Shown here piece after piece: positions 1 to 64,000 of a DNA stretch of 64,000 nt. The number at the start of each line of letters is the position of its first letter. The stretch's first letter is position 1. This DNA is from Rhizobium sp. WYCCWR10014 (GTDB taxonomy: Bacteria; Pseudomonadota; Alphaproteobacteria; Rhizobiales; Rhizobiaceae): NCBI RefSeq assembly GCF_001657485.1, contig NZ_LXFU01000035.1:310001-374000 (forward strand), written 5' to 3'. Both the position numbers and the translations under genes were made by a program. A model generated the notes under the pieces. It worked only from the letters and a program-made list of their open reading frames with translations. It was not told the origin of the DNA and made no database searches.

Positions 1-148
1 CGAGACGCTGCGCGGCAATCGCGATACGGTGCTTGCCGCCACAGCCCGGACCGAGGAAAATCTTGCGGCAGCGCTGAGCGAAGTGTCGAGCCGCATCCGC
101 GGCATTACCGACAAGCTGAATGGTCGGGCTGCCCCCGAACTCAATTGA
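1..148 (+). CDS. 3' end of an unidentified gene (partial)
   Basis: An open frame enters from the left edge (first full codon at base 2) and stops with TGA at 146-148, giving the last 48 residues of a protein. The segment is charged, alanine-rich and looks fully helical, ending in ...DKLNGRAAPELN. No motif identifies a family. The codon use matches the neighbouring core genes, so the frame is probably real, but the product cannot be named from the tail alone. Confidence 0.55.
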   Translation, partial: ETLRGNRDTVLAATARTEENLAAALSEVSSRIRGITDKLNGRAAPELN

Positions 149-457
149 TCTCAAATAAATAGGGGCGGCCTTCCGTCGCCACTGGCGCGTCAGCACAAAC
201 GACCTTATATATCGCCATGCGGTCTGCGCCTCTCGACAGGAACCACAATCCCTGGGGCCATACTCGATCCAAAGGGAGCTGTCCCTGGCCAGGCCCGTGG
301 GCCTGGACACACGGCGCCCACCTACGTTTGTAGGCACCCAGGATCGTAAACATCCATCGGTGGTCGTGGATCGCACCCTTTCCTTCCATTTTCAGCGAAG
401 ACGCCGGATCGATAGGGCGAACGCGCAGCTTGCGCGTCCACCGCTTTTGCGCGTCCG
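149..457. other. Gene-free stretch with a perfect palindrome
   Basis: This 309-base gap separates the partial gene from the convergent phytase-like gene. It contains a perfect 8-base-arm palindrome at 289-306 (CCAGGCCC, 2-base loop, GGGCCTGG). That hairpin is not followed by a T run, so it is not a classical terminator. An 82-codon frame on the minus strand (141-389) crosses the region but has poor codon use and no evident ribosome-binding site. I see no supportable gene. Confidence 0.4.
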
Positions 458-1945
458 TTACTTCTTCAGGCCTGGAAGGGTGACCTGGAAGACCTGGAAC
501 ATGGTGTCGACGTCGGCACCGCCATCCGCCTTGTAGGCTGCACCCACCTGGAAACCATCCTGCGTCAAGAAGTCGTTGTCATTGGCGACGAACAGGAAGT
601 AGTCGTCCGGCAGGTTCGGGTCGAGAACGCTCGCCAGACCCATGGCCTCCCATTTTTCCGACAGATTGTTTTTGTCGTTCGGCGCGCCGTTGTGCAGGCC
701 GAAGCGGGCGAGATCGGCCTTGTCGTTGAGGTCGATGAAGGGTGTCAGCCTTGCCGGCGTCAGCGAGGGATCGACGACGCCCTTCGGTGCGATCGGCTTG
801 CCGTCATCGAAATCGCTGCCGGCGATGTCGGTCGCGGCGGAAACGTCGACGATGTCGACCTTGCGGTAGAGCGAGGTGTCGCCTTTCAGGCCCTGGCCGT
901 TGCCGCTGTCACGGGCGAGCATCAGGAAGGTCTTGTCGGAAAGAGCGACGATTTCGCTCTCCGCGGCGATCGTCGTCTTGTCCTTGGCGTCCTTGAAGAC
1001 CGGCAGCGGCACGACATATTCGTGCACCAGTTTCAGGTGATCGGGATCGGCGGCATCATAGATCAGCGCGCGGGTATTCTGCCGGGTCGAGCCGGAATCG
1101 CCGCCGTCCTGGCGGGCTGCCGATTGCAGCACTGATATGATGAACTTACCATCAGGCGTCATCGCCATGCCTTCGAGACCCTGATTGTTCTGGCGGCCGG
1201 TTTCCGGATCCTTCGGGTCAGGCGCGGACGCGCCGGGGCCGGGATTGTTGGAGGCAAAGCTCAACGCGCCCTTGCGCATCGGCAAAAGCGCCTTCGGCGG
1301 CTGGGTGGCAGACAGCAGGTGGCCGTCAGCGGAGAAGTGATAGATATAAGGGCCGTATTCGTCGCTGACGAACATGGTACCGTCGGTCATGCGGATAATG
1401 GCTTCGTTGTCGAGCGCGATCTTGCCATTGGTCGCCTGCGGCAGCGGCGGAAAATTGCCGGCAGCTGGGCGGACGCCGGATTCCGGGTCAAGACCGGTCA
1501 TGTCGCCACCCTTGTCATCAACGAAGAGCGTGGAATCGACGAGCTTTGCGTCGATGCCAGACTGTTCCTTGCCGGCCTCGGGTGCCGCACCCGGAGCGGT
1601 CGGCGTCAGGCCGATCGAGATGGTGTTCAGGCGCGGCCGATAGTCGACGGTGCCGACGGCGTTGTAACCGCGGTCGGGCAACAGGTAGAGCGTGCCCTTG
1701 TAGCCGGCGCCGTCGCGGCTCCAGGCGGCGGGATCGATCGCCATGCCCGAGCCGGAACCGAAAGTCTCGCCGAATTTGTCACGCTGATTGGCCGGAATGC
1801 GGCCGATGCCCACCGGGCCCTTGTTGACGAAGGTGAGGCCGCCGACGGTGGCGGAATTCTCGGCCATTGCGACGGCCGGAACCGCGGCGGATGCCGCGAG
1901 AGCCGCGGCGAACAGCCGCGCTGTGTAAGGTCTGAAATTCTTCAT
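458..1945 (-). CDS. Secreted esterase-like / phytase-like domain protein
   Basis: A 495-residue protein with a clear Sec signal peptide: Lys/Arg start, an Ala-rich core, cleavage near AVAMA at about residue 28. The mature part reads like the 'esterase-like activity of phytase' beta-propeller family (phytase-like domain). Supporting features are DRGYNAVGTVDYRPR near residues 90-105, the NQGLEGMAMTPDG segment near 255-267, and FLFVANDNDFLT near the C-terminus. Members are exported, metal-binding propellers linked to phosphoester metabolism. The true substrate is unknown, and family naming rests on motif memory. It stands alone, with no same-strand partner close by, and is the last minus-strand gene before the partial gene at the left edge. 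Confidence 0.75.
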   Translation of the reverse strand: MKNFRPYTARLFAAALAASAAVPAVAMAENSATVGGLTFVNKGPVGIGRIPANQRDKFGETFGSGSGMAIDPAAWSRDGAGYKGTLYLLPDRGYNAVGTVDYRPRLNTISIGLTPTAPGAAPEAGKEQSGIDAKLVDSTLFVDDKGGDMTGLDPESGVRPAAGNFPPLPQATNGKIALDNEAIIRMTDGTMFVSDEYGPYIYHFSADGHLLSATQPPKALLPMRKGALSFASNNPGPGASAPDPKDPETGRQNNQGLEGMAMTPDGKFIISVLQSAARQDGGDSGSTRQNTRALIYDAADPDHLKLVHEYVVPLPVFKDAKDKTTIAAESEIVALSDKTFLMLARDSGNGQGLKGDTSLYRKVDIVDVSAATDIAGSDFDDGKPIAPKGVVDPSLTPARLTPFIDLNDKADLARFGLHNGAPNDKNNLSEKWEAMGLASVLDPNLPDDYFLFVANDNDFLTQDGFQVGAAYKADGGADVDTMFQVFQVTLPGLKK

Positions 1946-2191
1946 GGAAATACCCTCTCGGTCAAAAGCGCTCTCGAAACGGCATCCGCCCGCAGGCTGG
2001 ACACCGCTTCAAATGACACCCCGGCCTGGATTCGATTTCCCGATGGCGCAACACGCCCTGGATTTCGTCGCCCCATATCCCCGGCAGACGGTCTATGACG
2101 GGATCGTGATATCTGGATGACACTTCTCAGCGAAAGCGTCATGCTGGAGAGGAAGCCGGGCTTTCGCGTGTCCGCATTCCAGCTTGCTGTT

Positions 2192-3175
2192 CTATCCGAC
2201 CGGGTAAGGCCCTTCGGCGAAGACCTCATCGTGGTAACCCTTGGAGCCGACATTCAGCGCCAAGGGGCTTCGCCACTCCTTGTTGTCGCGCAGGCAATCG
2301 AGCACGAAACGGAAATCATATCGCGGCTGCCAACCGAGTTCCCGTCTTGCGCGTTCGTTGACATAGACGCGGTCGAGCGAAGGAAACATCTTCCAGCCCC
2401 GTGACGCGTAAAGGGCGCCTGCACCAGGGAGCAGTCGTTCGACGACGTGAGGCGCATCGCGCCGGATCGCGGCGAGATCACTTGCCGAAAACGGCGTCGT
2501 GGCAGAGATGATGTAGCGGCCAAAGCCGATTGCCGGCGCCTTTTCGAGCGCCAGCAGATGGGCGCCGACCACGTCGCTGATATCGACGCGGCGGTGAAGA
2601 AGCTCGTTGGCCTGGGCATTCTCTGCCGAATAGCCGTTGCGAATGTCAGGATCGTCGTCATTTTCGGGAAAGAAACGCGACGTCCTGAGAATGGCGACCG
2701 ACAGGCCGGACTTGCGGGCGAAGAGTTCGCAGAGACCTTCGGCGGCGAGTTTCGTTACGCCGTAGATGTTTTTCGCAACGGGAAGCACGTCCTCGGTCAC
2801 CCATGCCGCCGGTTCGCCGGCGGCCGGCGTCAGTGCCGCGCCGAAGGTGCTGGTGGTGCTGGTGAAGACGAAGCTTGCAACGCCTGCTGCGACCGCTTCT
2901 TCGAGCAGGTTGAGGGTGCCGGCGATATTGGTGTCGAGGAAATCGTAATTGCCGTGGGTTGCCACATGCGGCTTGTGCAGCGTTGCGGCATGGATGACGT
3001 GGCTGATGCCCGACATCGCCTGCCCGACGAAGGCGCGATCACTGATCGAGCCGACCATGTCGGTGAAAGCCGAGGGCTTGATATCGATGCCGCGCACCCA
3101 GCGGCTTTCCGCCCTCAAGGTCCGCATCAGCGCCTCGCCGAGATGGCCGGCACTTCCCGTCACCAGTATCGTCAT
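2192..3175 (-). CDS. NAD(P)-dependent epimerase/dehydratase (extended SDR)
   Basis: A 327-residue extended short-chain dehydrogenase. The nucleotide-binding glycine motif GSAGHLG lies at residues 6-12, and the catalytic Tyr-x-x-x-Lys appears as YGVTK at about residue 137, with the upstream Ser/Thr-rich stretch FTSTTSTFG. I chose the ATG at 3175 because it begins exactly at the Rossmann strand and has AGGAG 8 bases upstream. The frame stays open to 3238, but the extra residues have no homology-like character. Sugar-nucleotide or related substrates are typical of the family; nothing here defines the substrate. The next gene upstream on the same strand is an XRE regulator, 97 bases away, which may control it. 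Confidence 0.8.
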   Translation of the reverse strand: MTILVTGSAGHLGEALMRTLRAESRWVRGIDIKPSAFTDMVGSISDRAFVGQAMSGISHVIHAATLHKPHVATHGNYDFLDTNIAGTLNLLEEAVAAGVASFVFTSTTSTFGAALTPAAGEPAAWVTEDVLPVAKNIYGVTKLAAEGLCELFARKSGLSVAILRTSRFFPENDDDPDIRNGYSAENAQANELLHRRVDISDVVGAHLLALEKAPAIGFGRYIISATTPFSASDLAAIRRDAPHVVERLLPGAGALYASRGWKMFPSLDRVYVNERARRELGWQPRYDFRFVLDCLRDNKEWRSPLALNVGSKGYHDEVFAEGPYPVG

Positions 3176-3272
3176 CACATCGTCTCCTGACCGTTCGGCG
3201 GCGGACGCTATAAAGACTAAGGCTTTCAGACAACGCATAAATTATGCATGGGAATGCAGGAAAGCTGCAGGC

Positions 3273-3809
3273 TCAGCCGATGGTCGTGACGAGGCGGCCG
3301 GCGCTGCCGTCGGAAAGCATGATCCTTTCCCAGGTGACGCGGCCGGCGGCGATCGGCAGCAGCACATTGCCGTTGGCGCCGGTATCGAGGGTCAGCGACG
3401 AGAGCCTGCCCTCATGCCAGCCGCGCTCTTGGAGCAACTGCTCGGCGGCGGCGATTTCGGCGGAGGCGTAGGAGAACAGAGAACGGCCGAGAAAGGTGCT
3501 GAGCGGCGCCTGCCACTCCGCCTGCCGCGGGCGAGAGGCGGAGAGCAGCCGGTGGGTGCGGTCGCAGATCAGATGCACCGGCCGGACTGAATCCTCGACC
3601 AGCCGCTTGAGCGCCGCATCGACTGCTGCATGTTGCGGTGAGGCGAAAATCCGTTCCAGCTTGATGGACTGCTCGGGCGAGAGAGCGAGTTGATCGCGCT
3701 CCCAGCGTGAGACCGTCGCCTGGTTGACCCCGAGGAGTTCGGCGAGATGTTGCTGCTTCATGCTGCGCAGCAGCCGCAAGCGGCGTATGCCGGCGCCCGA
3801 TATCGTCAT
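3273..3809 (-). CDS. XRE-family regulator with a C-terminal sensor-like domain
   Basis: A 178-residue protein. Residues about 5-60 form a Cro/C1 helix-turn-helix (RRLRLLRSMKQQHLAELLG, then VNQATVSRWERD as the recognition helix). The remaining ~110 residues (VRPVHLICDRTHRLLSAS onward) look like a PAS-type small-molecule or signal-sensing domain, as seen in other alphaproteobacterial HTH-PAS regulators. It lies immediately upstream of the NAD-dependent epimerase on the same strand, which may be its target. The ligand is unknown. Confidence 0.75.
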   Translation of the reverse strand: MTISGAGIRRLRLLRSMKQQHLAELLGVNQATVSRWERDQLALSPEQSIKLERIFASPQHAAVDAALKRLVEDSVRPVHLICDRTHRLLSASRPRQAEWQAPLSTFLGRSLFSYASAEIAAAEQLLQERGWHEGRLSSLTLDTGANGNVLLPIAAGRVTWERIMLSDGSAGRLVTTIG

Positions 3810-3885
3810 CTGCCTGATCCCGTGCCGTTTTGGCCAGCATAAGGCTTCGGCTGGCCGACCGGCAAGCTGTTGGGCGGCCAGATCA

Positions 3886-4218
3886 TTATTCGGGCTGGCC
3901 CTCGAGGTCGCCTTTCAGCCGGTCGAGTATAGAGAGCGCATGGCCGGCATAGGTGCTGATCCAGCGGTCATAGATGTGTTTGATCGGCAGGCTGTTCAGG
4001 TGGTTCCAGCGCTCGCGGCCTTCCTTCCTGGCGATGACCAGGTCAGCCTCTTCCAGCACCTTGAGATGCTGCATCACCGTACAGCGATCCATCTGCGGAA
4101 ACATCTCGCAAAGGGTCCCTGTGGTTCGGGGGCCATCCTTGAGTAGATCGAGGATTTCGCGGCGGCGATGATGCGCCAGCGCCTTGAAGACTGGATCGTC
4201 GGTTGATTCGCTTGACAT
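3886..4218 (-). CDS. ArsR-family transcriptional repressor
   Basis: A 110-residue winged-helix protein: FKALAHHRRREILDLLKDG is the ArsR/SmtB-type first helix pair, TGTLCEMFPQMDRCTVMQHLKVLEEADLV the recognition helix and wing. No clustered metal-binding cysteines are seen. It is divergent from an SRPBCC/AHSA1 gene, the usual pairing for this subfamily, and probably autoregulates and controls that gene. The start codon at 4216-4218 lies inside a perfect inverted repeat and has no ribosome-binding site upstream, so the message may be leaderless. Confidence 0.85.
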   Translation of the reverse strand: MSSESTDDPVFKALAHHRRREILDLLKDGPRTTGTLCEMFPQMDRCTVMQHLKVLEEADLVIARKEGRERWNHLNSLPIKHIYDRWISTYAGHALSILDRLKGDLEGQPE

Positions 4219-4236
4219 GTTATATTTTTATAACAT
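4217..4236. promoter_or_regulatory. Probable ArsR operator (8+4+8 inverted repeat)
   Basis: ATGTTATA (4217-4224), four T, then TATAACAT (4229-4236): perfect 8-base arms in the short gap between the divergent arsR and SRPBCC genes. The AT-rich arms also supply TATAAC-like minus-10 sequences. The repeat overlaps the arsR start codon, so repressor binding would sit directly on the arsR 5' end. Operator function is inferred from position and symmetry. Confidence 0.65.
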
Positions 4237-4287
4237 AATGGCGCCAAGGACAATGGAACAGGCACACTGGAGAAGAGGAGAAGTGTC

Positions 4288-4770
4288 ATGTCTCTCGGAA
4301 TCCGCGTTTCCGGCCGTGTGGGCCGCCCCGTTGCAGAGGTGTTCGATGCCGTCGTCAACCCGAAGAAGCTCAGCAGCTATTTCACCACGATCGGTGGAGC
4401 GAGCGCACCGCTCGTGAAGGGCACGACGGTGACCTGGTGGAAGGATGCGCCGGTCGAGGTCGTCGAACTCGTGCCGGAAAGCCGCATCGTGCTGCGCTGG
4501 GATGGCGGCACCGGCGAAGACAAGACGACCTATAAGACGCTGGTGGAGATGAACTTCAAGCCGCTGGAAGACGGCGGCACGCTGGTGACCATCGCCGAGA
4601 CCGGCTGGCGCGAGGATGATGCTGGCCGGCGCGGCACCTATCTCAACTGCGAAGGTTGGACGCAGATGCTTTGCTGCATGAAGGCCTTCGTCGAATATGG
4701 CATCAATCTGCGCGAAGGCATGTTCCTCAGCGAAATGAAGGGTGAGCCGGCCAGCGCGCCTGACGTTTGA
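4288..4770 (+). CDS. SRPBCC / AHSA1-like domain protein
   Basis: A 160-residue single-domain protein of the START/SRPBCC superfamily (Aha1 C-terminal-like subgroup). It starts with the usual first strand (SLGIRVSGRVGRPVAEVFDAVVNP), has WWKDAPVEVVELVPESRIVLRW in the middle, and the family's GGTLVTIAETGW strand near residue 100. These proteins bind hydrophobic ligands in a cavity, and no ligand can be assigned. It is read divergently from an ArsR regulator across a 20-base palindrome, the standard arrangement for repressor control. AGAAGAGGAG lies just upstream of the ATG. Confidence 0.8.
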   Translation: MSLGIRVSGRVGRPVAEVFDAVVNPKKLSSYFTTIGGASAPLVKGTTVTWWKDAPVEVVELVPESRIVLRWDGGTGEDKTTYKTLVEMNFKPLEDGGTLVTIAETGWREDDAGRRGTYLNCEGWTQMLCCMKAFVEYGINLREGMFLSEMKGEPASAPDV

Positions 4771-4907
4771 ACGAGTGCGTCGGTATCAAGGAGATCGGCA
4801 GCGCAATCGTCGCATTCGCCAATATCACCGAGACTTTGCTTGCCTGTCACACTGCGGGTGCTAATTTCCGGATTCGATACTTCATTTCGGTTTCCAGGAG
4901 ATTCATT

Positions 4908-5939
4908 ATGCAGCTTGGCATGGTTGGTTTGGGCCGCATGGGCAATTATATGGTCCAGCGCTTGATGCGAGGCGGTCACGAATGCGTCGTCTACGACGCC
5001 AGACCGGAAAGCGTTGCCGCGCTCGCAGGCCTCGGCGCGACCGGCAGTGCCTCGCTCGAGGAGTTCGTCTCGAAGCTCGCCCATCCGCGCGCCATCTGGC
5101 TGATGCTGCCGGCAGCGATCGTCGACAAGGTACTGGCGAGCCTGGTGCCGCTGCTTGAGAATGGTGATATCGTCATCGACGGCGGAAACTCCTATTATCA
5201 TGACGACATCCGCCGCGGCGCCGACCTCATCACCAAGGGCATCCACTATGTCGATGTCGGCACAAGCGGCGGCGTCTTTGGCCTCGAGCGCGGTTATTGC
5301 CTGATGATCGGCGGCGAGAAGGGCATCGTCGAACACCTCTCCCCGATCTTCGCGACGCTGGCGCCTGGCGTCGGCAAGACGGAAGCCTCGCCGAACCGGA
5401 GCGCCGAAGCGGCTGCGGTCAGCACCGCAGAACAGGGTTACCTGCATTGCGGCCCACATGGCGCCGGTCATTTCGTCAAAATGGTGCATAACGGCATCGA
5501 ATACGGCCTGATGGCCGCCTATGCCGAAGGTATCAATATTCTGAAACACGCCAATATCGGCGCTGCCTCGCACGTGGCCGATGCGGAGACTGCGCCGCTC
5601 GCCCATCCGGAACATTTCCAATATGATTTCAACCTGCAGGATGTCGCCGAAGTCTGGCGCCGCGGCAGCGTCATCACCTCCTGGCTGCTCGATCTCACGG
5701 CCGATGCACTGCATGCCGATCCCGCACTTTCGAAATATGCCGGTCGCGTCTCGGACAGCGGCGAAGGCCGCTGGACGATCATGGCGGCAATCGACGAGAG
5801 CGTGCCGACGCCGGTGCTGAGCGCTGCGCTCTATGGTCGCTTCTCCTCGCGCGACAACGACGAATTCGCCAACAAGGTGCTGTCGGCGATGCGCGCGGGC
5901 TTCGGCGGCCACGTGGAAAAACCGGCCGCGAAATCCTGA
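4908..5939 (+). CDS. gnd: 6-phosphogluconate dehydrogenase, decarboxylating (short form)
   Basis: A 343-residue enzyme converting 6-phosphogluconate to ribulose 5-phosphate and CO2. The sequence shows the dinucleotide motif GLGRMG at residues 6-11, DGGNSYYHDD near 90, the substrate motif VGTSGGVFGLERGYCLMIGG near 117-136, and the catalytic region GHFVKMVHNGIEYGLM near 190. The length fits the short, often NAD-preferring class, not the 470-residue E. coli type. The frame is open back to 4767, but the ATG at 4908 has AGGAG at 4896-4900 and starts at the Rossmann strand, so I use it. It stands alone; 208 bases follow before the next gene. Confidence 0.88.
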   Translation: MQLGMVGLGRMGNYMVQRLMRGGHECVVYDARPESVAALAGLGATGSASLEEFVSKLAHPRAIWLMLPAAIVDKVLASLVPLLENGDIVIDGGNSYYHDDIRRGADLITKGIHYVDVGTSGGVFGLERGYCLMIGGEKGIVEHLSPIFATLAPGVGKTEASPNRSAEAAAVSTAEQGYLHCGPHGAGHFVKMVHNGIEYGLMAAYAEGINILKHANIGAASHVADAETAPLAHPEHFQYDFNLQDVAEVWRRGSVITSWLLDLTADALHADPALSKYAGRVSDSGEGRWTIMAAIDESVPTPVLSAALYGRFSSRDNDEFANKVLSAMRAGFGGHVEKPAAKS

Positions 5940-6147
5940 AGGCGAGCGACTTCACTCACCGTTCCGACAAAGCCGTCATCCTGAAATAGCGAGCGCAGTG
6001 CTTTGTTTCGAGGAGGCGGCGCCGCTTGCCTTTACTAGCCATCGGTATGGTTTCCCTACTGCTTGCTGGCGGCAACGGTCGCGGGTATCCATTGCAAAAT
6101 GTCAGCGCTGCCTTCTACAAGTGACCGACATTTCATTGGAGGCGGTG

Positions 6148-8259
6148 ATGGAGCGTGGCATGGCCGGGGGCTTGAAGGCCGTCATATCAGGCATACTGGC
6201 ATTGCTTGCGCTTTTTTCGGCGGTTTCGCCTGGCTTTTCCCAGACGCCGCCAGCGCAAGTGCCGGCCGCGGCCGCTCCGCCGGCCGAGGTGCGTCAGATG
6301 ATGGAACTGATGCAGACGCCTCAGGTCAAACAATGGATGTCGACGCAGATGGCGGCGACGCCCGCGAGCGATTCGGCGGCCGGTGACCAGATGTCGGTGC
6401 TCTCAGGCCTGCTCCAGCATGCCCGCCGGCACGTCTCGATGGTCTCCGATGCGGCGATGACGCTGCCTTCGCAGGTCGGCCATGCTTCTTCGCTGTTTTT
6501 CGGCGAGATCGCCGCCGCCGGCTGGCCGCGCATGGTGGCGCAGTTTCTGGCGATTTTCCTGCTTGGCACCATCGTCGAGCGCATTGCCCGCTATGCCTTT
6601 CGCCGCCGCCGCCAGGCGGCACAGATGGCGGGCATGCATCTCGCCCCGCGCGTTATCCCGGCGCTGATCTTCGCCGTGGCGACGGCGCTTGCTCTTCTCA
6701 GCGTCAGCTGGCCGCCGGTCAGCCAGAGCATCGCGATCGTTTGCGTTGTCGCGCTCGTGGTCCAGCGCTTCACGATTTGTCTCGGCGGCGTGCTGGTCGA
6801 TCTCATCGGGCTGGCGCGGGCGGAGGAAGAACGGCAGGGCATCACAGCTGCGATCATGCCGGCGCGCGCGGTCGCATTCTTCTGGTACCGGCGCTGTGCG
6901 ACCTTCGTCATCTATTTCATTTTCGGCTGGGCGGTGATCCAGTCGATGGAGCCGCTCGGTTATTCCTCGAGTGTGCGGCTCCTCGTCGGCTATATCCTCG
7001 GCATCGGCCTGTTGTTGATTGCGATCGAGGCGGTCTGGTCGCGGCCGCACAAGGACGAGAAGCGTGGTCACGGGACATCCTGGGCGCTCACCGTCTACTT
7101 CCTGTTGCTCTGGAGCCTCTGGGTCGCAGGCTTCAATTGGCTGCTCTGGCTCGGCATTTACGTGCTCCTGCTGCCCCGCGTGCTTGCCGTCTCGACGATT
7201 GCGGTAAAATCGCTGCAGCAGACCGAAGCGAGCTTCCTTGCCACGCGCCGCATTGCAGCCGTGCTGCTCGACCGCGGTGTGCGGGCGCTGATCATAGCCG
7301 TTGCCGCCATCTGGCTTGGGCATATGCTCGGCGTCGGCGCCGATACGATGGCCGCCGGCGAAACGATGATCGACAAGATCGCGCGCGGCGTGATCGGCGG
7401 CATCGTCATCCTGCTTGCCGCCGATCTGCTCTGGCATGTCATCAAGGCCTATATCGACGGCAAGCTGCTTGAATCATCCGTGGATGGCGGAGCAACGGAT
7501 GAGGAAAAGGCCAAACGCGCGCGGATACAGACGCTGTTGCCGATCTTCCGCAATATTCTCGCCGTCGTCATTGCCGTCATTGCCGTTCTGATGGTGCTCT
7601 CCGGCCTCGGTATCGAGATCGGGCCGCTGATCGCCGGCGCCGGTGTCGTCGGCGTTGCGGTCGGTTTCGGCGCGCAGACGATCGTCAAAGACGTCATCAG
7701 CGGCATGTTCTATCTCTGGGACGATGCCTTCCGCATCGGCGAATATATCGAAAGCGGCAGCCACAAGGGTGTGGTCGAGGCCTTCAGCCTGCGTTCGGTG
7801 AAGCTGCGTCATCATCGCGGACCGCTGACGACGGTACCGTTCGGCGAACTCGGCGCGGTGAAGAACCTCAATCGCGACTGGACGATCGACAAGATCAGCC
7901 TCAACGTCAAATACGACACCGATCTCGTCAAGGCGAAGAAAGTAATCAAGCAGATCGGCCAGACGCTGCTCGAAAATCCGGAATTCGGCCCTCATATCAT
8001 CGAGACGCTGAAGATGAAGGGTGTCGAGCAGTTCGGCGAATTCGCCATCGAAATCCGGCTGTCGATGATGACAAAGCCCGGCGAACAATTCGTCATCCGC
8101 CGCAATGCGCTGGCGATGATCCGCAATGCCTTCCAGGAAAACGGTATCGAATTCGCGGTGCCGACTGTGCAGGTGGCGGGCGACCGCGACGCGGAGGTGG
8201 ATGCTGCCGTCGCGCGCTACGCCGCGCATGCGCGGGCAGGCGGAGAGCCGGCGGCATGA
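6148..8259 (+). CDS. Large MscS-family mechanosensitive channel
   Basis: A 703-residue inner-membrane protein. It begins with a signal peptide (cleavage near GFSQT), followed by a periplasmic proline/alanine-rich stretch, then about ten hydrophobic segments between residues 125 and 500. The conserved MscS pore and beta domain follows: GAGVVGVAVGFGAQTIVKDVISGMFYL, DDAFRIGEYIESG, then a cytoplasmic tail. It would release solutes on hypo-osmotic shock; size and layout resemble the YbiO-like moderate-conductance members. The ATG at 6148 has GGAGG 5 bases upstream. The frame is open back to 5833, but that part is arginine-rich and out of character. Confidence 0.85.
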   Translation: MERGMAGGLKAVISGILALLALFSAVSPGFSQTPPAQVPAAAAPPAEVRQMMELMQTPQVKQWMSTQMAATPASDSAAGDQMSVLSGLLQHARRHVSMVSDAAMTLPSQVGHASSLFFGEIAAAGWPRMVAQFLAIFLLGTIVERIARYAFRRRRQAAQMAGMHLAPRVIPALIFAVATALALLSVSWPPVSQSIAIVCVVALVVQRFTICLGGVLVDLIGLARAEEERQGITAAIMPARAVAFFWYRRCATFVIYFIFGWAVIQSMEPLGYSSSVRLLVGYILGIGLLLIAIEAVWSRPHKDEKRGHGTSWALTVYFLLLWSLWVAGFNWLLWLGIYVLLLPRVLAVSTIAVKSLQQTEASFLATRRIAAVLLDRGVRALIIAVAAIWLGHMLGVGADTMAAGETMIDKIARGVIGGIVILLAADLLWHVIKAYIDGKLLESSVDGGATDEEKAKRARIQTLLPIFRNILAVVIAVIAVLMVLSGLGIEIGPLIAGAGVVGVAVGFGAQTIVKDVISGMFYLWDDAFRIGEYIESGSHKGVVEAFSLRSVKLRHHRGPLTTVPFGELGAVKNLNRDWTIDKISLNVKYDTDLVKAKKVIKQIGQTLLENPEFGPHIIETLKMKGVEQFGEFAIEIRLSMMTKPGEQFVIRRNALAMIRNAFQENGIEFAVPTVQVAGDRDAEVDAAVARYAAHARAGGEPAA

Positions 8260-8265
8260 ACCGCC

Positions 8266-8642
8266 TCACATCGCGCCGGCGGCTGCGATCAGCAGGCCGC
8301 CGATGATCGCCATGTTGGTTTTCCAGGTATTGATCGCGCTGTCGCGCGCCGTTCCCTGCATGTCCCAGAAATTCAGCAGCATGATGGTGGCGGCCAGCGT
8401 GAAGACGATGAGACCGAATGCCGCTGCCGCGACGAACAGCCCGAGCATCAGCAGGATGCCGGCGACGATCTGGAACATGCTGCCCAGGATCAGCACCCAT
8501 TTTGCAAAAGGAACGCCGCGGGTTTCGATGCCTCGGTCAGCGGCACGATAACGAAAAAATGATGAATGCCGCCAGCGACATAGAGGCCGCCGAGCAGCAG
8601 GCGTCCGAGGGCAAGCATCACGAAGGCCGAACCATCCTGCAT
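8266..8642 (-). pseudogene. DoxX-family membrane protein, broken by a frameshift
   Basis: Two reading frames together make one DoxX-like protein. The first (start 8642, upstream GGGAGAAAGG) encodes MQDGSAFVMLALGRLLLGGLYVAGGIHHFF...VPLTE. The second continues RGVPFAKWVLILGSMFQIVAGILLMLGLF... to the stop at 8266. The switch lies at 8531-8532, where one extra G in the GG run of the coding strand would restore GAG GGC ATC GAA. The intact product would be ~125 residues with four membrane helices. Either this gene is a recent pseudogene or the base was missed in sequencing. Confidence 0.75.
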
Positions 8643-8878
8643 ATCGAACCTTTCTCCCGCGTCTCGACTCTCCATCCAGGGCAAGGCTCTGCCGAAGCTT
8701 ACGAAAATGCAATGCACCGTGACGCCCGGCTGCGCAAATTCGCCCCAATTGAGGATGATTGAGGCGCAGGCGGCGGGGCTGGGGTAGCGGCGACATGGTT
8801 CATAGAGCTTATATGCCTCTCATGTTACGTCATCTGAAATGATTCCCGCCAAGCTGGCAGTTGCAGCAGGGTACGAGA

Positions 8879-11482
8879 ATGTCGGGGCACGGCAATTTGG
8901 AAGAGATGGAAGAAACGGGCGGGTTTTCTTTTGGCGGGCTATTCAGACGGTACAGAACGCCGCTGCTGGCAGCCGCGTCACTGGTGGTCTTCTGCCTCGT
9001 CGGTTACGCGATCATGCAGCTCACCAACGAGGTGCGCTATGACGACGTCGTCGGTGCGCTGGCCGCGACCAGGCCGAGCGCGATCCTGCTTGCGTTGTTC
9101 TTCACCGCGCTCAGTTTCCTCGCGCTGATCTTCTACGATCTCAACGCCATAGAATATATCGGCAAGAAGCTGCCATTTCCGCATGTGGCGCTGACGGCGT
9201 TCAGTGCCTATGCCGTCGGAAATACCGCCGGTTTCGGCGCCCTTTCTGGGGGCGCGATCCGCTACCGCGCCTATACGCGTCTCGGGCTCTCGCCAGAGGA
9301 TATCGGCCGCATCATCGCCTTCGTCACGCTGTCCTTCGGATTGGGGCTTGCGGGCGTCGCGGCGATCGCCCTCATCGTCATCGCAGACGAGATCGGCCCG
9401 CTCGTCGGCGTGAGCCCCTTCCTTCTGCGGCTGATCGCCGGTTCGATCGTCGCCATTCTGGGCGCGGTGATGGTCATCGGCCGTGACGGGCGTGTGCTCG
9501 ATCTTGGCCCTGTAGCAATCCGCCTGCCGGATTCGCGTACCTGGTCGCGGCAGTTCCTCGTCACCGCCTTCGATATCGCCGCCTCGGCGTCGGTACTCTA
9601 TGTGCTGCTGCCGCAGACGGCCATCGGCTGGCCGGTCTTCCTCGCCGTCTATGCGATCGCCGTCGGTCTCGGCGTGCTCAGCCATGTTCCGGCCGGGCTC
9701 GGCGTGTTCGAGACCGTGATCATCGCCTCGCTCGGCAGCGCGGTGAACATCGATGCCGTGCTCGGATCGCTGGTCCTCTACCGGCTGATCTACCATGTGC
9801 TGCCGCTGCTGATCGCGGTGCTCGCGGTCTCGGCGGCGGAGCTGCGTCGTTTCGTCGACCATCCGGCTGCCTCCAGCATGCGGCGTATCGGCGGACGGCT
9901 CATGCCGCAGCTGCTGTCGGCTCTCGCGCTGCTGCTCGGCGTCATGCTGGTGTTTTCGAGCGTCACGCCGACGCCGGACCAGAACCTCGAATTCCTCTCC
10001 AACTATCTGCCGCTGCCGATGGTCGAGGGCGCGCATTTCCTCTCCAGCCTGCTGGGGCTGGCACTCGTCGTCGCCGCGCGCGGCCTCGGCCAGCGCCTCG
10101 ACGGCGCCTGGTGGGTGGCCGTGTTCTCGGCGCTTGCCGCGCTGACTTTGTCGCTGCTGAAGGCGATCGCGCTCGTCGAAGCCGCCTTTCTCGCCTTCCT
10201 CATCTTCGGGCTCTTCGTCAGCCGCCGGCTCTTTACCCGTCAGGCCTCGCTGCTCAATCAGGCGCTGACGGCGTCCTGGCTGATGGCGATCGCCGTGATC
10301 GTCGTTGGCGCCGTCGTCATCCTGCTCTTCGTCTATCGCGACGTCGAATACAGCAACCAACTCTGGTGGCAGTTCGAATTCACCGCCGAGGCGCCGCGCG
10401 GGCTGCGCGCCGTGCTCGGCATCACCATCATCTCGTCGGCGATCGCCGTCTTCAGTCTGCTCCGGCCGGCGAGTTTCCGGCCGGAACCGGCGACGGACGA
10501 GGGACTGGCGCGTGCCGTCGAGATCGTCATGAAGCAGGGCAATGCCGACGCCAATCTGGTGCGCATGGGCGACAAGAGCATCATGTTCTCGGAAAGCGGC
10601 GACGCTTTCATCATGTATGGCCGGCAGGGCCGCTCCTGGATCGCGCTGTTCGATCCGGTCGGCGACCATCGTGCCGTGCAGGAACTCGTCTGGCGTTTTG
10701 TCGAAGCGGCGCGCGCCGCCGGCTGCCGGGCCGTGTTCTACCAGATATCGCCGGCGCTGCTGTCCCATTGCGCCGATGCCGGCCTGCGCGCCTTCAAGCT
10801 CGGCGAACTGGCGGTGGCCGATCTCAGGACCTTCGAGATGAAGGGCGGCAAATGGGCGAACCTTCGCCAGACAGCAAGCCGCGCCCAGCGCGACGGGCTG
10901 GAATTCGCCGTCGTCGAACCGCAGGACGTGTCTTCGGTCATCGACGATCTAGCCGCCGTTTCGACGGCCTGGCTCGAGCATCACAATGCCAAGGAAAAGG
11001 GCTTCTCGCTCGGCGCCTTCGATTCCGATTACGTCTCCTCGCAGCCGGTCGGCATCCTGAAAAAAGACGGCAGGATCGTCGCCTTCGCCAATATCCTCGT
11101 GACCGAATCCAGACAGGAGGGCACGATCGATCTCATGCGCTTCTCGCCGGACGCGCCGAAGGGCTCGATGGACTTTCTCTTCGTGCAGATCATGGAATAT
11201 CTGCGCGGGCAGGGTTTCACCCACTTCAATCTCGGCATGGCGCCTCTCTCCGGCATGTCGAAACGCGAGGCGGCGCCCGTCTGGGACCGCATCGGCAGCA
11301 CCGTTTTCGAACACGGTGAGCGCTTCTATAACTTCAAAGGCCTTCGGGCATTCAAATCCAAGTTTCATCCGCACTGGCAACCGCGCTATCTTGCGGTCTC
11401 CGGAGGGGGCAATCCGATGATCGCGTTGATGGACGCGACATTTCTGATTGGGGGCGGATTGAAAGGGGTAGTGAGAAAATGA
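8879..11482 (+). CDS. lpiA: Lysylphosphatidylglycerol synthase/flippase (MprF/LpiA)
   Basis: An 867-residue bifunctional protein. The N-terminal ~500 residues hold about 13 membrane helices, with the flippase hallmark YAVGNTAGFGALSGGAIRYR near residue 115 and SHVPAGLGVFETVII near 270. The C-terminal third is the soluble aminoacyl-PG synthase (GNAT-like) domain, with DSDYVSSQPVGI and FTHFNLGMAPLSGM. It transfers lysine from Lys-tRNA to phosphatidylglycerol and flips the product, lowering surface negative charge and raising resistance to cationic peptides and acid. Its stop overlaps the next gene (acvB) by 4 bases. A TTG at 8861 is possible, but the ATG at 8879 seems more natural. Confidence 0.93.
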   Translation: MSGHGNLEEMEETGGFSFGGLFRRYRTPLLAAASLVVFCLVGYAIMQLTNEVRYDDVVGALAATRPSAILLALFFTALSFLALIFYDLNAIEYIGKKLPFPHVALTAFSAYAVGNTAGFGALSGGAIRYRAYTRLGLSPEDIGRIIAFVTLSFGLGLAGVAAIALIVIADEIGPLVGVSPFLLRLIAGSIVAILGAVMVIGRDGRVLDLGPVAIRLPDSRTWSRQFLVTAFDIAASASVLYVLLPQTAIGWPVFLAVYAIAVGLGVLSHVPAGLGVFETVIIASLGSAVNIDAVLGSLVLYRLIYHVLPLLIAVLAVSAAELRRFVDHPAASSMRRIGGRLMPQLLSALALLLGVMLVFSSVTPTPDQNLEFLSNYLPLPMVEGAHFLSSLLGLALVVAARGLGQRLDGAWWVAVFSALAALTLSLLKAIALVEAAFLAFLIFGLFVSRRLFTRQASLLNQALTASWLMAIAVIVVGAVVILLFVYRDVEYSNQLWWQFEFTAEAPRGLRAVLGITIISSAIAVFSLLRPASFRPEPATDEGLARAVEIVMKQGNADANLVRMGDKSIMFSESGDAFIMYGRQGRSWIALFDPVGDHRAVQELVWRFVEAARAAGCRAVFYQISPALLSHCADAGLRAFKLGELAVADLRTFEMKGGKWANLRQTASRAQRDGLEFAVVEPQDVSSVIDDLAAVSTAWLEHHNAKEKGFSLGAFDSDYVSSQPVGILKKDGRIVAFANILVTESRQEGTIDLMRFSPDAPKGSMDFLFVQIMEYLRGQGFTHFNLGMAPLSGMSKREAAPVWDRIGSTVFEHGERFYNFKGLRAFKSKFHPHWQPRYLAVSGGGNPMIALMDATFLIGGGLKGVVRK

Positions 11483-12861
11483 TCAAGACAATCCTTCTTG
11501 CCACGGCATGCGCCTGCATGCTCGCGGCCGCATCGGCTGACGCCGCCGAGGAGACCACGCAGAGCTTCGAAACCGGGCTCATCCCGTCGCCGCACATCTT
11601 CCTGCCGGAAGGGGAGGTGAAGGGCGCGGTGATGCTGATCTCGGATGCCGCCGGCTGGGGCGATTATGAGAAGGGCGAAGCCGACAGGTTGGTCGCTGAA
11701 GGCGCCGTCGTCATCGGCGTCGACTTTCCATCCTATATCCAGGCGCTCGGCCGGTACGACGTCAGCCTCAATGACGGCTGCGTCTACATGGTGTCGGACA
11801 TCGAATCGCTGAGCCAGCAGGTACAGCGCGCAACCGGCAACAACGCCTATCACCTGCCGATCGTCGCCGGCATCGGCGAGGGCGGGGCCTTGGCGCTGGC
11901 GATCGCCGCGCAAACGCCGGATGCGACGATCGGCCAGACACTTGCCGTTAATCCGGTCGCCGGCATTCCGCTTGCCCAGGCGCTTTGCACGCCGGCGTCC
12001 AAGCAGGTAGCCGGCGAACGCACGGTCTATGGTCTCAGCGACGGCGTCCTGCCGGACCCGATCATTACCGTCTTCACGCCTGATGCCAACAAGGATGGCC
12101 GGGCGCATGCCGAGGCGCTGAAGAAGGCCCATGACGCGATCGAGATTCGCGAATCCACCGACGATGCGCAGACGGCGTTTGCCGATACGCTCGACGATCT
12201 CGTCACCGCCTCCGGCGCCTTCGGCAACCCGCTTGGCCTGCCGCTGGCGGTGCTCGAGGCAACGCCGGCCCTCGATACGATGGCGGTGATCTATTCCGGC
12301 GACGGCGGCTGGCGCGACATCGACAAGGAGGTCGGCGGCACGCTGCAGAAGGAAGGTATTCCGGTCGTCGGCGTCGATTCGCTCCACTATTTCTGGAAGG
12401 AGCGCAAGCCGGAGGAGACCGCCGCCGATCTTTCGAAGATCATCGATTTCTACCGCAAGCAGTGGAAGGTGAAGCACGTGCTGCTCGTCGGTTATTCCTT
12501 CGGCGCCGATGTCGTGCCCGCCACTTACCAGCTCCTCAAGCCAGCCGAAAAGTCGGCGGTGGCGCAATTGTCGCTGCTGTCGCTTTCGCACGAGGTCGAC
12601 TACGTCATCTCCGTTCTCGGCTGGCTCGGCCAGAAAACGGAAGGGGCGGGAGGCGATCCCGTCGGCGATCTGAAGAACATCGATCCGAAGCTCGTGCAAT
12701 GCATCTACGGCAAGGACGACGATGACGATGTCGCCTGCCCGGCGCTGAAAGACAGCGGCGCCGAGGTGATCGAACTGCCGGGCGATCATCACTTCGACGA
12801 GAATTACGACCTTCTCACGAAGACGATTATCGACGGCCTGAAGAGACGGCTGCAGGACTAA
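11479..12861 (+). CDS. acvB: AcvB/VirJ-type periplasmic serine lipase
   Basis: A 460-residue protein with a signal peptide (cleavage around residue 22, SADAAEE) and two alpha/beta-hydrolase halves. The C-terminal half (from about residue 260) carries the VirJ-like nucleophile motif GYSFGAD and the catalytic-His region PGDHHFDENY near the end. Its ATG lies inside the lpiA stop (ATGA), so the two are translationally coupled. In Agrobacterium the homolog hydrolyses lysyl-phosphatidylglycerol, and in R. tropici the lpiA-atvA operon is acid-induced. A shared lipid-homeostasis role is therefore well supported by context. Confidence 0.88.
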   Translation: MIKTILLATACACMLAAASADAAEETTQSFETGLIPSPHIFLPEGEVKGAVMLISDAAGWGDYEKGEADRLVAEGAVVIGVDFPSYIQALGRYDVSLNDGCVYMVSDIESLSQQVQRATGNNAYHLPIVAGIGEGGALALAIAAQTPDATIGQTLAVNPVAGIPLAQALCTPASKQVAGERTVYGLSDGVLPDPIITVFTPDANKDGRAHAEALKKAHDAIEIRESTDDAQTAFADTLDDLVTASGAFGNPLGLPLAVLEATPALDTMAVIYSGDGGWRDIDKEVGGTLQKEGIPVVGVDSLHYFWKERKPEETAADLSKIIDFYRKQWKVKHVLLVGYSFGADVVPATYQLLKPAEKSAVAQLSLLSLSHEVDYVISVLGWLGQKTEGAGGDPVGDLKNIDPKLVQCIYGKDDDDDVACPALKDSGAEVIELPGDHHFDENYDLLTKTIIDGLKRRLQD

Positions 12862-12866
12862 AGCGC

Positions 12867-12888
12867 AGCGCGTCCGATAGGACGCGCT
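12867..12888. terminator. Hairpin after acvB, part of a degenerate palindromic repeat
   Basis: AGCGCGTCC (12867-12875), GATA loop, GGACGCGCT (12880-12888), directly after the acvB stop. The following bases (AACACTTTCAAATCAGCGCAT) resemble the tail of the palindromic repeat seen at 23798-23901, so this hairpin doubles as an end-of-gene structure and a degenerate repeat copy. Confidence 0.55.
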
Positions 12889-12911
12889 AAGGATACTTTA
12901 ACACTTTCAAA

Positions 12912-13475
12912 TCAGCGCATCAGCGTTTCTTCGTTCCAGCCGAGCGCGGTGAGTTCTGTGCCACGAAACCGCGCATCGTCGGCAACGATGAATTCGTCGA
13001 GTTGCGGCGGAGCGACGCTGGTGCCGGAAAGCATCGCATGCACCTGTCCGCGATGATGGGTCTGATGCTGGAAGAGGTGGCCGAGTACGTCTTCCATCCG
13101 CTCCTCTTGGATGCGGGCACCGCGATGGAGGCTGATGGTCGAGGTGAGCCTCTCCGGCGTCAGGGCCTCGCAAAGCGCCGTCAGGCGCTGATCGACCTTC
13201 GCCTGCGCTTCTGCCAGCGAGGAAACGTCATCGAATGGTTCGTCGACCTCGAAGGCCTTGAGCCCGAGCGTGCCGCCTTCCAGGCCGTCGACATAGAACC
13301 AGTCGACCGTGATGATATGGTTCAAGGTTTCCTTGATCGAGGGGAAGAAGCTGGTGCGCGGCGCTTCGAATTCGCCGGGCTTCAATGTCGCGCAGGCCTG
13401 AAGCAGGCGGCGGTTGGCGAGAGCGTTGTTATAGGCAAGTTTGCGGAATGGCCTGACAGGATCGAAGGTCGGCAT
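12912..13475 (-). CDS. DinB-family metal-dependent hydrolase-like protein
   Basis: A 187-residue four-helix-bundle protein of the DinB/YfiT superfamily. Metal-ligand histidines are visible in ETLNHIITVDWFYVDG (about residues 50-65) and in the pair HLFQHQTHHRGQVHAML (about 132-148), the family signature. Members include bacillithiol and mycothiol transferases and hydrolases, and the substrate here is not evident. It is flanked on both sides by palindromic repeats (12867-12888 and 13505-13563). Rhizobial copies of this small gene are usually monocistronic. Confidence 0.85.
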   Translation of the reverse strand: MPTFDPVRPFRKLAYNNALANRRLLQACATLKPGEFEAPRTSFFPSIKETLNHIITVDWFYVDGLEGGTLGLKAFEVDEPFDDVSSLAEAQAKVDQRLTALCEALTPERLTSTISLHRGARIQEERMEDVLGHLFQHQTHHRGQVHAMLSGTSVAPPQLDEFIVADDARFRGTELTALGWNEETLMR

Positions 13476-13504
13476 CGGCGCATCTCCTCTTTAAGCGCTT
13501 TTGG

Positions 13505-13563
13505 CTACAGCACCGGGCGCCTTTTGAGGCGCACAAGGGGCGCTGTAACATCTTGAATTGCTT
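13505..13563. repeat. Palindromic intergenic repeat
   Basis: CTACAGC (13505-13511) pairs with GCTGTA (13542-13547), and an inner hairpin GCGCC-TTTTGA-GGCGC sits at 13517-13532. The tail AACATCTTGAATTGCTTGC matches the layout of the fuller copy at 23798-23901. It lies between the DinB start and the NUDIX stop. Confidence 0.6.
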
Positions 13564-13566
13564 GCG

Positions 13567-14079
13567 TCAGTCTTTGCCGTCGAGATCGCCGTCCCGCCAG
13601 ACGAGGTGACGTGGCGCAACGGGCAGGCTCTCGATTTCATCGGCGATGAAATAGGGCGGGATGTCGAGTGCGGTCAGGGCACTACGCGTTGCCGGCACCC
13701 ATTTGAATTCGAGATGGTTGTCGCCGTCCTCGATCCGATGGATGATTTCGCCTGGCCGGAAGGGGAGTTCCGGCGGGATCTCCATCAGATAATAAAAGCC
13801 GAGTTCATGCCAGTCGCGCTGTTCGTAGCGGAAGAAGTTCTCGACGATCCAGAGTAGGCGGGAGACTATGACTTCGACGCCCAGTTCCTCCACCATCTCC
13901 CGCATCAGCGTTTCCTCCGACGTCTCGCCGATTTCCGCCCTGCCGCCTGGAAAGGTCCAGAAGGGCTCATGCACGGCGCGATGGACGAGCACGTGGCCGT
14001 CGCGAAAGCCGAGGCCGGCAATGCGATAGTTGAAACGCTCAGCGCCCGCATTCAGGCGGATGAGAGTGCGCTTGGTCAT
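13567..14079 (-). CDS. NUDIX hydrolase
   Basis: A 170-residue protein with an intact Nudix box at about residues 44-66: GRAEIGETSEETLMREMVEE followed by LGV, matching GX5EX7REUXEEXGU. It would hydrolyse a nucleoside diphosphate linked to another group; the exact substrate cannot be read from the sequence. It ends at 13567 near a palindromic repeat and is separated from the metallophosphoesterase upstream on the same strand by only 6 bases, so they are probably cotranscribed with ruvB. Confidence 0.88.
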   Translation of the reverse strand: MTKRTLIRLNAGAERFNYRIAGLGFRDGHVLVHRAVHEPFWTFPGGRAEIGETSEETLMREMVEELGVEVIVSRLLWIVENFFRYEQRDWHELGFYYLMEIPPELPFRPGEIIHRIEDGDNHLEFKWVPATRSALTALDIPPYFIADEIESLPVAPRHLVWRDGDLDGKD

Positions 14080-14085
14080 GTCATT

Positions 14086-14988
14086 CTATCCAAGATCGAT
14101 CACGACAATTTCCGGCGGCACGCCGAAGCGCACCGGTGCAATGGAGCAGCCGAGTCCACCGGAAACGATGATATTACGCCCCTGCTCGATCATATGGCCA
14201 TAGGCGTAGCGGTTACCGTAGCGCGAGGGCACGATCGGCGAGCGGCCGAGGAGGCGGATCTGTCCGCCATGGGTGTGGCCCGATAGCGTCAGCGAGACCC
14301 GCTCGGGCACGCGCGGAAAGATATCGGGTTCATGGGCAAGCAGGACGACGGGTGCATCGTCCGTCACCTGAGCCATCGTTCCATCGAGATCGTCGAGGCC
14401 GAGCATCTGCGTGCGGCCCCATTTCCGGCCGGGCAGCAGCGCCAGTTGATCCTCGAGGCCTGCCAGCCAGAAGCCGCGGCCATCCTTTTCGAGCCGAACG
14501 GCGCGGTTGCCGTAGACCGCGATGCCGACATCAGCGAGGGCTCGATGTCCGAATGTTTCCATCCCGCCGTTCTTCTGGGCGGTCCTGTCCTCCCACCAGT
14601 CGTGGTTGCCCATGACCGCATGGACGCCGAGAGGGGCCTGCAACGTGGCGAGCGCCTTCGACCATTGGCTCGAATGCACGTACTGCGTCACCATATTCAT
14701 GCCGGCGGCGTAATCGCCGAGCAGGACGGTGACATCGCCTTCGAGTTCATTTGCCCTGTGGCAGATCGCGGCAATGCGGCTTGCCGACATCCAGGGTTCG
14801 CAGGCATGGAGATCGGCGAGCGCAACGACGCGCAGCTTGAGCCCCGGGGTCCACCCCGGCGGCGTCAGCTGATAGCGGGTGATGGCGAGCCGCGCGAGCG
14901 GTTCATAGGCAAAGGCGTAACCACCGAGCGACATGACGCCTGCGACACTGCCGCCGAGAACCTTGAAAAATCCGCGGCGGGTGATCAC
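14086..14988 (-). CDS. Metallophosphoesterase with a Tat-like leader
   Basis: A 300-residue calcineurin-type phosphoesterase of the YaeI/YkuE group. Metal motifs are ALADLHACEP (D-x-H), LLGDYAAG (GD), MGNHDWW (GNHD) and LSGHTHGGQ (GHTH). The N-terminus TRRGFFKVLGG followed by a hydrophobic run is a twin-arginine signal or anchor. The start is GTG at 14986-14988, directly abutting the ruvB TGA at 14989-14991, which implies translational coupling. YaeI in E. coli hydrolyses the pyrophosphate of UDP-2,3-diacylglucosamine-like substrates; that role here is only a suggestion. Confidence 0.87.
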   Translation of the reverse strand: MITRRGFFKVLGGSVAGVMSLGGYAFAYEPLARLAITRYQLTPPGWTPGLKLRVVALADLHACEPWMSASRIAAICHRANELEGDVTVLLGDYAAGMNMVTQYVHSSQWSKALATLQAPLGVHAVMGNHDWWEDRTAQKNGGMETFGHRALADVGIAVYGNRAVRLEKDGRGFWLAGLEDQLALLPGRKWGRTQMLGLDDLDGTMAQVTDDAPVVLLAHEPDIFPRVPERVSLTLSGHTHGGQIRLLGRSPIVPSRYGNRYAYGHMIEQGRNIIVSGGLGCSIAPVRFGVPPEIVVIDLG

Positions 14989-16029
14989 TCAGTTGTCCTC
15001 CTGGAACAGCCGGAACTGTGCAGCCTCCATATCCTTGGGCGGTTGCATTCCCAGATGCTTCCACGCGATTGCGGTCAGAACACGGCCGCGTGGCGTGCGC
15101 TGAATGAAACCCTGCTGGATCATGTAGGGCTCGATGATGTCCTCGATCGCGTCGCGCGGCTCGGAAAGGCCGGCGGCAATGGTTTCGATGCCGACCGGGC
15201 CGCCGCCGAAATTGACGGCGATCATGTTGAGGTAACGTTTGTCGAGCTGGTCGAAGCCGACATTGTCGACCAGCAGACGGGTCAGCGCCTCGTCGGCGAT
15301 CTCGCGAGTGACGGCTTCCGCCCTTGCCACCTCGGCGAAGTCGCGCACGCGCCGCAGCAGCCGGCCAGCGATGCGCGGGGTGCCGCGGGCGCGTCTTGCG
15401 ATCTCGCGGGCGCCCTCCTCGGTGATCGGCAGGTTCATCAGCCGCGCGCCACGGCGCACGATCAGTTCCAGCTCCTCGACGGTGTAGAAACTCAGGCGCA
15501 CCGGAATGCCAAAGCGGTCGCGCAGCGGCGTCGTCAACAGGCCGAGGCGGGTGGTGGCCGCCACCAGCGTGAATTTCGACAGGTCGATCTTCACCGAGCG
15601 AGCGGCAGGGCCTTCCCCGATGATCAAATCGAGCTGGAAATCTTCCATGGCCGGATAGAGGATTTCCTCGACGGCGGGATTGAGGCGATGGATTTCGTCG
15701 ATGAAGAGCACGTCGCGCTCCTCGAGGTTGGTGAGCAGGGCAGCGAGATCGCCGGCCTTGGCGATAACAGGCCCCGACGTCGAGCGAAAGTTGACGCCGA
15801 GCTCCTTGGCCATGATCTGCGCCAGCGTCGTCTTGCCGAGGCCAGGCGGACCGACGAAGAGCACATGGTCCAGCGCTTCGCCGCGGTTTTTCGCGGCCTC
15901 GATAAAGACCTTGAGATTGGCGCGCGCCTCCGCCTGGCCGGTGAATTCGTCCAGCGATTGCGGGCGCAACGTGATATCAAGGTCTTCGCCCCGCTTTTCC
16001 GGCGATATCAGGCGGGCGGATTCGCTCAT
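14989..16029 (-). CDS. ruvB: Holliday junction branch-migration ATPase RuvB
   Basis: A 346-residue AAA+ motor that drives branch migration with RuvA. The Walker A motif appears as [12 protein letters not shown] (about residues 61-72), Walker B as LFIDEIHR, sensor 1 as AATTRLGLL, and the C-terminal winged helix contains [15 protein letters not shown]. The length is typical. Its ATG overlaps the stop of a PIN-domain toxin gene as ATGA (16026-16029), so translation of ruvB is probably coupled to the toxin, which is unusual for a housekeeping repair gene. A metallophosphoesterase gene follows without a gap. Confidence 0.97.
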
Positions 16030-16430
16030 GAAAGAAGCTCCATACCTGGCACGGTGTTGAACGCGTGCCGGTCAAATGTCTTGGTCGCCTGGCATCCCTC
16101 ATCCGCGGCGCGGTAGCCGATCAAGGCATCGGCAAAATCGGCGTTTCGCGTTTCCGCGGCCCTCAGGGCCTTGATAACGAGGGTCTGGTTCTCGATGTCC
16201 AATCCCCTGACGCGTGTCAACTTGCCGATTGCCTCGACAACGTCCTTTTTCTTGAAGCCGAACCGTGCGCGCAGCGCCCAATCCAGTTCCAAGAGGTTCA
16301 GCAAGGAGAGAAATCCACGATAATCCCTGCCGATGCCTTCACCGAATTTCAGGGCGGCCGCCCTTTGCTCCGGATCATCGTCGACGATGAGCCTCAGCAG
16401 GACGTTTGTGTCCAAGCCATAGGCCATCAT
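16026..16430 (-). CDS. PIN-domain toxin (VapC-like), between ruvA and ruvB
   Basis: A 134-residue PIN-domain ribonuclease. The acidic active-site residues are in place: [10 protein letters not shown] (first Asp), LLNLLELDW (Glu), [10 protein letters not shown] (third acidic residue) and KTFDRHAF (fourth). The start ATGATG at 16425-16430 overlaps the antitoxin stop by 4 bases, and its own stop overlaps the ruvB start by 4 bases. VapC toxins cleave tRNA or rRNA when the antitoxin is lost. It is a different lineage from the toxin at 17414: the two PIN proteins share only the motifs. Confidence 0.88.
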
Positions 16431-16711
16431 GCCGCTACATCCGATTTCGATCGCGTGGCTTCGTTGACGACATCGCTGCCCGCAGCGTCGGTGACGGTTG
16501 CGTCGATCTCTTCCAGGGAAGCACGACCATTTGGAGGCGATCCCAGAAGGCCTGCAAGATCATTGAAGTTGATCGATTTCGGTGTAATCACGACTTCTCC
16601 GTCGATCATCGAGAAAACAAGCTGATCGCCAGGCTGAAGGCCGAGCGTGTCCCGCAACTCTTTCGGAAACGTTATCTGGCCTTTCGGTGAAAGGGTAAAT
16701 TCTCCCCGCAT
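16427..16711 (-). CDS. AbrB/SpoVT-type antitoxin
   Basis: A 94-residue protein whose first ~45 residues form the AbrB/MazE swapped-hairpin DNA-binding fold (EFTLSPKGQITFPKELRDTLGLQPGDQLVF...GEVVITPK), followed by an acidic, flexible tail that would wrap the toxin. It overlaps the PIN toxin by 4 bases. A 74-base gap lies between it and ruvA upstream. On the coding strand this gap contains TTGACA (complement of 16751-16756), a candidate minus-35, but no convincing minus-10 at the right distance. Confidence 0.85.
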   Translation of the reverse strand: MRGEFTLSPKGQITFPKELRDTLGLQPGDQLVFSMIDGEVVITPKSINFNDLAGLLGSPPNGRASLEEIDATVTDAAGSDVVNEATRSKSDVAA

Positions 16712-16785
16712 GGATCAGCAGTCCTATTTTTGTGCGCCAGTCGGAAAACTTGTCAATCGGCAGAAAAATGACATTTCATCCTACT

Positions 16786-17400
16786 CTATCGCGCCAGCTC
16801 CTTCAATCCCAGCCTGATCAGCTTGGCGCTGTCGGCGCCGTCGCCTGCAGTCTTCATTGCCGCGGCAATCGCGTTCGCCGCCTGGTCGCGGGAATAGCCG
16901 AGGTTGGTCAGCGCAGATACTGCATCGGCGACCGGCGCGGCCGCGACCCCTTCGCCGAGTTCCTGCTTAAGGGCGATATTGATCGCTTCCCCGGCAAAGG
17001 CCGGCGCCCGGTTCTTGAGCTCGGTAACGAGGCGCATCGCCACTTTCGGGCCGACGCCCGGCGCACGCGAGACAGCGGCGCGATCCTGCAGGGCGATCGC
17101 ATTGGCAAGTTCGCCTGGCGTCAGCGTCGAGAGCACGGCGAGCGCCACCTTGGCGCCGACGCCCTGAACGCTCTGCAGCAGGTTGAACCATTCCCGCTCC
17201 AGCGCCGTCATGAAACCGAAGAGCCTCAGCTGATCCTCGCGCACATAGGTTTCGATGAAGAGCACGCAGGCCTCGCCGGCCGAGCCGATTTTCGACAGGG
17301 TGCGGGCCGAGCAATGGGCGACGTAGCAGACGCCGTGCACATCGACGAGCACATAGTCTTCGCCGATCTCGTCTATGGTGCCTTTCAGCTTGCCTATCAT
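16786..17400 (-). CDS. ruvA: Holliday junction DNA-binding protein RuvA
   Basis: A 204-residue protein with the three RuvA domains. These are an N-terminal OB fold ([26 protein letters not shown]), helix-hairpin-helix motifs ([14 protein letters not shown] and [13 protein letters not shown]), and the C-terminal RuvB-binding three-helix domain ([23 protein letters not shown]). It binds the four-way junction as a tetramer and recruits RuvB. It is separated from both ruvC and ruvB by toxin-antitoxin pairs; the PIN toxin upstream ends only 13 bases before its start. Confidence 0.96.
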
Positions 17401-17413
17401 GGGTCGCGGTCTC

Positions 17414-17827
17414 TCAAGGATGCGTTTCGGGGGTTATAAGGTCAACGGAGGGGAAATAGGAGCGGTATCCGCTGGGATCGCGGGTCAAAATTCTGTAGCC
17501 CCTTATCGCCGCATGCGCGCCGATGAAGAAATCGGGCAAGATCCGTTCGCGCCCACCGCCGGCGCGACGGTAAAGCCGGAAGGCCGCAGCAGCGGCGAAT
17601 GCAGCCGGCCAAGGCAGATTCTCGCGTCGGAACTCATCCTGCGGCAGCAGTCGATCGACTTCGTCCACGTCGTCGTACCGAACGGAAAATTCGGAATAGA
17701 TGATGGGGTTTATGAGGACGGGACCGTCTTTGAAGATGTCAAGCATCTTTCGACGCGACCAACCGTGCCAGTCCGAACCGACCACGGCCAGGTCGACAAG
17801 TATGTTCGTATCGACAAGTGTGGCCAT
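17414..17827 (-). CDS. PIN-domain toxin (VapC-like), between ruvC and ruvA
   Basis: A 137-residue PIN-domain protein. Active-site motifs are [11 protein letters not shown] (Asp), IIYSEFSV (Glu), [10 protein letters not shown] (Asp) and [13 protein letters not shown] (Asp). It starts with ATG at 17825-17827, sharing one base with the TGA of the upstream AbrB-type antitoxin (TGATG), the typical coupling of a type II module. It ends 13 bases before ruvA, so its expression and ruvA's are linked on any transcript from ruvC. Confidence 0.88.
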
Positions 17828-18078
17828 CAGCGATCACGGGTCATCGACATAAGGTCTTCGGCATCGATCTCCTGATCGCCAGTGCCCTCGAGACGACGGA
17901 TCGTCTGTATGAAACGATCCAGGCGGCCCCGATCCTCGATCTCCTGCTTGCCATTCTTCGGCGAGAGAACGAGCTTACCGCCCTCTATCGAGAAAATGAC
18001 CTCGCTATTGGCCTCGATGCCGACAAGTTCCCTGAGATCGCGAGGAATGGTGACCTGCCCTTTGGACGTAACGCGCAT
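17827..18078 (-). CDS. AbrB-type antitoxin
   Basis: An 83-residue protein. The N-terminal AbrB fold is MRVTSKGQVTIPRDLRELVG through GKLVLSPKNG; the C-terminal half is acidic and would bind the adjacent PIN toxin. The start has AAGGAG 8 bases upstream. A GTAAG-7-CTTAC inverted repeat sits 18-34 bases upstream of the start, fitting an autoregulated module promoter independent of ruvC. Confidence 0.86.
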   Translation of the reverse strand: MRVTSKGQVTIPRDLRELVGIEANSEVIFSIEGGKLVLSPKNGKQEIEDRGRLDRFIQTIRRLEGTGDQEIDAEDLMSMTRDR

Positions 18079-18095
18079 CTTGTTGCTCCTTCATA

Positions 18096-18112
18096 GTAAG
18101 AATTATCCTTAC
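18096..18112. promoter_or_regulatory. Candidate operator of the first toxin-antitoxin module
   Basis: GTAAG (18096-18100), AATTATC, CTTAC (18108-18112), an inverted repeat in the 57-base gap between the ruvC stop and the antitoxin start. On the coding strand it reads GGTAAGGATAATTCTTAC, so a minus-10-like GATAAT lies between the arms. Binding by the antitoxin is inferred. Confidence 0.5.
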
Positions 18113-18135
18113 CAATGGAACAAGTCAAGAACAAC

Positions 18136-18645
18136 CTATCCGGCCAGCGCCTGTCGCATCCGGTTGCTGCCGCGATTATGTGCATGGCAGATGGCGATCG
18201 CCAGGGCGTCGGCGGCGTCGTTGCCCTTGAATTCGACCTTCGGCATCAGGATCTTCAACATCATGTGGATCTGCTGCTTTTCGCCATGGCCGACGCCGAT
18301 GACGGCCTTCTTCACGGCGTTCGGGGCATATTCGGAGACCGGCAGACCGGCGCGCGCCGGCACCAGCATGGCAATGCCGCGGGCCTGGCCGAGCTTCAGG
18401 GTCGCCACCGCATCCTTGTTGACGAAGGTCTGTTCGACGGCGGCCTCATCCGGCTTATAGCTGTGGACGATCTCCGCCAAGCCGTCATGCAATTGGCAAA
18501 GGCGGGAGGCAAGGTCCATGTCGCCATCGGAGGTCACGGTTCCGGATGCCACAAACCGCAGGGAATTGCCTGATGTCTCGATGATTCCCCAGCCGGTGCG
18601 GCGAAGCCCGGGATCGATGCCGACGATGCGAATCGTATTTTGCAT
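18136..18645 (-). CDS. ruvC: Holliday junction resolvase RuvC
   Basis: A 169-residue RNase H-fold nuclease. Its catalytic acidic residues sit in [15 protein letters not shown] (first Asp), [20 protein letters not shown] (Glu), and [15 protein letters not shown] near the C-terminus (the final Asp pair). It cuts junctions symmetrically as a dimer and acts with RuvAB. It is the first gene of the interrupted ruv cluster. The 243 bases upstream (18646-18888), shared with a divergent chemoreceptor, should hold both promoters, but I could not pick a clear minus-35/minus-10 pair. Confidence 0.96.
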
Positions 18646-18888
18646 GGTTCAACCTATAGCGATTGCGAAATAACTGCCATTGATATGTGAACAAAACAAA
18701 AACGTTCCCGGATTTCGGCCCTGCCATTTACCGCGAATTAAAACAGATGCCCGAATTCTAGTCATCGAATACGAGAGGGCTTCTTTTCGCGAAGATTAAA
18801 GCCCCCGTTGTTCTGTTTATAGGTCAGTGATCAGGCATGCGCTGCGTGCCCGTGCTTGGCAGGCGCGTTCAGAAGGGGTTCGTCGTAC

Positions 18889-21204
18889 ATGGCTCGGAGA
18901 TTTCAATCCCTGTCCTTTAAGGTCATCGCCACATTCATTCTGCTGACCGTGCTGTCGATCGCGGTCATCGATGTGCTTGCCTATTTCGCCAGCAGCCGCA
19001 TTTCCGACGAGCAGGCGCTGAAGGCCAAGGAAAGCGTGCTGATCTTTCGCGGCGACATGCTGCAGGACCAGCTGACGCAGCTTGAAAACCAGGCAAACTC
19101 CATCGCACGCATCGAGGCGCTGCAGATGTCGATCACCAATCTGAAGAGCGGCTGGAAGACCATCGAGAAGACCGCGGGTGATGCCCGTGCCGAGCTGAAG
19201 AAGGTTTTCATAGCAGGCAACCCCAACCCCGCCGACCAGCGCGAGAAGCTCATCAAGCCGGAAGGGCCGAGCGGCTTTTATTATTCGAGCCACGAAAAGA
19301 CGCAGGGCGAAGTCGCCCGCGACCTCGAGGATACCGCCTTCAGCGATCTGCTGATTGTCGATCTCGAGGGTACCGTGCTCTATTCCTATAAGAAGGAAGA
19401 TGATTTCGCCGAAAATCTGAAGTCGGACGCCTGGAAGGCGACCGGCGCCGGCATCGCTTTCGCCAAGGCGATCGAGAATACCGCCAAGGCGACCGATGAC
19501 GCCGCGCCCACAGGCTTTTCCGGCCTTCGCGTCGATGCCGGCAGCGGCAAGTCGGCGATCTTCTATGCCGTACCGATCGTCAAGCTTGGGGCGGCCAAGG
19601 GCATCATCCTCTTCAAGGTGCGCGACGACATCGTCACCGGCATCCTCGCCAAGGGCATCGTCCAGGGCAGCACGGCGCGGGCGGCGATCGTCTCCGGCGA
19701 TGGCTCCGCTGTCGGGCTCGACGGAAGCGGCAAGCTTGCGACGCTCGATACGACGCCCTTCACCTTCATCAAGAGCGCGCTTGCCAGTTCGGCGATGACG
19801 GTGGCCGATTTCGGCCGGGCGGATGGTGCGGCTCGTGCCTATGTCCGCGGTATCGACTATCGCGGCGATCGCTTCCTCGTGGTCGAGAGTGTGCTCTTGA
19901 GCGAGCTCAATGCCGGCTCGATCGAGATCGCCACCCTGCTGACGATGATTGGTATCGGCGTGCTCGTCGTCATGGCGATCACGACCGGGCTCGTCACCAA
20001 TTTGCTGTTTTCGCCGCTTGCGCGGCTTGCCGGCGTCACCCGCGATGTCGCCGACGGCAAGCTCGACAGCGAGATCGGCAGCCTGAACCGCAAGGACGAG
20101 ATCGGCACGATGGCCAATGCGCTTGACCGCTTCCGCCACTCGCTGATCGAAAGCCGCGCACTCGAAGCTGCCAGCGAAGAGACGCGCCTGCGGGCCGAGC
20201 AAGATCGCCAGCAGAATCTGGCCGAGCGTGAGGCCGAGGCAAAAACGCTGCAGCAGGTGGTCGAGGCGATTGACGAGGGCCTGCATCATCTGGCGAGCGG
20301 CGATCTCGCCTATCAGATCGATACCCGTTTCCCGAACGAGCTCGAAAGCCTGCGCGTCAATTTCAACGAGGCGCTGGCGACGCTCAGCGAAACCATGACG
20401 GCAATCGGCGGCAACTCGATGGCGGTGCGCGCCGGTTCCGAGGAGATGCGCACCGGCGCCGACGACCTTGCCGGGCGCACCGAGCGCCAGGCCGGCTCGA
20501 TCACCGAGACGGCGAATGCGATCAGCGCCATCACGCAGTCGGTCCGCCGGCAGATCGAGCGGGCCGAGCAGGCCGAGCGCATCGCCCGCGACGCCAAGAA
20601 GGAGACGACCGGCTCAGGCCAGATCATGCGCGAGACGATCGCGGCGATGGAGGCAATCCAGGCCTCTTCGCGCCAGATCAACACGATCATCTCCGTCATC
20701 GACGACATCGCCTTCCAGACCAACCTCCTGGCGCTCAATGCCGGCGTCGAGGCGGCGCGTGCCGGTGAATCCGGCAAGGGCTTCGCCGTCGTCGCCATGG
20801 AAGTGCGCGAGCTGGCCCAGCGTTCGTCGAGTGCGGCCAAGGAGATCTCCAGCCTGCTGCAGAAATCAACGCATGAGGTCGAAAGCGGCGTTACGCTTGT
20901 GGAAAAAGCGGGCGTCGCCCTGACTGGCATCGGCGCCCATGTCGAGGCGATCAACGGGCAGATCAACGAGATCATGAGTGCGACCCGCGAGGAGGCCAAT
21001 ACGCTGCGCGAGATCAATAGCGCCGTTGCCGAACTCGATGCGATGACGCAGCAGAATGCCTCAATGGTCGAAGAGACGACGGCGGCGATCCACCGGCTGG
21101 CGACGGAAGCCCTGGAAATGGACCGCCAGCTCGGCAATTTCACGCTGCCGCCCGGTCACCACCAGCCGAGCGCGGAGGTGCATGCGCTGCGCCGTCACCG
21201 ATAA
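18889..21204 (+). CDS. Methyl-accepting chemotaxis protein
   Basis: A 771-residue chemoreceptor: a membrane helix at about residues 10-30, a ~310-residue periplasmic sensor of double-Cache character ([37 protein letters not shown]), a second helix ([23 protein letters not shown]), HAMP segments ([22 protein letters not shown] and a second at about 470), then the signalling domain. The signalling domain has the conserved hairpin [23 protein letters not shown] followed by [17 protein letters not shown]. No C-terminal CheR-binding pentapeptide is evident. A TTG at 18856 is open in frame, but the ATG at 18889 begins the basic MARRFQ leader. It is monocistronic. Confidence 0.93.
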
Positions 21205-21329
21205 ACGATCGCTTCTGACCTTGCACAAGGGTCGCGCTCGCGCGGCCTTTTTGTTTGCGCGCATGGTTTGGAATGGTGCGGGCGCGAACCTACATAGACG
21301 GCATCGTTCAACTGCCCGGCAGGTTTCCC

Positions 21330-22331
21330 ATGGTTCCCTTCTCCATACTCGACCTTTCCCCCGTTGCCGCAGGCAGCACCGTGCGCCAGTCCCTCGAGGG
21401 CTCGGCGCGGATGGCTGTGAAGGCCGAGGAATTCGGTTACAAGCGCTTCTGGCTTGCCGAACATCACGGCATGCCGGGGATCGCCAGTGCTGCCACCGCC
21501 GTTGTTATCGGCCATGTCGGGGCCGCGACAAAGCGCATCCGCATCGGCTCCGGCGGTATCATGCTGCCCAATCATTCGCCGCTCGTCATCGCCGAGCAGT
21601 TCGGCACGCTGGAGGCGCTCTTCCCCGGCCGCATCGACCTCGGCCTTGGGCGCGCGCCGGGAACGGACATGCGCACGGCACAGGCGCTGCGGCGCAACCT
21701 CGAGGCCGGTGCAAACAGCTTCCCGAACGACGTGGTGGAACTGCAGCAACTCCTCGATACGCCGGTCGAGAACCAGGCGATCCTCGCGGTTCCCGGCAAT
21801 GGCTCACATATCCCGATCTGGCTGCTCGGCTCCAGCCTCTACAGTGCCCAGCTCGCAGGCATGCTGGGCCTTCCCTATGCCTTCGCCTCGCATTTCGCGC
21901 CCGACATGCTGCTCGATGCAATCGCGATCTACCGCGACCGCTTCCAGCCTTCGGCATCGCTCGACAAGCCCTATGTGATGGTCGGTGTCATGGGTGCGGT
22001 GGCGGCGACGGACGAGGAGGCTCGCTATCATTTCACTTCCGCAGAGCAGCAGTTCGTCAATCTGCGCCGCAATGTCCGCGGCCCGTTCCCGCGTCCAGTG
22101 GCCGATATGGGGGACTTCTGGTCGCCGATGGAAAAGATGAATGTCGAACACACGCTGCGTTATGCCGTGGTCGGCTCGCCGAAGACGGCCGAGGCGAAAC
22201 TGACGGAGTTTCTACAGGAAACGCAGGCCGACGAGGTGATCATCTCGATGCCGATTCACGACATCCAGGCGCGGCTGAAATCGGTGGAACTGTTTGCAGG
22301 GCTGGGGAGCTTCATGCGGGCCGCCGCATAG
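21330..22331 (+). CDS. LLM-class flavin-dependent oxidoreductase (luciferase-like)
   Basis: A 333-residue TIM-barrel protein of the bacterial-luciferase superfamily, in the MsnO8/YhbW-like group. Typical motifs are [12 protein letters not shown] at the N-terminus, [12 protein letters not shown] near residue 48, [43 protein letters not shown] near 75-120, and the closing [10 protein letters not shown]. It uses reduced flavin; the substrate is unknown. I chose the ATG at 21330, where the conserved N-terminus begins; the frame is open back to 21255. A bidirectional terminator follows. Confidence 0.85.
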
Positions 22332-22346
22332 GTTCTCGGCAAGAAA

Positions 22347-22370
22347 AAACCCGGCGTTGCAGCCGGGTTT
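22347..22370. terminator. Bidirectional terminator between the LLM oxidoreductase and yebC
   Basis: AAACCCGGC (22347-22355), GTTGCA loop, GCCGGGTTT (22362-22370), flanked by an A run on the left and T bases in the right arm. It lies between two convergent stops (22331 and 22394) and can serve both. Confidence 0.85.
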
Positions 22371-22393
22371 ACGGTGACGAGTGTCTGAAAAAA

Positions 22394-23140
22394 TCAGGCC
22401 GAGAGTTTCGCCAGCACTTCTTCCGAGACCTCGAAGTTGGAATAGACGTTCTGCACGTCGTCATCGTCTTCCAGGCTGTCGATGAGCTTCAGCAGCGACT
22501 GGGCTTTTTCCTCGTCTACCGGCACGTTGTTCTGGGCGCGCCAGACGGCCTTGACGGTTTCGGCTTCGCCGAGGCTCGATTCCAGCGCTTTTGCCACTTC
22601 GCCGAGGGCTTCGAAGGCGCAGGTGATGTAGTGGCCGTCTTCGTCGGACTCGACGTCGTCGGCGCCGGCTTCGATCGCGGCTTCCATCACCTTGTCGCCA
22701 TCGCCGACGGAAAGCTTGTAGGTGATTTCGCCGACATGGTCGAAGGAGAAGGAAACGGAACCGGTTTCACCGAGAGCGCCGCCGGCCTTGGTGAAGCTCG
22801 AGCGGACGTTGGAGGCGGTGCGGTTGCGGTTGTCGGTCAGCGCCTCGACGATGATCGCCGTGCCGCCAGGGCCATAACCCTCATAGCGGACTTCATCATA
22901 ATTTTCGCCGTCTGCACCGGCTGCCTTCTTGATGGCGCGGTCGATATTGTCCTTCGGCATGGACTGAGCCTTGGCATTCTGGATCGCCAGGCGAAGGCGG
23001 GCGTTCATCGTCGGGTCGGGCAGGCCGGCCTTGGCGGCAACGGTGATTTCGCGCGCAAGCTTCGAGAACATTTTCGACCGCACGGCATCCTGACGGCCTT
23101 TGCGGTGCATGATGTTTTTAAACTGTGAATGGCCAGCCAT
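22394..23140 (-). CDS. yebC: YebC/PmpR-family protein
   Basis: A 248-residue protein, the usual family length. It opens with [37 protein letters not shown], the diagnostic YebC N-terminus, followed by [21 protein letters not shown] and the YEGYGPGG motif. Members were described as transcription regulators, and more recently as factors relieving ribosome stalling. I start at 23140 because the conserved MAGHS begins there; five extra codons are open upstream. In many alphaproteobacteria yebC neighbours ruvC, and here it is on the same strand about 3.7 kb away. Confidence 0.94.
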
Positions 23141-23281
23141 GGCACCCCTGTTCACGTCTCATTGTTCGGAATGGGCCGCCTTATAAGAGTGAAACGGCAC
23201 CCGTTCAAGGAAAAAGCAGTTCGGAACAAAGGCGGAGGGATGACGTTTCAACCGAACTCCATCCAACGGAAAGGAACGGTC

Positions 23282-23785
23282 ATGGCAAGTCTCAGTGAGG
23301 CGCAGGAACATCCAGCACGTCAGCTCTGGGATCAGGTCAACGGCGTTCATGCCGGCATGCTCGGAATTTCCGGACTGGACATGCACATGCAGCCGATGGC
23401 GCCGCATGCCGATCCCACCACCAACACCATCTGGTTCTACACCAAGACCGACGCCGACATCGTGCGAGCCATCAAGCCCGGCAGCCGCGCGCATTTCTGC
23501 GTTATCGGCAAGGATCACGACTATCACGCCTGCCTCGCCGGTGTGGTCGAGGTGCATCCTGACCCTTCCAAGATCGAGGAATATTGGAGCTCGATCGTCG
23601 CGGCCTGGTATGACGGCGGCAAGAAGGACCCCAAGCTCACCATGCTGTCCCTCCATGTCGACGATGCCGAGATCTGGGTTTCCACAGGCAACAAACTGAA
23701 ATTCGGCTGGGAGATCGCCAAAGCCAATCTCGACGACGACAAGATGCCGGATGTCGGCATCAAGCGTCACCTGCAGTTCGCTTGA
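23282..23785 (+). CDS. Pyridoxamine 5'-phosphate oxidase-fold (general stress protein 26-like)
   Basis: A 167-residue split-barrel flavin-binding protein. Features: ARQLWDQVNGVHAGMLGI at the N-terminus, then TIWFYTKTDADIVRAI, and EYWSSIVAAWYDGGKKDPKLTMLSLHVDDAEIWVS, the pattern of the GSP26 subgroup. These bind FMN or F420-like cofactors and are linked to stress. I use the ATG at 23282 (AAAGGA 6-11 bases upstream). An ATG at 23240 immediately follows GGAGGG with no spacing and is less likely. A two-hairpin repeat follows the stop. Confidence 0.8.
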   Translation: MASLSEAQEHPARQLWDQVNGVHAGMLGISGLDMHMQPMAPHADPTTNTIWFYTKTDADIVRAIKPGSRAHFCVIGKDHDYHACLAGVVEVHPDPSKIEEYWSSIVAAWYDGGKKDPKLTMLSLHVDDAEIWVSTGNKLKFGWEIAKANLDDDKMPDVGIKRHLQFA

Positions 23786-23797
23786 CGTGCAGTGCCC

Positions 23798-23901
23798 CTG
23801 CATAATTCCTTAAATCGGAATCGATTTAAGGATAAGATTATGCAGCAATTCAAAGTGCTACAGCGTCCTTTGCGCGTCTGAAAAGACGCGCGGCGCTGTA
23901 G
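23798..23901. repeat. Two-hairpin palindromic intergenic repeat
   Basis: Hairpin A spans 23798-23845, with CCTTAAATC paired to GATTTAAGG at its core and CTGCATAA/TTATGCAG at its base. Hairpin B spans 23858-23901, with CTACAGCG/CGCTGTAG at the base and GCGCGTCT/AGACGCGC inside. Related but shorter copies occur at 12867 and 13505, and a remnant of hairpin A at 24807-24845. I recognise it as a type common in Rhizobium intergenic DNA; a genome-wide count was not possible here. Confidence 0.8.
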
Positions 23902-23922
23902 AAGGAAAGCCGCCGGGCCTAT

Positions 23923-24768
23923 TTACTGCACACCCTTCAACACATAGATCAGCGGCTTTTTCGGCAGCGTGCGCATCGAGACGGTGATGCTGTCATCGGG
24001 CGCATTGGCGACGTCGAAATCCTTTCCGAACATCGAAACGAAGGCTTCGACTGGCGGGCCGCGCCGGTGCATCGGCAGGATCAACGACGAGCGAAGCCGC
24101 TTGATGACGCGGCTCATGCTGTCGGCGCCCATGGTCAGGCCGCCATCGACGGGGACCATGACGACGTCGAGGCGGCCGATCTCGGTATAATGGGCATCGG
24201 TCAGCTCATAATGCAGGTGGCCGAGATGGCCGATGCAGAGGCCGGCGATCTCAAAGATGAAGATGGAGTTGCCGTTCTCATGCGCGCCGCCGAGGCCGTA
24301 GCTGAAGCGGATATCCGTGGGGACGTTGCGGATATAAGCATCGCCGACGACGAGATTGATATCGGCCTTCTCGCCCGGAATGTCGCTCCACCCATGCAGC
24401 ACATGCTTAATGCCGGGATCGGGGGTCAGGGTATAGTGGGTCGTGTGGGCCTTGTTCATGGTCACGGCATCGGGCGGCGTTGCCGGCCTGTACCAGCCAT
24501 TATAGTCGGTTGCGATAACGATGCCGCCGGGCGTATCGATCTCGAAGGTCGAATGGCCGAGGAAGGTCAGTTTGACGTCCTCGCCCTCGGAGACGGCAGG
24601 CACCAGCGGCGGGGCGCCGGAAAAGCTTGCGAAGGTCACCTTGGGGATCGTTTGCGCGATCGCCTGGCACTGGCTGACCGGTGGCCGCGGCTCTTGTGCC
24701 CCGGCAAGATTCGGCGCGGCGAAGGCCGCAAGGCATGCGATAGCGAGGATAAGATATCGCGGCTTCAT
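23923..24768 (-). CDS. Exported MBL-fold metallo-hydrolase
   Basis: A 281-residue protein with a signal peptide (ILAIACLAAFAAPNLAGAQE). The domain is a UlaG/RomA-like beta-lactamase fold: VKLTFLGHSTFEIDTPGGIVIATDY contains the GHST substitution of the HxHxD region typical of this group, and later IGHLGHLHYELTDAH and VPVDGGLTMG supply other metal ligands. The ATG at 24768 has GGAGGGG upstream; eight codons are open before it. Substrate unknown. It is probably a single gene, bounded downstream by the palindromic repeat. Confidence 0.8.
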   Translation of the reverse strand: MKPRYLILAIACLAAFAAPNLAGAQEPRPPVSQCQAIAQTIPKVTFASFSGAPPLVPAVSEGEDVKLTFLGHSTFEIDTPGGIVIATDYNGWYRPATPPDAVTMNKAHTTHYTLTPDPGIKHVLHGWSDIPGEKADINLVVGDAYIRNVPTDIRFSYGLGGAHENGNSIFIFEIAGLCIGHLGHLHYELTDAHYTEIGRLDVVMVPVDGGLTMGADSMSRVIKRLRSSLILPMHRRGPPVEAFVSMFGKDFDVANAPDDSITVSMRTLPKKPLIYVLKGVQ

Positions 24769-24806
24769 GCCACCCCTCCGGCGCTCTATCACCCTTCAAT
24801 CGGCGC

Positions 24807-24845
24807 CTAATCCTTTCCGAAAATCGATTCCGATTTTCAGGGTTA
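24807..24845. repeat. Remnant of a palindromic repeat
   Basis: TAATCCTTTCCGAAAATCG / CGATTTTCAGGGTTATG: an imperfect hairpin centred on AATCGATTCCGATT that resembles hairpin A of the repeat at 23798. It sits in the upstream region of the MBL-fold gene. Confidence 0.45.
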
Positions 24846-24937
24846 TGCGCGAGTGGCGGGGAGGATGCGGCATGAGGCCGCAGGGGTCCAGACGGCGGGT
24901 TCTCACAATTGCGTGTTGGACGGCCGTCCGTCGCCTG

Positions 24938-25762
24938 TTACCGCCAGAACTCCGGCACCGTTTCGGCCAACCGCGGCCCGAGTCGGAGCGGCGCGATCTT
25001 TTCCGCAAGCCCCGTCGTATCCGAGATCTCCACGCCGACGCCGCAGATCGTCGCGGGGCCGTTCGCGGCTTCCATGCGGCCCTTCGGCATCTTGGAGATG
25101 AAGCGGTTAAGCGGCTCCTCCTTGTCCATGCCGAGGGAGGAGTCGTAGTCGCCGCACATGCCGGCATCCGACATATAGGCGGTGCCGCCGTTCAGGATCT
25201 GTGCGTCGGCGGTCGGTACATGCGTGTGGGTGCCGACAACGAAGCTGGCGCGGCCGTCGACGAAATGGCCGAAGCACTGCTTCTCGCTGGTCGCCTCGGC
25301 ATGGAAATCGAAGATGATCGCGTCGGCCTGTTCCTTCAGCGGGCAGGCGTCGAGGATGACCTCCGCCGATTTGAAGGGGTCGTCGAGCTCGGGATGCATG
25401 AAGACCCGGCCCATGACGTTGGCGACGAGCACACGCGCGCCGTTCCTGGCATAGAAAAGGCCGGAGCCGCGGCCGGGCGTGCCTTGCGGATAGTTGGCCG
25501 GCCGCAGGAATTGATCGTGGCGGCCGGCAAAAGCGACGGCTTCCTTCTGGTCCCAGACGTGATTGCCCGTCGTCACCACGTCGGCGCCGGCATTGATCGT
25601 TTCCAGAAAGATGTCCTCGGTGATGCCGAAGCCGCCGGCGGCATTCTCGCCGTTGACGACGACGAAATCGAGCTTGAGGTCGGAAACCAGGCCAGGGAGG
25701 CGGTCCCACACCGCCGTGCGTCCCGTCTTGCCGACCATGTCACCCAGAAAAAGCAGCCGCAT
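24938..25762 (-). CDS. YmdB-family metallophosphoesterase
   Basis: A 274-residue protein of the TIGR00282/YmdB group, a 2',3'-cyclic-nucleotide phosphodiesterase family. Metal-site motifs are FLGDMVGKTGR (GD), VNGENAAGGFG (GEN), TTGNHVWDQ (GNH) and GTHTHVPTAD (GTHTH). It lies 3 bases downstream of the 5-formyl-THF cyclo-ligase gene on the same strand, a pairing common in Rhizobiales, so they form one operon. Cytoplasmic. Confidence 0.9.
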   Translation of the reverse strand: MRLLFLGDMVGKTGRTAVWDRLPGLVSDLKLDFVVVNGENAAGGFGITEDIFLETINAGADVVTTGNHVWDQKEAVAFAGRHDQFLRPANYPQGTPGRGSGLFYARNGARVLVANVMGRVFMHPELDDPFKSAEVILDACPLKEQADAIIFDFHAEATSEKQCFGHFVDGRASFVVGTHTHVPTADAQILNGGTAYMSDAGMCGDYDSSLGMDKEEPLNRFISKMPKGRMEAANGPATICGVGVEISDTTGLAEKIAPLRLGPRLAETVPEFWR

Positions 25763-25765
25763 TCC

Positions 25766-26353
25766 CTATCCAATCCAAGAGGCAAAAAAGCGAAGGCCGC
25801 TTTCTGTCAGGATGGCATCCAGGCTTATATCGTGCGGCTCGTCGGGCACATGTGCCACTTCCTGGCAGTCGAATGCAATGCCGATCAGCTTCGGATGCAG
25901 GCCTTTTTGCCTTAGCCGGTTGATGGCGCGGTCGTAGTGGCCGGCGCCGTAGCCGATGCGGTGGCCGCGGGCATCGAAGGCCGAAAGCGGCACCAGCATG
26001 ATTTCGGGATCAAGAACGGCGGCATCCGCGCTAGGGCCGACCGTGCCGAAACCGGTATCGACGAGGGGCGCGCCTTCCGCCAGCTCGCGAAAGACGATGG
26101 TCTGCCGGTCAAGGATCGCCGGCACGCAGAGCCGCGCCCCGCGCACGGCAAAGCGCGCCATCAGTGGCCGCAGATCTGCTTCCGAACGGATCGGCAGAAA
26201 GCCGGAGACGATCGTATCCAGCGCAAAACCGACGGCCTCGCCGGCATGGTCGGCCATTGCGAGGCTTTTGGAGGCACGTTTCTCGGCGGGGATGGCGTCG
26301 CGGGCGGACAGCCGTTCGTTGCGCAGCTGCGCTTTCAATTCTTTCGCGGTCAT
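25766..26353 (-). CDS. 5-formyltetrahydrofolate cyclo-ligase
   Basis: A 195-residue enzyme converting 5-formyl-THF to 5,10-methenyl-THF with ATP. The motifs seen are ALDTIVSGFLPIRSEADLRPL near the N-terminus, LVPLSAFDARGHRIGYGAGHYDRAI (the YGxGxGxYDR-like ATP/Mg site) and IGIAFDCQEV. It is immediately followed by the ymdB-like gene. The 117 bases upstream contain nothing I can identify; in many proteobacteria 6S RNA adjoins this gene, but the gap here is too short for one. Confidence 0.9.
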   Translation of the reverse strand: MTAKELKAQLRNERLSARDAIPAEKRASKSLAMADHAGEAVGFALDTIVSGFLPIRSEADLRPLMARFAVRGARLCVPAILDRQTIVFRELAEGAPLVDTGFGTVGPSADAAVLDPEIMLVPLSAFDARGHRIGYGAGHYDRAINRLRQKGLHPKLIGIAFDCQEVAHVPDEPHDISLDAILTESGLRFFASWIG

Positions 26354-26470
26354 TGGATCTGCCGGTTCTGAGAGATTTGACCGAGCATAGACGGCTGGAT
26401 GTCCGATGCAAATGCAGGATGCGACAGCATCACGTTCGTTTCATGCCTCGCCCGCCTACGGCAGCGGTCG

Positions 26471-27166
26471 TCAGACGACGATGCTTGTCGGTATTGTCGC
26501 CGTGGCGATGGAGAAGCCTGCCATATTGGCCCCGGCCTGCCGGTCCTGCTGCCGCAACTCACGCATCGCCTTTTCGAGCACTTGCTTGAGTTCACGCACG
26601 ACCGCCTTGAACTCTTCCATCGTTTCGCGATCATCGGCCGAAATGCCTGAAAATTTCGGGGCATCCTCAGCGACGCTGGCATAGGCGTTGCGGGCGTTGG
26701 CGGCGGCGTCCAGTTCCAGCGAGCCGGTCTCGCCGGCCGCAATTTCTCCTGAGGTATCCGTCAGTGCAGAAGCGGCCCCGCTCGTTGCGACTGCTGTCGC
26801 ACCCGTGGGTGCATCCACCTGAACAGCCGTTGCCGGGCTGCCGGTCGCGACTGATGATGCGAATTCGGAGGCGGCGGTGCCGACCTTGCGCGCCAGTTCG
26901 GCAGCCAGCCGGGCGACCACCTCAGGTGCCATGTTGGAGCTGCGCAGCATCTCCAGCTCCTGTTTTGCCTCTTCGAGCTTGCGTTGAGCCTTCGCCTTGG
27001 CCTCGTCTCCCGAGTTCGCCAAGGTCTGGCGCATCTGCTGCAGCGCCTGGGTGGCGCGCTGCAGCTTTAGCACGCCTTGATCGGTCTCGCTTCCGGCGGC
27101 CGTAATGGCTGCCGTCGAAGACGCGCCGCGCAAGATGATGGAGGCAGACGTGGTTGCAACCTGCAT
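26471..27166 (-). CDS. Unknown coiled-coil protein downstream of sqdC
   Basis: A 231-residue protein I do not recognise. Residues 1-30 are Ser/Ala/Thr-rich. About residues 33-80 form a strong heptad-like coiled coil (LQRATQALQQMRQTL ... AKAQRKLEEAKQELEML). A low-complexity Ala/Thr/Gly middle follows, then a second helical stretch near 175-205 (ETMEEFKAVVRELKQVLEKAM). There is no signal peptide or membrane helix. The ATG at 27166 has GGGGAA upstream; the frame stays open to 27604, but that part lies antisense-like within sqdC's coordinates. It starts 59 bases after sqdC, so it may be a fourth gene of the sulfolipid operon. Confidence 0.65.
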   Translation of the reverse strand: MQVATTSASIILRGASSTAAITAAGSETDQGVLKLQRATQALQQMRQTLANSGDEAKAKAQRKLEEAKQELEMLRSSNMAPEVVARLAAELARKVGTAASEFASSVATGSPATAVQVDAPTGATAVATSGAASALTDTSGEIAAGETGSLELDAAANARNAYASVAEDAPKFSGISADDRETMEEFKAVVRELKQVLEKAMRELRQQDRQAGANMAGFSIATATIPTSIVV

Positions 27167-27225
27167 GAACAATTCCCCGATTTTTAATTCGGGCCCCGAT
27201 TGCGATTCGGGCGCATTCTGCAACG

Positions 27226-28143
27226 TCAGACTTGCGTGGACCTGTGTCTCTGGGATTCGGGAAGCGCAGCGGCCAGCCGCTGCAACGTCTCCTCGAACAG
27301 AGGGGCTCCGCCGGGTGCCCAGCCGAGCGCGCGGATTTTCGCAGTGTTCATGGGATTGAGCGCGGCGCTGTCGGCAGGGGCCGGCAGCGCGTGCCGACAG
27401 CCCGTCTCGCGGCGGATGGGTGAAAGGATATCGCGCGTGTCGACTGATATGTCCGAGACGTTGAAGACCTCGCCGGAGATGCGGGTGCTTTCCGTCTCCA
27501 GCATCAGTCTCACCGCCCGACCAAGGTCGCGGCCATGAACTTCCGTTCCCAGGCGGGCAGCAACCGGCCGACCGGCGAGGTAATCGGCGATGAGGCCGTC
27601 CCATTTGTTCGGGGAGAGATCGCCATAGACGCCGGTCGCCCTCAGGCTTACGCCGGCAAAACCCGGCGTGGAGAGATGGGCAAGCGCGCGTTCGGCATCG
27701 AGCTTGACCTGGCCGTAGAGTGTTTCGGGCTTGGCCAGCATCGTCTCCGCCAGTTCGGTTCCTGGCGGGTGTTCGCCATAGGCGGCGCGGCTGGACAGGA
27801 AGACGCAGCGGCGCGTGCCGGCGCGTTTGGCGGCTTCGAAAAGCCGGACGGTGCCGTCGAGGTTCAACCTGTGGAAGGTCTTGGGATCGTCGCCCTCGCC
27901 GCCACGATATTTGCCCGGAACATGACTGAAAGCGGCGTGGACGAAGAAATAGGCGTCATCGAAGACATCGATCTGATCCTTGTCGGGATCGAGCGAAAGC
28001 GCCGCGAACTCGACCGGGCGGGAGAAGAGGCGGGGCAACGGCGCGCGGCGCCCGCCGACGATCACCTGATATCCGGCGGCCAGCAGTTCCTCGACGACAT
28101 ACCGGCCGACGAGACCCGTTCCACCCGATACAAGTACCTTCAT
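27226..28143 (-). CDS. sqdC: Sulfolipid-biosynthesis NAD-dependent reductase/epimerase SqdC
   Basis: A 305-residue extended SDR. It shows the Rossmann motif VSGGTGLVGRYVVEELLA at the start, FFVHAAFSHVPGKYRGGEGDDP near residue 80, VFLSSRAAYG (catalytic Ser/Tyr region) and LYGQVKLDAE (YxxxK) near 155. It overlaps the glycosyltransferase gene upstream by 4 bases (ATGA at 28140-28143). Following the sqdB-sqdD-sqdC order known in S. meliloti and R. sphaeroides, it is assigned sqdC, whose precise role in sulfoquinovosyl lipid synthesis is less defined. The assignment rests mainly on context. Confidence 0.78.
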   Translation of the reverse strand: MKVLVSGGTGLVGRYVVEELLAAGYQVIVGGRRAPLPRLFSRPVEFAALSLDPDKDQIDVFDDAYFFVHAAFSHVPGKYRGGEGDDPKTFHRLNLDGTVRLFEAAKRAGTRRCVFLSSRAAYGEHPPGTELAETMLAKPETLYGQVKLDAERALAHLSTPGFAGVSLRATGVYGDLSPNKWDGLIADYLAGRPVAARLGTEVHGRDLGRAVRLMLETESTRISGEVFNVSDISVDTRDILSPIRRETGCRHALPAPADSAALNPMNTAKIRALGWAPGGAPLFEETLQRLAAALPESQRHRSTQV

Positions 28144-28979
28144 GCTGCCCCTTCCGGATTGTCCAGCGCCGTAATCTCAGGCACGTCGCCGCCATCGTGA
28201 AAACGGTGCCACAGATCGATCAAAGGTTGTAGTTGCGCTGCCTTGGGATGATCCTTTTCCCACGGTTTTTCATACTGGTAATGCAGGATCGAAATGCTCT
28301 TCCAGTCCCAAAGGTCCGGCATGGTGAACCATACATATTGCAGCATGTTGAAATAAACCGGCAGGCCGTGCCAATCCGGGAAGAATGTCTCGAGAAAGGT
28401 CTGATCGGTGCGCCGCCAGAAGGCGTCCGGCCTGTCGAGCCTTTCGAGCATGTGCCGGAATGTGTCATGCGAGGGCGTCGCGACGAAGACGCCGGAATTC
28501 ATACGGCGGAAGTCGGCGAGGTTTTCGTAGACATTGGGGGCGGCTGACAATTCTGGATAGCGGAAGAGCCTGTCGACATTCTTCAGCACGAGGGCGTCGG
28601 CGTCGATGAAGACGCAGCGCTGATATTCGACGAGCTGCCAGAGCCTGAGCTTGCAGAAATTGTCGAGCGGCGAATGGAAATCCGGCTTGCGGCCCTTGGT
28701 GAAAGGGGCTGTCGAATGGAGCTGACCGCGGGCGTGGCGCTCGTTGAAGGCGTCGGAGAGCGGCAGGTGCTCGACCTCGATCAGGCGGCAGTCGAGTGCT
28801 TGCAGAGGCGTGAGGGTGGCAGCATCGACGCCGCCGGTGTGGAGAATGACGATGTCAGCGCCAGTGCCGGTTCGGCGCAGGGAGCGGGCAAGCGCGGTCG
28901 CACCCACGGCGTAGTCGGCATTGGTGACCAGTGTGACATAAGCGAAACGATGAGATGGTCGCGTGGTTACGTGCGCCAT
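28140..28979 (-). CDS. sqdD: Sulfolipid glycosyltransferase SqdD (GT8 family)
   Basis: A 279-residue family-8 glycosyltransferase (glycogenin-like). It has RFAYVTLVTNADYAVGATALARSLRRTG at the N-terminus, the DxD metal/nucleotide motif in CVFIDADALVLKNVDRLF, and NSGVFVATPS and DQTFLETFFPDWHGLP downstream. In bacterial sulfolipid synthesis SqdD probably moves sulfoquinovose from UDP-sulfoquinovose to an acceptor. I start at 28979 where the conserved domain begins; the open frame upstream runs into repeat DNA. It lies between sqdB and sqdC, separated from sqdB by a 328-base repeat-containing gap. Confidence 0.8.
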   Translation of the reverse strand: MAHVTTRPSHRFAYVTLVTNADYAVGATALARSLRRTGTGADIVILHTGGVDAATLTPLQALDCRLIEVEHLPLSDAFNERHARGQLHSTAPFTKGRKPDFHSPLDNFCKLRLWQLVEYQRCVFIDADALVLKNVDRLFRYPELSAAPNVYENLADFRRMNSGVFVATPSHDTFRHMLERLDRPDAFWRRTDQTFLETFFPDWHGLPVYFNMLQYVWFTMPDLWDWKSISILHYQYEKPWEKDHPKAAQLQPLIDLWHRFHDGGDVPEITALDNPEGAA

Positions 28980-28995
28980 TGCCGCACTTCCTTGT

Positions 28996-29025
28996 TCCCG
29001 TCCTTGGTCCGGCCCAAGGACGGGA
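28996..29025. repeat. Perfect hairpin upstream of sqdD
   Basis: TCCCGTCCTTGG (28996-29007), short loop, CCAAGGACGGGA (29014-29025): 12-base perfect arms just upstream of the sqdD start. It forms the left part of the repeat-rich gap between sqdB and sqdD and could act as an mRNA processing or attenuation structure. Confidence 0.6.
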
Positions 29026-29050
29026 CGGAGGAGAGGTCGTGCCGTGGCCA

Positions 29051-29221
29051 CCCCCCTCTGCCCTGCCGGGCATCTCCCCCATAGGTGGGGAGATTGGCTG
29101 GGCGCACTGACTTCCCCAAGCAACCGGCGTCCAGCACAGCAAAACGGTAAATGGGTGGGAAGCGCGAGCCGCTTGTGATCTCCCCACCTGTGGGGGAGAT
29201 GCCCGGCAGGGCAGAGGGGGG
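29051..29221. repeat. MITE-like element with 44-base inverted repeats in the sqdB-sqdD gap
   Basis: The left arm at 29051-29094 and right arm at 29178-29221 are inverted copies with one mismatch. Each holds the core CTGCCCTGCCGGGCATCTCC and the hairpin CCCCCAYAGGTGGGGAG. About 83 unique bases lie between. No transposase is encoded. The structure fits a non-autonomous repeated element; the arms resemble a rhizobial intergenic repeat I have seen often, though copy number cannot be counted here. Confidence 0.75.
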
Positions 29222-29307
29222 CTCACACGGTATGCCCTCTCCTTCCCACATAAACTGACTTGGTAAGGGAGTCTCTATGGAGCCTTCCAATATGAACACG
29301 CCCTCGC

Positions 29308-30528
29308 TCAAGAGACGGACTTCAGCCGCTTGCCTTCGGGATCGTGATTGATCGTCGCGGCGATGTCCTTGGTCCAGGCGGAGACGGCCGGCACGCGCGC
29401 GCGGTCGACGCGATAGGCGAATTTCTTCGCGACGTCGACGATCTCGCCGAGCAGGCCCGCTTCCAGCGTGATCGGATCGAGGCCGAGATCGCGGAATTTT
29501 TCGTTGCGGACGATCAGCTCGTTCTCGGCGGCTTCCTTGCGCGGGTTGGGCAGCCAGGCAATCTTGGCGCCGCTCATCCTGGCGATCATTTCGGCGAGGT
29601 CGCGCACCCGGTGGGTTTCGGTCATCTGGTTAAAGATCTCGACGCGGGCGCCGCGGGCCGGCGGGTTTTTCAGCGCCAGCTCGATGCAGCGCACGGAGTC
29701 CTGGATGTGGATGAAGGCGCGGGTCTGGCCGCCGGTGCCGTGCACCGTCAGCGGATAGCCGATCGCCGCCTGGATGAGGAAGCGGTTCAGCACCGTGCCG
29801 TAATCGCCGTCATAGTCGAAACGGTTGATCAGCTGCGCGTGGCGGCGCGTCTGCTCGGTGTGTGTGCCCCAGACGATGCCCTGGTGCAGATCGGTGATCC
29901 TCAGGCCGTCATTCCTTGCGTAGAACTGGAAGAGGAGCTGATCCAAGCACTTGGTCATGTGATAGATCGAGCCGGGATTGGAGGGATAGAGGATCTCCTG
30001 GCTGACCGTCTCGCCGCCTGCGGTTTCGATGCCGACCGGCAGGTAACCCTCGGGAATCGCCGCCCCGACCGTCGAATAGCCGTAGACGCCCATGGTGCCG
30101 AGATGGATGAGATGGGCATCGAGATTGAGTTCCGTTAGCGCGTTCAGCAGGTTGTGCGTGGCGCTGACATTGTTGTTGACGGTGTAGTTCTTGTGGCGGT
30201 CGCTCTTCATCGAATAGGGCGCGGCCCGCTGCTCGGCAAAATGGATGACGGCATCCGGGCGATGTTCGGAAAGCCAGTTCTTCAGGAGTTCGTAGTCCTT
30301 GGCGAGATCGATCAGATTGAAGTGGATGCGGCGCCCGGTTTCGGCATGCCAGATGCGGGTGCGCTCCTGGATCGAATCCATCGGGGTCAGCGACTGAACG
30401 CCAAGTTCGGTGTCGATCCAGCGGCGCGAGAGATTGTCGAGGATATGGATGTCGTGCCCGGCATCGGAGAGATGCAGCGACGTTGGCCAACCAATGAAAC
30501 CGTCTCCGCCCATAACCGCAATCTTCAT
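29308..30528 (-). CDS. sqdB: UDP-sulfoquinovose synthase SqdB
   Basis: A 406-residue NAD-dependent enzyme that makes UDP-sulfoquinovose from UDP-glucose and sulfite, the first committed step of the plant-type sulfolipid. Seen: the Rossmann motif GGDGFIGWPTSLHL at the start, DNLSRRWID, VIHFAEQRAAPYSMKS near residue 97-112 (family signature), IHLGTMGVYG with the catalytic Thr, and SIYHMTKCLDQ (YxxxK). The length matches known SqdB. Its promoter should be in the 119-base gap shared with the divergent ybgC. Confidence 0.95.
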   Translation of the reverse strand: MKIAVMGGDGFIGWPTSLHLSDAGHDIHILDNLSRRWIDTELGVQSLTPMDSIQERTRIWHAETGRRIHFNLIDLAKDYELLKNWLSEHRPDAVIHFAEQRAAPYSMKSDRHKNYTVNNNVSATHNLLNALTELNLDAHLIHLGTMGVYGYSTVGAAIPEGYLPVGIETAGGETVSQEILYPSNPGSIYHMTKCLDQLLFQFYARNDGLRITDLHQGIVWGTHTEQTRRHAQLINRFDYDGDYGTVLNRFLIQAAIGYPLTVHGTGGQTRAFIHIQDSVRCIELALKNPPARGARVEIFNQMTETHRVRDLAEMIARMSGAKIAWLPNPRKEAAENELIVRNEKFRDLGLDPITLEAGLLGEIVDVAKKFAYRVDRARVPAVSAWTKDIAATINHDPEGKRLKSVS

Positions 30529-30647
30529 CGCATCGTCTCCTGATCGGTCGCTCGTTGTCGGGAATAGTTAGGAATTGTGACAGTTATTCAATGCTTGCCT
30601 GTCTGGAAGCGTTGCGCCAAAGAGGGCACCTCAGTTTGGAGAAAATT

Positions 30648-31103
30648 ATGACGGAACGCCCTTTTTCCATTTCGGGAGAGCTGACGGAGGCCGGACACCG
30701 GCTCGTGCAGCGGGTCTACTATGAAGATACGGACTTTTCCGGCCTGGTCTATCACGCCCGCTACCTGCATTTCCTGGAGCGTGGCCGTACCGATTATCTG
30801 CGCTGCCTCGGCGTCGAGCAGCGCGAGCTCGTCAGCGCCGACGAGGAGGGGCTGGTTTTCGTCGTCCACCGCATGGAGATCGACTTCAAGAGCCCGGCGC
30901 GCATGGACGATGTGCTGACGATCCTGACGCATACGGAAAAGGCCGGCGGCGCCAAGATGGTTCTCAATCAGCAGATTCGCTCTGGCGAGACGCTGCTGAT
31001 CGCCGCCAAGGTGATCATCGCCGTCATCAACGCCCGGGGGCGGCCGAGGCGGCTGCCGGAAACATTGGCGATGAAATTCCTGGAAGGCAGCACGCCGCTA
31101 TAG
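30648..31103 (+). CDS. ybgC: Tol-Pal-associated acyl-CoA thioesterase YbgC
   Basis: A 151-residue hotdog-fold thioesterase. VYYEDTDFSGLVYHARYLHFLERGRTDYL carries the 4-hydroxybenzoyl-CoA thioesterase signature with its catalytic Asp. It hydrolyses short acyl-CoAs and is the usual first gene of tol-pal clusters. GGAG at 30638-30641 precedes the ATG by 6 bases. The frame is open back to 30555, but homologs start here. A 376-base gap separates it from tolQ. Confidence 0.92.
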   Translation: MTERPFSISGELTEAGHRLVQRVYYEDTDFSGLVYHARYLHFLERGRTDYLRCLGVEQRELVSADEEGLVFVVHRMEIDFKSPARMDDVLTILTHTEKAGGAKMVLNQQIRSGETLLIAAKVIIAVINARGRPRRLPETLAMKFLEGSTPL

Positions 31104-31479
31104 TCCGCCATCACTTGAAATTCGGACCTTGTCAAAACTTGAACTTTATGTGAAGGAATTCCCGCGCCGCAGGATGAGCGCTCTTTCGGCAGCCGGACCT
31201 TGCTCCGGTCAAGTAATCCATGGAACGAAATCTTCCAAATACAGGCTTACTGTCACAGTCCGGCACTAACGATCTATTAACCATAATAGTGTCTTACTGG
31301 GAAAGTCGGAGTTTGTGCGGTGCACGCCTTCCTTTGACCAAATTTGACGGCAAGAAGGCGGAAGATGAGCTTGGAAGTTTGACCAGGGCTTTGGGCGGCG
31401 GCCGCCGGACACTTCTTGCGAGATCAGTTTGTGCCGCCCGGTCCAGCACCGGGCGTTTGGATTCGGGGATTTTGGACCA
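31104..31479 (+). promoter_or_regulatory. Long leader region upstream of tolQ with a stem-loop
   Basis: This 376-base gap between ybgC and tolQ holds no convincing gene. An AT-rich stretch at 31262-31290 (CTAACGATCTATTAACCATAATAG) is a plausible promoter area. A GC-rich stem-loop, CGCCCGGT-CCAGC-ACCGGGCG, lies at about 31435-31455, only ~25 bases before the tolQ ATG, where it could affect translation or mark a processing site. A 90-codon frame crossing the gap has no ribosome-binding site and odd composition. Confidence 0.4.
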
Positions 31480-32199
31480 ATGGAACAAGTAGGATTGGCA
31501 GCAGCAACGACGGACGTCAGCCTCTGGTCGCTTTTCATGCAGGCCGGCATCGTCGTCAAGCTCGTCATGCTCGGGCTCATCGCAGCCTCGGTGTGGACGT
31601 GGGCGATCGTCATCGACAAATATCTGGCCTATGGCCGCGCACGGCGCCAGTTCGACAAGTTCGAGCAGGTGTTCTGGTCGGGCCAGTCGCTGGAAGAACT
31701 CTACCGCTCGCTGTCGGAACGCAGCAATACGGGGCTGGCGGCGATCTTCGTGGCCGCGATGCGCGAGTGGAAGAAATCCTTCGAACGCGGCGCCCGTTCG
31801 CCGATCGGCCTGCAGATGCGTATCGATCGCGCGATGGACGTGACGCTCGCCCGTGAAACAGAATTTCTCGGCGCTCGCCTTGGATCGCTTGCGACCATCG
31901 GCTCGGCCGGGCCGTTCATCGGCCTGTTCGGCACGGTCGTCGGCATCATGACCTCGTTCCAGGCAATCGCCGGCTCGAAGTCGACCAACCTTGCGGTCGT
32001 CGCGCCCGGTATCGCCGAAGCGCTGCTTGCCACCGCGATCGGCCTCGTCGCCGCTATCCCGGCGGTTATCGCCTACAACAAGTTTTCTGCCGATGCTGGC
32101 AAGCTTTCGGGCCGCATGGAAGGTTTCGCGGATGAATTCTCCGCCATACTTTCGCGCCAGATCGACGAGAAACTGCAGCCGCGCGCTGCCGCTCAGTAA
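31480..32199 (+). CDS. tolQ: Tol-Pal proton-channel protein TolQ
   Basis: A 239-residue inner-membrane protein with three helices: LFMQAGIVVKLVMLGLIAASVWTWAIVID near the N-terminus, and LGSLATIGSAGPFIGLFGTVVGIM and ALLATAIGLVAAIPAVIAYN in the second half. The last two carry the Thr and Gly residues lining the TolQ/ExbB/MotA channel. With TolR it uses the proton gradient to energise TolA for outer-membrane constriction. The start at 31480 gives the expected length; no strong Shine-Dalgarno is seen. TolR follows 18 bases after its stop. Confidence 0.95.
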   Translation: MEQVGLAAATTDVSLWSLFMQAGIVVKLVMLGLIAASVWTWAIVIDKYLAYGRARRQFDKFEQVFWSGQSLEELYRSLSERSNTGLAAIFVAAMREWKKSFERGARSPIGLQMRIDRAMDVTLARETEFLGARLGSLATIGSAGPFIGLFGTVVGIMTSFQAIAGSKSTNLAVVAPGIAEALLATAIGLVAAIPAVIAYNKFSADAGKLSGRMEGFADEFSAILSRQIDEKLQPRAAAQ

Positions 32200-32217
32200 C
32201 CAACGGAGTATTCTGAC

Positions 32218-32673
32218 ATGGGTATGGCTGTTGGAGGCAATGGCGGCGGGGGCGGCGGACGCCGCCGTCGTGGCGGTCGGAACAGGGCCGTGATCTCGGA
32301 AATAAACGTAACGCCGCTCGTCGACGTCATGCTGGTGCTTTTGATCATCTTCATGGTCGCGGCACCGATGATGACCGTCGGCGTGCCGATCGACCTGCCG
32401 GAAACGCAGGCCAAGGCGCTGAATTCCGAGACGCAGCCGATCACCATCTCCGTCAAGAATGACGGCGAGGTGTTCCTGCAGGAAACGCCGATCCCGGCGG
32501 CGGAGATCGCCGCCAAGCTCGAGGCGATCGCCACCACCGGCTATAATGAACGCATCTTCGTGCGCGGCGACGCGACAGCGCCTTACGGCGTCATCGCCGA
32601 CGTCATGGCCCGTATCCAGGGCGCAGGCTTCAAGAATATCGGCCTCGTGACGCAGCAGAAGAAGGACCAATAG
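32218..32673 (+). CDS. tolR: Tol-Pal protein TolR
   Basis: A 151-residue protein with a glycine/arginine-rich cytoplasmic start, then one membrane helix containing the conserved proton-pathway Asp (NVTPLVDVMLVLLIIFMVAAPMM), and a periplasmic ExbD/TolR domain ending near AGFKNIGLVTQQ. It partners TolQ in a 5:2-type motor. It is followed after 8 bases by tolA. Confidence 0.95.
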   Translation: MGMAVGGNGGGGGGRRRRGGRNRAVISEINVTPLVDVMLVLLIIFMVAAPMMTVGVPIDLPETQAKALNSETQPITISVKNDGEVFLQETPIPAAEIAAKLEAIATTGYNERIFVRGDATAPYGVIADVMARIQGAGFKNIGLVTQQKKDQ

Positions 32674-32681
32674 CGCACAAA

Positions 32682-33818
32682 ATGAAGGCCAGTGTCATCA
32701 CATCTGCTGTTTTGCACGGCCTGGTGCTTACCTGGGCGATGGTGTCGCTCGGCGCTCCGGAATCCTTCAAGGTAGAGGATTTCGAGGCGATGCCGGTCGA
32801 TCTCGTGCCGGTGGAGTCCATTACCCAGATGCAGCAAGGCGACAAGAAGGCTCCGAAAAAGGAGACTTCCGCGCCCGTGCCGACGACACGGCCGCCGATC
32901 GCACAGCCCGCCGAGAATGCCGGCGACAACAATGTCGATCTGAAGACGCCGCCGGTTCCGAACGCCAAGCCCAGCAATAGCGAAGCGGCCGCAGCGAATT
33001 CGAGCGAAAAGCCGATGCCGAAGACCGATCCGGTCCCGAACGATGTCAAGGATATCGTCAAGGAGGAAACGGAAGTCGAGCAGCCGAAGCAGGTCGCCTC
33101 CATTCCACCGCCGAAGCCGGTCGAAGTAACGCCGCCGAAGCCTGAGGAAAAACCGCCGGAAGAGCAGGCCAAGCCTGAGGAACCGCCGAAGCCGGATGCC
33201 GAGGCGCTGCCGGACAATGTGCCGACCCCTGTCGCCAAACCGCAGGTGAAGCCGCCGGAACCACAGAAGCCCGTCGAAAAGCCGCCGGAAAAGACTGCGG
33301 ATCAGCCGAAGACCGCCGAGAAGCCGACCGAAAAGAAGAAGGCCGATCAGAAGCAGGAGACGGCGAAATCCGCTTCGGCGATGAAGAGCGATTTCAATGC
33401 CGATGAGGTTGCGGCGTTGCTGAACAAGACCGATCCTTCAGCAGGCGGGGCTAAGCGCTCGACGCAGGAGGCATCGCTCGGTGCGAAGAAGAGCAATGGC
33501 GGCTCCAAGCTTTCGATGAGCGAGATGGATGCGCTGAAGAGCGCCATCGCCGGCAATTGGTCTGTCATTCCCGGCATGGAAGGCGTGAGCGATGTTCGCA
33601 TCAAGGTGCATATGAATCTCGATCAGGACGGCAACATCGTCGGCGAACCGGAAGTCGAGGCGGTCGGTGGCGATAACGAATCCACGCGTCGGGCACTCGC
33701 CGGCGGCGCTTATCGCGCCATCATGAAATCGGCTCCTTTCTCGTCGCTTCCAAAAGACAAATACGATGCCTGGAGCGAAGTCGTCGTCAACTTCGATCCA
33801 AGCGATCTAGGAATTTAG
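32682..33818 (+). CDS. tolA: TolA-like periplasm-spanning protein
   Basis: A 378-residue protein. An N-terminal membrane anchor (VITSAVLHGLVLTWAMVSLG, with the SHLS-like His at residue 10) is followed by a ~220-residue proline/lysine/glutamate-rich spacer of repeated PPKP/EKPPE units. The C-terminal domain (residues ~280-378, MSEMDALKSAIAGNWSVIPG to the end) is TonB/TolA-like. It links the TolQR motor to Pal/TolB at the outer membrane. The stop TAG is immediately followed by the ATG of a second gene carrying a copy of its C-terminal domain. Confidence 0.92.
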   Translation: MKASVITSAVLHGLVLTWAMVSLGAPESFKVEDFEAMPVDLVPVESITQMQQGDKKAPKKETSAPVPTTRPPIAQPAENAGDNNVDLKTPPVPNAKPSNSEAAAANSSEKPMPKTDPVPNDVKDIVKEETEVEQPKQVASIPPPKPVEVTPPKPEEKPPEEQAKPEEPPKPDAEALPDNVPTPVAKPQVKPPEPQKPVEKPPEKTADQPKTAEKPTEKKKADQKQETAKSASAMKSDFNADEVAALLNKTDPSAGGAKRSTQEASLGAKKSNGGSKLSMSEMDALKSAIAGNWSVIPGMEGVSDVRIKVHMNLDQDGNIVGEPEVEAVGGDNESTRRALAGGAYRAIMKSAPFSSLPKDKYDAWSEVVVNFDPSDLGI

Positions 33819-34265
33819 ATGCTGAAGAGCCTGTCTAATTTCGCGAAGTCTTTCGGGATACGTGCGGTGCTGATGGGGATCGTGATTGGCATGGCGTTGC
33901 CGCTCGAAGCAAATGCGGAGACGGTTGATCGGGTAAATGGCAGCAAGGAAGCAGCCGCTATCAGCTCGGCTACCGCTGTCGCGATGCGAGATGCAATCCA
34001 AAGGCAGTTCAATATCGATACAAGGCTGGAAGGCATCGGCAGCGTGCGTATGACGATTCACCTAAAGCTTGATAGAGATGGCAAGATCGTAGGCGTTCCT
34101 GACGTGGAGGCCAGTGGTGGTAGTGAGAGCACGCGAAAAAGCATTACCAATGCCGGCGTTCGCGCAGTTCGTCGCGCAGCTCCTTTTACGATGCTTCCAA
34201 AAGATAAATATGATGCCTGGAAGGAAGTTATTTTGAACTTCGACACCAGCGCTCTTACGCAATAA
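33819..34265 (+). CDS. Extra gene: TolB-like signal peptide fused to a TolA C-terminal domain
   Basis: A 148-residue protein between tolA and tolB. Its first ~32 residues ([18 protein letters not shown]...) resemble the TolB leader ([18 protein letters not shown]...). The rest matches the TolA C-terminal domain: [16 protein letters not shown] versus QDGNIVGEPEVEAVGG, and [20 protein letters not shown] versus [20 protein letters not shown]. At DNA level 26 of 28 bases agree between 33747-33774 and 34194-34221. The gene uses more AT-rich codons than its neighbours. As a free periplasmic domain it could bind TolB, Pal or phage and colicin ligands without the motor. It abuts tolA and lies one base before tolB. 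Confidence 0.88.
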
Positions 34266-34266
34266 G

Positions 34267-35595
34267 ATGCTGAAAGGCTTGTTTGATATGGTCAAGTGTT
34301 CCCTTATCCGCGCGCTCGTAGTCGCCGTAGGCATGGCTGCCGCCGCTCTTGTTGCATCGCCAGCGAACGCGCTCGTCGAAATCAACATCAACAAGGGTAA
34401 TGTCCAGCCGCTTCCGATCGCGGTGACTGATTTCCAGGGCGACATGGGCGCGCAGGTCTCGCAAGTCATCGCCGCCGACTTGCAGCGGTCCGGTCTCTTC
34501 GCACCCATCAACAAAACCGCCTTCATCGAGAAGATTTCTAATCCCGACGCTTCGCCGCGGTTTGAGGACTGGAAGGTCATCAATGCCCAGGCGTTGGTCA
34601 CCGGCCGGGTTACCAAGGAAGCGGATGGCCGCCTTCGCGCCGAATTCCGCCTGTGGGATACTTTTGCCGGACAGCAGATGACCGGTCAGCAGTTCTACAC
34701 GCAACCGGAGAACTGGCGCCGTGTGGCTCACATCATCGCCGATGCGATCTACAAGCAGATCACTGGTGAGGAAGGTTATTTCGACACCCGCGTCGTCTTC
34801 GTCTCCGAATCCGGCACCAAGCAGCAGCGCAAGCGCCAGCTGGCGATCATGGATCAGGATGGCTTCAACGTGCGCATGCTAACGGATGGCAGCGATCTCG
34901 TTCTGACGCCGCGCTTCTCGCCGAGCCGGCAGGAAGTGACCTACATGTCCTTTGCCAACCAGCAGCCGCGGGTCTATCTGCTGCAGCTCGAAACCGGGCA
35001 GCGCGAGGTCGTCGGCAATTTCCCCGGCATGACATTTTCGCCGCGCTTCTCGCCGGATGGGCAGAAGGTGATCATGAGCCTGCAGCAGGATGCCAATTCC
35101 AACATCTATACGATGGACCTGCGTTCGCGCACGACGACGCGGTTGACCTCGACGGCGGCGATCGACACGTCGCCCTCCTATTCGCCTGATGGTGCGCGCG
35201 TCAGCTTTGAAAGCGACCGCGGCGGAAAGCCGCAGATCTACGTGATGAACGCCGATGGTTCCGGCCAGACCCGTATTTCCTTCGGCGACGGATCCTATTC
35301 GACGCCGGTCTGGTCGCCGCGCGGCGATCTCATCGCCTTCACCAAACAGGCCGGCGGCAAGTTCTCGATCGGCGTGATGAAGCCGGATGGGTCCGGCGAA
35401 CGCATCCTGACGACCGGCTTCCACAATGAGGGCCCGACCTGGGCGCCGAACGGCCGCGTCCTGATGTTCTTCCGCCAGGCGGCGGGGTCGGGCGGTCCGC
35501 AGCTCTATTCGATCGATCTGACCGGTTACAACGAGCAGCTCGTGAAGACGCCGACCTACGGCTCCGACCCGGCCTGGTCGCCGCTTATGGAGTAG
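34267..35595 (+). CDS. tolB: Tol-Pal periplasmic beta-propeller TolB
   Basis: A 442-residue periplasmic protein. It has a signal peptide (cleavage after PANA near residue 37), an N-terminal D1 domain ([21 protein letters not shown]), then a six-bladed propeller with repeated SPDG/SPSR motifs ([61 protein letters not shown]). It binds Pal and TolA. Its ATG follows the TAA of the extra gene by one base, so all four genes from tolQ to tolB appear to be on one message. Confidence 0.96.
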
Positions 35596-35747
35596 GCGAT
35601 GCGCTGCTGCCTTCTTGTCGCCCCAAAGTCATGGAACCGAGCGACCAAGGGACAAAGTAGCAAATCGTTAACCATAATCTTTGAGGGGCGGTTAACCGAG
35701 TGCGGTTACTGTCCGGAAACCCTGATGAAATCGCAAGGAGACCGGCC

Positions 35748-36281
35748 ATGAGCCGAATTCATACCCCGGCAATGAGCCGCATGCAGAATTTCGCCCGCAA
35801 CCCCGTCATGATCGCGCTTATCGCCGGCCTCGCGCTCGCAAGCTGCGCCAAGAAGCCGCCGAACAGCGCCGGCGACCTCGGCCTCGGCACCGGTGCTGGT
35901 GGGGCTGCAACGCCGGGCTCGGCCCAGGACTTCACGGTCAATGTCGGCGACCGCATCTTCTTCGATACAGACTCCTCGTCGATCCGCGCCGATGCTTCGC
36001 AGACGCTCGACCGTCAGGCCCAGTGGCTCGGCCGCTACCCGAACTACCAGATTACCGTCGAAGGCCATGCCGACGAACGCGGCACACGCGAATATAACCT
36101 CGCGCTCGGTGCCCGCCGTGCGGCTGCCGCGAAGGACTATCTCGCTTCGCGCGGCGTCCCGGCGCAGCGCCTGAAGACGATCTCCTACGGCAAGGAACGT
36201 CCGGTCGCCGTCTGCGACGATATTTCCTGCTGGTCGCAGAACCGCCGCGCGGTTACCGTGCTTGGCGGCGCCGGCATGTAA
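35748..36281 (+). CDS. pal: Peptidoglycan-associated lipoprotein Pal
   Basis: A 177-residue lipoprotein. The lipobox LALASC ends a signal peptide at about residue 33, and an OmpA-like peptidoglycan-binding domain follows (DRIFFDTDSSSIRADAS ... ITVEGHADERGTREYNLALGARRA). AAGGAG lies 7-12 bases before the ATG at 35748; the frame is open back to 35700. It anchors the outer membrane to peptidoglycan and is the Tol system's outer-membrane partner. A 152-base gap after tolB may hold its own promoter. Confidence 0.96.
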   Translation: MSRIHTPAMSRMQNFARNPVMIALIAGLALASCAKKPPNSAGDLGLGTGAGGAATPGSAQDFTVNVGDRIFFDTDSSSIRADASQTLDRQAQWLGRYPNYQITVEGHADERGTREYNLALGARRAAAAKDYLASRGVPAQRLKTISYGKERPVAVCDDISCWSQNRRAVTVLGGAGM

Positions 36282-36309
36282 TTGCCGAGCAACAATTCGC
36301 TTTTTCGAC

Positions 36310-36342
36310 AGGCGGTCCCATCAGGGGCCGCCTTTTCTTTTT
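36310..36342 (+). terminator. Rho-independent terminator after pal
   Basis: AGGCGGTCCC, ATCA loop, GGGGCCGCCT followed by TTTCTTTTT, 29 bases after the pal stop. Confidence 0.85.
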
Positions 36343-36444
36343 GACCACACTTTGGCCAGACTCCGTTGCTTTTTGAAAGCAATTGGAAAAGTCTCCTGTT
36401 CGTGCCATCGAGGTGCGAAGAATCACTGGGACAGGACGATACAT

Positions 36445-37431
36445 ATGAAGAAACTTGTCGTGGCAGGCATGCTGTGCCTCGCGGCTGTGACCGGAAGCGA
36501 ACGGGCGGCCTATTCCGCCTCGTTCTTCGGGCTACATCTCGGCGGCCGATCCGCGGAAAACCAGGCGGCGCCGCCTGTTGTCAAGGTGCAGAGCGGCGAT
36601 GCAGAGGTCCGCGTGCAGCAGCTCGAAGAGCAACTGCGGCAGTTGAACGGCCGGATCGAGGAGATGAGCTTTCAGCTTCTGCAGATGCAGGAGACGATCC
36701 GCAAGCAGCAGGAAGACAATGAATTCCGCTTCCAGCAACTCGAAAAGACGGGTGCCGGCGGCGGCGCCAAGGCCCCTGTCAAGAAGAGCGAGACGGATGC
36801 CGCTCCGGCCGCCTCCGGCGGCGACGACATTGCCAAGGTGATCCAAGCACCGCAGGGAGCCGAGACGGCTCCCTCCACCAGCGTGCCGGAGAATAGCGGT
36901 CTCGGCCAACCGCCGAAGGAACTCGGCTCGATCGATTTCGATCAGAACGGCAATCCGATCGGTGGAAGCGTCGACGAAAATGCCACGATCGGTTCCGGTC
37001 CGATTCCCGATGCCAATAGCAAAACGCCGCAGCAGACTGCCTCGCTCGGCAGCGAGGCCGACCAGTACAAGGCCGCCTATGGCCACGTATTGTCCGGCGA
37101 CTACAGCACGGCCGAACAGGAATTCACGCAGTACATCACCCGCTACCCGAGCAGCGCACGGGCGGCGGACGCCAATTTCTGGCTCGGCGAAGCGCTCTAT
37201 TCGCAGGGCAAGTACAATGAGGCGGCCAAGACCTTCCTCAATGCGCATCAGAAATACGGCACATCGGAAAAGGCGCCGGAAATGCTGCTGAAGCTCGGCA
37301 TGTCGCTTGCGGCTCTCGACAATAACGAGACGGCCTGTGCGACGCTGCGCGAAGTGTCGAAGCGTTATCCAAAGGCTTCGCGTGCCGTCATAAGCAAGGT
37401 TGCGAGCGAACAGAAGCGCCTCTCCTGCTAA
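36445..37431 (+). CDS. cpoB: Tol-Pal system coordinator CpoB/YbgF
   Basis: A 328-residue periplasmic protein. A signal peptide (MKKLVVAGMLCLAAVTGSERAAYSA) is followed by a coiled coil at about residues 50-95 (VQQLEEQLRQLNGRIEEMSFQLLQMQETI). A low-complexity linker leads to C-terminal TPR repeats (YKAAYGHVLSGDYSTAEQEFTQYI, SRAADANFWLGEALYSQGKYNEAAKTF). In E. coli CpoB couples peptidoglycan synthesis to outer-membrane constriction. It lies between pal's terminator and tilS, with tilS only 11 bases downstream. Confidence 0.92.
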   Translation: MKKLVVAGMLCLAAVTGSERAAYSASFFGLHLGGRSAENQAAPPVVKVQSGDAEVRVQQLEEQLRQLNGRIEEMSFQLLQMQETIRKQQEDNEFRFQQLEKTGAGGGAKAPVKKSETDAAPAASGGDDIAKVIQAPQGAETAPSTSVPENSGLGQPPKELGSIDFDQNGNPIGGSVDENATIGSGPIPDANSKTPQQTASLGSEADQYKAAYGHVLSGDYSTAEQEFTQYITRYPSSARAADANFWLGEALYSQGKYNEAAKTFLNAHQKYGTSEKAPEMLLKLGMSLAALDNNETACATLREVSKRYPKASRAVISKVASEQKRLSC

Positions 37432-37442
37432 GGTCTTCCGGA

Positions 37443-38936
37443 ATGTCTCCGGAAGCCGCATCGCCTCAACTGGCGATCCTCCAGTTTCTCACGTCGCTTC
37501 AAAGCCCCGCACGCATTCTCATCGCGATATCAGGCGGCAGCGATTCCACCGGCCTGCTTCTTCTGCTCGATGAAGCCGTGAAGGCCGCGCCCCATCTCAA
37601 GATTTCCCTTTGCGCTGCAACCGTTGATCATGCGTTGCGCGCCGGCTCCGCAGACGAGGCGCGTAAAGTCGCAGCCCTCTGCGCATCGCTCGGCATTCCC
37701 CACACCATTCTGATCTGGCAGGGCGACAAGCCGAAGACCGGCATCATGGCGGCTGCCCGCGAGGCACGCTACGGCCTGCTTGCGGCTGCCGCCGAAAGTT
37801 TCGAAGCCGATCTCATCGTTACGGGCCATACGCTTGACGACCAGCGCGAAACGCTTGCCATGCGTGGGATGCGAACGGAGCAGGTTTCGACCGGTATTGC
37901 AGATGCGGTGCTCTTCGACCGGCGTTTCTGGACTTTACGGCCGCTTCTTTTCTCCACGCGGGCCGATATCCGCGCTTTCCTGAAAGAGCAGGGCGTGCCG
38001 TGGATCGACGATCCCAGCAACGAGGATATCAAGTACGAGCGCGTGCGGATGCGCCGGCAGCTTTCGGCCGATGCAGGCGTGGAGAAGGATATTGGCGCGG
38101 CCTGGGAGGAGCGGCTGGTCCTGTCGTCCAGAGGAGCCGAATGGTTGGATCGTCATTTCCGGCTTCACGGCGGCCTACTCGGGCAGGTGATGCCTGACGG
38201 GTTGCGGCAGGACCGCCTCGTCCTCGACTATGTGCTCGCCCGTCTGGCAGCCGTTTTCGGTGGGCATCCGTTCGTGCCGGGCAGGGCGCAGATGGAGCGG
38301 GTTCTTGTCTTCGCCGCAGGCAGCCAGCTTGGGCGAATGACTGCCGGCGGAGTGGTTTTTGATCTCAGGCGTGACGGGCTTTACCTAGTGCGCGAGAGCA
38401 GGGGAATATTGCCTCTGGTTCTGCAGCCGGGGGAGGCTGGGGTTTGGGATGGCAGGTTCGAGTTCGAAAACAGGTCAGGGGCGACCATCAGGATCGAAGC
38501 TCAGGCCGGGCAGTCCCTCATTCCCTTCCTCGGGTTTCATCCGAGGGATGTCACAGGAATCCAACCACCGCGCGTCGGCGCGGTGAATGACTCAACAATG
38601 CGTGAAGAGTCTCCCGCGCCCAAGGACTTGGGCGCGCTGGATTCCTGTGACATCCCTCGGATGAAACCCGAGGACAGGGATGAGGGCGGGTTGGGCAGGG
38701 GCCTTCCCAAGGGCGCATGGAAGCGCGCCATCGCTTCGGCGCCGGTTTTATCTGCCGAAGGAAACCTTTTATCTGAGGAATCCGCCCGCATGGTCGAACT
38801 GACACCCTATTTCGCACCCTTCGACCGCTTTTTGACACGATTTGACTTCATCTTTGCCAATAGGCTTTCGGCGGTTTTCGCGACGGCGCCCTATGCGAGG
38901 CTGCCTTTAAGAAGTATTGACGGAAAAACCATCTGA
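37443..38936 (+). CDS. tilS: tRNA(Ile)-lysidine synthase TilS carrying an in-frame palindromic element
   Basis: A 497-residue enzyme that converts C34 of the AUA-reading tRNA-Ile to lysidine, an essential modification. The PP-loop ATP motif is ISGGSDSTG at about residues 23-31, with VTGHTLDDQRETLAMR near 125. From about residue 358 to 415 the protein is encoded by an inverted-repeat element (38515-38686) read straight through, adding a hydrophilic stretch with PRDVTGIQPPR and KDLGALDSCDIPRM. The catalytic N-terminal half is unaffected. Whether the insert is tolerated because it lies between the C-terminal subdomains is an inference. Confidence 0.9.
   Translation: MSPEAASPQLAILQFLTSLQSPARILIAISGGSDSTGLLLLLDEAVKAAPHLKISLCAATVDHALRAGSADEARKVAALCASLGIPHTILIWQGDKPKTGIMAAAREARYGLLAAAAESFEADLIVTGHTLDDQRETLAMRGMRTEQVSTGIADAVLFDRRFWTLRPLLFSTRADIRAFLKEQGVPWIDDPSNEDIKYERVRMRRQLSADAGVEKDIGAAWEERLVLSSRGAEWLDRHFRLHGGLLGQVMPDGLRQDRLVLDYVLARLAAVFGGHPFVPGRAQMERVLVFAAGSQLGRMTAGGVVFDLRRDGLYLVRESRGILPLVLQPGEAGVWDGRFEFENRSGATIRIEAQAGQSLIPFLGFHPRDVTGIQPPRVGAVNDSTMREESPAPKDLGALDSCDIPRMKPEDRDEGGLGRGLPKGAWKRAIASAPVLSAEGNLLSEESARMVELTPYFAPFDRFLTRFDFIFANRLSAVFATAPYARLPLRSIDGKTI
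38515..38686. repeat. Inverted-repeat element inserted inside tilS
   Basis: The arms 38529-38563 and 38638-38672 are perfect 35-base inverted copies, each containing CATCCGAGGGATGTCACAGG or its complement. Pairing extends imperfectly outward to 38515 and 38686. An inner hairpin, CGCGCCCAAG-GA-CTTGGGCGCG, sits at 38615-38636. The whole unit is ~172 bases, with no ORF of its own except the tilS frame passing through. It has the form of a MITE or palindromic element. Confidence 0.85.
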
Positions 38937-39032
38937 CTTAGGGGATCGCCTTGGCAATCGCACGGCGCAACCCTATGTTAGAAACGAATAAGACGGTCGC
39001 CATGAGGCGGCTGTTCCATGCTGGGGAGTTCA

Positions 39033-40964
39033 ATGAACCCTAACTTACGTAATTTCGCCTTGTGGGCGATCATAGCGCTTCTGCTGATCGCCCTTTTCAG
39101 TATGTTTCAGACGGCGCCGGCGCAAACGGGCTCCCGCGAAATCCCTTATTCGCAGTTTCTGCGTGAGGTCGATGCGGGCCGTGTGAAGGACGTCGTGGTC
39201 ACGGGCAACCGTCTCTCCGGAAGCTATGTTGAAAATGGCACCACCTTCCAGACCTATTCGCCTGTGATCGACGACAGTCTGCTCGATCGCCTGCAGTCGA
39301 AGAACGTCCTGGTTTCCGCCCGTCCTGAAACGGACGGCTCTTCGGGTTTCCTCAGCTATCTCGGCACGCTTTTGCCGATGCTTCTGATTCTCGGCGTCTG
39401 GCTGTTCTTCATGCGGCAGATGCAGGGCGGTTCACGCGGGGCGATGGGCTTCGGCAAATCCAAGGCCAAGCTGCTCACCGAAGCGCATGGCCGCGTGACC
39501 TTTGAAGACGTCGCCGGTGTCGACGAGGCCAAGCAGGATCTCGAAGAAATCGTCGAGTTCCTGCGTGATCCGCAGAAGTTCCAGCGTCTCGGCGGCAAGA
39601 TCCCGCGCGGCGTGCTGCTCGTCGGCCCTCCGGGTACCGGCAAGACGCTGCTCGCCCGCTCGGTTGCCGGCGAAGCCAACGTGCCCTTCTTCACCATTTC
39701 AGGTTCCGACTTCGTCGAAATGTTCGTCGGCGTCGGTGCAAGCCGCGTGCGCGATATGTTCGAGCAGGCGAAGAAGAATGCGCCCTGCATCATCTTCATC
39801 GACGAAATCGATGCCGTCGGCCGTCATCGCGGCGCCGGTCTCGGCGGCGGCAATGACGAACGCGAGCAGACGCTGAACCAGCTGCTGGTCGAAATGGACG
39901 GCTTCGAGGCGAATGAAGGCGTGATCCTGATCGCCGCCACCAACCGTCCCGACGTTCTCGATCCGGCGCTGCTGCGTCCCGGCCGTTTCGACCGCCAGGT
40001 CGTGGTGCCGAACCCCGACATCGTCGGCCGCGAGCGTATCCTCAAGGTACATGCCCGCAACGTTCCGCTGGCGCCGAATGTCGATCTCAAGATCCTCGCC
40101 CGCGGCACGCCCGGTTTCTCCGGCGCCGACCTGATGAACCTCGTCAACGAAGCCGCCCTCATGGCCGCCCGCCGCAACAAGCGCGTCGTCACCATGCAGG
40201 AATTCGAGGACGCCAAGGACAAGATCATGATGGGCGCCGAGCGCCGTTCCTCGGCGATGACCGAGGCGGAAAAGAAGCTCACCGCTTACCATGAGGCCGG
40301 ACACGCCATGACCGCGCTCAATGTCGCCGTCGCCGATCCGCTGCACAAGGCGACGATCATTCCGCGCGGCCGTGCGCTCGGCATGGTCATGCAGCTTCCC
40401 GAGGGCGATCGCTACTCGATGAGCTACAAGTGGATGGTCTCGCGCCTCTGCATCATGATGGGCGGCCGCGTTGCCGAAGAGCTCACCTTCGGCAAGGAGA
40501 ACATCACTTCGGGTGCCTCTTCCGACATCGAGCAGGCCACCAAGCTTGCCCGCGCCATGGTCACGCAGTGGGGCTTCTCCGATCAGCTCGGTCAGGTCGC
40601 CTATGGCGAGAACCAGCAGGAAGTCTTCCTCGGCCACTCGGTTTCGCAGTCGAAGAATGTTTCGGAAGCAACGGCGCAGAAGATCGACAATGAAGTGCGC
40701 CGCCTGATCGACGAAGCCTATACGCAGGCCCGCACGATCCTGACGGAAAAGCATGACGAGTTCGTCGTGCTTGCCGAAGGTCTGCTCGAATACGAGACAC
40801 TGACCGGCGAAGAGATCAAGGCGCTGATCCGCGGCGAAAAGCCTTCCCGCGATCTCGGTGATGATTCGCCGCCAAGCCGCGGCTCGGCTGTTCCGAAGGC
40901 CGGCGCACGGCCTGCCACCAAGGGTGACGAGCCCGAAGGCGGCCTCGAACCGCAGCCGCATTGA
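39033..40964 (+). CDS. ftsH: ATP-dependent membrane zinc protease FtsH
   Basis: A 643-residue protein. Two N-terminal helices ([18 protein letters not shown] and [17 protein letters not shown]) flank a periplasmic domain. The AAA module has [18 protein letters not shown] (Walker A) and [11 protein letters not shown] (Walker B), and the protease has the zinc motif AYHEAGHAM. It degrades membrane and regulatory proteins as a hexamer. GGGGAG precedes the ATG at 39033; a second in-frame ATG lies at 39018. A strong terminator follows. Confidence 0.97.
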
Positions 40965-40984
40965 ACAGCGGCACTACCCTGAAC

Positions 40985-41018
40985 AAGGCCGGATTTCCGA
41001 AGTGGGAGATCCGGCCTT
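40985..41018 (+). terminator. Rho-independent terminator after ftsH
   Basis: AAGGCCGGAT (40985-40994) pairs with ATCCGGCCTT (41009-41018), followed by TT, 20 bases past the ftsH stop. Confidence 0.8.
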
Positions 41019-41205
41019 TTCCATTGGTAACGGGATATAATCATTTTTCTTGCTAATTTACGTGCCGTTCGCCGCATTTTGTGGCATTCCGCTGAATTGA
41101 GGCAAGCATGAATCACGCTGCTGGAGTGACGACATTCCACTGAAGCCGGATTCGCTTGGAACGGTGCGCTGCCTTGAATGGCGCGCGGAAAGCACAGGAG
41201 TGCAG

Positions 41206-42558
41206 ATGAAAAGACGCTATTTCGGTACCGACGGCATTCGCGGCCAATCCAACGTCTTCCCGATGACGCCGGATCTCGCCATGCGGGTCGGCATTGCCGC
41301 CGGCACGATCTTCCGCCGCGGCAATCATCGCCACCGCGTCGTCATCGGCAAGGATACGCGCCTTTCCGGCTATATGCTGGAGAACGCCATGGTCGCGGGC
41401 TTCACGGCCGCGGGTCTCGACGCCTTTATTCTCGGCCCGATTCCGACACCCGCTGTTGCCATGCTGACGCGCTCACTGCGTGCCGATCTCGGCGTGATGA
41501 TCTCGGCTTCGCACAATCCTTACGAGGATAACGGCATCAAGCTCTTCGGCCCTGACGGCTACAAGCTGTCCGACGACATCGAGGCCGAGATCGAGGACCT
41601 GCTCGAAAAGGACCTGAATGCCCAGCTTGCCAAGTCCGACGATATCGGCCGCGCCAAGCGTGTCGACGGGGTGCATGACCGCTACATCGAACATGCCAAG
41701 CGCACGCTGCCGCGCGACGTGACACTGCAGGGCTTGAGGATCGCCATCGATTGCGCCAATGGGGCTGCCTACAAGGTGGCGCCGGCCGTGCTCTGGGAGC
41801 TCGGCGCCGAGGTCGTCACGATCGGCAACGAACCGAACGGCACCAACATCAATCTCAATTGCGGGTCCACCAGCCCCGTCGCGCTGCAGAAGAAGGTCGA
41901 CGAGGTGCGCGCCGATATCGGCATTGCGCTCGATGGCGATGCTGATCGCGTCATCATCGTTGACGAGAACGGCTCGATCGTCGACGGCGACCAGCTGATG
42001 GCCGTCATCGCCGAGAGCTGGGCCGAGAGCCAGCAACTGCGCGGCAATGGTATCGTTGCGACCGTCATGTCCAATCTCGGCCTCGAACGTTTCCTCAATG
42101 ACAAGGGCCTCGGCCTTGCCCGGACGAAGGTCGGTGACCGTTACGTCGTAGAGCATATGCGCCAGCACAATTACAATGTCGGCGGCGAGCAGTCTGGCCA
42201 CATCGTGCTTTCGGACTACGGCACGACCGGCGACGGTCTCGTTGCGGCCTTGCAGATCCTCGCCGCGGTCAAGCGCACCGGCCGGACCGTCAGCGAGGTC
42301 TGCCGCCGCTTCGAGCCGGTGCCGCAGCTCCTGCGCAATGTCCGCATCAGCGGCGGCAAGCCGCTGGAGGATATCCAGGTGCAGAAGGCGATCGCAGATG
42401 CCGAAGCCGAGCTTGCCAGGAACGGCCGCCTCGTCATCCGCCCTTCGGGCACCGAGCCGCTGATCCGCGTCATGGCCGAGGGTGACGACCGCGCCCAGAT
42501 CGAACGCATCGTCAACGAGCTGATCGGCACGATCTCGAACGTCCGCACTGCCGCCTGA
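41206..42558 (+). CDS. glmM: Phosphoglucosamine mutase GlmM
   Basis: A 450-residue enzyme converting glucosamine-6-phosphate to glucosamine-1-phosphate for peptidoglycan and LPS precursors. It starts with [14 protein letters not shown]. The catalytic phosphoserine is in [15 protein letters not shown] (about residue 101), Mg-binding residues are in [10 protein letters not shown], and the sugar loop is [14 protein letters not shown] lies 6-11 bases before the ATG at 41206. The ftsH-glmM order is typical of Rhizobiaceae. Confidence 0.96.
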
Positions 42559-42577
42559 TTTTTCGGGACGAAATGTC

Positions 42578-42606
42578 AAAAGCCGGTACGCAAGTGCCGG
42601 CTTTTT
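42578..42606 (+). terminator. Rho-independent terminator after glmM
   Basis: AAAGCCGGTAC, GCAA loop, GTGCCGGCTTTTT: a near-perfect stem with a T run, 20 bases after the glmM stop. Confidence 0.85.
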
Positions 42607-42858
42607 CGTTATTGGCGCTTTCGAAGATCCACCTCGGATCGACTTCCCGCCGGAACCGTTTCCGCCTTCCGGAGACAGCAGTCAGGGATTTGCCGGCTTG
42701 GCTTCCGGCAGGGAGCAAGCCTCGGCAGCCGCAGCATGTCGGGGCGCGGTGAGCACCGAGACGGCATCCACGGAAATTTGCCGATGCCTTTGGTGACAGC
42801 GCTGTCAACCTCCACACGCGGATGCTACACGGCGGCGTTTGCATTCAAAGGAAATATC
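42607..42858. other. Gap between the glmM terminator and a small gene
   Basis: About 250 bases without a supportable gene. GGTGACAGCGCTGTCAACC (42792-42810) contains TGACAGCGCTGTCA, a perfect 14-base palindrome about 50 bases upstream of the small gene's start, which could be an operator. Otherwise nothing is recognised. Confidence 0.4.
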
Positions 42859-43098
42859 ATGAAAAAATTGGTGCGCCTGCTGCTGACGATCGCTCTCGCA
42901 TTCGTCGTCTTTACCGGTTTCCGCTGGTATCGCTACATCACCAACACCGACAGCCCCTATGATGAAATCGGCATCACGCTCAACAACGCCATGCCAGGCC
43001 CGATCAATGCCTGGGGCTGTGCCAAGCTCAAAACGACCTTTGGCAGCTCCTTGCCCCCGTATGGCTGCGCCGCCGAAAACGCGACGCAATGGAAGTAA
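42859..43098 (+). CDS. Small membrane-anchored or secreted protein, unknown
   Basis: A 79-residue protein: a basic start and hydrophobic segment (KKLVRLLLTIALAFVVFTGF, signal or anchor), followed by a short extracytoplasmic domain with two cysteines (GCAKL and YGCAAENA), which could form a disulfide. AAAGGAAA lies upstream of the ATG. I do not recognise the family. The composition and start signal support it being real. Confidence 0.7.
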   Translation: MKKLVRLLLTIALAFVVFTGFRWYRYITNTDSPYDEIGITLNNAMPGPINAWGCAKLKTTFGSSLPPYGCAAENATQWK

Positions 43099-43392
43099 CA
43101 GCAGAATTGTCGATTGGAGCAGCCGATCGATCTGACGGCGAAGGAAACCGACCAGCGATTTGACGGGGCGGGTTCATGGTGTTGCAGCTGGCGGTCTTTA
43201 GCGAGTCCGGCGGCTGCCAGCCTCAGCCTAGCTTCACGATATCGAGGAATTTGCCGCCAATCTCTCTCTTAACGTTTCTTCCCATTTATAGTTAAGCAGC
43301 TTTTAACGTTTCCAATTCATTATCCATACGAAGCGTACCAGATTGGCGGCGATTGAGCCTGCCGACGCAAACGGGATTTTGGAGTGGGATCC

Positions 43393-44229
43393 ATGAAAAG
43401 AAGCTTGTCCGGCATCTTCGCCGCATTGTTGATCGCGACAAACGCCTATTCCGCGGACTTCGCCCCTGCCGAGCCTATCCCGGAGCAGCCGCCTGAGGTG
43501 ACGGTCACCGAAGCGACCGGCTGGTACCTGCGCGGCGATGTCGGCTATGCCTTCACCGATCTGCGCGGCGCCCGCTATTTCCAGGGCAGCAACGCCACGG
43601 AAGTCGATTTCGACGATGCCGATCTGGACGACGCATGGACTGTCGGCGGCGGTGTCGGTTATCAGATCAACAGCTATCTGCGCACCGATCTGACCTTCGA
43701 CTATCTCACCCAGGCGGATTTCAAGGGTTCGACTGTTGGGCAGTGCGGCTTTCCGCTTGTGGACTGCACCTCGAGCGACCGCTCTTCGCTGACAGCCTAT
43801 ACGCTGCTCGCCAACGCCTATGTCGATCTCGGCACCTACGGCTACGTCACGCCTTATGTCGGCGCTGGTATCGGTGGTTCCTACGTGAAGTGGAAAAACC
43901 TGCGTAACGTCGCCTGCGCCGATGACGGCAGCTTCTGCGACGACCAGGTCACCCATGGCGGCAAGGGCAACTGGCGCTTCACTTACGCCCTCATGGCCGG
44001 CGCTTCGATCGACGTGACCTGCAACATCAAGGCCGATGTCGGTTACCGCTACCTGCATATCGATGGCGGCAACATGTTCGGCTATGCCGACAATGGTGGC
44101 CCGGGCCGCGACAAGGGTCTCACTGCCCACGAAGCCCGCGTCGGCGCCCGCTATCTCTTCGGCGGCTGCGCCCAGGCGAGCTACGAACCGCCGCCGGAAA
44201 TCCCGCTGCAGCAGCCTGTCTACAAGTAA
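43393..44229 (+). CDS. Outer-membrane beta-barrel protein
   Basis: A 278-residue protein. It has a signal peptide (GIFAALLIATNAYSA), a proline-rich linker (EPIPEQPPEVTV), then an eight-strand OmpA/Omp25-like barrel with alternating hydrophobic strands (GWYLRGDVGYAFTDLRGARYF, WTVGGGVGYQINSYLRTDLTFDYL, VGARYLFGG). There are several Cys in loops. The ATG at 43393 has GGAG 9 bases upstream. Upstream (43099-43392, 294 bases) two TTAACGTTT copies occur at about 43270 and 43303. It is monocistronic with a terminator. Confidence 0.85.
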   Translation: MKRSLSGIFAALLIATNAYSADFAPAEPIPEQPPEVTVTEATGWYLRGDVGYAFTDLRGARYFQGSNATEVDFDDADLDDAWTVGGGVGYQINSYLRTDLTFDYLTQADFKGSTVGQCGFPLVDCTSSDRSSLTAYTLLANAYVDLGTYGYVTPYVGAGIGGSYVKWKNLRNVACADDGSFCDDQVTHGGKGNWRFTYALMAGASIDVTCNIKADVGYRYLHIDGGNMFGYADNGGPGRDKGLTAHEARVGARYLFGGCAQASYEPPPEIPLQQPVYK

Positions 44230-44250
44230 GTCCAATTCCCAGACATTTGA

Positions 44251-44275
44251 AAGCCGCCCCAACCGGGCGGCTTTT
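44251..44275 (+). terminator. Terminator after the outer-membrane protein gene
   Basis: AAGCCGCCC, CAA loop, CCGGGCGGCTTTT: a GC-rich stem with a T run, 22 bases past the stop. Confidence 0.85.
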
Positions 44276-44375
44276 CGTATTGCGGCCCCTACCGCTCTGC
44301 GTCAAAATATGTTCCGCCCGCGACACTTCGATCTTGACTATGACGCGCCGCATCCATACACACGGCGGCGGGACA

Positions 44376-44413
44376 CCCTTCCCCAACGAAGGGCTTTCTA
44401 TCTGAGAGGATAG
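44376..44413 (+). ncRNA. serC-type leader RNA (two hairpins before serC)
   Basis: Two small hairpins lie directly upstream of the serC start: CCCTT-(CCCCAACG)-AAGGG at 44376-44393, and CTATC-(TGAGAG)-GATAG at 44398-44413. The Shine-Dalgarno GAGAGG (44404-44409) lies in the second loop and stem. This matches in position, host group and layout the serC RNA motif described for Rhizobiales. It is a cis-regulator that could hide or expose the ribosome-binding site; the ligand is unknown. Confidence 0.75.
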
Positions 44414-44417
44414 CATC

Positions 44418-45596
44418 ATGGCGAAGACCGCAAAGCCGGACATCCGTCCGCACAATACCCATTTTTCTTCTGGCCCCTGCTCGAAGCGCCCCGGTTGGTC
44501 GCTCGAAGCCCTTTCCGACGCGGCCCTTGGCCGTTCGCACCGCGCGAAGGTCGGCAAGGCCAAGCTCAAGCAGGCCATCGACCTTACCCGTGAAATTCTC
44601 GAAGTGCCGGCGGATTACCGCATTGGCATCGTTCCGGCGTCCGACACCGGCGCCGTCGAAATGGCGCTCTGGTCGCTGCTCGGCGAACGCGGCGTCGATA
44701 TGCTCGCCTGGGAAAGCTTTGGCGCCGGCTGGGTCACCGATGTCGTCAAGCAGCTGAAGCTCAAGGATGTGCGCAAGCTCGAAGCTGGTTACGGCGAGCT
44801 TCCCGATCTCTCCGCCGTCGATTTCGACCGCGATGTCGTCTTCACCTGGAACGGCACCACCTCGGGCGTGCGCGTGCCGAACGCCGATTTCATCCCTGAT
44901 AACCGCAAGGGCCTGACGATCTGCGACGCCACTTCGGCGGCTTTCGCGCAGGCACTCGATTTCGCCAAGCTCGACGTCGTCACCTTCTCCTGGCAGAAGG
45001 TTCTGGGCGGCGAGGGCGCCCACGGCGTCATCATTCTTTCGCCGCGCGCCGTCGAGCGTCTGGTCACCTACACGCCGGCCTGGCCGCTGCCGAAGATCTT
45101 CCGCATGACCTCGGGCGGCAAGCTGACGGAAGGTATCTTCCAGGGCGAGACGATCAACACGCCGTCGATGCTCTGCGTCGAGGACTATATCGATGCGCTT
45201 GTCTGGGCCAAGGGCCTCGGCGGCCTCAAGGGGCTGATCGCGCGTGCGGACGCCAATGCCAAGGTCATCCACGATTTCGTCGCGGCGAATGACTGGATCG
45301 CCAATCTCGCCGTCAAGGCGGAAACGGCCTCGAACACCTCCGTCTGCCTGAAGATCGTCGACAAGGACATCGCAGCTCTTGACGACGACGGCCAGGCGAA
45401 TTTCGCCAAGGGCCTGGTCGGCCTCCTGGAAAAGGAAGGTGTCGCCTATGACGTCGGCCACTACCGCGACGCGCCGTCCGGCTTGCGCATCTGGGCCGGC
45501 GCCACGATCGAGGCATCCGACATGCAGAAGCTGATGCCCTGGCTTTCCTGGGCTTTCGAAACGCAGAAGGCGCAGCTCGCTCAGGCCGCCGCCTGA
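44418..45596 (+). CDS. serC: Phosphoserine aminotransferase SerC
   Basis: A 392-residue PLP enzyme of the class-V aminotransferase fold, long alphaproteobacterial form. It opens with [22 protein letters not shown]. The PLP-binding lysine is in [24 protein letters not shown], and [14 protein letters not shown] lies upstream of it. It makes 3-phosphoserine from 3-phosphohydroxypyruvate and glutamate, the step after SerA. It forms an operon with serA, 81 bases downstream, behind a structured leader. Confidence 0.95.
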
Positions 45597-45677
45597 GGTG
45601 AACGCATTCGGCTCCGCCATAGGGCGGAGCAGCATTCCTGATTCATTCATCGCTGAACACTTTTGAAGGAGGCCCTC

Positions 45678-47273
45678 ATGGCACCTCGCGTTCTCGTATC
45701 CGACGAATTGTCGGAAACCGCCGTCCAGATTTTTCGCGACCGCGGCGTCGAAGTCGATTTCGAACCGCAGCTCGGCAAGGACAAAGATCGTCTGCTCGAA
45801 GTCATCGGCAAGTATGATGGCCTGGCCATCCGCTCCGCCACCAAGGTGACGGAAAAGATCATCGAGCGGGCGACGAACCTCAAGGTCGTCGGCCGTGCCG
45901 GCATCGGCGTCGACAATGTCGATATCCCGGCCGCCTCGCGCCGCGGCATCATCGTGATGAACACGCCCTTCGGCAACTCGATCACGACGGCCGAACACGC
46001 GATCGCGCTGATGTTTGCCGTCGCCCGCCAGCTTCCGGCAGCCGATACCTCGACGCAGGCCGGCAAGTGGGAGAAGTCGAAATTCATGGGCGTCGAGATC
46101 ACTGGCAAGACGCTCGGCGTCATCGGCGCCGGCAATATCGGTTCGATCGTCTGCGCCCGGGCCATCGGCCTGAAGATGCACGTCGTCGCCTACGATCCGT
46201 TTCTCTCCAAGGAGCGCGCCGAAGAGATGGGCGTCACCAAAGTCGAGCTGGAAGAGCTTTTCGCCCGCGCCGACTTCATTACGCTGCATGTGCCGATGAC
46301 CGACAAGACACGCGGCATCCTCAACAAGGAAGCACTGGCGAAGACCAAGCCCGGCGTGCGCATCATCAACTGCGCCCGCGGTGGCCTGGTCGATGAGGCA
46401 GCGCTTGCCGAGGCGATCAAGTCGGGCCATGTCGCGGGTGCCGCCTTCGACGTGTTCGAGGTCGAGCCCGCCAAGGAAAGCCCGCTCTTCGGCCTGCCGA
46501 ACGTCGTCTGCACGCCGCATCTCGGTGCCTCGACGACCGAGGCTCAGGAGAACGTCGCTTTGCAGGTGGCCGAACAGATGGCGGACTACCTCGTCAATGG
46601 TGCGGTCTCCAACGCCATAAACATGCCGTCGATCACGGCTGAGGAAGCGCCGATCCTGAAGCCCTTCATCCGCCTTGCCGATGTTCTCGGCGCCTTCGTC
46701 GGCCAGGTCACCGAAGAGCCGATCAAGGAAATCGAAATCCTCTATGACGGCATCACCGCCAACATGAACACGCGGGCGCTGACGAGCGCTGTGCTCGCCG
46801 GCCTCATCCGTCCGCAGGTCGCCGACGTCAACATGGTTTCGGCGCCGATCATGATCAAGGAAAAGGGCATCGTGCTTTCCGAGGTCAAGCGCGACAAGAC
46901 AGGTGTCTTCGACGGCTATATCAAGCTGACGGTGACGACCGAAAGCATGACGCGCTCGGTCGCCGGCACGGTGTTTTCGGATGGCAAGCCGCGCTTCATC
47001 CAGATCAAGGGCATCAACCTCGATGCCGATGTCGGCTCGCACATGATCTACATCACCAATACCGACGTTCCCGGCATGATCGGCTTCATCGGCACGACGC
47101 TTGGTGCTGCCGGCGTCAACATCGCCAACTTCCAGCTCGGCCGTGACAAGCAGGGCGGCGACGCCATCGCGCTGCTCTATGTCGACGGTAAGGTTGATGA
47201 CGCCGTGCTTGCTGAGTTGACTGCCCACCAGGCGGTTCGCCAGGCAAAGCCGCTGACCTTCAATATCGACTGA
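45678..47273 (+). CDS. serA: D-3-phosphoglycerate dehydrogenase SerA
   Basis: A 531-residue enzyme, the long form: NAD-dependent dehydrogenase core (GKTLGVIGAGNIGSIVCARA as the Rossmann motif, INCARGGLVDEAALAEAI with the active-site Arg, CTPHLGASTTEAQENVA with the His), an allosteric-substrate-binding domain (residues ~320-450), and a C-terminal ACT domain (HMIYITNTDVPGMIGFIGTTLG) for serine feedback. It has AAGGAGG 9 bases before the ATG at 45678 and catalyses the first step of serine synthesis. A strong terminator follows. Confidence 0.96.
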   Translation: MAPRVLVSDELSETAVQIFRDRGVEVDFEPQLGKDKDRLLEVIGKYDGLAIRSATKVTEKIIERATNLKVVGRAGIGVDNVDIPAASRRGIIVMNTPFGNSITTAEHAIALMFAVARQLPAADTSTQAGKWEKSKFMGVEITGKTLGVIGAGNIGSIVCARAIGLKMHVVAYDPFLSKERAEEMGVTKVELEELFARADFITLHVPMTDKTRGILNKEALAKTKPGVRIINCARGGLVDEAALAEAIKSGHVAGAAFDVFEVEPAKESPLFGLPNVVCTPHLGASTTEAQENVALQVAEQMADYLVNGAVSNAINMPSITAEEAPILKPFIRLADVLGAFVGQVTEEPIKEIEILYDGITANMNTRALTSAVLAGLIRPQVADVNMVSAPIMIKEKGIVLSEVKRDKTGVFDGYIKLTVTTESMTRSVAGTVFSDGKPRFIQIKGINLDADVGSHMIYITNTDVPGMIGFIGTTLGAAGVNIANFQLGRDKQGGDAIALLYVDGKVDDAVLAELTAHQAVRQAKPLTFNID

Positions 47274-47295
47274 GTTTTTCCTCCCGAGGAAATGA

Positions 47296-47327
47296 AAAAC
47301 CCGGCGCTGGAAACGGCGCCGGGTTTT
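47296..47327 (+). terminator. Terminator after serA
   Basis: AAAACCCGGCGC (47296-47307), 8-base loop, GCGCCGGGTTTT (47316-47327), then a further T: a perfect 12-base stem 23 bases after the serA stop. Confidence 0.9.
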
Positions 47328-47353
47328 TGCTGCGTCAGGAGCAGGTGAATCTC

Positions 47354-47435
47354 AAAGCGCGTCGCGCTTTAAGTCTTTATTTGATGCATGTCGTGGTCCC
47401 AAAACCGCTGCACACTTTTGGGCGACATGCATTAG
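47354..47435. repeat. Rhizobial palindromic repeat
   Basis: Outer arms ATGCATGTCG (47384-47393) and CGACATGCAT (47423-47432), inner arms CCCAAAA (47398-47404) and TTTTGGG (47416-47422). The unit is preceded by AAAGCGCGTCGCGCTTT (47354-47370). I recognise this as a frequently repeated rhizobial intergenic sequence. Its right end contributes the stop codon of the adjacent minus-strand small gene. Confidence 0.75.
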
Positions 47436-47698
47436 TGGTGCCGGCGTTTCCGGCGGAGGATTTTGCCGAAACGGGCGACATCGTCTTCAGCCTTCGTGCG
47501 GTGAAGGAAGGCGAGCCTGCTGCCGTCGAGACCCTGGAAGAATTCGTCCCAGGAAATCTCTTCCTGCGTTTCAGAGGAAAAATCGACGCGGACGGTTTCA
47601 CTGTCCGGTGCGTTCTTGATCCGGGCGGGATGGCCGCCGCGCTCCTCGATCCAGTGTCTGATCCTGCTGTAATCCGTCGTCGTGCCGAACCTGCCCAT
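47432..47698 (-). CDS. Small hypothetical protein
   Basis: An 88-residue soluble protein: TTTDYSRIRHWIEERGGHPARIKNA, then VRVDFSSETQEEISWDEFFQGLDGSRLAFLHRTK. The layout 'IRxWxEERGGxPA...ISWDEFF..FD...LAFLY' is one I associate with a widespread small conserved family of unknown function (sometimes mislabelled a glucan branching enzyme). AGGAGGG lies upstream of its ATG at 47698. Its stop codon overlaps a palindromic repeat, so the C-terminus (RRKRRHH) may have been altered by that insertion. Confidence 0.75.
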   Translation of the reverse strand: MGRFGTTTDYSRIRHWIEERGGHPARIKNAPDSETVRVDFSSETQEEISWDEFFQGLDGSRLAFLHRTKAEDDVARFGKILRRKRRHH

Positions 47699-47932
47699 GA
47701 AACCCTCCTCAGCAATTCGATTGCGACTTCGATGCCCAAGAACGGACGATCGAGGGAATTGTTCCGTGGTGCCTCAAATATTTTATCGAGGACCGAGATC
47801 GCGATGGCAAACTGCCGCTTTTTGCACATTCTGAAGGCGAAAGCCTAAAGTTTAACCCTGAGTATGATTCTGATTTTATTTAACTTTTCTCAGTATACCC
47901 GTGCCATCGGCATCAACCGCACGCGAATTTCC

Positions 47933-50017
47933 ATGGCCCCCTTGCAGAAGACCGAGCAGACCGAAGCACCGAACGACGACTTCCGGTCATTGTTTGCAAC
48001 GCATCCGTCGCCGATGTGGGTCTATGATCCGATATCGTTGCATTTTCTCATCGTCAACGAGGCGGCGGCAGCACTTTACGGCTATGGGGCGGACGAGTAC
48101 CGGCGCATGACGGTTCTGGATATCCGCCCTGAGCATGAGCGGGAACGGATGAGCGACGCCGTCAGCGGCCGTACCGACATGGAAAAGGCGGAACGCTGGG
48201 TTCACCTCAAGGCGAGCGGCGAGACCTTCGAAGTGCTGACCTATGGCCGAGAAGTGCGTTTCGAGGGCCGGGCCGCAATCCTGGCGATCGTGCAAGATCG
48301 CACCGAGGTCAACGCCGCCAGACGCCAGATGAGCGATACGCGCTCGCTTCTCGACAGCATCGTCGACAACCTGCCGGTCGGCGTCTTCGTCAAGGACATG
48401 GAAGCGGACGGGCTTTACGTTCTCTTCAACGAGGCCTGCGGCGATATCGTCGGCATGAGGGCGGAGCACGTGGTCGGCCGAACCGACCGGGCGCTGTTTC
48501 CTCCCAGTCAGACAGACGCCTTCCGCGAGCAGGATCGCCGGGCCTTCGAAGCCAATGCGACGATCAGCTTCGAGGAGACCATGCTGCGCGCCGATGGCGT
48601 GCCGCGCGTCCTGCGCACCGTCAAGCGCGCCCTGCCGACACCGGAGGGCCATGCGCCGCGTTATCTGCTCGGCATCTCGCAGGACGTGACGGAGGAGCGC
48701 ACAGTCGAGGCAAAGCTTGCCCATCTCGCCATGCACGATTCGCTCACCGGCCTGCCGAACCGGGCGGCATTTTCAAACCATATCAACCAGCGGGCGGTCG
48801 AAGCGGCCGCCGACAGCCCGATCGCGCTGCTCTATATCGACGTCGATCATTTCAAGCATATTAACGACAGCAAGGGACATGCCGCCGGCGACGCGCTGCT
48901 TTGCCAGGTGTCGGAGCGGTTGCTGCAGCTGGCGGAGGAGGGCGATCTCGTTGCCCGTCTCGGCGGCGACGAGTTCGCCGTCGTGCTGGAGCTCGACGAA
49001 CCGGAGCGGGCCGGGCGTTTTGCGCAGCGGCTGCTCAAGGCGTTGAGCCGTGCCTTCGATCTCGACGGCGCCCGGGAGCATGTCACCTGCAGTATCGGCA
49101 TCGCCTTGGCGCCCGATCATGCCGGCGACGCGGATGTGTTGATGCGGCATGCGGATCTGGCGCTCTATGCCGCCAAGGAGAGCGGGCGCTCGACCTATCG
49201 TTTCTACGAGACGGAGATGCGGCTTGCCGCTGAACGCCGGCACGTGATGACCGCCGAATTGTGGGAAGCGCTGGAGAAGCGCCACTTCGAGCTGCATTAC
49301 CAGCCGATCGTGCAGCTCGACAATGACGGCATCGGCGGCTTCGAGGCGCTGATCCGCTGGCGCCATCCCAAGCGCGGGCTGGTGGCGCCGATGGAATTCA
49401 TTCCGCTTGCCGAGGAAACCGGCCTCATCGTGCCGATCGGCGACTGGGTGATCCGGGAAGCCTGCCGCGCGGCTGCCGGCTGGCCCGCCCATTTGAGGAT
49501 CGCCGTCAATCTCTCTGTCAGCCAGTTTCGGCATGCAAGCCTGCTTTCGACCGTGGTCTCGGCGCTCGACGAGACCGGCCTCAATGCCGACCGGCTTGAA
49601 ATCGAAATCACCGAATCCGTATTCCTGACCGATGCCGACCAAAGCCTGCCGCGGCTGCGTGCATTGAAGGAACTCGGCGTTCGCATCGCCATCGACGACT
49701 TCGGCACCGGTTATTCGTCGCTGAGCTATCTCAGGTCGTTCCCCTTCGACAAGATCAAGCTCGACCGCAGCTTCGTTTCGGGCATCGAGACGGATGCCGG
49801 CAATCTCGCCATCGTGCGCGCCGTCGTCGGCATCGGCTCCGGCTTCAACGCGACGACGCTGGCTGAAGGGATCGAGACGGAAGAGCAGTTGCAGCAGCTG
49901 CGCGCTGAAGGCTTCAGCGAGGTGCAGGGCTATCTGCTCGGCCGGCCGATGCCGCAGCACGAGGCGGAGGCGCTGATCCATGGTCGCGCGCTGAAGGCCG
50001 CTTCATCTCGCAGATAG
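47933..50017 (+). CDS. PAS-GGDEF-EAL cyclic-di-GMP protein
   Basis: A 694-residue protein: PAS 1 (residues ~15-120, LFATHPSPMWVYDPISLHF), PAS 2 (~140-255, VDNLPVGVFVKDM), a GGDEF diguanylate cyclase domain (~270-425) with intact RLGGDEFAVV, and an EAL domain (~435-690). The EAL domain has GFEALIRWRHP, EIEITESVFL, IDDFGTGYSSLSYL and AEGIETEEQL, so both activities look competent. It would tune c-di-GMP. No membrane helix is seen, so it is probably a cytoplasmic sensor. The frame starts at 47864; I prefer the ATG at 47933, but neither start has a good ribosome-binding site. Confidence 0.88.
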   Translation: MAPLQKTEQTEAPNDDFRSLFATHPSPMWVYDPISLHFLIVNEAAAALYGYGADEYRRMTVLDIRPEHERERMSDAVSGRTDMEKAERWVHLKASGETFEVLTYGREVRFEGRAAILAIVQDRTEVNAARRQMSDTRSLLDSIVDNLPVGVFVKDMEADGLYVLFNEACGDIVGMRAEHVVGRTDRALFPPSQTDAFREQDRRAFEANATISFEETMLRADGVPRVLRTVKRALPTPEGHAPRYLLGISQDVTEERTVEAKLAHLAMHDSLTGLPNRAAFSNHINQRAVEAAADSPIALLYIDVDHFKHINDSKGHAAGDALLCQVSERLLQLAEEGDLVARLGGDEFAVVLELDEPERAGRFAQRLLKALSRAFDLDGAREHVTCSIGIALAPDHAGDADVLMRHADLALYAAKESGRSTYRFYETEMRLAAERRHVMTAELWEALEKRHFELHYQPIVQLDNDGIGGFEALIRWRHPKRGLVAPMEFIPLAEETGLIVPIGDWVIREACRAAAGWPAHLRIAVNLSVSQFRHASLLSTVVSALDETGLNADRLEIEITESVFLTDADQSLPRLRALKELGVRIAIDDFGTGYSSLSYLRSFPFDKIKLDRSFVSGIETDAGNLAIVRAVVGIGSGFNATTLAEGIETEEQLQQLRAEGFSEVQGYLLGRPMPQHEAEALIHGRALKAASSRR

Positions 50018-50146
50018 AAGTGCTTGCGCGGCAGCTGGGATCAGCCGTCCAGCAGAGGCATGCCGCCTGATGCCATCAAGCATTCGTCATTTTGAGAACG
50101 GCGGCAGAAGCGGCATAATCGTCGCGGGCTGGAAAGGAGGATGTCT

Positions 50147-50248
50147 ATGAAACGCTATTCATTCTCGATGATCGGACTGGCGCTCGTAACCGCCATAATC
50201 GCCAATCCGAGCATCGCATTCGCCTGCAACAAGCTGATCGGCACTTGA
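50147..50248 (+). CDS. 33-residue secreted/membrane peptide
   Basis: [20 protein letters not shown], then [13 protein letters not shown]: a basic start, a hydrophobic core and a signal-peptidase-like PSIAFA before a single cysteine. AAAGGAGG at 50133-50140 sits 6 bases before the ATG, the strongest ribosome-binding site in this area. The stop runs into a GC-rich hairpin (GCCGCACC...GGCGCGGC) and TTTCTTTG, which looks like a terminator. It stands between the c-di-GMP gene and mnmA. Function unknown. Confidence 0.65.
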
Positions 50249-50465
50249 GCCGCACCCCCCGCTCCAAGGCGCGGCTTCGGCTGCGCCTTTCTTTGTGTGG
50301 GAATGCGAAACTATCGGGTGCCGAAGGCCGCCCCTTGCGTCCAGGGACAATCCTTTCTATATCGGTGCCTCATCGAGAGACGGCGGTCGATCCCGCCGGA
50401 GATCAGCAATCCGCCGCAATTGCAGCGCAAGGGCGGATCGTGACCGCGCAGAATTGGCACCATCG

Positions 50466-51665
50466 TTGAACACACTGGATTTTGACAAGAAGCCGGAAGA
50501 GACCCGCGTCGTCGTCGCCATGTCGGGCGGCGTCGATTCATCCGTCGTCGCCGGCCTTCTCAAACAGCAGGGTTACGATGTGCTCGGCATCACGCTGCAG
50601 CTTTACGATCATGGCGCCGCCGTTCACCGCGCCGGCTCCTGCTGCGCCGGCCAGGATATCGATGATGCGCGCCGCGTCTGCGAAACGCTCGGCATTCCGC
50701 ATTACGTGCTCGATTACGAAAAGCGCTTTCGTGAGACGGTGATCAACCCCTTCGCCGAAAGCTATGTGGCGGGCGAAACGCCGATCCCTTGTGTTTCCTG
50801 CAACCAGACCGTCAAATTCGCCGATCTTCTGGCGACCGCCAAGGAGCTTGGCGCCGATGCGCTGGCGACCGGCCACTATATCCGCTCGGGACGGAATCCT
50901 TCGCCGGACAATCCCGGCCGCCGCGCGCTTTTCCGACCGGCCGATGCCGACCGCGACCAGAGCTATTTCCTCTTCGCAACGACGCAGGAACAGATCGATT
51001 ATCTCCGCTTTCCGCTGGGCGGCCTGCCGAAGGCCGAAACCCGCAGGCTTGCCGAAGAGATGGGCCTCGTCGTTGCCAAGAAGGCCGACAGCCAGGACAT
51101 CTGCTTCGTGCCGCAGGGCAAATATTCCGACGTCATCACCAAGCTGAAGCCGAATGCGGCGCTTGCCGGTGAGATCGTCCATCTCGACGGCCGCGTGCTC
51201 GGTAGCCATGAAGGCATCCTGCACTTCACGATCGGTCAGCGCCGCGGCATCGGCATCGCCACCGGCGAGCCGCTCTATGTCGTCTTTCTCGACGCCCGCT
51301 CGCGCCGCGTCATCGTCGGACCGAAGGAGGCGTTGGAAACGCACCGCGTCTACCTGCGCGACGTCAACTGGCTGGGCGACGAGACGCTTGCGGAAGCCGC
51401 CGCCGGCAAGGGCTTTGCCTGCTACGCCAAGGTGCGCTCGACACGGGCACCGGCGCCGGCCGTGCTGCATGTCGATGCAACCGGCACCTATGTCGACCTG
51501 ACGGTCGGCGAGGCTGGCATCGCGCCCGGCCAGGCCTGCGCGCTTTATTCCGCCCCCGGCGACAACGCCCGCGTCTTCGGTGGCGGCTTCATCGAACGTT
51601 CCGAGCGCGAGCCTTCGGCGGAAGCCTGCCTGAAGGCCCTTCTGGCCAGCCCCGTCGCCGCCTGA
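50466..51665 (+). CDS. mnmA: tRNA 2-thiouridylase MnmA
   Basis: A 399-residue enzyme that thiolates U34 of tRNA Lys, Glu and Gln. The PP-loop is [18 protein letters not shown], the first catalytic Cys is in [12 protein letters not shown], and the second in [13 protein letters not shown]. The N-terminus [21 protein letters not shown] is as in rhizobial homologs and begins at a TTG (50466), so I use this as the start although no strong Shine-Dalgarno is seen. The frame stays open back to 50295 with unlikely residues. A tRNA-Met gene follows ~135 bases downstream. Confidence 0.92.
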
Positions 51666-51800
51666 AACCCATCGGAAACGGGAGGCGGCAAAGCCCACCG
51701 TTTTTCTCGATCATGCGCTTGACACAAAGCCGAAGCGCACCTTATAAGCCGCTCATCCCACGAACCGGCATCGCTTCGCGAGCGGGTATCGTTGACCAGT

Positions 51801-51877
51801 GGCGGAGTAGCTCAGTAGGTCAGAGCAGAGGAATCATAATCCTTGTGTCGGGGGTTCAAATCCCTCCTCCGCTACCA
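51801..51877 (+). tRNA. tRNA-Met (CAT), elongator
   Basis: A 77-base cloverleaf ending in an encoded CCA. Acceptor GGCGGAG pairs with CTCCGCT minus its discriminator, the D-arm has AGCTCAGTAGGTCAGAGC, the anticodon stem GAGGA/TCCTT encloses ATCATAA with CAT at 51835-51837, and the T-arm has GGGTTCAAATCCC. The acceptor begins G-C paired, as in elongator and not initiator Met-tRNA. tRNA 3' ends are common integration sites, but I see no duplicated 3' end downstream. Confidence 0.95.
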
Positions 51878-52033
51878 TCTCCTTATTGCAGAATTAGCGA
51901 TTTTGCGGCTCGGTTTTAAGCCGGTTCCGAAGGCCGTGCTAGCAGATTGATCGCAGCGCCAAACGTGGCGTCGAGGGGACGAAAGCAGTTCGGCCCCTGA
52001 TCTGCAGCATTTCCGCCAACGCCGAGGGCAGGC

Positions 52034-52165
52034 CTATCTGTAGAGCGCCAAAAGCAACAGAGGCATCTTCGTCGCCCAAAGGTGCGATGCGACAGCGATA
52101 ATAATAGCCCATACGGCGAGCGAGAACATGACCGCCGCTAACCTCATCCCGACTGGCTGCATCAT
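52034..52165 (-). CDS. 43-residue single-helix membrane peptide
   Basis: MMQPVGMRLAAVMFSLAVW, then AIIIAVASHLWATKMPLLLLALYR: one or two hydrophobic segments with few charges. It has GGAGG 5-9 bases before the ATGATG start (52160-52165). The stop is TAG. It lies between tRNA-Met and the VCBS-like gene. A membrane peptide (toxin-like, or a small subunit) is possible; nothing identifies it further. Confidence 0.6.
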   Translation of the reverse strand: MMQPVGMRLAAVMFSLAVWAIIIAVASHLWATKMPLLLLALYR

Positions 52166-52325
52166 TTCCTCCATCCCAGCATAACCGTGCCTCCTCGCAC
52201 GATCCTATGTTAGCAAGACGCAACCCGGTCAGCTATCGCAAGATATTGCTATCAGATAGCCACAGCAGAGCGAACTTGGCAAAGATGCAAAGATTTCGGC
52301 GATACGACGCCCTTTTCCCCCTCCG

Positions 52326-53156
52326 TCAAACGATGAAATGAAAGTTGTCGTATTGCGCACCATAATAATCCGGGCCGCTCGTCTCTGTGATGACGGGCTC
52401 CGTGTCGAGCACGAGGGAGTCGATTTCGCCGTAGGCGCTGAGATCGATCACTTGCGGGTCATGAATGCTGTCGGCGGTGACGTTGACCGTGACCAAGAAT
52501 ACGGTATCGCCGTCCAGCTTACCTTCGATCGTCAGAACGTTGTCATAGTCCGATGTGCCGTTTGCGACACTGAATTGCTCGATCTGAAAGTTGCCGCCAT
52601 CGGCGGCTTGGATGGGCGTCCAGAACACACCTCCTCCCAGATAGTGGTTGCCATCCGCTTCCTCCCGCACAGTCGCGTCGTCACCATCGTACCAAGCGCC
52701 CCAATCGAAGCCTTTGTAGCCCGTCGGGAAGTCGTGGTTGCCGACATCCTCGAAATTGACGAAGACGTCGCCGCGTTCCGGCAGGTCTATTGCGATACTG
52801 AACGCGCCAACGTCGGTGGCGCCTTTGCCGTCTGATATCTTGAAGGTGAACTTTTCGACGAGCGCATCTCCCGGTCCGAGCGCTGCCACCACCGGGTTGG
52901 AGTGATTGAGCGCATAGGTGTAGCTGCCGTCGGAGTAAACGGTGAGCGTACCATAGTCTCCTTCAATCGTCGTGCTTGTGGCCGGGGATCCATTGGCCGG
53001 TTGCGGAATGCGTTGTCCATTCACGAAATTGAGGCGTACCGCATCTCCGTCGACATCGGTGGAACTGGTATTTTCGAGAATGTCGCCGCTGATCGGGTCG
53101 TTGATATCGAAAACAGGCAAGTATACGTCGCCTGCGACCGGCTTGTGGTTTGCCAT
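52326..53156 (-). CDS. VCBS/cadherin-like secreted protein
   Basis: A 276-residue acidic protein without an N-terminal signal peptide. Residues ~20-115 form a VCBS/bacterial-cadherin repeat (NDPISGDILENTSSTDVDGDAVRLNFVNG ... GDYGTLTVYSDGSYTYALNHSNPVVAALGPGDALVEKFTFKISDGKG), typical of RTX-type adhesins exported by type I systems. The C-terminal half (FVNFEDVGNHDFPTGYKGFDWGAWY...) is an unidentified beta-rich, jelly-roll-like domain ending in YDNFHFIV. GGGAGGT lies before the ATG at 53156. No type I transporter is nearby. The lower GC and position after a tRNA suggest acquisition. Confidence 0.8.
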   Translation of the reverse strand: MANHKPVAGDVYLPVFDINDPISGDILENTSSTDVDGDAVRLNFVNGQRIPQPANGSPATSTTIEGDYGTLTVYSDGSYTYALNHSNPVVAALGPGDALVEKFTFKISDGKGATDVGAFSIAIDLPERGDVFVNFEDVGNHDFPTGYKGFDWGAWYDGDDATVREEADGNHYLGGGVFWTPIQAADGGNFQIEQFSVANGTSDYDNVLTIEGKLDGDTVFLVTVNVTADSIHDPQVIDLSAYGEIDSLVLDTEPVITETSGPDYYGAQYDNFHFIV

Positions 53157-53564
53157 TTCTACCTCCCGTGTGATGTTCAATTCGACTATGCAACCTTGTC
53201 GGGTATCTGGCAACCGAAATTGATGCAGCGGCAGAGCAATTCCGCCCCGTCAACGTCACAAATTCCGGTCGATTACAGCTCAACTATTCAAGTAAAGGGA
53301 GCGGCATAAACGTCGATCCTGTTGATGAACCAGGATTTACGTCTTGTCTTACGTTGCTGCCCCTTCATCGATCGTGGTGTTTCTCGCCTTTTCAGGCGAT
53401 CCATCAATTCGTCCAGCGGAAAACTTGCAGGCAGGATAATAATGACAGGTCATTCATGACGTCGTCATGACGATATACTGCATCAATTGCTCGGCGCGCC
53501 AAGAGCAATCTTGACGGCGAAAGGGGAGCAATCAGCAGAGCCTGAGCTTCTGCCGATCATCCAA
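53157..53564. promoter_or_regulatory. Upstream region of the VCBS gene with a 17-base palindrome
   Basis: A 408-base stretch lies between the VCBS gene start and the livF stop. It holds a perfect palindrome TCATGACG-T-CGTCATGA at 53454-53470, next to AATGACAGGTCATT (53441-53454), a second short palindrome. These suggest operator sites for a dimeric regulator, about 300 bases upstream of the VCBS start. No gene is supported here. Confidence 0.45.
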
Positions 53565-54281
53565 TCAATGCAGGCCGCCGACCCCGAGCAGGCTCTCGAC
53601 AGCCTCGTGATCCCTGGTGAGATTTTCCGGCGTTCCGCTCCAGGCCAGTCGTCCTCGTTCGAGAATGACGACCTGATCGGCGAAATCGAGCGCGCTCTGG
53701 ATGCGCTGCTCGACCAGCAGGATGGTCATGTCTCCCGTCTTGGCGAGGTCGGTGAAGGCCGCCATCAGTTCCTCGCAGATAACGGGGGCGAGGCCCTCCA
53801 GCGGTTCGTCGAGCAGCAGGACGGAAGGGCGGCCGAGAATGGTGCGGGCCGTGGAGAGCATCTGCTGCTCGCCGCCGGAAAGCTGGCTGCCGAGGTTGCG
53901 GCGGCGCTCCTTCAGGCGCGGGAACATTGCATAGGCCTCCTCTAGCGCCGTCTTCGGTCGCGCCTTCAAGCCGACGAAGAGATTTTCTTCGACCGTCAGC
54001 GTCGGGAAGACGCAGCGTGCCTGCGGCACATATCCGAGGCCTTTATGCGCGCGTGCAGCACTCGGTGCCGTCGTGACATCCGAATTGCCGAGGCGGATGC
54101 TGCCCTCGTATCGCCTGGTCTGCCCGGCAAGCGTCGCCAGCAGCGTGGTCTTGCCCATGCCGTTGCGGCCGAGCACAGCAAGCCTGGCACCTGCCGGCAC
54201 GGAGAAGGAAATGCCTTCGAGCACTCTCGTCGGCCCATATCCGGCCGACAGATTTTCGACCTCAAGCGATATGGCTGGCAT
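53565..54281 (-). CDS. livF: Branched-chain-type ABC transporter ATPase LivF
   Basis: A 238-residue ATPase: Walker A GRNGMGKTTLLATLAG near residue 37, LSGGEQQMLSTARTI as the ABC signature, and VLLLDEPLEGLAP as Walker B. It is shorter, like LivF. The ATG at 54281 follows GGGAG and overlaps the 3' end of livG. It powers uptake of amino acids or related acids by the LivHM permease. It is the last gene of the operon. Confidence 0.93.
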   Translation of the reverse strand: MPAISLEVENLSAGYGPTRVLEGISFSVPAGARLAVLGRNGMGKTTLLATLAGQTRRYEGSIRLGNSDVTTAPSAARAHKGLGYVPQARCVFPTLTVEENLFVGLKARPKTALEEAYAMFPRLKERRRNLGSQLSGGEQQMLSTARTILGRPSVLLLDEPLEGLAPVICEELMAAFTDLAKTGDMTILLVEQRIQSALDFADQVVILERGRLAWSGTPENLTRDHEAVESLLGVGGLH

Positions 54282-55026
54282 TGGCATAGCTCCCGAGATA
54301 GGCCTCGCGCACGCGCGCATCCTTGGTGACGTCATCAGGCAGGCCATCGAAGATGATCGCGCCTGATGCAAGCACGATGACGCGTCTGGCAAAACGGAAG
54401 ACGAGATCCATGTCGTGTTCGATCATCAGCACGGCGAGATCGGCGGGCAGATCGGCCAGCGCCTGCTCGATGCGGCCGGTATCGCTTTGCGGCACGCCCG
54501 CTGCCGGCTCGTCGAGCAGCAGGACTTTCGGCTTCAATGCCAGCGCCACGGCGATCTCGAGAAGCCGCTGCTGGCCATAGGCGATTTCGCTGACCTTGCG
54601 ATGCATCAGGAAAGCCAGCCCGAGCTTGCCAAGGAGATCATCGACCTCCGCCATGACATCGGGCATACGCAGGAAATTGCCGAACATGTGCCCAGTCTTT
54701 CCATCGCGTTGAAGGACGGCAAGCCCCACATGTTCGGCCGGCGTCATGTCCTGGAAGAGCCGCGTCACCTGAAAGGAGCGGACAAGACCGCGTCTGACCC
54801 TGCCGATCGCATCGACCTTCGTCACCACCTCGCCGCCGAGACGAACCTCGCCGGAATCGGGCGATAGATTACCGGTTACGAGGTTGACGAAGGTGGTCTT
54901 GCCGGCGCCGTTCGGGCCGATCAGCGCGATGCGATCGCCAGGCGACATCGTGAGCGAGACATCATTGGTGACGGCAAGGCCGCCGAAGGCCTTCTTGAGA
55001 TTGACGACTTCGAAGACCGGGCTCAT
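54262..55026 (-). CDS. livG: Branched-chain-type ABC transporter ATPase LivG
   Basis: A 254-residue ATPase with Walker A GPNGAGKTTFVNLVTG near residue 37, the RRGLVRSFQVTRLFQDMTP segment typical of LivG, AYGQQRLLEIAVAL as signature region, and VLLLDEPAAGVPQSD. The signature differs from canonical LSGGQ (AYGQQ), as is usual in LivG. The ATG at 55026 overlaps the livM stop as ATGA. Open frame continues upstream antisense-like in livM. Confidence 0.93.
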   Translation of the reverse strand: MSPVFEVVNLKKAFGGLAVTNDVSLTMSPGDRIALIGPNGAGKTTFVNLVTGNLSPDSGEVRLGGEVVTKVDAIGRVRRGLVRSFQVTRLFQDMTPAEHVGLAVLQRDGKTGHMFGNFLRMPDVMAEVDDLLGKLGLAFLMHRKVSEIAYGQQRLLEIAVALALKPKVLLLDEPAAGVPQSDTGRIEQALADLPADLAVLMIEHDMDLVFRFARRVIVLASGAIIFDGLPDDVTKDARVREAYLGSYANASHIA

Positions 55027-56027
55027 GAGCGCTGCTCCCTGCGACGGCCAACGAAGGCTGCGGCCGTGCCATAGAGACCTTTCGGCGCAAAGAGCACGAC
55101 GGCGATCAGTAGCACGCCGACCATGGTCAGCCAGTGGAAGGGATTGGCGGCGGAGACATAGTCCTCGAAGAGCATGAAGATGACAGTGCCGGAGAGCGCC
55201 CCGAAGAGAGAACCGGTGCCGCCGAGGACCAGCATCACAAGCGCTTCGGCCGACTGCGTGAAAGACAGGCTGTCGAGGCCGACGACCTGTGTCGAAATCG
55301 CATTCAGTGCGCCGCCGACACCGGCGACGGCGCCGGAGATCGCGTACATCCTGATCAGAGCTGCCTTTGGCGAAGCGCCCATGGCGCGGATGCGCAACGG
55401 GTCCTGCTTGATGGCGCGGCAGAGCATGCCGAAGGGCGAGCGAACCAGAACCCTCAGCAGCACGAAGACGATCAGCAGCAGCGCCATTCCGAAGAAGAAG
55501 GCGGTGTGACCGTAGAGATCGAATTCGAAGAGGCCGAAGACCGAATCCGGCGCAATGCCGGAAAGTCCATCGCTGCCGCCTGTCCAAGACGAGGCCTTGT
55601 TGGCGAATTCATGGAAGAGGTTGATCAGCGCAATCGACAGCACCAGCTGCGGCAGCCCATGCGCACGCAGGATGATGGCGCCGCAGAGCAGTCCGGCAAC
55701 CGCGCCACCTGTGATGCCGGCAAGCATCATCAGCAGCGGGTCATTGATGCCGTAATGCGCCGACAGGATCCCGGCGGCATAGGCGCCGGAGCCGAAGAGC
55801 GCGGCATGGCCGAGCGTTGCGACGCCGCAATAACCGGTCACCAGATCGAGCGACAGGACAAGCAACGCGATGGTGATCATCCGGGTCAGAAGGGCGAGAT
55901 TATCGGGGAAGGCGAAATAGCCGATCGCGGCAATGGCTATGATGACCGCTATTCCGATAATATCGCGGCCGATAAACCCGCGACGATGCTGTAGACCTTC
56001 GTTTTCGTTGTTCATGACAAGCGCCAT
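55023..56027 (-). CDS. livM: Branched-chain-type ABC permease LivM
   Basis: A 334-residue permease with about nine membrane helices from residue ~22 (IIGIAVIIAIAAIGYFAF). It has the LivM landmark GYCGVATLGHAALFGSGAYAAG near residue 68 and GAVAGVGGALNA near 230. I start at ATG 56027 just after the livH TAA; a second ATG at 56015 is also possible. It couples to LivG/F. Confidence 0.92.
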   Translation of the reverse strand: MALVMNNENEGLQHRRGFIGRDIIGIAVIIAIAAIGYFAFPDNLALLTRMITIALLVLSLDLVTGYCGVATLGHAALFGSGAYAAGILSAHYGINDPLLMMLAGITGGAVAGLLCGAIILRAHGLPQLVLSIALINLFHEFANKASSWTGGSDGLSGIAPDSVFGLFEFDLYGHTAFFFGMALLLIVFVLLRVLVRSPFGMLCRAIKQDPLRIRAMGASPKAALIRMYAISGAVAGVGGALNAISTQVVGLDSLSFTQSAEALVMLVLGGTGSLFGALSGTVIFMLFEDYVSAANPFHWLTMVGVLLIAVVLFAPKGLYGTAAAFVGRRREQRS

Positions 56028-56028
56028 C

Positions 56029-56892
56029 TTATTTCGCCCTTCCGGCAAGGCCGCGCGGGAAGACGCAGATGATTGCGATCACGGCGAGATAGAAGAAGAA
56101 TTCGCCGAATTCCGGCATCAGATACCGTCCTGTCGTATCGATCGCGCCCAGCAGCAGGCAGGCAATCAGCGCGCCCGGAATGGAACCTGCGCCGCCGACG
56201 GAGACGACAACCAGGAAGGTCACCATGTAGCGCAGCGCGTAATAGGGTTCGACGGGCAGGAGTTCGGCCCCGACCACGCCACCGAAGGCGGCAAGCCCGA
56301 CGGCAACGGCAAAGCTCACCGCATAGATGATCTCGGTGCGCACGCCGAGTGCCGCAGCCATCGCCGCATCATCGACGGAGGCGCGCAGCTTGACGCCGAA
56401 GCTCGTCCTGTCGATCGCAAACCAGAGGGCGAGCGCCACGGCCAGGCCGCAGAGGATGACGAAAAGCCGGTGAACGGGAATGGTGCGGAAGCCGAGATCG
56501 GCTGACCCCTGCAGCGCACCGGCAAGCGGAATGGTCTTCAGCGTCGGCCCCATGACATAATTGGCGATGCCGATGACGCAGAAGGTGATGCCGATGGTCA
56601 TCAGCACCTGGGTCAGTTCCGGCGCGCCATAGATCCGGCGGTAGAGAAAACGCTCGATCGGAATGGCGACGATGATGGTGATGACAATGGCGGCGATGAC
56701 CGCCGTGGCATAACCAAGGCCGAGGTCGCGAGCGACATAGGAGGCGATATAGCCGCCGATCATTGCGAAAGCGCCGTGAGCGAGGTTGACGACACGCATC
56801 AGCCCCATGGTCACCGAAAGGCCGATCGAGATCACGAAGAGCACCATGCCATAGGCAAGGGCGTCGACGGCTATGCTGAAGACTGTCTGCAT
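56029..56892 (-). CDS. livH: Branched-chain-type ABC permease LivH
   Basis: A 287-residue permease. LAYGMVLFVISIGLSVTMGLMRVVNLAHGAFAMIGGYIA at the N-terminus is the classic LivH pattern, and the coupling region is RASVDDAAMAAALGV. About eight helices. It follows the binding-protein gene by 71 bases and precedes livM with one base between stop and start. Confidence 0.92.
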   Translation of the reverse strand: MQTVFSIAVDALAYGMVLFVISIGLSVTMGLMRVVNLAHGAFAMIGGYIASYVARDLGLGYATAVIAAIVITIIVAIPIERFLYRRIYGAPELTQVLMTIGITFCVIGIANYVMGPTLKTIPLAGALQGSADLGFRTIPVHRLFVILCGLAVALALWFAIDRTSFGVKLRASVDDAAMAAALGVRTEIIYAVSFAVAVGLAAFGGVVGAELLPVEPYYALRYMVTFLVVVSVGGAGSIPGALIACLLLGAIDTTGRYLMPEFGEFFFYLAVIAIICVFPRGLAGRAK

Positions 56893-56963
56893 GGAAATCC
56901 CTTGCTTCGACGGGCTCGGCCTGATCGCAGGCCAAGCCCGTCGCCTGTCTTGACGCTCGATGT

Positions 56964-58136
56964 TTACTTGACGGCGGCCAGGCCCGGATCGCCCTGCTTC
57001 TCGAAGGTCTGGACCTCCTTGTTGATGTAGGTCCCGTCATCGGCTTTGGTGACTTCGCGCAGATAGATATTCTGCGTGATGTGGCGGCTTTCCGGATCGA
57101 TCGAAACGGGGCCGCGCGGGCTCACCCAGGCAAGGCCCTTGACCGCATCGACGGCCTTCTCAGCATCCTGCTTGCCGCCCGTCGCCTCGATCATCTTGTA
57201 GATCACATACATGCCGTCATAGGCGCTGACTGAGGGGAAGGAGAGTTCGGCCTTGTTGCCGATCGCTTTGGTCGCCGCCTCGACGAAAGCCTTGTTCTCC
57301 GGAGAATCATGCGACACGGCGTAGTGGAAAGTCGTCTGGATACCGAGTGCCGCATCGCCGAGGGCCGGCAGATCGGATTCCTGGGTCAGATCGCCCGGCG
57401 CGAAGAACTTGATGCCGGCGGTCTTCAGGCCATTATCGTTGTAAGCCTTGACGAAGCCGAGCGTCGTCGGACCTGACGGCAGGAAGGCGAAGACGCCCTC
57501 AGCTCCGGAATCCTTGATGCGCTGCATGATCGGGCTGAAATCGTTGGTCGCAAGCGGCATGCGGATCGCCTCGACCACCTGACCGCCGGCCTTTTCGAAG
57601 CCGGCCTTGAAGGCGTTCTCGGCGTCGATGCCGGGGCCGTAATCGCTGACGACGGAAATCACCTTCTTGACGCCGGCGTCGAAGGCGACCTTGGCGATCG
57701 GCGTCGAGGTCTGCCAGGTGGTAAACGAGGTGCGAACGACGAGCGGGCTCTTGGTCACGATCGCCGAGGTGGCGGCGTTCATGATGACCATCGGCACATT
57801 GCCCTGCTTCAGGATCGGCGTCACCGCCATGGCATCGGGCGTGAAGTAGAAGCCGGCGAGATACTGGACCTTCTCCTTGACGATCAGTTCCTGCGCCAGC
57901 GCCTTGGATTGGGCGGGATCGGCCTGCGGCACATCGCGATAGACGATCTCGACCGTGTCGTTGCCGACCGTGTTGCCGTTGACCGCCATATAGGCGTCGA
58001 TGCCGGCCTTGAAGTTCTTGCCCTGGAGCGCGAACGGACCGGAGAACGGCCCGATGACCCCAACTTTGATGGTGTCGGCATAGGCGCTCGTGCCCATGGC
58101 GACTGCCGCAATGGCGGCCAGAAATAGCTTCTTCAT
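56964..58136 (-). CDS. livK: Periplasmic substrate-binding protein of the Liv-type transporter
   Basis: A 390-residue protein: signal peptide MKKLFLAAIAAVAMGTSAYA, then the type I periplasmic binding fold (TIKVGVIGPFSGPFALQGKNFKAGIDAYMAVNG, IVYRDVPQADPAQSKALAQELIVKEKVQYLAGFYF, VSVSAYDGMYVIYKMIEATGG). The residues after the signal fit the amide-urea-amino-acid/aromatic-acid-binding branch better than strict LivJ. GGGAGAGAG lies before the ATG. It is the first gene of the operon, and pobA is directly upstream on the same strand. The ligand is therefore uncertain. Confidence 0.88.
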   Translation of the reverse strand: MKKLFLAAIAAVAMGTSAYADTIKVGVIGPFSGPFALQGKNFKAGIDAYMAVNGNTVGNDTVEIVYRDVPQADPAQSKALAQELIVKEKVQYLAGFYFTPDAMAVTPILKQGNVPMVIMNAATSAIVTKSPLVVRTSFTTWQTSTPIAKVAFDAGVKKVISVVSDYGPGIDAENAFKAGFEKAGGQVVEAIRMPLATNDFSPIMQRIKDSGAEGVFAFLPSGPTTLGFVKAYNDNGLKTAGIKFFAPGDLTQESDLPALGDAALGIQTTFHYAVSHDSPENKAFVEAATKAIGNKAELSFPSVSAYDGMYVIYKMIEATGGKQDAEKAVDAVKGLAWVSPRGPVSIDPESRHITQNIYLREVTKADDGTYINKEVQTFEKQGDPGLAAVK

Positions 58137-58182
58137 TCTCTCTCTCCCTGTTTGGCGCACTCCAGCGCCGTATTTCGCTAGC

Positions 58183-58197
58183 CGCTAAAATTTAGCG
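58183..58197. promoter_or_regulatory. Candidate operator upstream of the liv operon
   Basis: CGCTAAA-A-TTTAGCG, a perfect 15-base palindrome 47-61 bases upstream of the livK start, in the 211-base gap after pobA. It is a plausible regulator-binding site; no regulator can be assigned. Confidence 0.5.
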
Positions 58198-58347
58198 CTA
58201 ACCTGTCATGCGAAATGGTGATGTAAAATGAAATAAATACCGCAATCCATAACTGTACAATTATGATTTCGTATCGAAGAGCGGAACTATCGGCGGCCGG
58301 TTCTACGGTCGAAATTCTGGTCCACGGCCCCACCTCAGGCACTCCTA

Positions 58348-59607
<1,260 letters not shown>

Positions 59608-59647
59608 CTAATCGAACATTGGTGCCGGCGAAGCCCTAAGGAGCCCC

Positions 59648-60538
59648 ATGAGCAGACAGGTCCCTACTTATGAACTCTACGGCGAAAAGACCGGGCGAGA
59701 ACCGGATTTTTGGGTGCATTGCGAAACTATTCGCTCTCGCAGCAGTTTGCATCAATGGGAGATTCGCCCGCACCGCCACGAGAGTTTCTTTCAGATATTG
59801 TACATCGAAAGCGGTTCGGGCGATGCGATCTTCGGCGAAAAAAGCCACGCCATCCGTCCGCCGGCCATCATCACCGTGCCGCCCGGGCTCAATCACGGCT
59901 TTCGTTTTTCACGCGATATCGACGGCCTGGTGATCACCCTATTGAGATCCCATCTCAGCCATCCGCCTGGCGAGCGAAGCCATCTCGGCGAATGGCTGGC
60001 GGCGCCGCATCTGACGCCGCTCGATCCCGATCATGCCGAGGCAGCCTATGTCATGCAGACGTTGAGGCGGCTGGGCGACGAATTCGAAAACCGCCGCAGC
60101 GGCCGCAACGAGGCGTTGGCCGCCTATGTCGCCCTGGCGCTGCGGCTGACCGCGAGGATTTCCCATGAGGGGAATGCGCACGAGCTTCCGGCCAACGAGA
60201 ACGAGCGGCGGATGGAAATGCTGAGCGAGCTCATCCAGCAACATTTTCGATCACACAAGCCCGCGTCGTTCTACGCCAGAGAGCTTGGTGTTTCGCCGAC
60301 CCATCTCACCCGCATCGTCCGGTCGATGACCGGAAACACTCCCCATGAACTGATCGCCGGCAAACTCGTCGAAGAGGCGAAACGCCAGCTGGTTTTCACG
60401 CTTGGTAGCGTTCAGGAGATCGGGTTTCGGCTCGGCTTTGCCGATCCCGCCTATTTCTCGCGCTTCTTTTTTAAATATACGGGAGAAACGCCGCGGGTCT
60501 GGCGCATGAAGGAAAAAGTCCGGCTCGAACGTGCGTAG
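59648..60538 (+). CDS. pobR: AraC-family regulator PobR
   Basis: A 296-residue activator. The N-terminal cupin (VHCETIRSRSSLHQWEIRPHRHESFFQILYIESGSG) would sense 4-hydroxybenzoate. The C-terminal double helix-turn-helix (FYARELGVSPTHLTRIVRSMTG and GSVQEIGFRLGFADPAYFSRFFFKYTGETPRVWR) is the AraC signature. AAGGAG lies 6-11 bases before the ATG. It is divergent from pobA across a 127-base gap, where its binding site should be. Confidence 0.92.
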   Translation: MSRQVPTYELYGEKTGREPDFWVHCETIRSRSSLHQWEIRPHRHESFFQILYIESGSGDAIFGEKSHAIRPPAIITVPPGLNHGFRFSRDIDGLVITLLRSHLSHPPGERSHLGEWLAAPHLTPLDPDHAEAAYVMQTLRRLGDEFENRRSGRNEALAAYVALALRLTARISHEGNAHELPANENERRMEMLSELIQQHFRSHKPASFYARELGVSPTHLTRIVRSMTGNTPHELIAGKLVEEAKRQLVFTLGSVQEIGFRLGFADPAYFSRFFFKYTGETPRVWRMKEKVRLERA

Positions 60539-60606
60539 GGTTCCGGCATTCCGGGTGCGACGCGTGCGCGGACAGGCATCCGCGAGGACACCCGGTGGGG
60601 ATCGCC

Positions 60607-60792
60607 TTACCAGGCTTCAACGCCGTCTTCCGTGTTGCGGCCGCGTTCGCCGGCGCGGGTCTCGTATGCCTCGCGTTCCCCAGCTGGCTTGACGGCATCG
60701 GCTGAGCCATCCGGCCGGGCTTCGGGCGTCATGTACAAGGCGAGCGCCTTTTCCAGCCGGGCGGCGGTGAGCGTGGCAGCGAAACCCTTCAT
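60607..60792 (-). CDS. Small hypothetical protein
   Basis: A 61-residue charged, soluble protein (KGFAATLTAARLEKALALYMTPEARPDGSADAVKPAGEREAYETRAGERGR...), with GAGGAAA 5-11 bases before the ATG. It lies convergent to pobR with a 68-base gap. It could be an expressed small protein or a chance frame; no family is recognised. Confidence 0.45.
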   Translation of the reverse strand: MKGFAATLTAARLEKALALYMTPEARPDGSADAVKPAGEREAYETRAGERGRNTEDGVEAW

Positions 60793-60961
60793 GTCGTTTC
60801 CTCGGTCAGTGGCTTACAGCTTTCCCAAGACACATAGCCTACGATATGGCCATTATGAAACAGCGCCCTGATCGTTTTCACCAACTTTAGACCTGCTGAC
60901 GATTACTCCCGCCGGATGATCTCCGCCGACCATTTCCGTGCGATTCCGTTTGGTTTTCGCT

Positions 60962-63346
60962 TCACGCCATCGGCCATTTCCAGTTCCGCACCTCCGGCAT
61001 GTCCTCACCATATTCGCGGACATAGTCGTGATGTTCTGCAAGCTTGCCACGGAAGGCGGCGAGCGCTTCTCCTGCTTTTTCCTTCAGGCCCGGCACACGC
61101 TCGATCGCTTCGATGGCGAGGTGAAAGCGGTCGAGTTCGTTGAGGACGGTCATGTCGAAGGGGGTGGTCGTCGTGCCTTCCTCGATGAAGCCGCGGACGT
61201 GGATATTGCGGTGGTTGGTGCGTTTATAGGTCAGGCGGTGAATGAGATAGGGATAGCCGTGATAGGCGAAAATGACAGGCTTGTCGGCGGTGAAGATCGC
61301 ATCGAATGCCTCGTCGGTCAGGCCATGCGGATGCTGATCCCTGGATTGCAGTGCCAGGAGGTCGACGACGTTGACGGTGCGGATCTTCAGTTCTGGAATG
61401 GCCTGGCGCAGCAGGTCGACGGCAGCAAGCGTTTCCATGGTCGGCACGTCGCCGGCGCAGGCCATGACGAGATCGGGCAGAATGGTGTCGTCCTCGTTAC
61501 TCGCCCAGCGCCAGATGCCGATGCCGGCCTCGCAATGTTTCACCGCCTCGTCCATCGATAGCCATTGCGGCTCCGGCTGCTTGCCGGCGACGATGACATT
61601 GATGCGGTCGTAGGTGCGCAGGCAATGGTCGCCGACCCAGAGCAGGGTGTTGGCATCCGGCGGCAGGTAGATGCGGACGATATCGGCTTTCTTATTGGCG
61701 ACGAGGTCGACGAAGCCGGGATCCTGATGGCTGAAGCCGTTGTGGTCCTGACGCCAGACATGCGAGGTCAGCAGGTAATTCAGCGACGAGATCGGCTTTC
61801 TCCACTCGAGTTCCCGCGTCACCTTCAGCCATTTGGCGTGCTGGTTGAACATGGAATCGATGATGTGGATGAAGGCCTCGTAGCAGGAGAATAGGCCGTG
61901 CCGGCCGGTCAGCAAATAGCCTTCCAGCCAGCCCTGGCAGAGATGTTCGCTCAGCACCTCCATGACACGTCCATCCCGGGATAAGTGGACGTCGTAGGGT
62001 TCGATACCCTCCATCCAGACACGGTCGGTGACTTCGAAGACGCTGCCGAGGCGGTTCGATTCGGTCTCGTCGGGGCCGAAGATACGGAAATTGGCGGCCT
62101 CTGCGTTGCGCTTCATCGTATCGCGCAGGTAATGGCCGAGGATTTCCGTCGATTGCACCATGGCGCTGCCGCGCTTGCCGATATCGACCGCATAGTCGCG
62201 GATATCGGGAACATCGAGTTCCTTGCGCAGCAAGCCGCCATTGGCGTGCGGATTGGCGCCCATGCGGCGCTCGCCGACAGGGGCTAGCGCCCGCAGCTCG
62301 GGTTTCAGCCGACCGTCGCTGCCAAACAGGTCCTCCGGATCATAGCCGCGCATCCAATCCTCGAGGATCTTGCGATGCCCTTCATTCTCGCGGCAATTGG
62401 AGACCGGCACCTGGTGGGCGCGCCAGAAGCCTTCGACCTTCTTGCCGTCGACTTCCTTCGGTCCTGTCCAGCCCTTCGGGCTGCGCAGCACGATCATCGG
62501 CCAGCGCGGGCAGATATCGGGTGCCTTGCCCTTGCGGGCTTCCTCCTGGATTTCGCGAATGCGGTCGAAAACCCTGTCGAAGGTTGCGGCCATCTGCTGG
62601 TGCATGTCGCGCGGCTCGTGACCCTCGACGAAGAAGGGCTCGTAGCCGTAGCCTTCAAAGAGGCTCTGCAAATCCTCGTGACTGGCGCGGCCAAGAATGG
62701 TCGGATTGGCGATCTTGTAGCCGTTCAGATGCAGGATCGGCAGCACGGCGCCATCGCGGGCAGGGTTCAGAAACTTGTTGGAATGCCAGCTCGCAGCCAG
62801 TGGCCCGGTTTCGGCTTCGCCGTCGCCGATGACGCAGGCAACGATCAGGTCGGGATTGTCGAAGGCGGCGCCATAGGCATGGACGAGGGCGTAACCGAGC
62901 TCGCCGCCCTCGTGGATCGAGCCCGGTGTTTCGGGTGCCGCGTGGCTCGGAATGCCGCCGGGGAAGGAGAACTGCCGGAAGAGCTTGCGCATGCCCTCTG
63001 CGTCGTCGGAAATATCGGGATAGATCTCGCTGTAGATGCCTTCGAGATAGGTGTTGGCGACCATGCCCGGCCCGCCATGGCCGGGGCCGCACATGTAGAT
63101 GATATCGAGGTCGCGGGCGCGGATCAGACGGTTCAGATGCGCATAAATGAAGTTGAGGCCGGGCGTCGTGCCCCAATGGCCGAGCAGGCGGGGCTTGATG
63201 TGCTCTGATTTCAGCGGCTCGCGCAGCAGCGGATTGGCCAGCAGATAGATCTGGCCGATGGAGAGATAATTGGCGGCGCGCCAATAGCGGTCGATCAGGG
63301 TGAGTTCGGCATCGGTAAGAGCGGCGGTCGAGACATGCTTTTCCAT
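60962..63346 (-). CDS. xfp: Phosphoketolase (xylulose-5-P / fructose-6-P)
   Basis: A 794-residue thiamine-diphosphate enzyme splitting xylulose-5-phosphate or fructose-6-phosphate to acetyl phosphate plus a triose or tetrose phosphate. Motifs: [83 protein letters not shown] (ThDP site), [53 protein letters not shown] lies before the ATG at 63346. It sits 71 bases after acetate kinase on the same strand, giving a bypass to acetate and ATP. Confidence 0.95.
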
Positions 63347-63417
63347 GGGTTTCTCCCGTTCGAAAACGTCTTCAACGTCAATTCTACCGGCGGATGCCGG
63401 CAAGCTGTTGATCTGGA

Positions 63418-64000
63418 TCAGCCACTGCCAAGAACGGACAGCGCCTCCTCAGCGATGATCTGCTCCTCATCGGTGGCGATGACATGGGCGGCGATGTTGC
63501 TTTCCCGCGTGCTGATCGTGAAAGCATTGGCAGCATTGGCCTTTTCGTCGATTGCAAGGCCAAGCCAAGACAGCCGCTTGGCGACGCTAGCGCGGATCTC
63601 CGGTTGATGCTCGCCGATGCCGGCGGTGAAGACGATGGCGTCAAGGCCACCAAGGGTTACCGCCATGCGGCCGATTTCGCCGGCAATGCGCAATGTGAAG
63701 AGGTCGATCGCCTGGCGCGCCTCCGGCCGTCCGTCCTTCAGCAGGTCGCGCGTATCGGCGCTGATGCCGGAGACGCCGAGCAGGCCGCAGCGGTGATAGA
63801 GCAGGTCTTCGATCTCCCCGAAGGACTGTTTCCTCTGACCGGCCAGATGCAGGATGACGCCGGGATCGAGCCAGCCCGGGCGCGTCGCCATCGGGATGCC
63901 GTCGAGCGTCGAAAAGCCCATGCTGCAATCGCGGCTGATGCCCTCATCCAGCGCACAGAGGCTGGCGCCGCTGCCGAGATGGGCGACAACCACCTTTGCC
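63418..64000 (-). CDS. ackA: Acetate kinase, 3' part (cut by window end)
   Basis: The C-terminal ~193 residues of acetate kinase: [43 protein letters not shown] is the ATP/acetate signature, with the catalytic-site MATRPG, and [18 protein letters not shown] follows. The gene continues beyond base 64000. It converts the acetyl phosphate from phosphoketolase to acetate with ATP formation, or runs in reverse. It is upstream of xfp on the same strand and probably cotranscribed. Confidence 0.95.

Follow-up and report, generated by a model that had tools for sequence, protein, structure and literature searches.

In Escherichia coli, TolB, the phage protein g3p, and colicin N compete for the C-terminal domain III of TolA (TolA-III), where the beta 3 edge is a docking site common to all three (available part of PMC4339652). 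The TolA-III/TolB contact is a target common to filamentous phages and colicins in this species. The N-terminus of TolB docks TolA in E. coli and Pseudomonas, and division of S. meliloti requires Tol-Pal (PMC7391070 and PMC7327166, respectively, each in its available part). For a gene encoding an apparently secreted TolA-III of its own between tolA and tolB, no description was found in a literature search with most subscription journals outside its coverage, and the available main text of an R. leguminosarum transposon paper (PMC5118466) does not mention tolA, tolQ, or Tol-Pal.

Such a gene, here called X, lies in the window, i.e., the 64,000-nucleotide stretch of Rhizobium sp. WYCCWR10014 analysed here. 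Its ORF of 148 codons in the ORF list opens directly 3' of the tolA stop, and a single base separates its end from the ATGCTGAAAGGC element at tolB. TolB was assigned by Pfam, while other genes at the locus are taken to be tolQ, tolR, and pal from reading of the sequence. The features, in window positions, are as follows:

32682..33818, + strand: tolA, 378 aa (ORF list; partial match to the TolA model NCBIfam TIGR02794, below cut-off)
within tolA, + strand: membrane anchor, Pro/Lys-rich linker, and C-terminal domain III (about 33513-33815)
33519..34420, + strand: divergent island of TolA-III, X, and the TolB N-terminus, bounds approximate (100-nt identity profiles, pair tests)
33747..33774, + strand: 28-base near-repeat, tolA copy (LPKDKYDAW region before strand beta 3)
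33809..33812, + strand: AGGA within the last tolA codons, likely ribosome-binding site of X (sequence reading)
33819..34265, + strand: X, 148 aa, paralog of TolA domain III, predicted to be secreted (ORF, alignment, trees, AlphaFold2, Foldseek)
33819..33917, + strand: signal-peptide-like leader of X, 33 aa, ending in ANA, resembling the tolB 5' region (sequence, leader tests)
33951..34256, + strand: TolA-III-like domain of X, residues 45-146 (alignment, AlphaFold2, Foldseek)
34194..34221, + strand: 28-base near-repeat, X copy
34267..34278, + strand: ATGCTGAAAGGC element ahead of tolB, with the Shine-Dalgarno GAAAGG at 34272-34277
34288..35595, + strand: tolB from its likely true start; the ORF opens at 34267 (ORF list, Pfam)
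34375..34425, + strand: TolB N-terminal segment of 17 residues, close to where the divergent island ends, presumed TolA-docking box (analogy: TolB of E. coli and Pseudomonas)

The preliminary description had reported an extra gene with a TolA C-terminal domain at the tolA/tolB junction, and this is borne out: residues 45-146 of X align with TolA at 46% identity (E 3e-27), and X lies exactly at this junction in every X-bearing genome among the 120 of the genus that were read. In the AlphaFold2 model of X, the 10-residue blocks from residue 51 onward have pLDDT values of 75-94, and the best Foldseek matches are the TolA C-terminal domains 2x9a_B, 1lr0, and 6s3w (best E 3.2e-3, prob 1.00), the top one being TolA bound to phage g3p. 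Against the curated TolA model, X scored 33.5 bits and the window's own TolA 27.5 bits, both below the cut-off of 59.45. Toward TonB, the window X reached 14.2 bits with the TonB_2 Pfam profile (cut-off 22 bits), and an E of 1e-3 with TonB profiles was reached by 1 of 41 members of the X family scanned; a search of solved structures with an X profile returned stray matches only, mostly designed armadillo repeats. The SxxxH motif of the TolA N-terminal membrane helix, which contacts TolQ, is present in all 118 TolA N-termini readable from residue 1 and in 5 of 66 X leaders, and is absent from the window X. The long domain II linker is also missing, about 11 residues separating leader and domain. 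With a mean charge of +2.1, the C-domain of X is basic, whereas TolA-III (-4.5) is acidic; the X charge exceeds that of the TolA-III of the same genome in 66/66 genomes, which argues against a plain TolA-III mimic. Charge reversal is not a general property of such genes: in the second genus with this arrangement, g27, the charges of X and TolA are 0 and 0 in one genome and 1 and 2 in the other. The TolA consensus is best retained at residues 121-134 (0.66) and 135-142 (0.58) of X and ranges from 0.26 to 0.55 elsewhere (G003, on a short contig, was excluded here and from the pair tests).

The leader of X had been described as TolB-like. From the window alone this likeness is weak, its score being matched by 4 of 1000 shuffles with MLK included and by 148 of 1000 without MLK, but the claim gained ground across the genus. 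In every stretch tested, none of 31 secreted-gene controls comes as close to tolB 5' ends as the window leader (an earlier 21-gene set had contained one X and one TolB gene), and the mean likeness of leaders from branch 1 of the genus was reached by 0 to 4 of the 31 controls, depending on the stretch. Homology of the branch-1 leader to tolB is thus moderately supported; branch-2 leaders resemble tolB less. Because the leader is tolB-like beyond other secreted genes, a junction-spanning duplication is plausible, although it would be old. Of the 66 intact X, 53 have an AxA motif within residues 19-46, and a cleavable signal peptide of its own would export the protein. The ribosome-binding site used for X may lie within the 3' end of tolA: a Shine-Dalgarno-like motif occurs in the last 14 nt of that gene in 62 of the 66 genomes with intact X, in 11 of the 13 with a remnant, and in 13 of the 41 lacking X.

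Both junctions keep stop-ATGCTGAA(G/A), as had been noted, with a single spacer base intervening at the tolB junction. Near the tolB start, CTGAAAGGC is found in 120/120 genomes, and in 25 of the 120 ATGCTGAAAGGC is unable to start TolB in frame. Judged from these counts, the ATGCTGAA ahead of tolB is part of the tolB ribosome-binding site and the true TolB start is likely the ATG at 34288; therefore, the shared "MLK" would not simply be a shared signal peptide. In 60-nt stretches of 25 sister-genus junctions, CTGAAAGGC appears in 7, of which 4 have no preceding start codon. Since it also occurs at these loci without X, the junction with CTGAAAGGC probably predates X.

The simplest route to X would be the tandem duplication of [tolA 3' end + tolB 5' end] that the preliminary description proposed, occurring once or more. 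Paralogy, position, and the tolB-like leader favor it; the trees that include outgroups are compatible with it without confirming it. In a genus-only FastTree, all 66 X separate from all 120 TolA-III with no misplacement (support 0.948). When sister-genus TolA-III were added in a 41-row IQ-TREE, the 5 branch-1 X rows came together as one clade (100/99), nested in a larger group (81/86) that also included 4 branch-1 TolA-III rows, and the remaining 9 X rows fell outside TolA-III; a single origin inside the genus was consequently dropped as a settled fact. X may instead have arisen more than once in the genus, the window type from a branch-1 tolA and that of the other branch independently or at an earlier time, a reading that the IQ-TREE topology and the separate event in g27 (see below) bring to somewhat below an even chance. 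Against it stand the genus-only split and the AU test, in which one X clade was not rejected (p 0.394), and the fast-evolving X rows may be misplaced. Grouping X with genus TolA-III was likewise not rejected (p 0.509), the likelihood of this constraint being slightly above that of the free tree. The 28-base match between 33747-33774 and 34194-34221 is real (26/28 identical; both differences, GAC/GAT and TAC/TAT, silent), but it does not prove copying, which it had been taken to support: in the 21 of 31 branch-1 genomes compared (in the other 10 the block pattern was missing in X or TolA), X/TolA identity over the block is 0.699 within and 0.693 between genomes. This equality gives no support to X/tolA gene conversion as its source, and the match appears to reflect common protein constraint and not recent copying. 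Taken together, X is plausibly an old TolA domain III paralog from a junction-spanning duplication.

Genes resembling X elsewhere were also considered. In g27, a secreted TolA-III comes after tolA; its leader is unrelated, and the stretch contains no tolB. Unrelated leaders in other lineages had been held to count against the duplication; the g27 gene has one, yet it groups with g27's own TolA (IQ-TREE) and thus represents a separate event. Secreted TolA-III ORFs also stand alone at other places in family genomes, one adjoining phage head genes, and X could in principle derive from the insertion of such a gene at the junction, perhaps borne by a mobile element. When five of these ORFs and 25 sister-genus TolA-III were included in a FastTree, the five were placed among the X groups, most supports being too low to carry weight, and both the g27 leader and the weaker resemblance of branch-2 leaders would agree with insertion. 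We nevertheless give this origin little credence, as the window leader beats every control in tolB likeness, the grouping of X with genus TolA-III survived the AU test, and the position is identical in all X-bearing genomes read. X as a phage gene was discarded: 50,697 phage records gave one weak match (31%, E 3e-4), viral contigs held no confirmed relatives, and PHROG gave no match at E 0.01. One other stand-alone TolA-III ORF had no match in the phage records, and the rhizobiophage matches of another (L224) are confined to its N-terminal nuclease-like part. Plasmid records yielded 5 matches of 41-42% identity, in Sinorhizobium and Shinella records of 3.5-4.6 Mb.

A survey of other Rhizobium genomes, suggested in the preliminary description, gave a mixed picture. 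Among the 120 genus genomes with the junction read, which were drawn from among the matches listed, X is intact in 66, broken or reduced in 13 (including G100, classed as broken for its shifted frame despite an intact-like ORF length), and absent in 41. If X was gained once, 17 losses are needed. Loss by recombination between the two C-domains is not favored, X-less junctions having a TolA-type tail; deletion between two ATGCTGA repeats would yield such a junction. The median dN/dS is 0.36 for X (0.28 for its C-domain) and 0.02 for TolA-III, with values below 1 in 18 of 20 X pairs, and GC3 of X is lower than that of tolB in 66/66 genomes and than that of TolA-III in 44/66. From these rates and counts, X is kept as a coding gene that is mostly constrained, and it is not recent, changes far faster than TolA-III, and has been lost repeatedly. 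X might also be an old duplicate of little function, decaying and passively moved by recombination acting on TolA-III. The broken and absent copies, a median dN/dS roughly 17-fold that of TolA-III, and the low GC3 would all suit such decay, but we regard it as improbable given 66 intact copies over deep branches, the constraint seen in 18 of 20 pairs and in the C-domain, a ribosome-binding site retained in 62/66, and the same arrangement in g27.

Profiles between close relatives (e.g., against G085 and G116) show divergence concentrated in one island with sharp bounds, made up of TolA-III, X, and the TolB N-terminus. In the G000/G085 pair, identity is 0.81-0.99 in the N-terminal part of tolA, 0.50-0.75 in TolA-III and X, and 0.95-1.00 in tolB past its first 150 nt. 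Among pairs with distal tolB identity of at least 0.94, TolA-III is less than 75% identical in 56 of 119 pairs of X-bearing or remnant genomes versus 0 of 39 X-less pairs, the latter from few lineages only, and in 12 of 12 mixed pairs; by these comparisons, TolA-III diverges also where just one partner has X. X might also modulate the host Tol-Pal cycle, as a motor-free TolA-III occupying the TolB N-terminus or TolA-III and tuning TolB-Pal force transfer in division. Its place inside the operon and the docking edge as its best-kept part would fit, as would the TolB box in the island, whose form T(L/I)D(L/I)R occurs in 24 of 79 X-bearing or remnant genomes versus 0 of 41 X-less genomes (kinship uncorrected). 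In addition, the X and TolA-III distances of branch 1 are correlated once distal tolB is corrected for (partial r 0.38, 0/999 permutations), and a signal-sequence-fused TolAIII releases periplasmic protein from E. coli (available part of PMC6195910). The correlation is weak in branch 2 (partial r 0.13, 24/999 permutations), however, X has been lost repeatedly, and in G011/G041 the X allele was replaced alone while TolA-III and TolB stayed alike, which argues against tight matching of X to either. Modulation of the host system is therefore somewhat unlikely in our view.

The explanation that we put forward, tentatively and short of an even chance, is that X is an old junction-duplication paralog, a periplasmic motor-free TolA-III, most likely serving as an accessory decoy or competitor. 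What sequence and modelling supply is its operon place, a predicted TolA-III fold, coding constraint, and frequent loss. Without a membrane anchor or TolQR motor link, X would stay periplasmic. Least certainly, it may act at the TolA-III docking edge, i.e., strand beta 3 and the preceding LPKDKYDAW segment, and might there bind ligands otherwise reaching TolA-III, as a decoy or competitor against phage or bacteriocin proteins whose entry depends on TolA. A decoy role would fit the dispensability of X, its fast change, and the exchanged hypervariable island; against it, X shows no dN/dS excess, and no rhizobial phage or bacteriocin using TolA was identified. A wider version of this idea, which we hold to be quite doubtful, is that the tolA 3' end, X, and the tolB 5' end form an exchangeable specificity cassette in a docking-site arms race: (i) the cell would vary the TolA-III/TolB pair that phages or bacteriocins need, and (ii) X would be released as a soluble, electrostatically altered interceptor acting in the periplasm, a natural decoy made from the receptor itself that seems to have arisen two or more times in the family. 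With a natural, operon-borne TolA-III that lacks the motor, the evolution of receptor decoys at the Tol system would become testable in soil bacteria that are harmless.

Relative to known systems, X shares its predicted fold and element order with TolA domain III (PF06519/TIGR02794), with weak profile matches across the domain, but it has a signal-peptide-like leader instead of the anchor and long linker, is basic and not acidic, and scores under the curated cut-offs (18.5 of 25; 33.5 of 59.45). The TonB C-terminal domains (PF13103 TonB_2, PF03544) are probably distantly related to X by fold and profile, whereas the window X is under cut-off and its operon and nearest sequence are those of TolA. 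With the g3p and colicin N interactions with TolAIII (available part of PMC4339652), the link is the beta 3 edge as the best-kept part of X; X is receptor-like and not an invader, and no Rhizobium invader using it was found here. The periplasmic TolAIII engineered in E. coli (Wan and Baneyx plasmid, as cited in the available part of PMC6195910) likewise joins a signal peptide to domain III, but it is overproduced artificially to release periplasmic protein, while X is natural, operon-borne, and diverged and, if the present reading is true, would be the natural counterpart of that engineered protein.

Within the tol operon of the window, a small gene, here called X, lies between tolA and tolB:

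31429-32199, ORF that we take to be tolQ (named by reading)
32218-32673, presumably tolR (named in the same way)
32682-33818, tolA
33819-34265, X
34267-35595, ORF, tolB (TolB by Pfam)
from 35748, presumably pal (named by reading)

The 148-residue product of X consists of a signal-peptide-like leader terminating in ...PLEANA, which a short linker joins to a domain resembling TolA C-terminal domain III (TolA-III). With the C-terminal domain of the adjoining TolA it shares 46% identity, in agreement with the preliminary description, which had assigned a TolA C-terminal domain to the extra gene. TolA is the sole strong relative of X within the 7.4-Mb genome, where two other places match marginally (E 0.011 and 0.018). 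The GC content of X (52%) is below that of its neighbours (60-66%).

The proposed survey of other Rhizobium genomes was run by reading the tolA-tolB junction in 120 genomes, the window's own and 119 evenly drawn. Of these, 66 had an intact X and 41 lacked it, the tolB element there directly adjoining tolA; in the other 13 the gene was broken or reduced (tolA-tolB spacing of 88 to 412 nt in 12, a shifted frame in G100). Among the matches listed, some genomes, e.g., G029 and G014, have additional ones. Eleven named loci, which were retrieved by matching X and therefore give no frequency estimate, comprised seven intact genes (R. sophorae, R. ruizarguesonis, R. aethiopicum, R. sophoriradicis, R. 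leguminosarum Norway, and Rhizobium sp. BK650 and R634) and four remnants (R. pisi, R. hidalgonense, R. chutanense, and Rhizobium sp. L43). In R. sophorae, X is 90% identical to the window X, and TolA-III is identical across its last 99 residues.

If X arose by duplication across the tolA-tolB junction, its leader should descend from the tolB 5' end. In a start-anchored comparison of representatives, 13 X leaders from branch 1 (the deep branch of the genus holding the window-type X) and 15 tolB 5' ends matched at 0.405 over codons 2-13, a value reached by 0/1000 codon permutations; for codons 4-13 and 9-28, 11/1000 and 33/1000 permutations reached the observed match. Among 31 control secreted genes picked by a simple hydropathy rule, the branch-1 mean tolB likeness was reached by none for codons 2-13, one for 2-8, one for 2-28, two for 4-13, and four for 9-28, and the window X leader topped all 31 in every codon stretch. 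On the other deep branch the resemblance was weaker (the control set there had two improper members). Homology of the X leader to the tolB 5' end is likely but not certain. A 28-base match had also been offered as support for copying; it loses that role, since all its differences are silent and the likeness is not genome-specific. The ATGCTGAAAGGC element upstream of tolB holds the tolB ribosome-binding site and is excluded as an in-frame TolB start in 25/120 genomes; the ATG 21 nt downstream of ATGCTGAAAGGC is the likely start. A TolB start at ATGCTGAAAGGC (34267-34290 in the window, and the equivalent place in 120 genomes) is probably wrong. Within the 60 nt viewed per sister-genus junction, CTGAAAGGC is likewise present in 7/25.

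X is old: the tolB tree has two deep branches, and X occurs on each. With the genus only (FastTree), one branch parted 66 X from 120 TolA-III domains with zero misplaced (support 0.948). When 25 sister-genus TolA-III, sequences from g27 (another genus of the same family), and five stand-alone ORFs were added, sister-genus TolA-III nested within genus TolA-III and the stand-alone ORFs fell in between X groups, most of the support values being too weak to use. In an IQ-TREE analysis of 41 representatives, excluding the stand-alone ORFs, five window-type X rows formed a clade (100/99) that grouped with four branch-1 TolA-III rows (81/86), the nine remaining X rows falling outside. Constraining all X to one clade (AU p 0.394), or X and genus TolA-III together (AU p 0.509), was not rejected, and X may have arisen once or several times. 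A single gain would require 17 losses, 11 leaving remnants, on the midpoint-rooted tolB tree, with remnant groups tallied by reading that tree. Genus TolA-III splits once sister genera join the tree, a single clade still being allowed (AU p 0.125); this splitting fits cross-genus exchange of TolA-III alleles.

A divergent island comprising TolA-III, X, and the TolB N-terminus (~33519-34420) has sharp bounds and near-identical flanks among close relatives. The window region was compared along the operon with G085, G063, G116, G041, and G107. Between G000 and G085, identity was 0.81-0.99 until 300 nt short of the tolA stop, dropped to 0.50-0.75 over TolA-III and X, rose to 0.76-0.84 where X ends and over the first 150 nt of tolB, and reached 0.95-1.00 further into tolB; G063 and G116 gave similar profiles. 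Between G011 and G041, X alone was replaced (TolA-III upstream, 0.97-1.00), and between G000 and G107, X was absent although TolA-III was 0.95-1.00 identical. In pairs whose distal tolB identity is 0.94 or higher, and which are not independent, TolA-III fell below 75% amino-acid identity in 56/119 X-bearing or remnant pairs, 0/39 X-less pairs, and 12/12 mixed pairs. Finer tolB bands, with pairs again not independent, left the trend unchanged; in the widest band, 66/190 X-less pairs likewise fell below 75%. The T(L/I)D(L/I)R form of the TolB N-terminal box occurred in 24/79 X-bearing or remnant genomes and 0/41 X-less genomes. The simplest reading is that the segment meeting TolB, X included, would have been exchanged horizontally.

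Outside the genus, a search of 297 family genomes (5 from this genus) was followed by viewing the places, among the matches listed, in 26 of 28 multi-match genomes (G272 and G387 left out) and by reading 25 sister-genus junctions. No X was seen between tolA and tolB in either set, where a strongly diverged copy could escape; the 25 junctions cannot house X because their gaps are only -10 to 117 nt. Both sampled g27 genomes carry a secreted TolA-III-type gene immediately after tolA, with a leader unrelated to that of X and no tolB match within the 5-kb stretch. The gene product shares 49% identity with its own TolA-III in G244 and 55% in G145, against 31% with the window X, and the four g27 rows, secreted copies with own TolA, formed one group in IQ-TREE (100/100). 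It also has two cysteines common to its own TolA. TolA-III-type ORFs in the locus stretches read included:

L214:2617-3165 (-), g27 secreted TolA-III, also in L215
L216:5949-6401 (+), stand-alone secreted TolA-III-like ORF of a family genome, near a serine-recombinase-like ORF (named by sight)
L217:4355-4714 (-), the same type, family genome, near a transposase-like ORF (named by sight)
L218:6293-6700 (-), the same type, family genome
L219:5948-6346 (+), the same type, family genome

At L224:2696-3259 (+), one ORF has an N-terminus like a rhizobiophage nuclease, fused to a TolA-III domain, with phage head genes in the region. L226 of G206 holds a tandem pair of secreted TolA-III-like frames (~2429-3127 and one ending at 3555, +).

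Across 20 non-overlapping close pairs, median dN/dS was 0.36 for X versus 0.02 for TolA-III, with 0.48 in the leader and 0.28 in the C-domain of X. The ratio for X exceeded that of TolA-III in 19/20 pairs and was below 1 in 18/20. X might be a weakly used duplicate, which we rank third among its functions and consider improbable. SxxxH, which in TolA functions in motor contact, is present in 118/118 TolA N-termini and missing from 61/66 X leaders. Over the final 100 residues, X carries a mean net charge of +2.1 and TolA-III one of -4.5, and X lies above its own TolA-III in 66/66 genomes, mainly through lost acidic residues that TolA retains. This reversal counts against simple TolA-III mimicry, and attraction between the oppositely charged X and TolA-III is conceivable. 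X could also modulate the host's own TolA-TolB contact, which ranks second and seems rather unlikely.

The highest-ranked function, offered tentatively as a whole account, is that X may act at the docking edge of TolA-III, as a decoy or a competitor. No gene like X was found described in the available literature searched on TolA in Rhizobium, periplasmic TolAIII, duplicated C-domains, paralogs, soluble TolA, TolA diversifying selection, superinfection exclusion, or recombination. AlphaFold2, using the X family alignment, modelled the domain confidently (10-residue blocks from residue 51 onward, 75-94) and the leader without confidence. The top Foldseek matches to the model were TolA C-terminal domains (best E, 3.2e-3; zero under 0.001): 2x9a_B, which is TolA with phage g3p, 1lr0, and 6s3w, which is TolA with a TolB peptide. 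The TolA consensus is best kept in X at LPKDKYDAW and strand beta 3 (0.66 and 0.58, versus 0.26-0.55 elsewhere). According to PMC7391070 and PMC4339652, the beta 3 edge of TolA binds TolB in E. coli and Pseudomonas, and the same edge, equivalent to LPKDKYDAW/beta 3, binds g3p and colicin N in E. coli.
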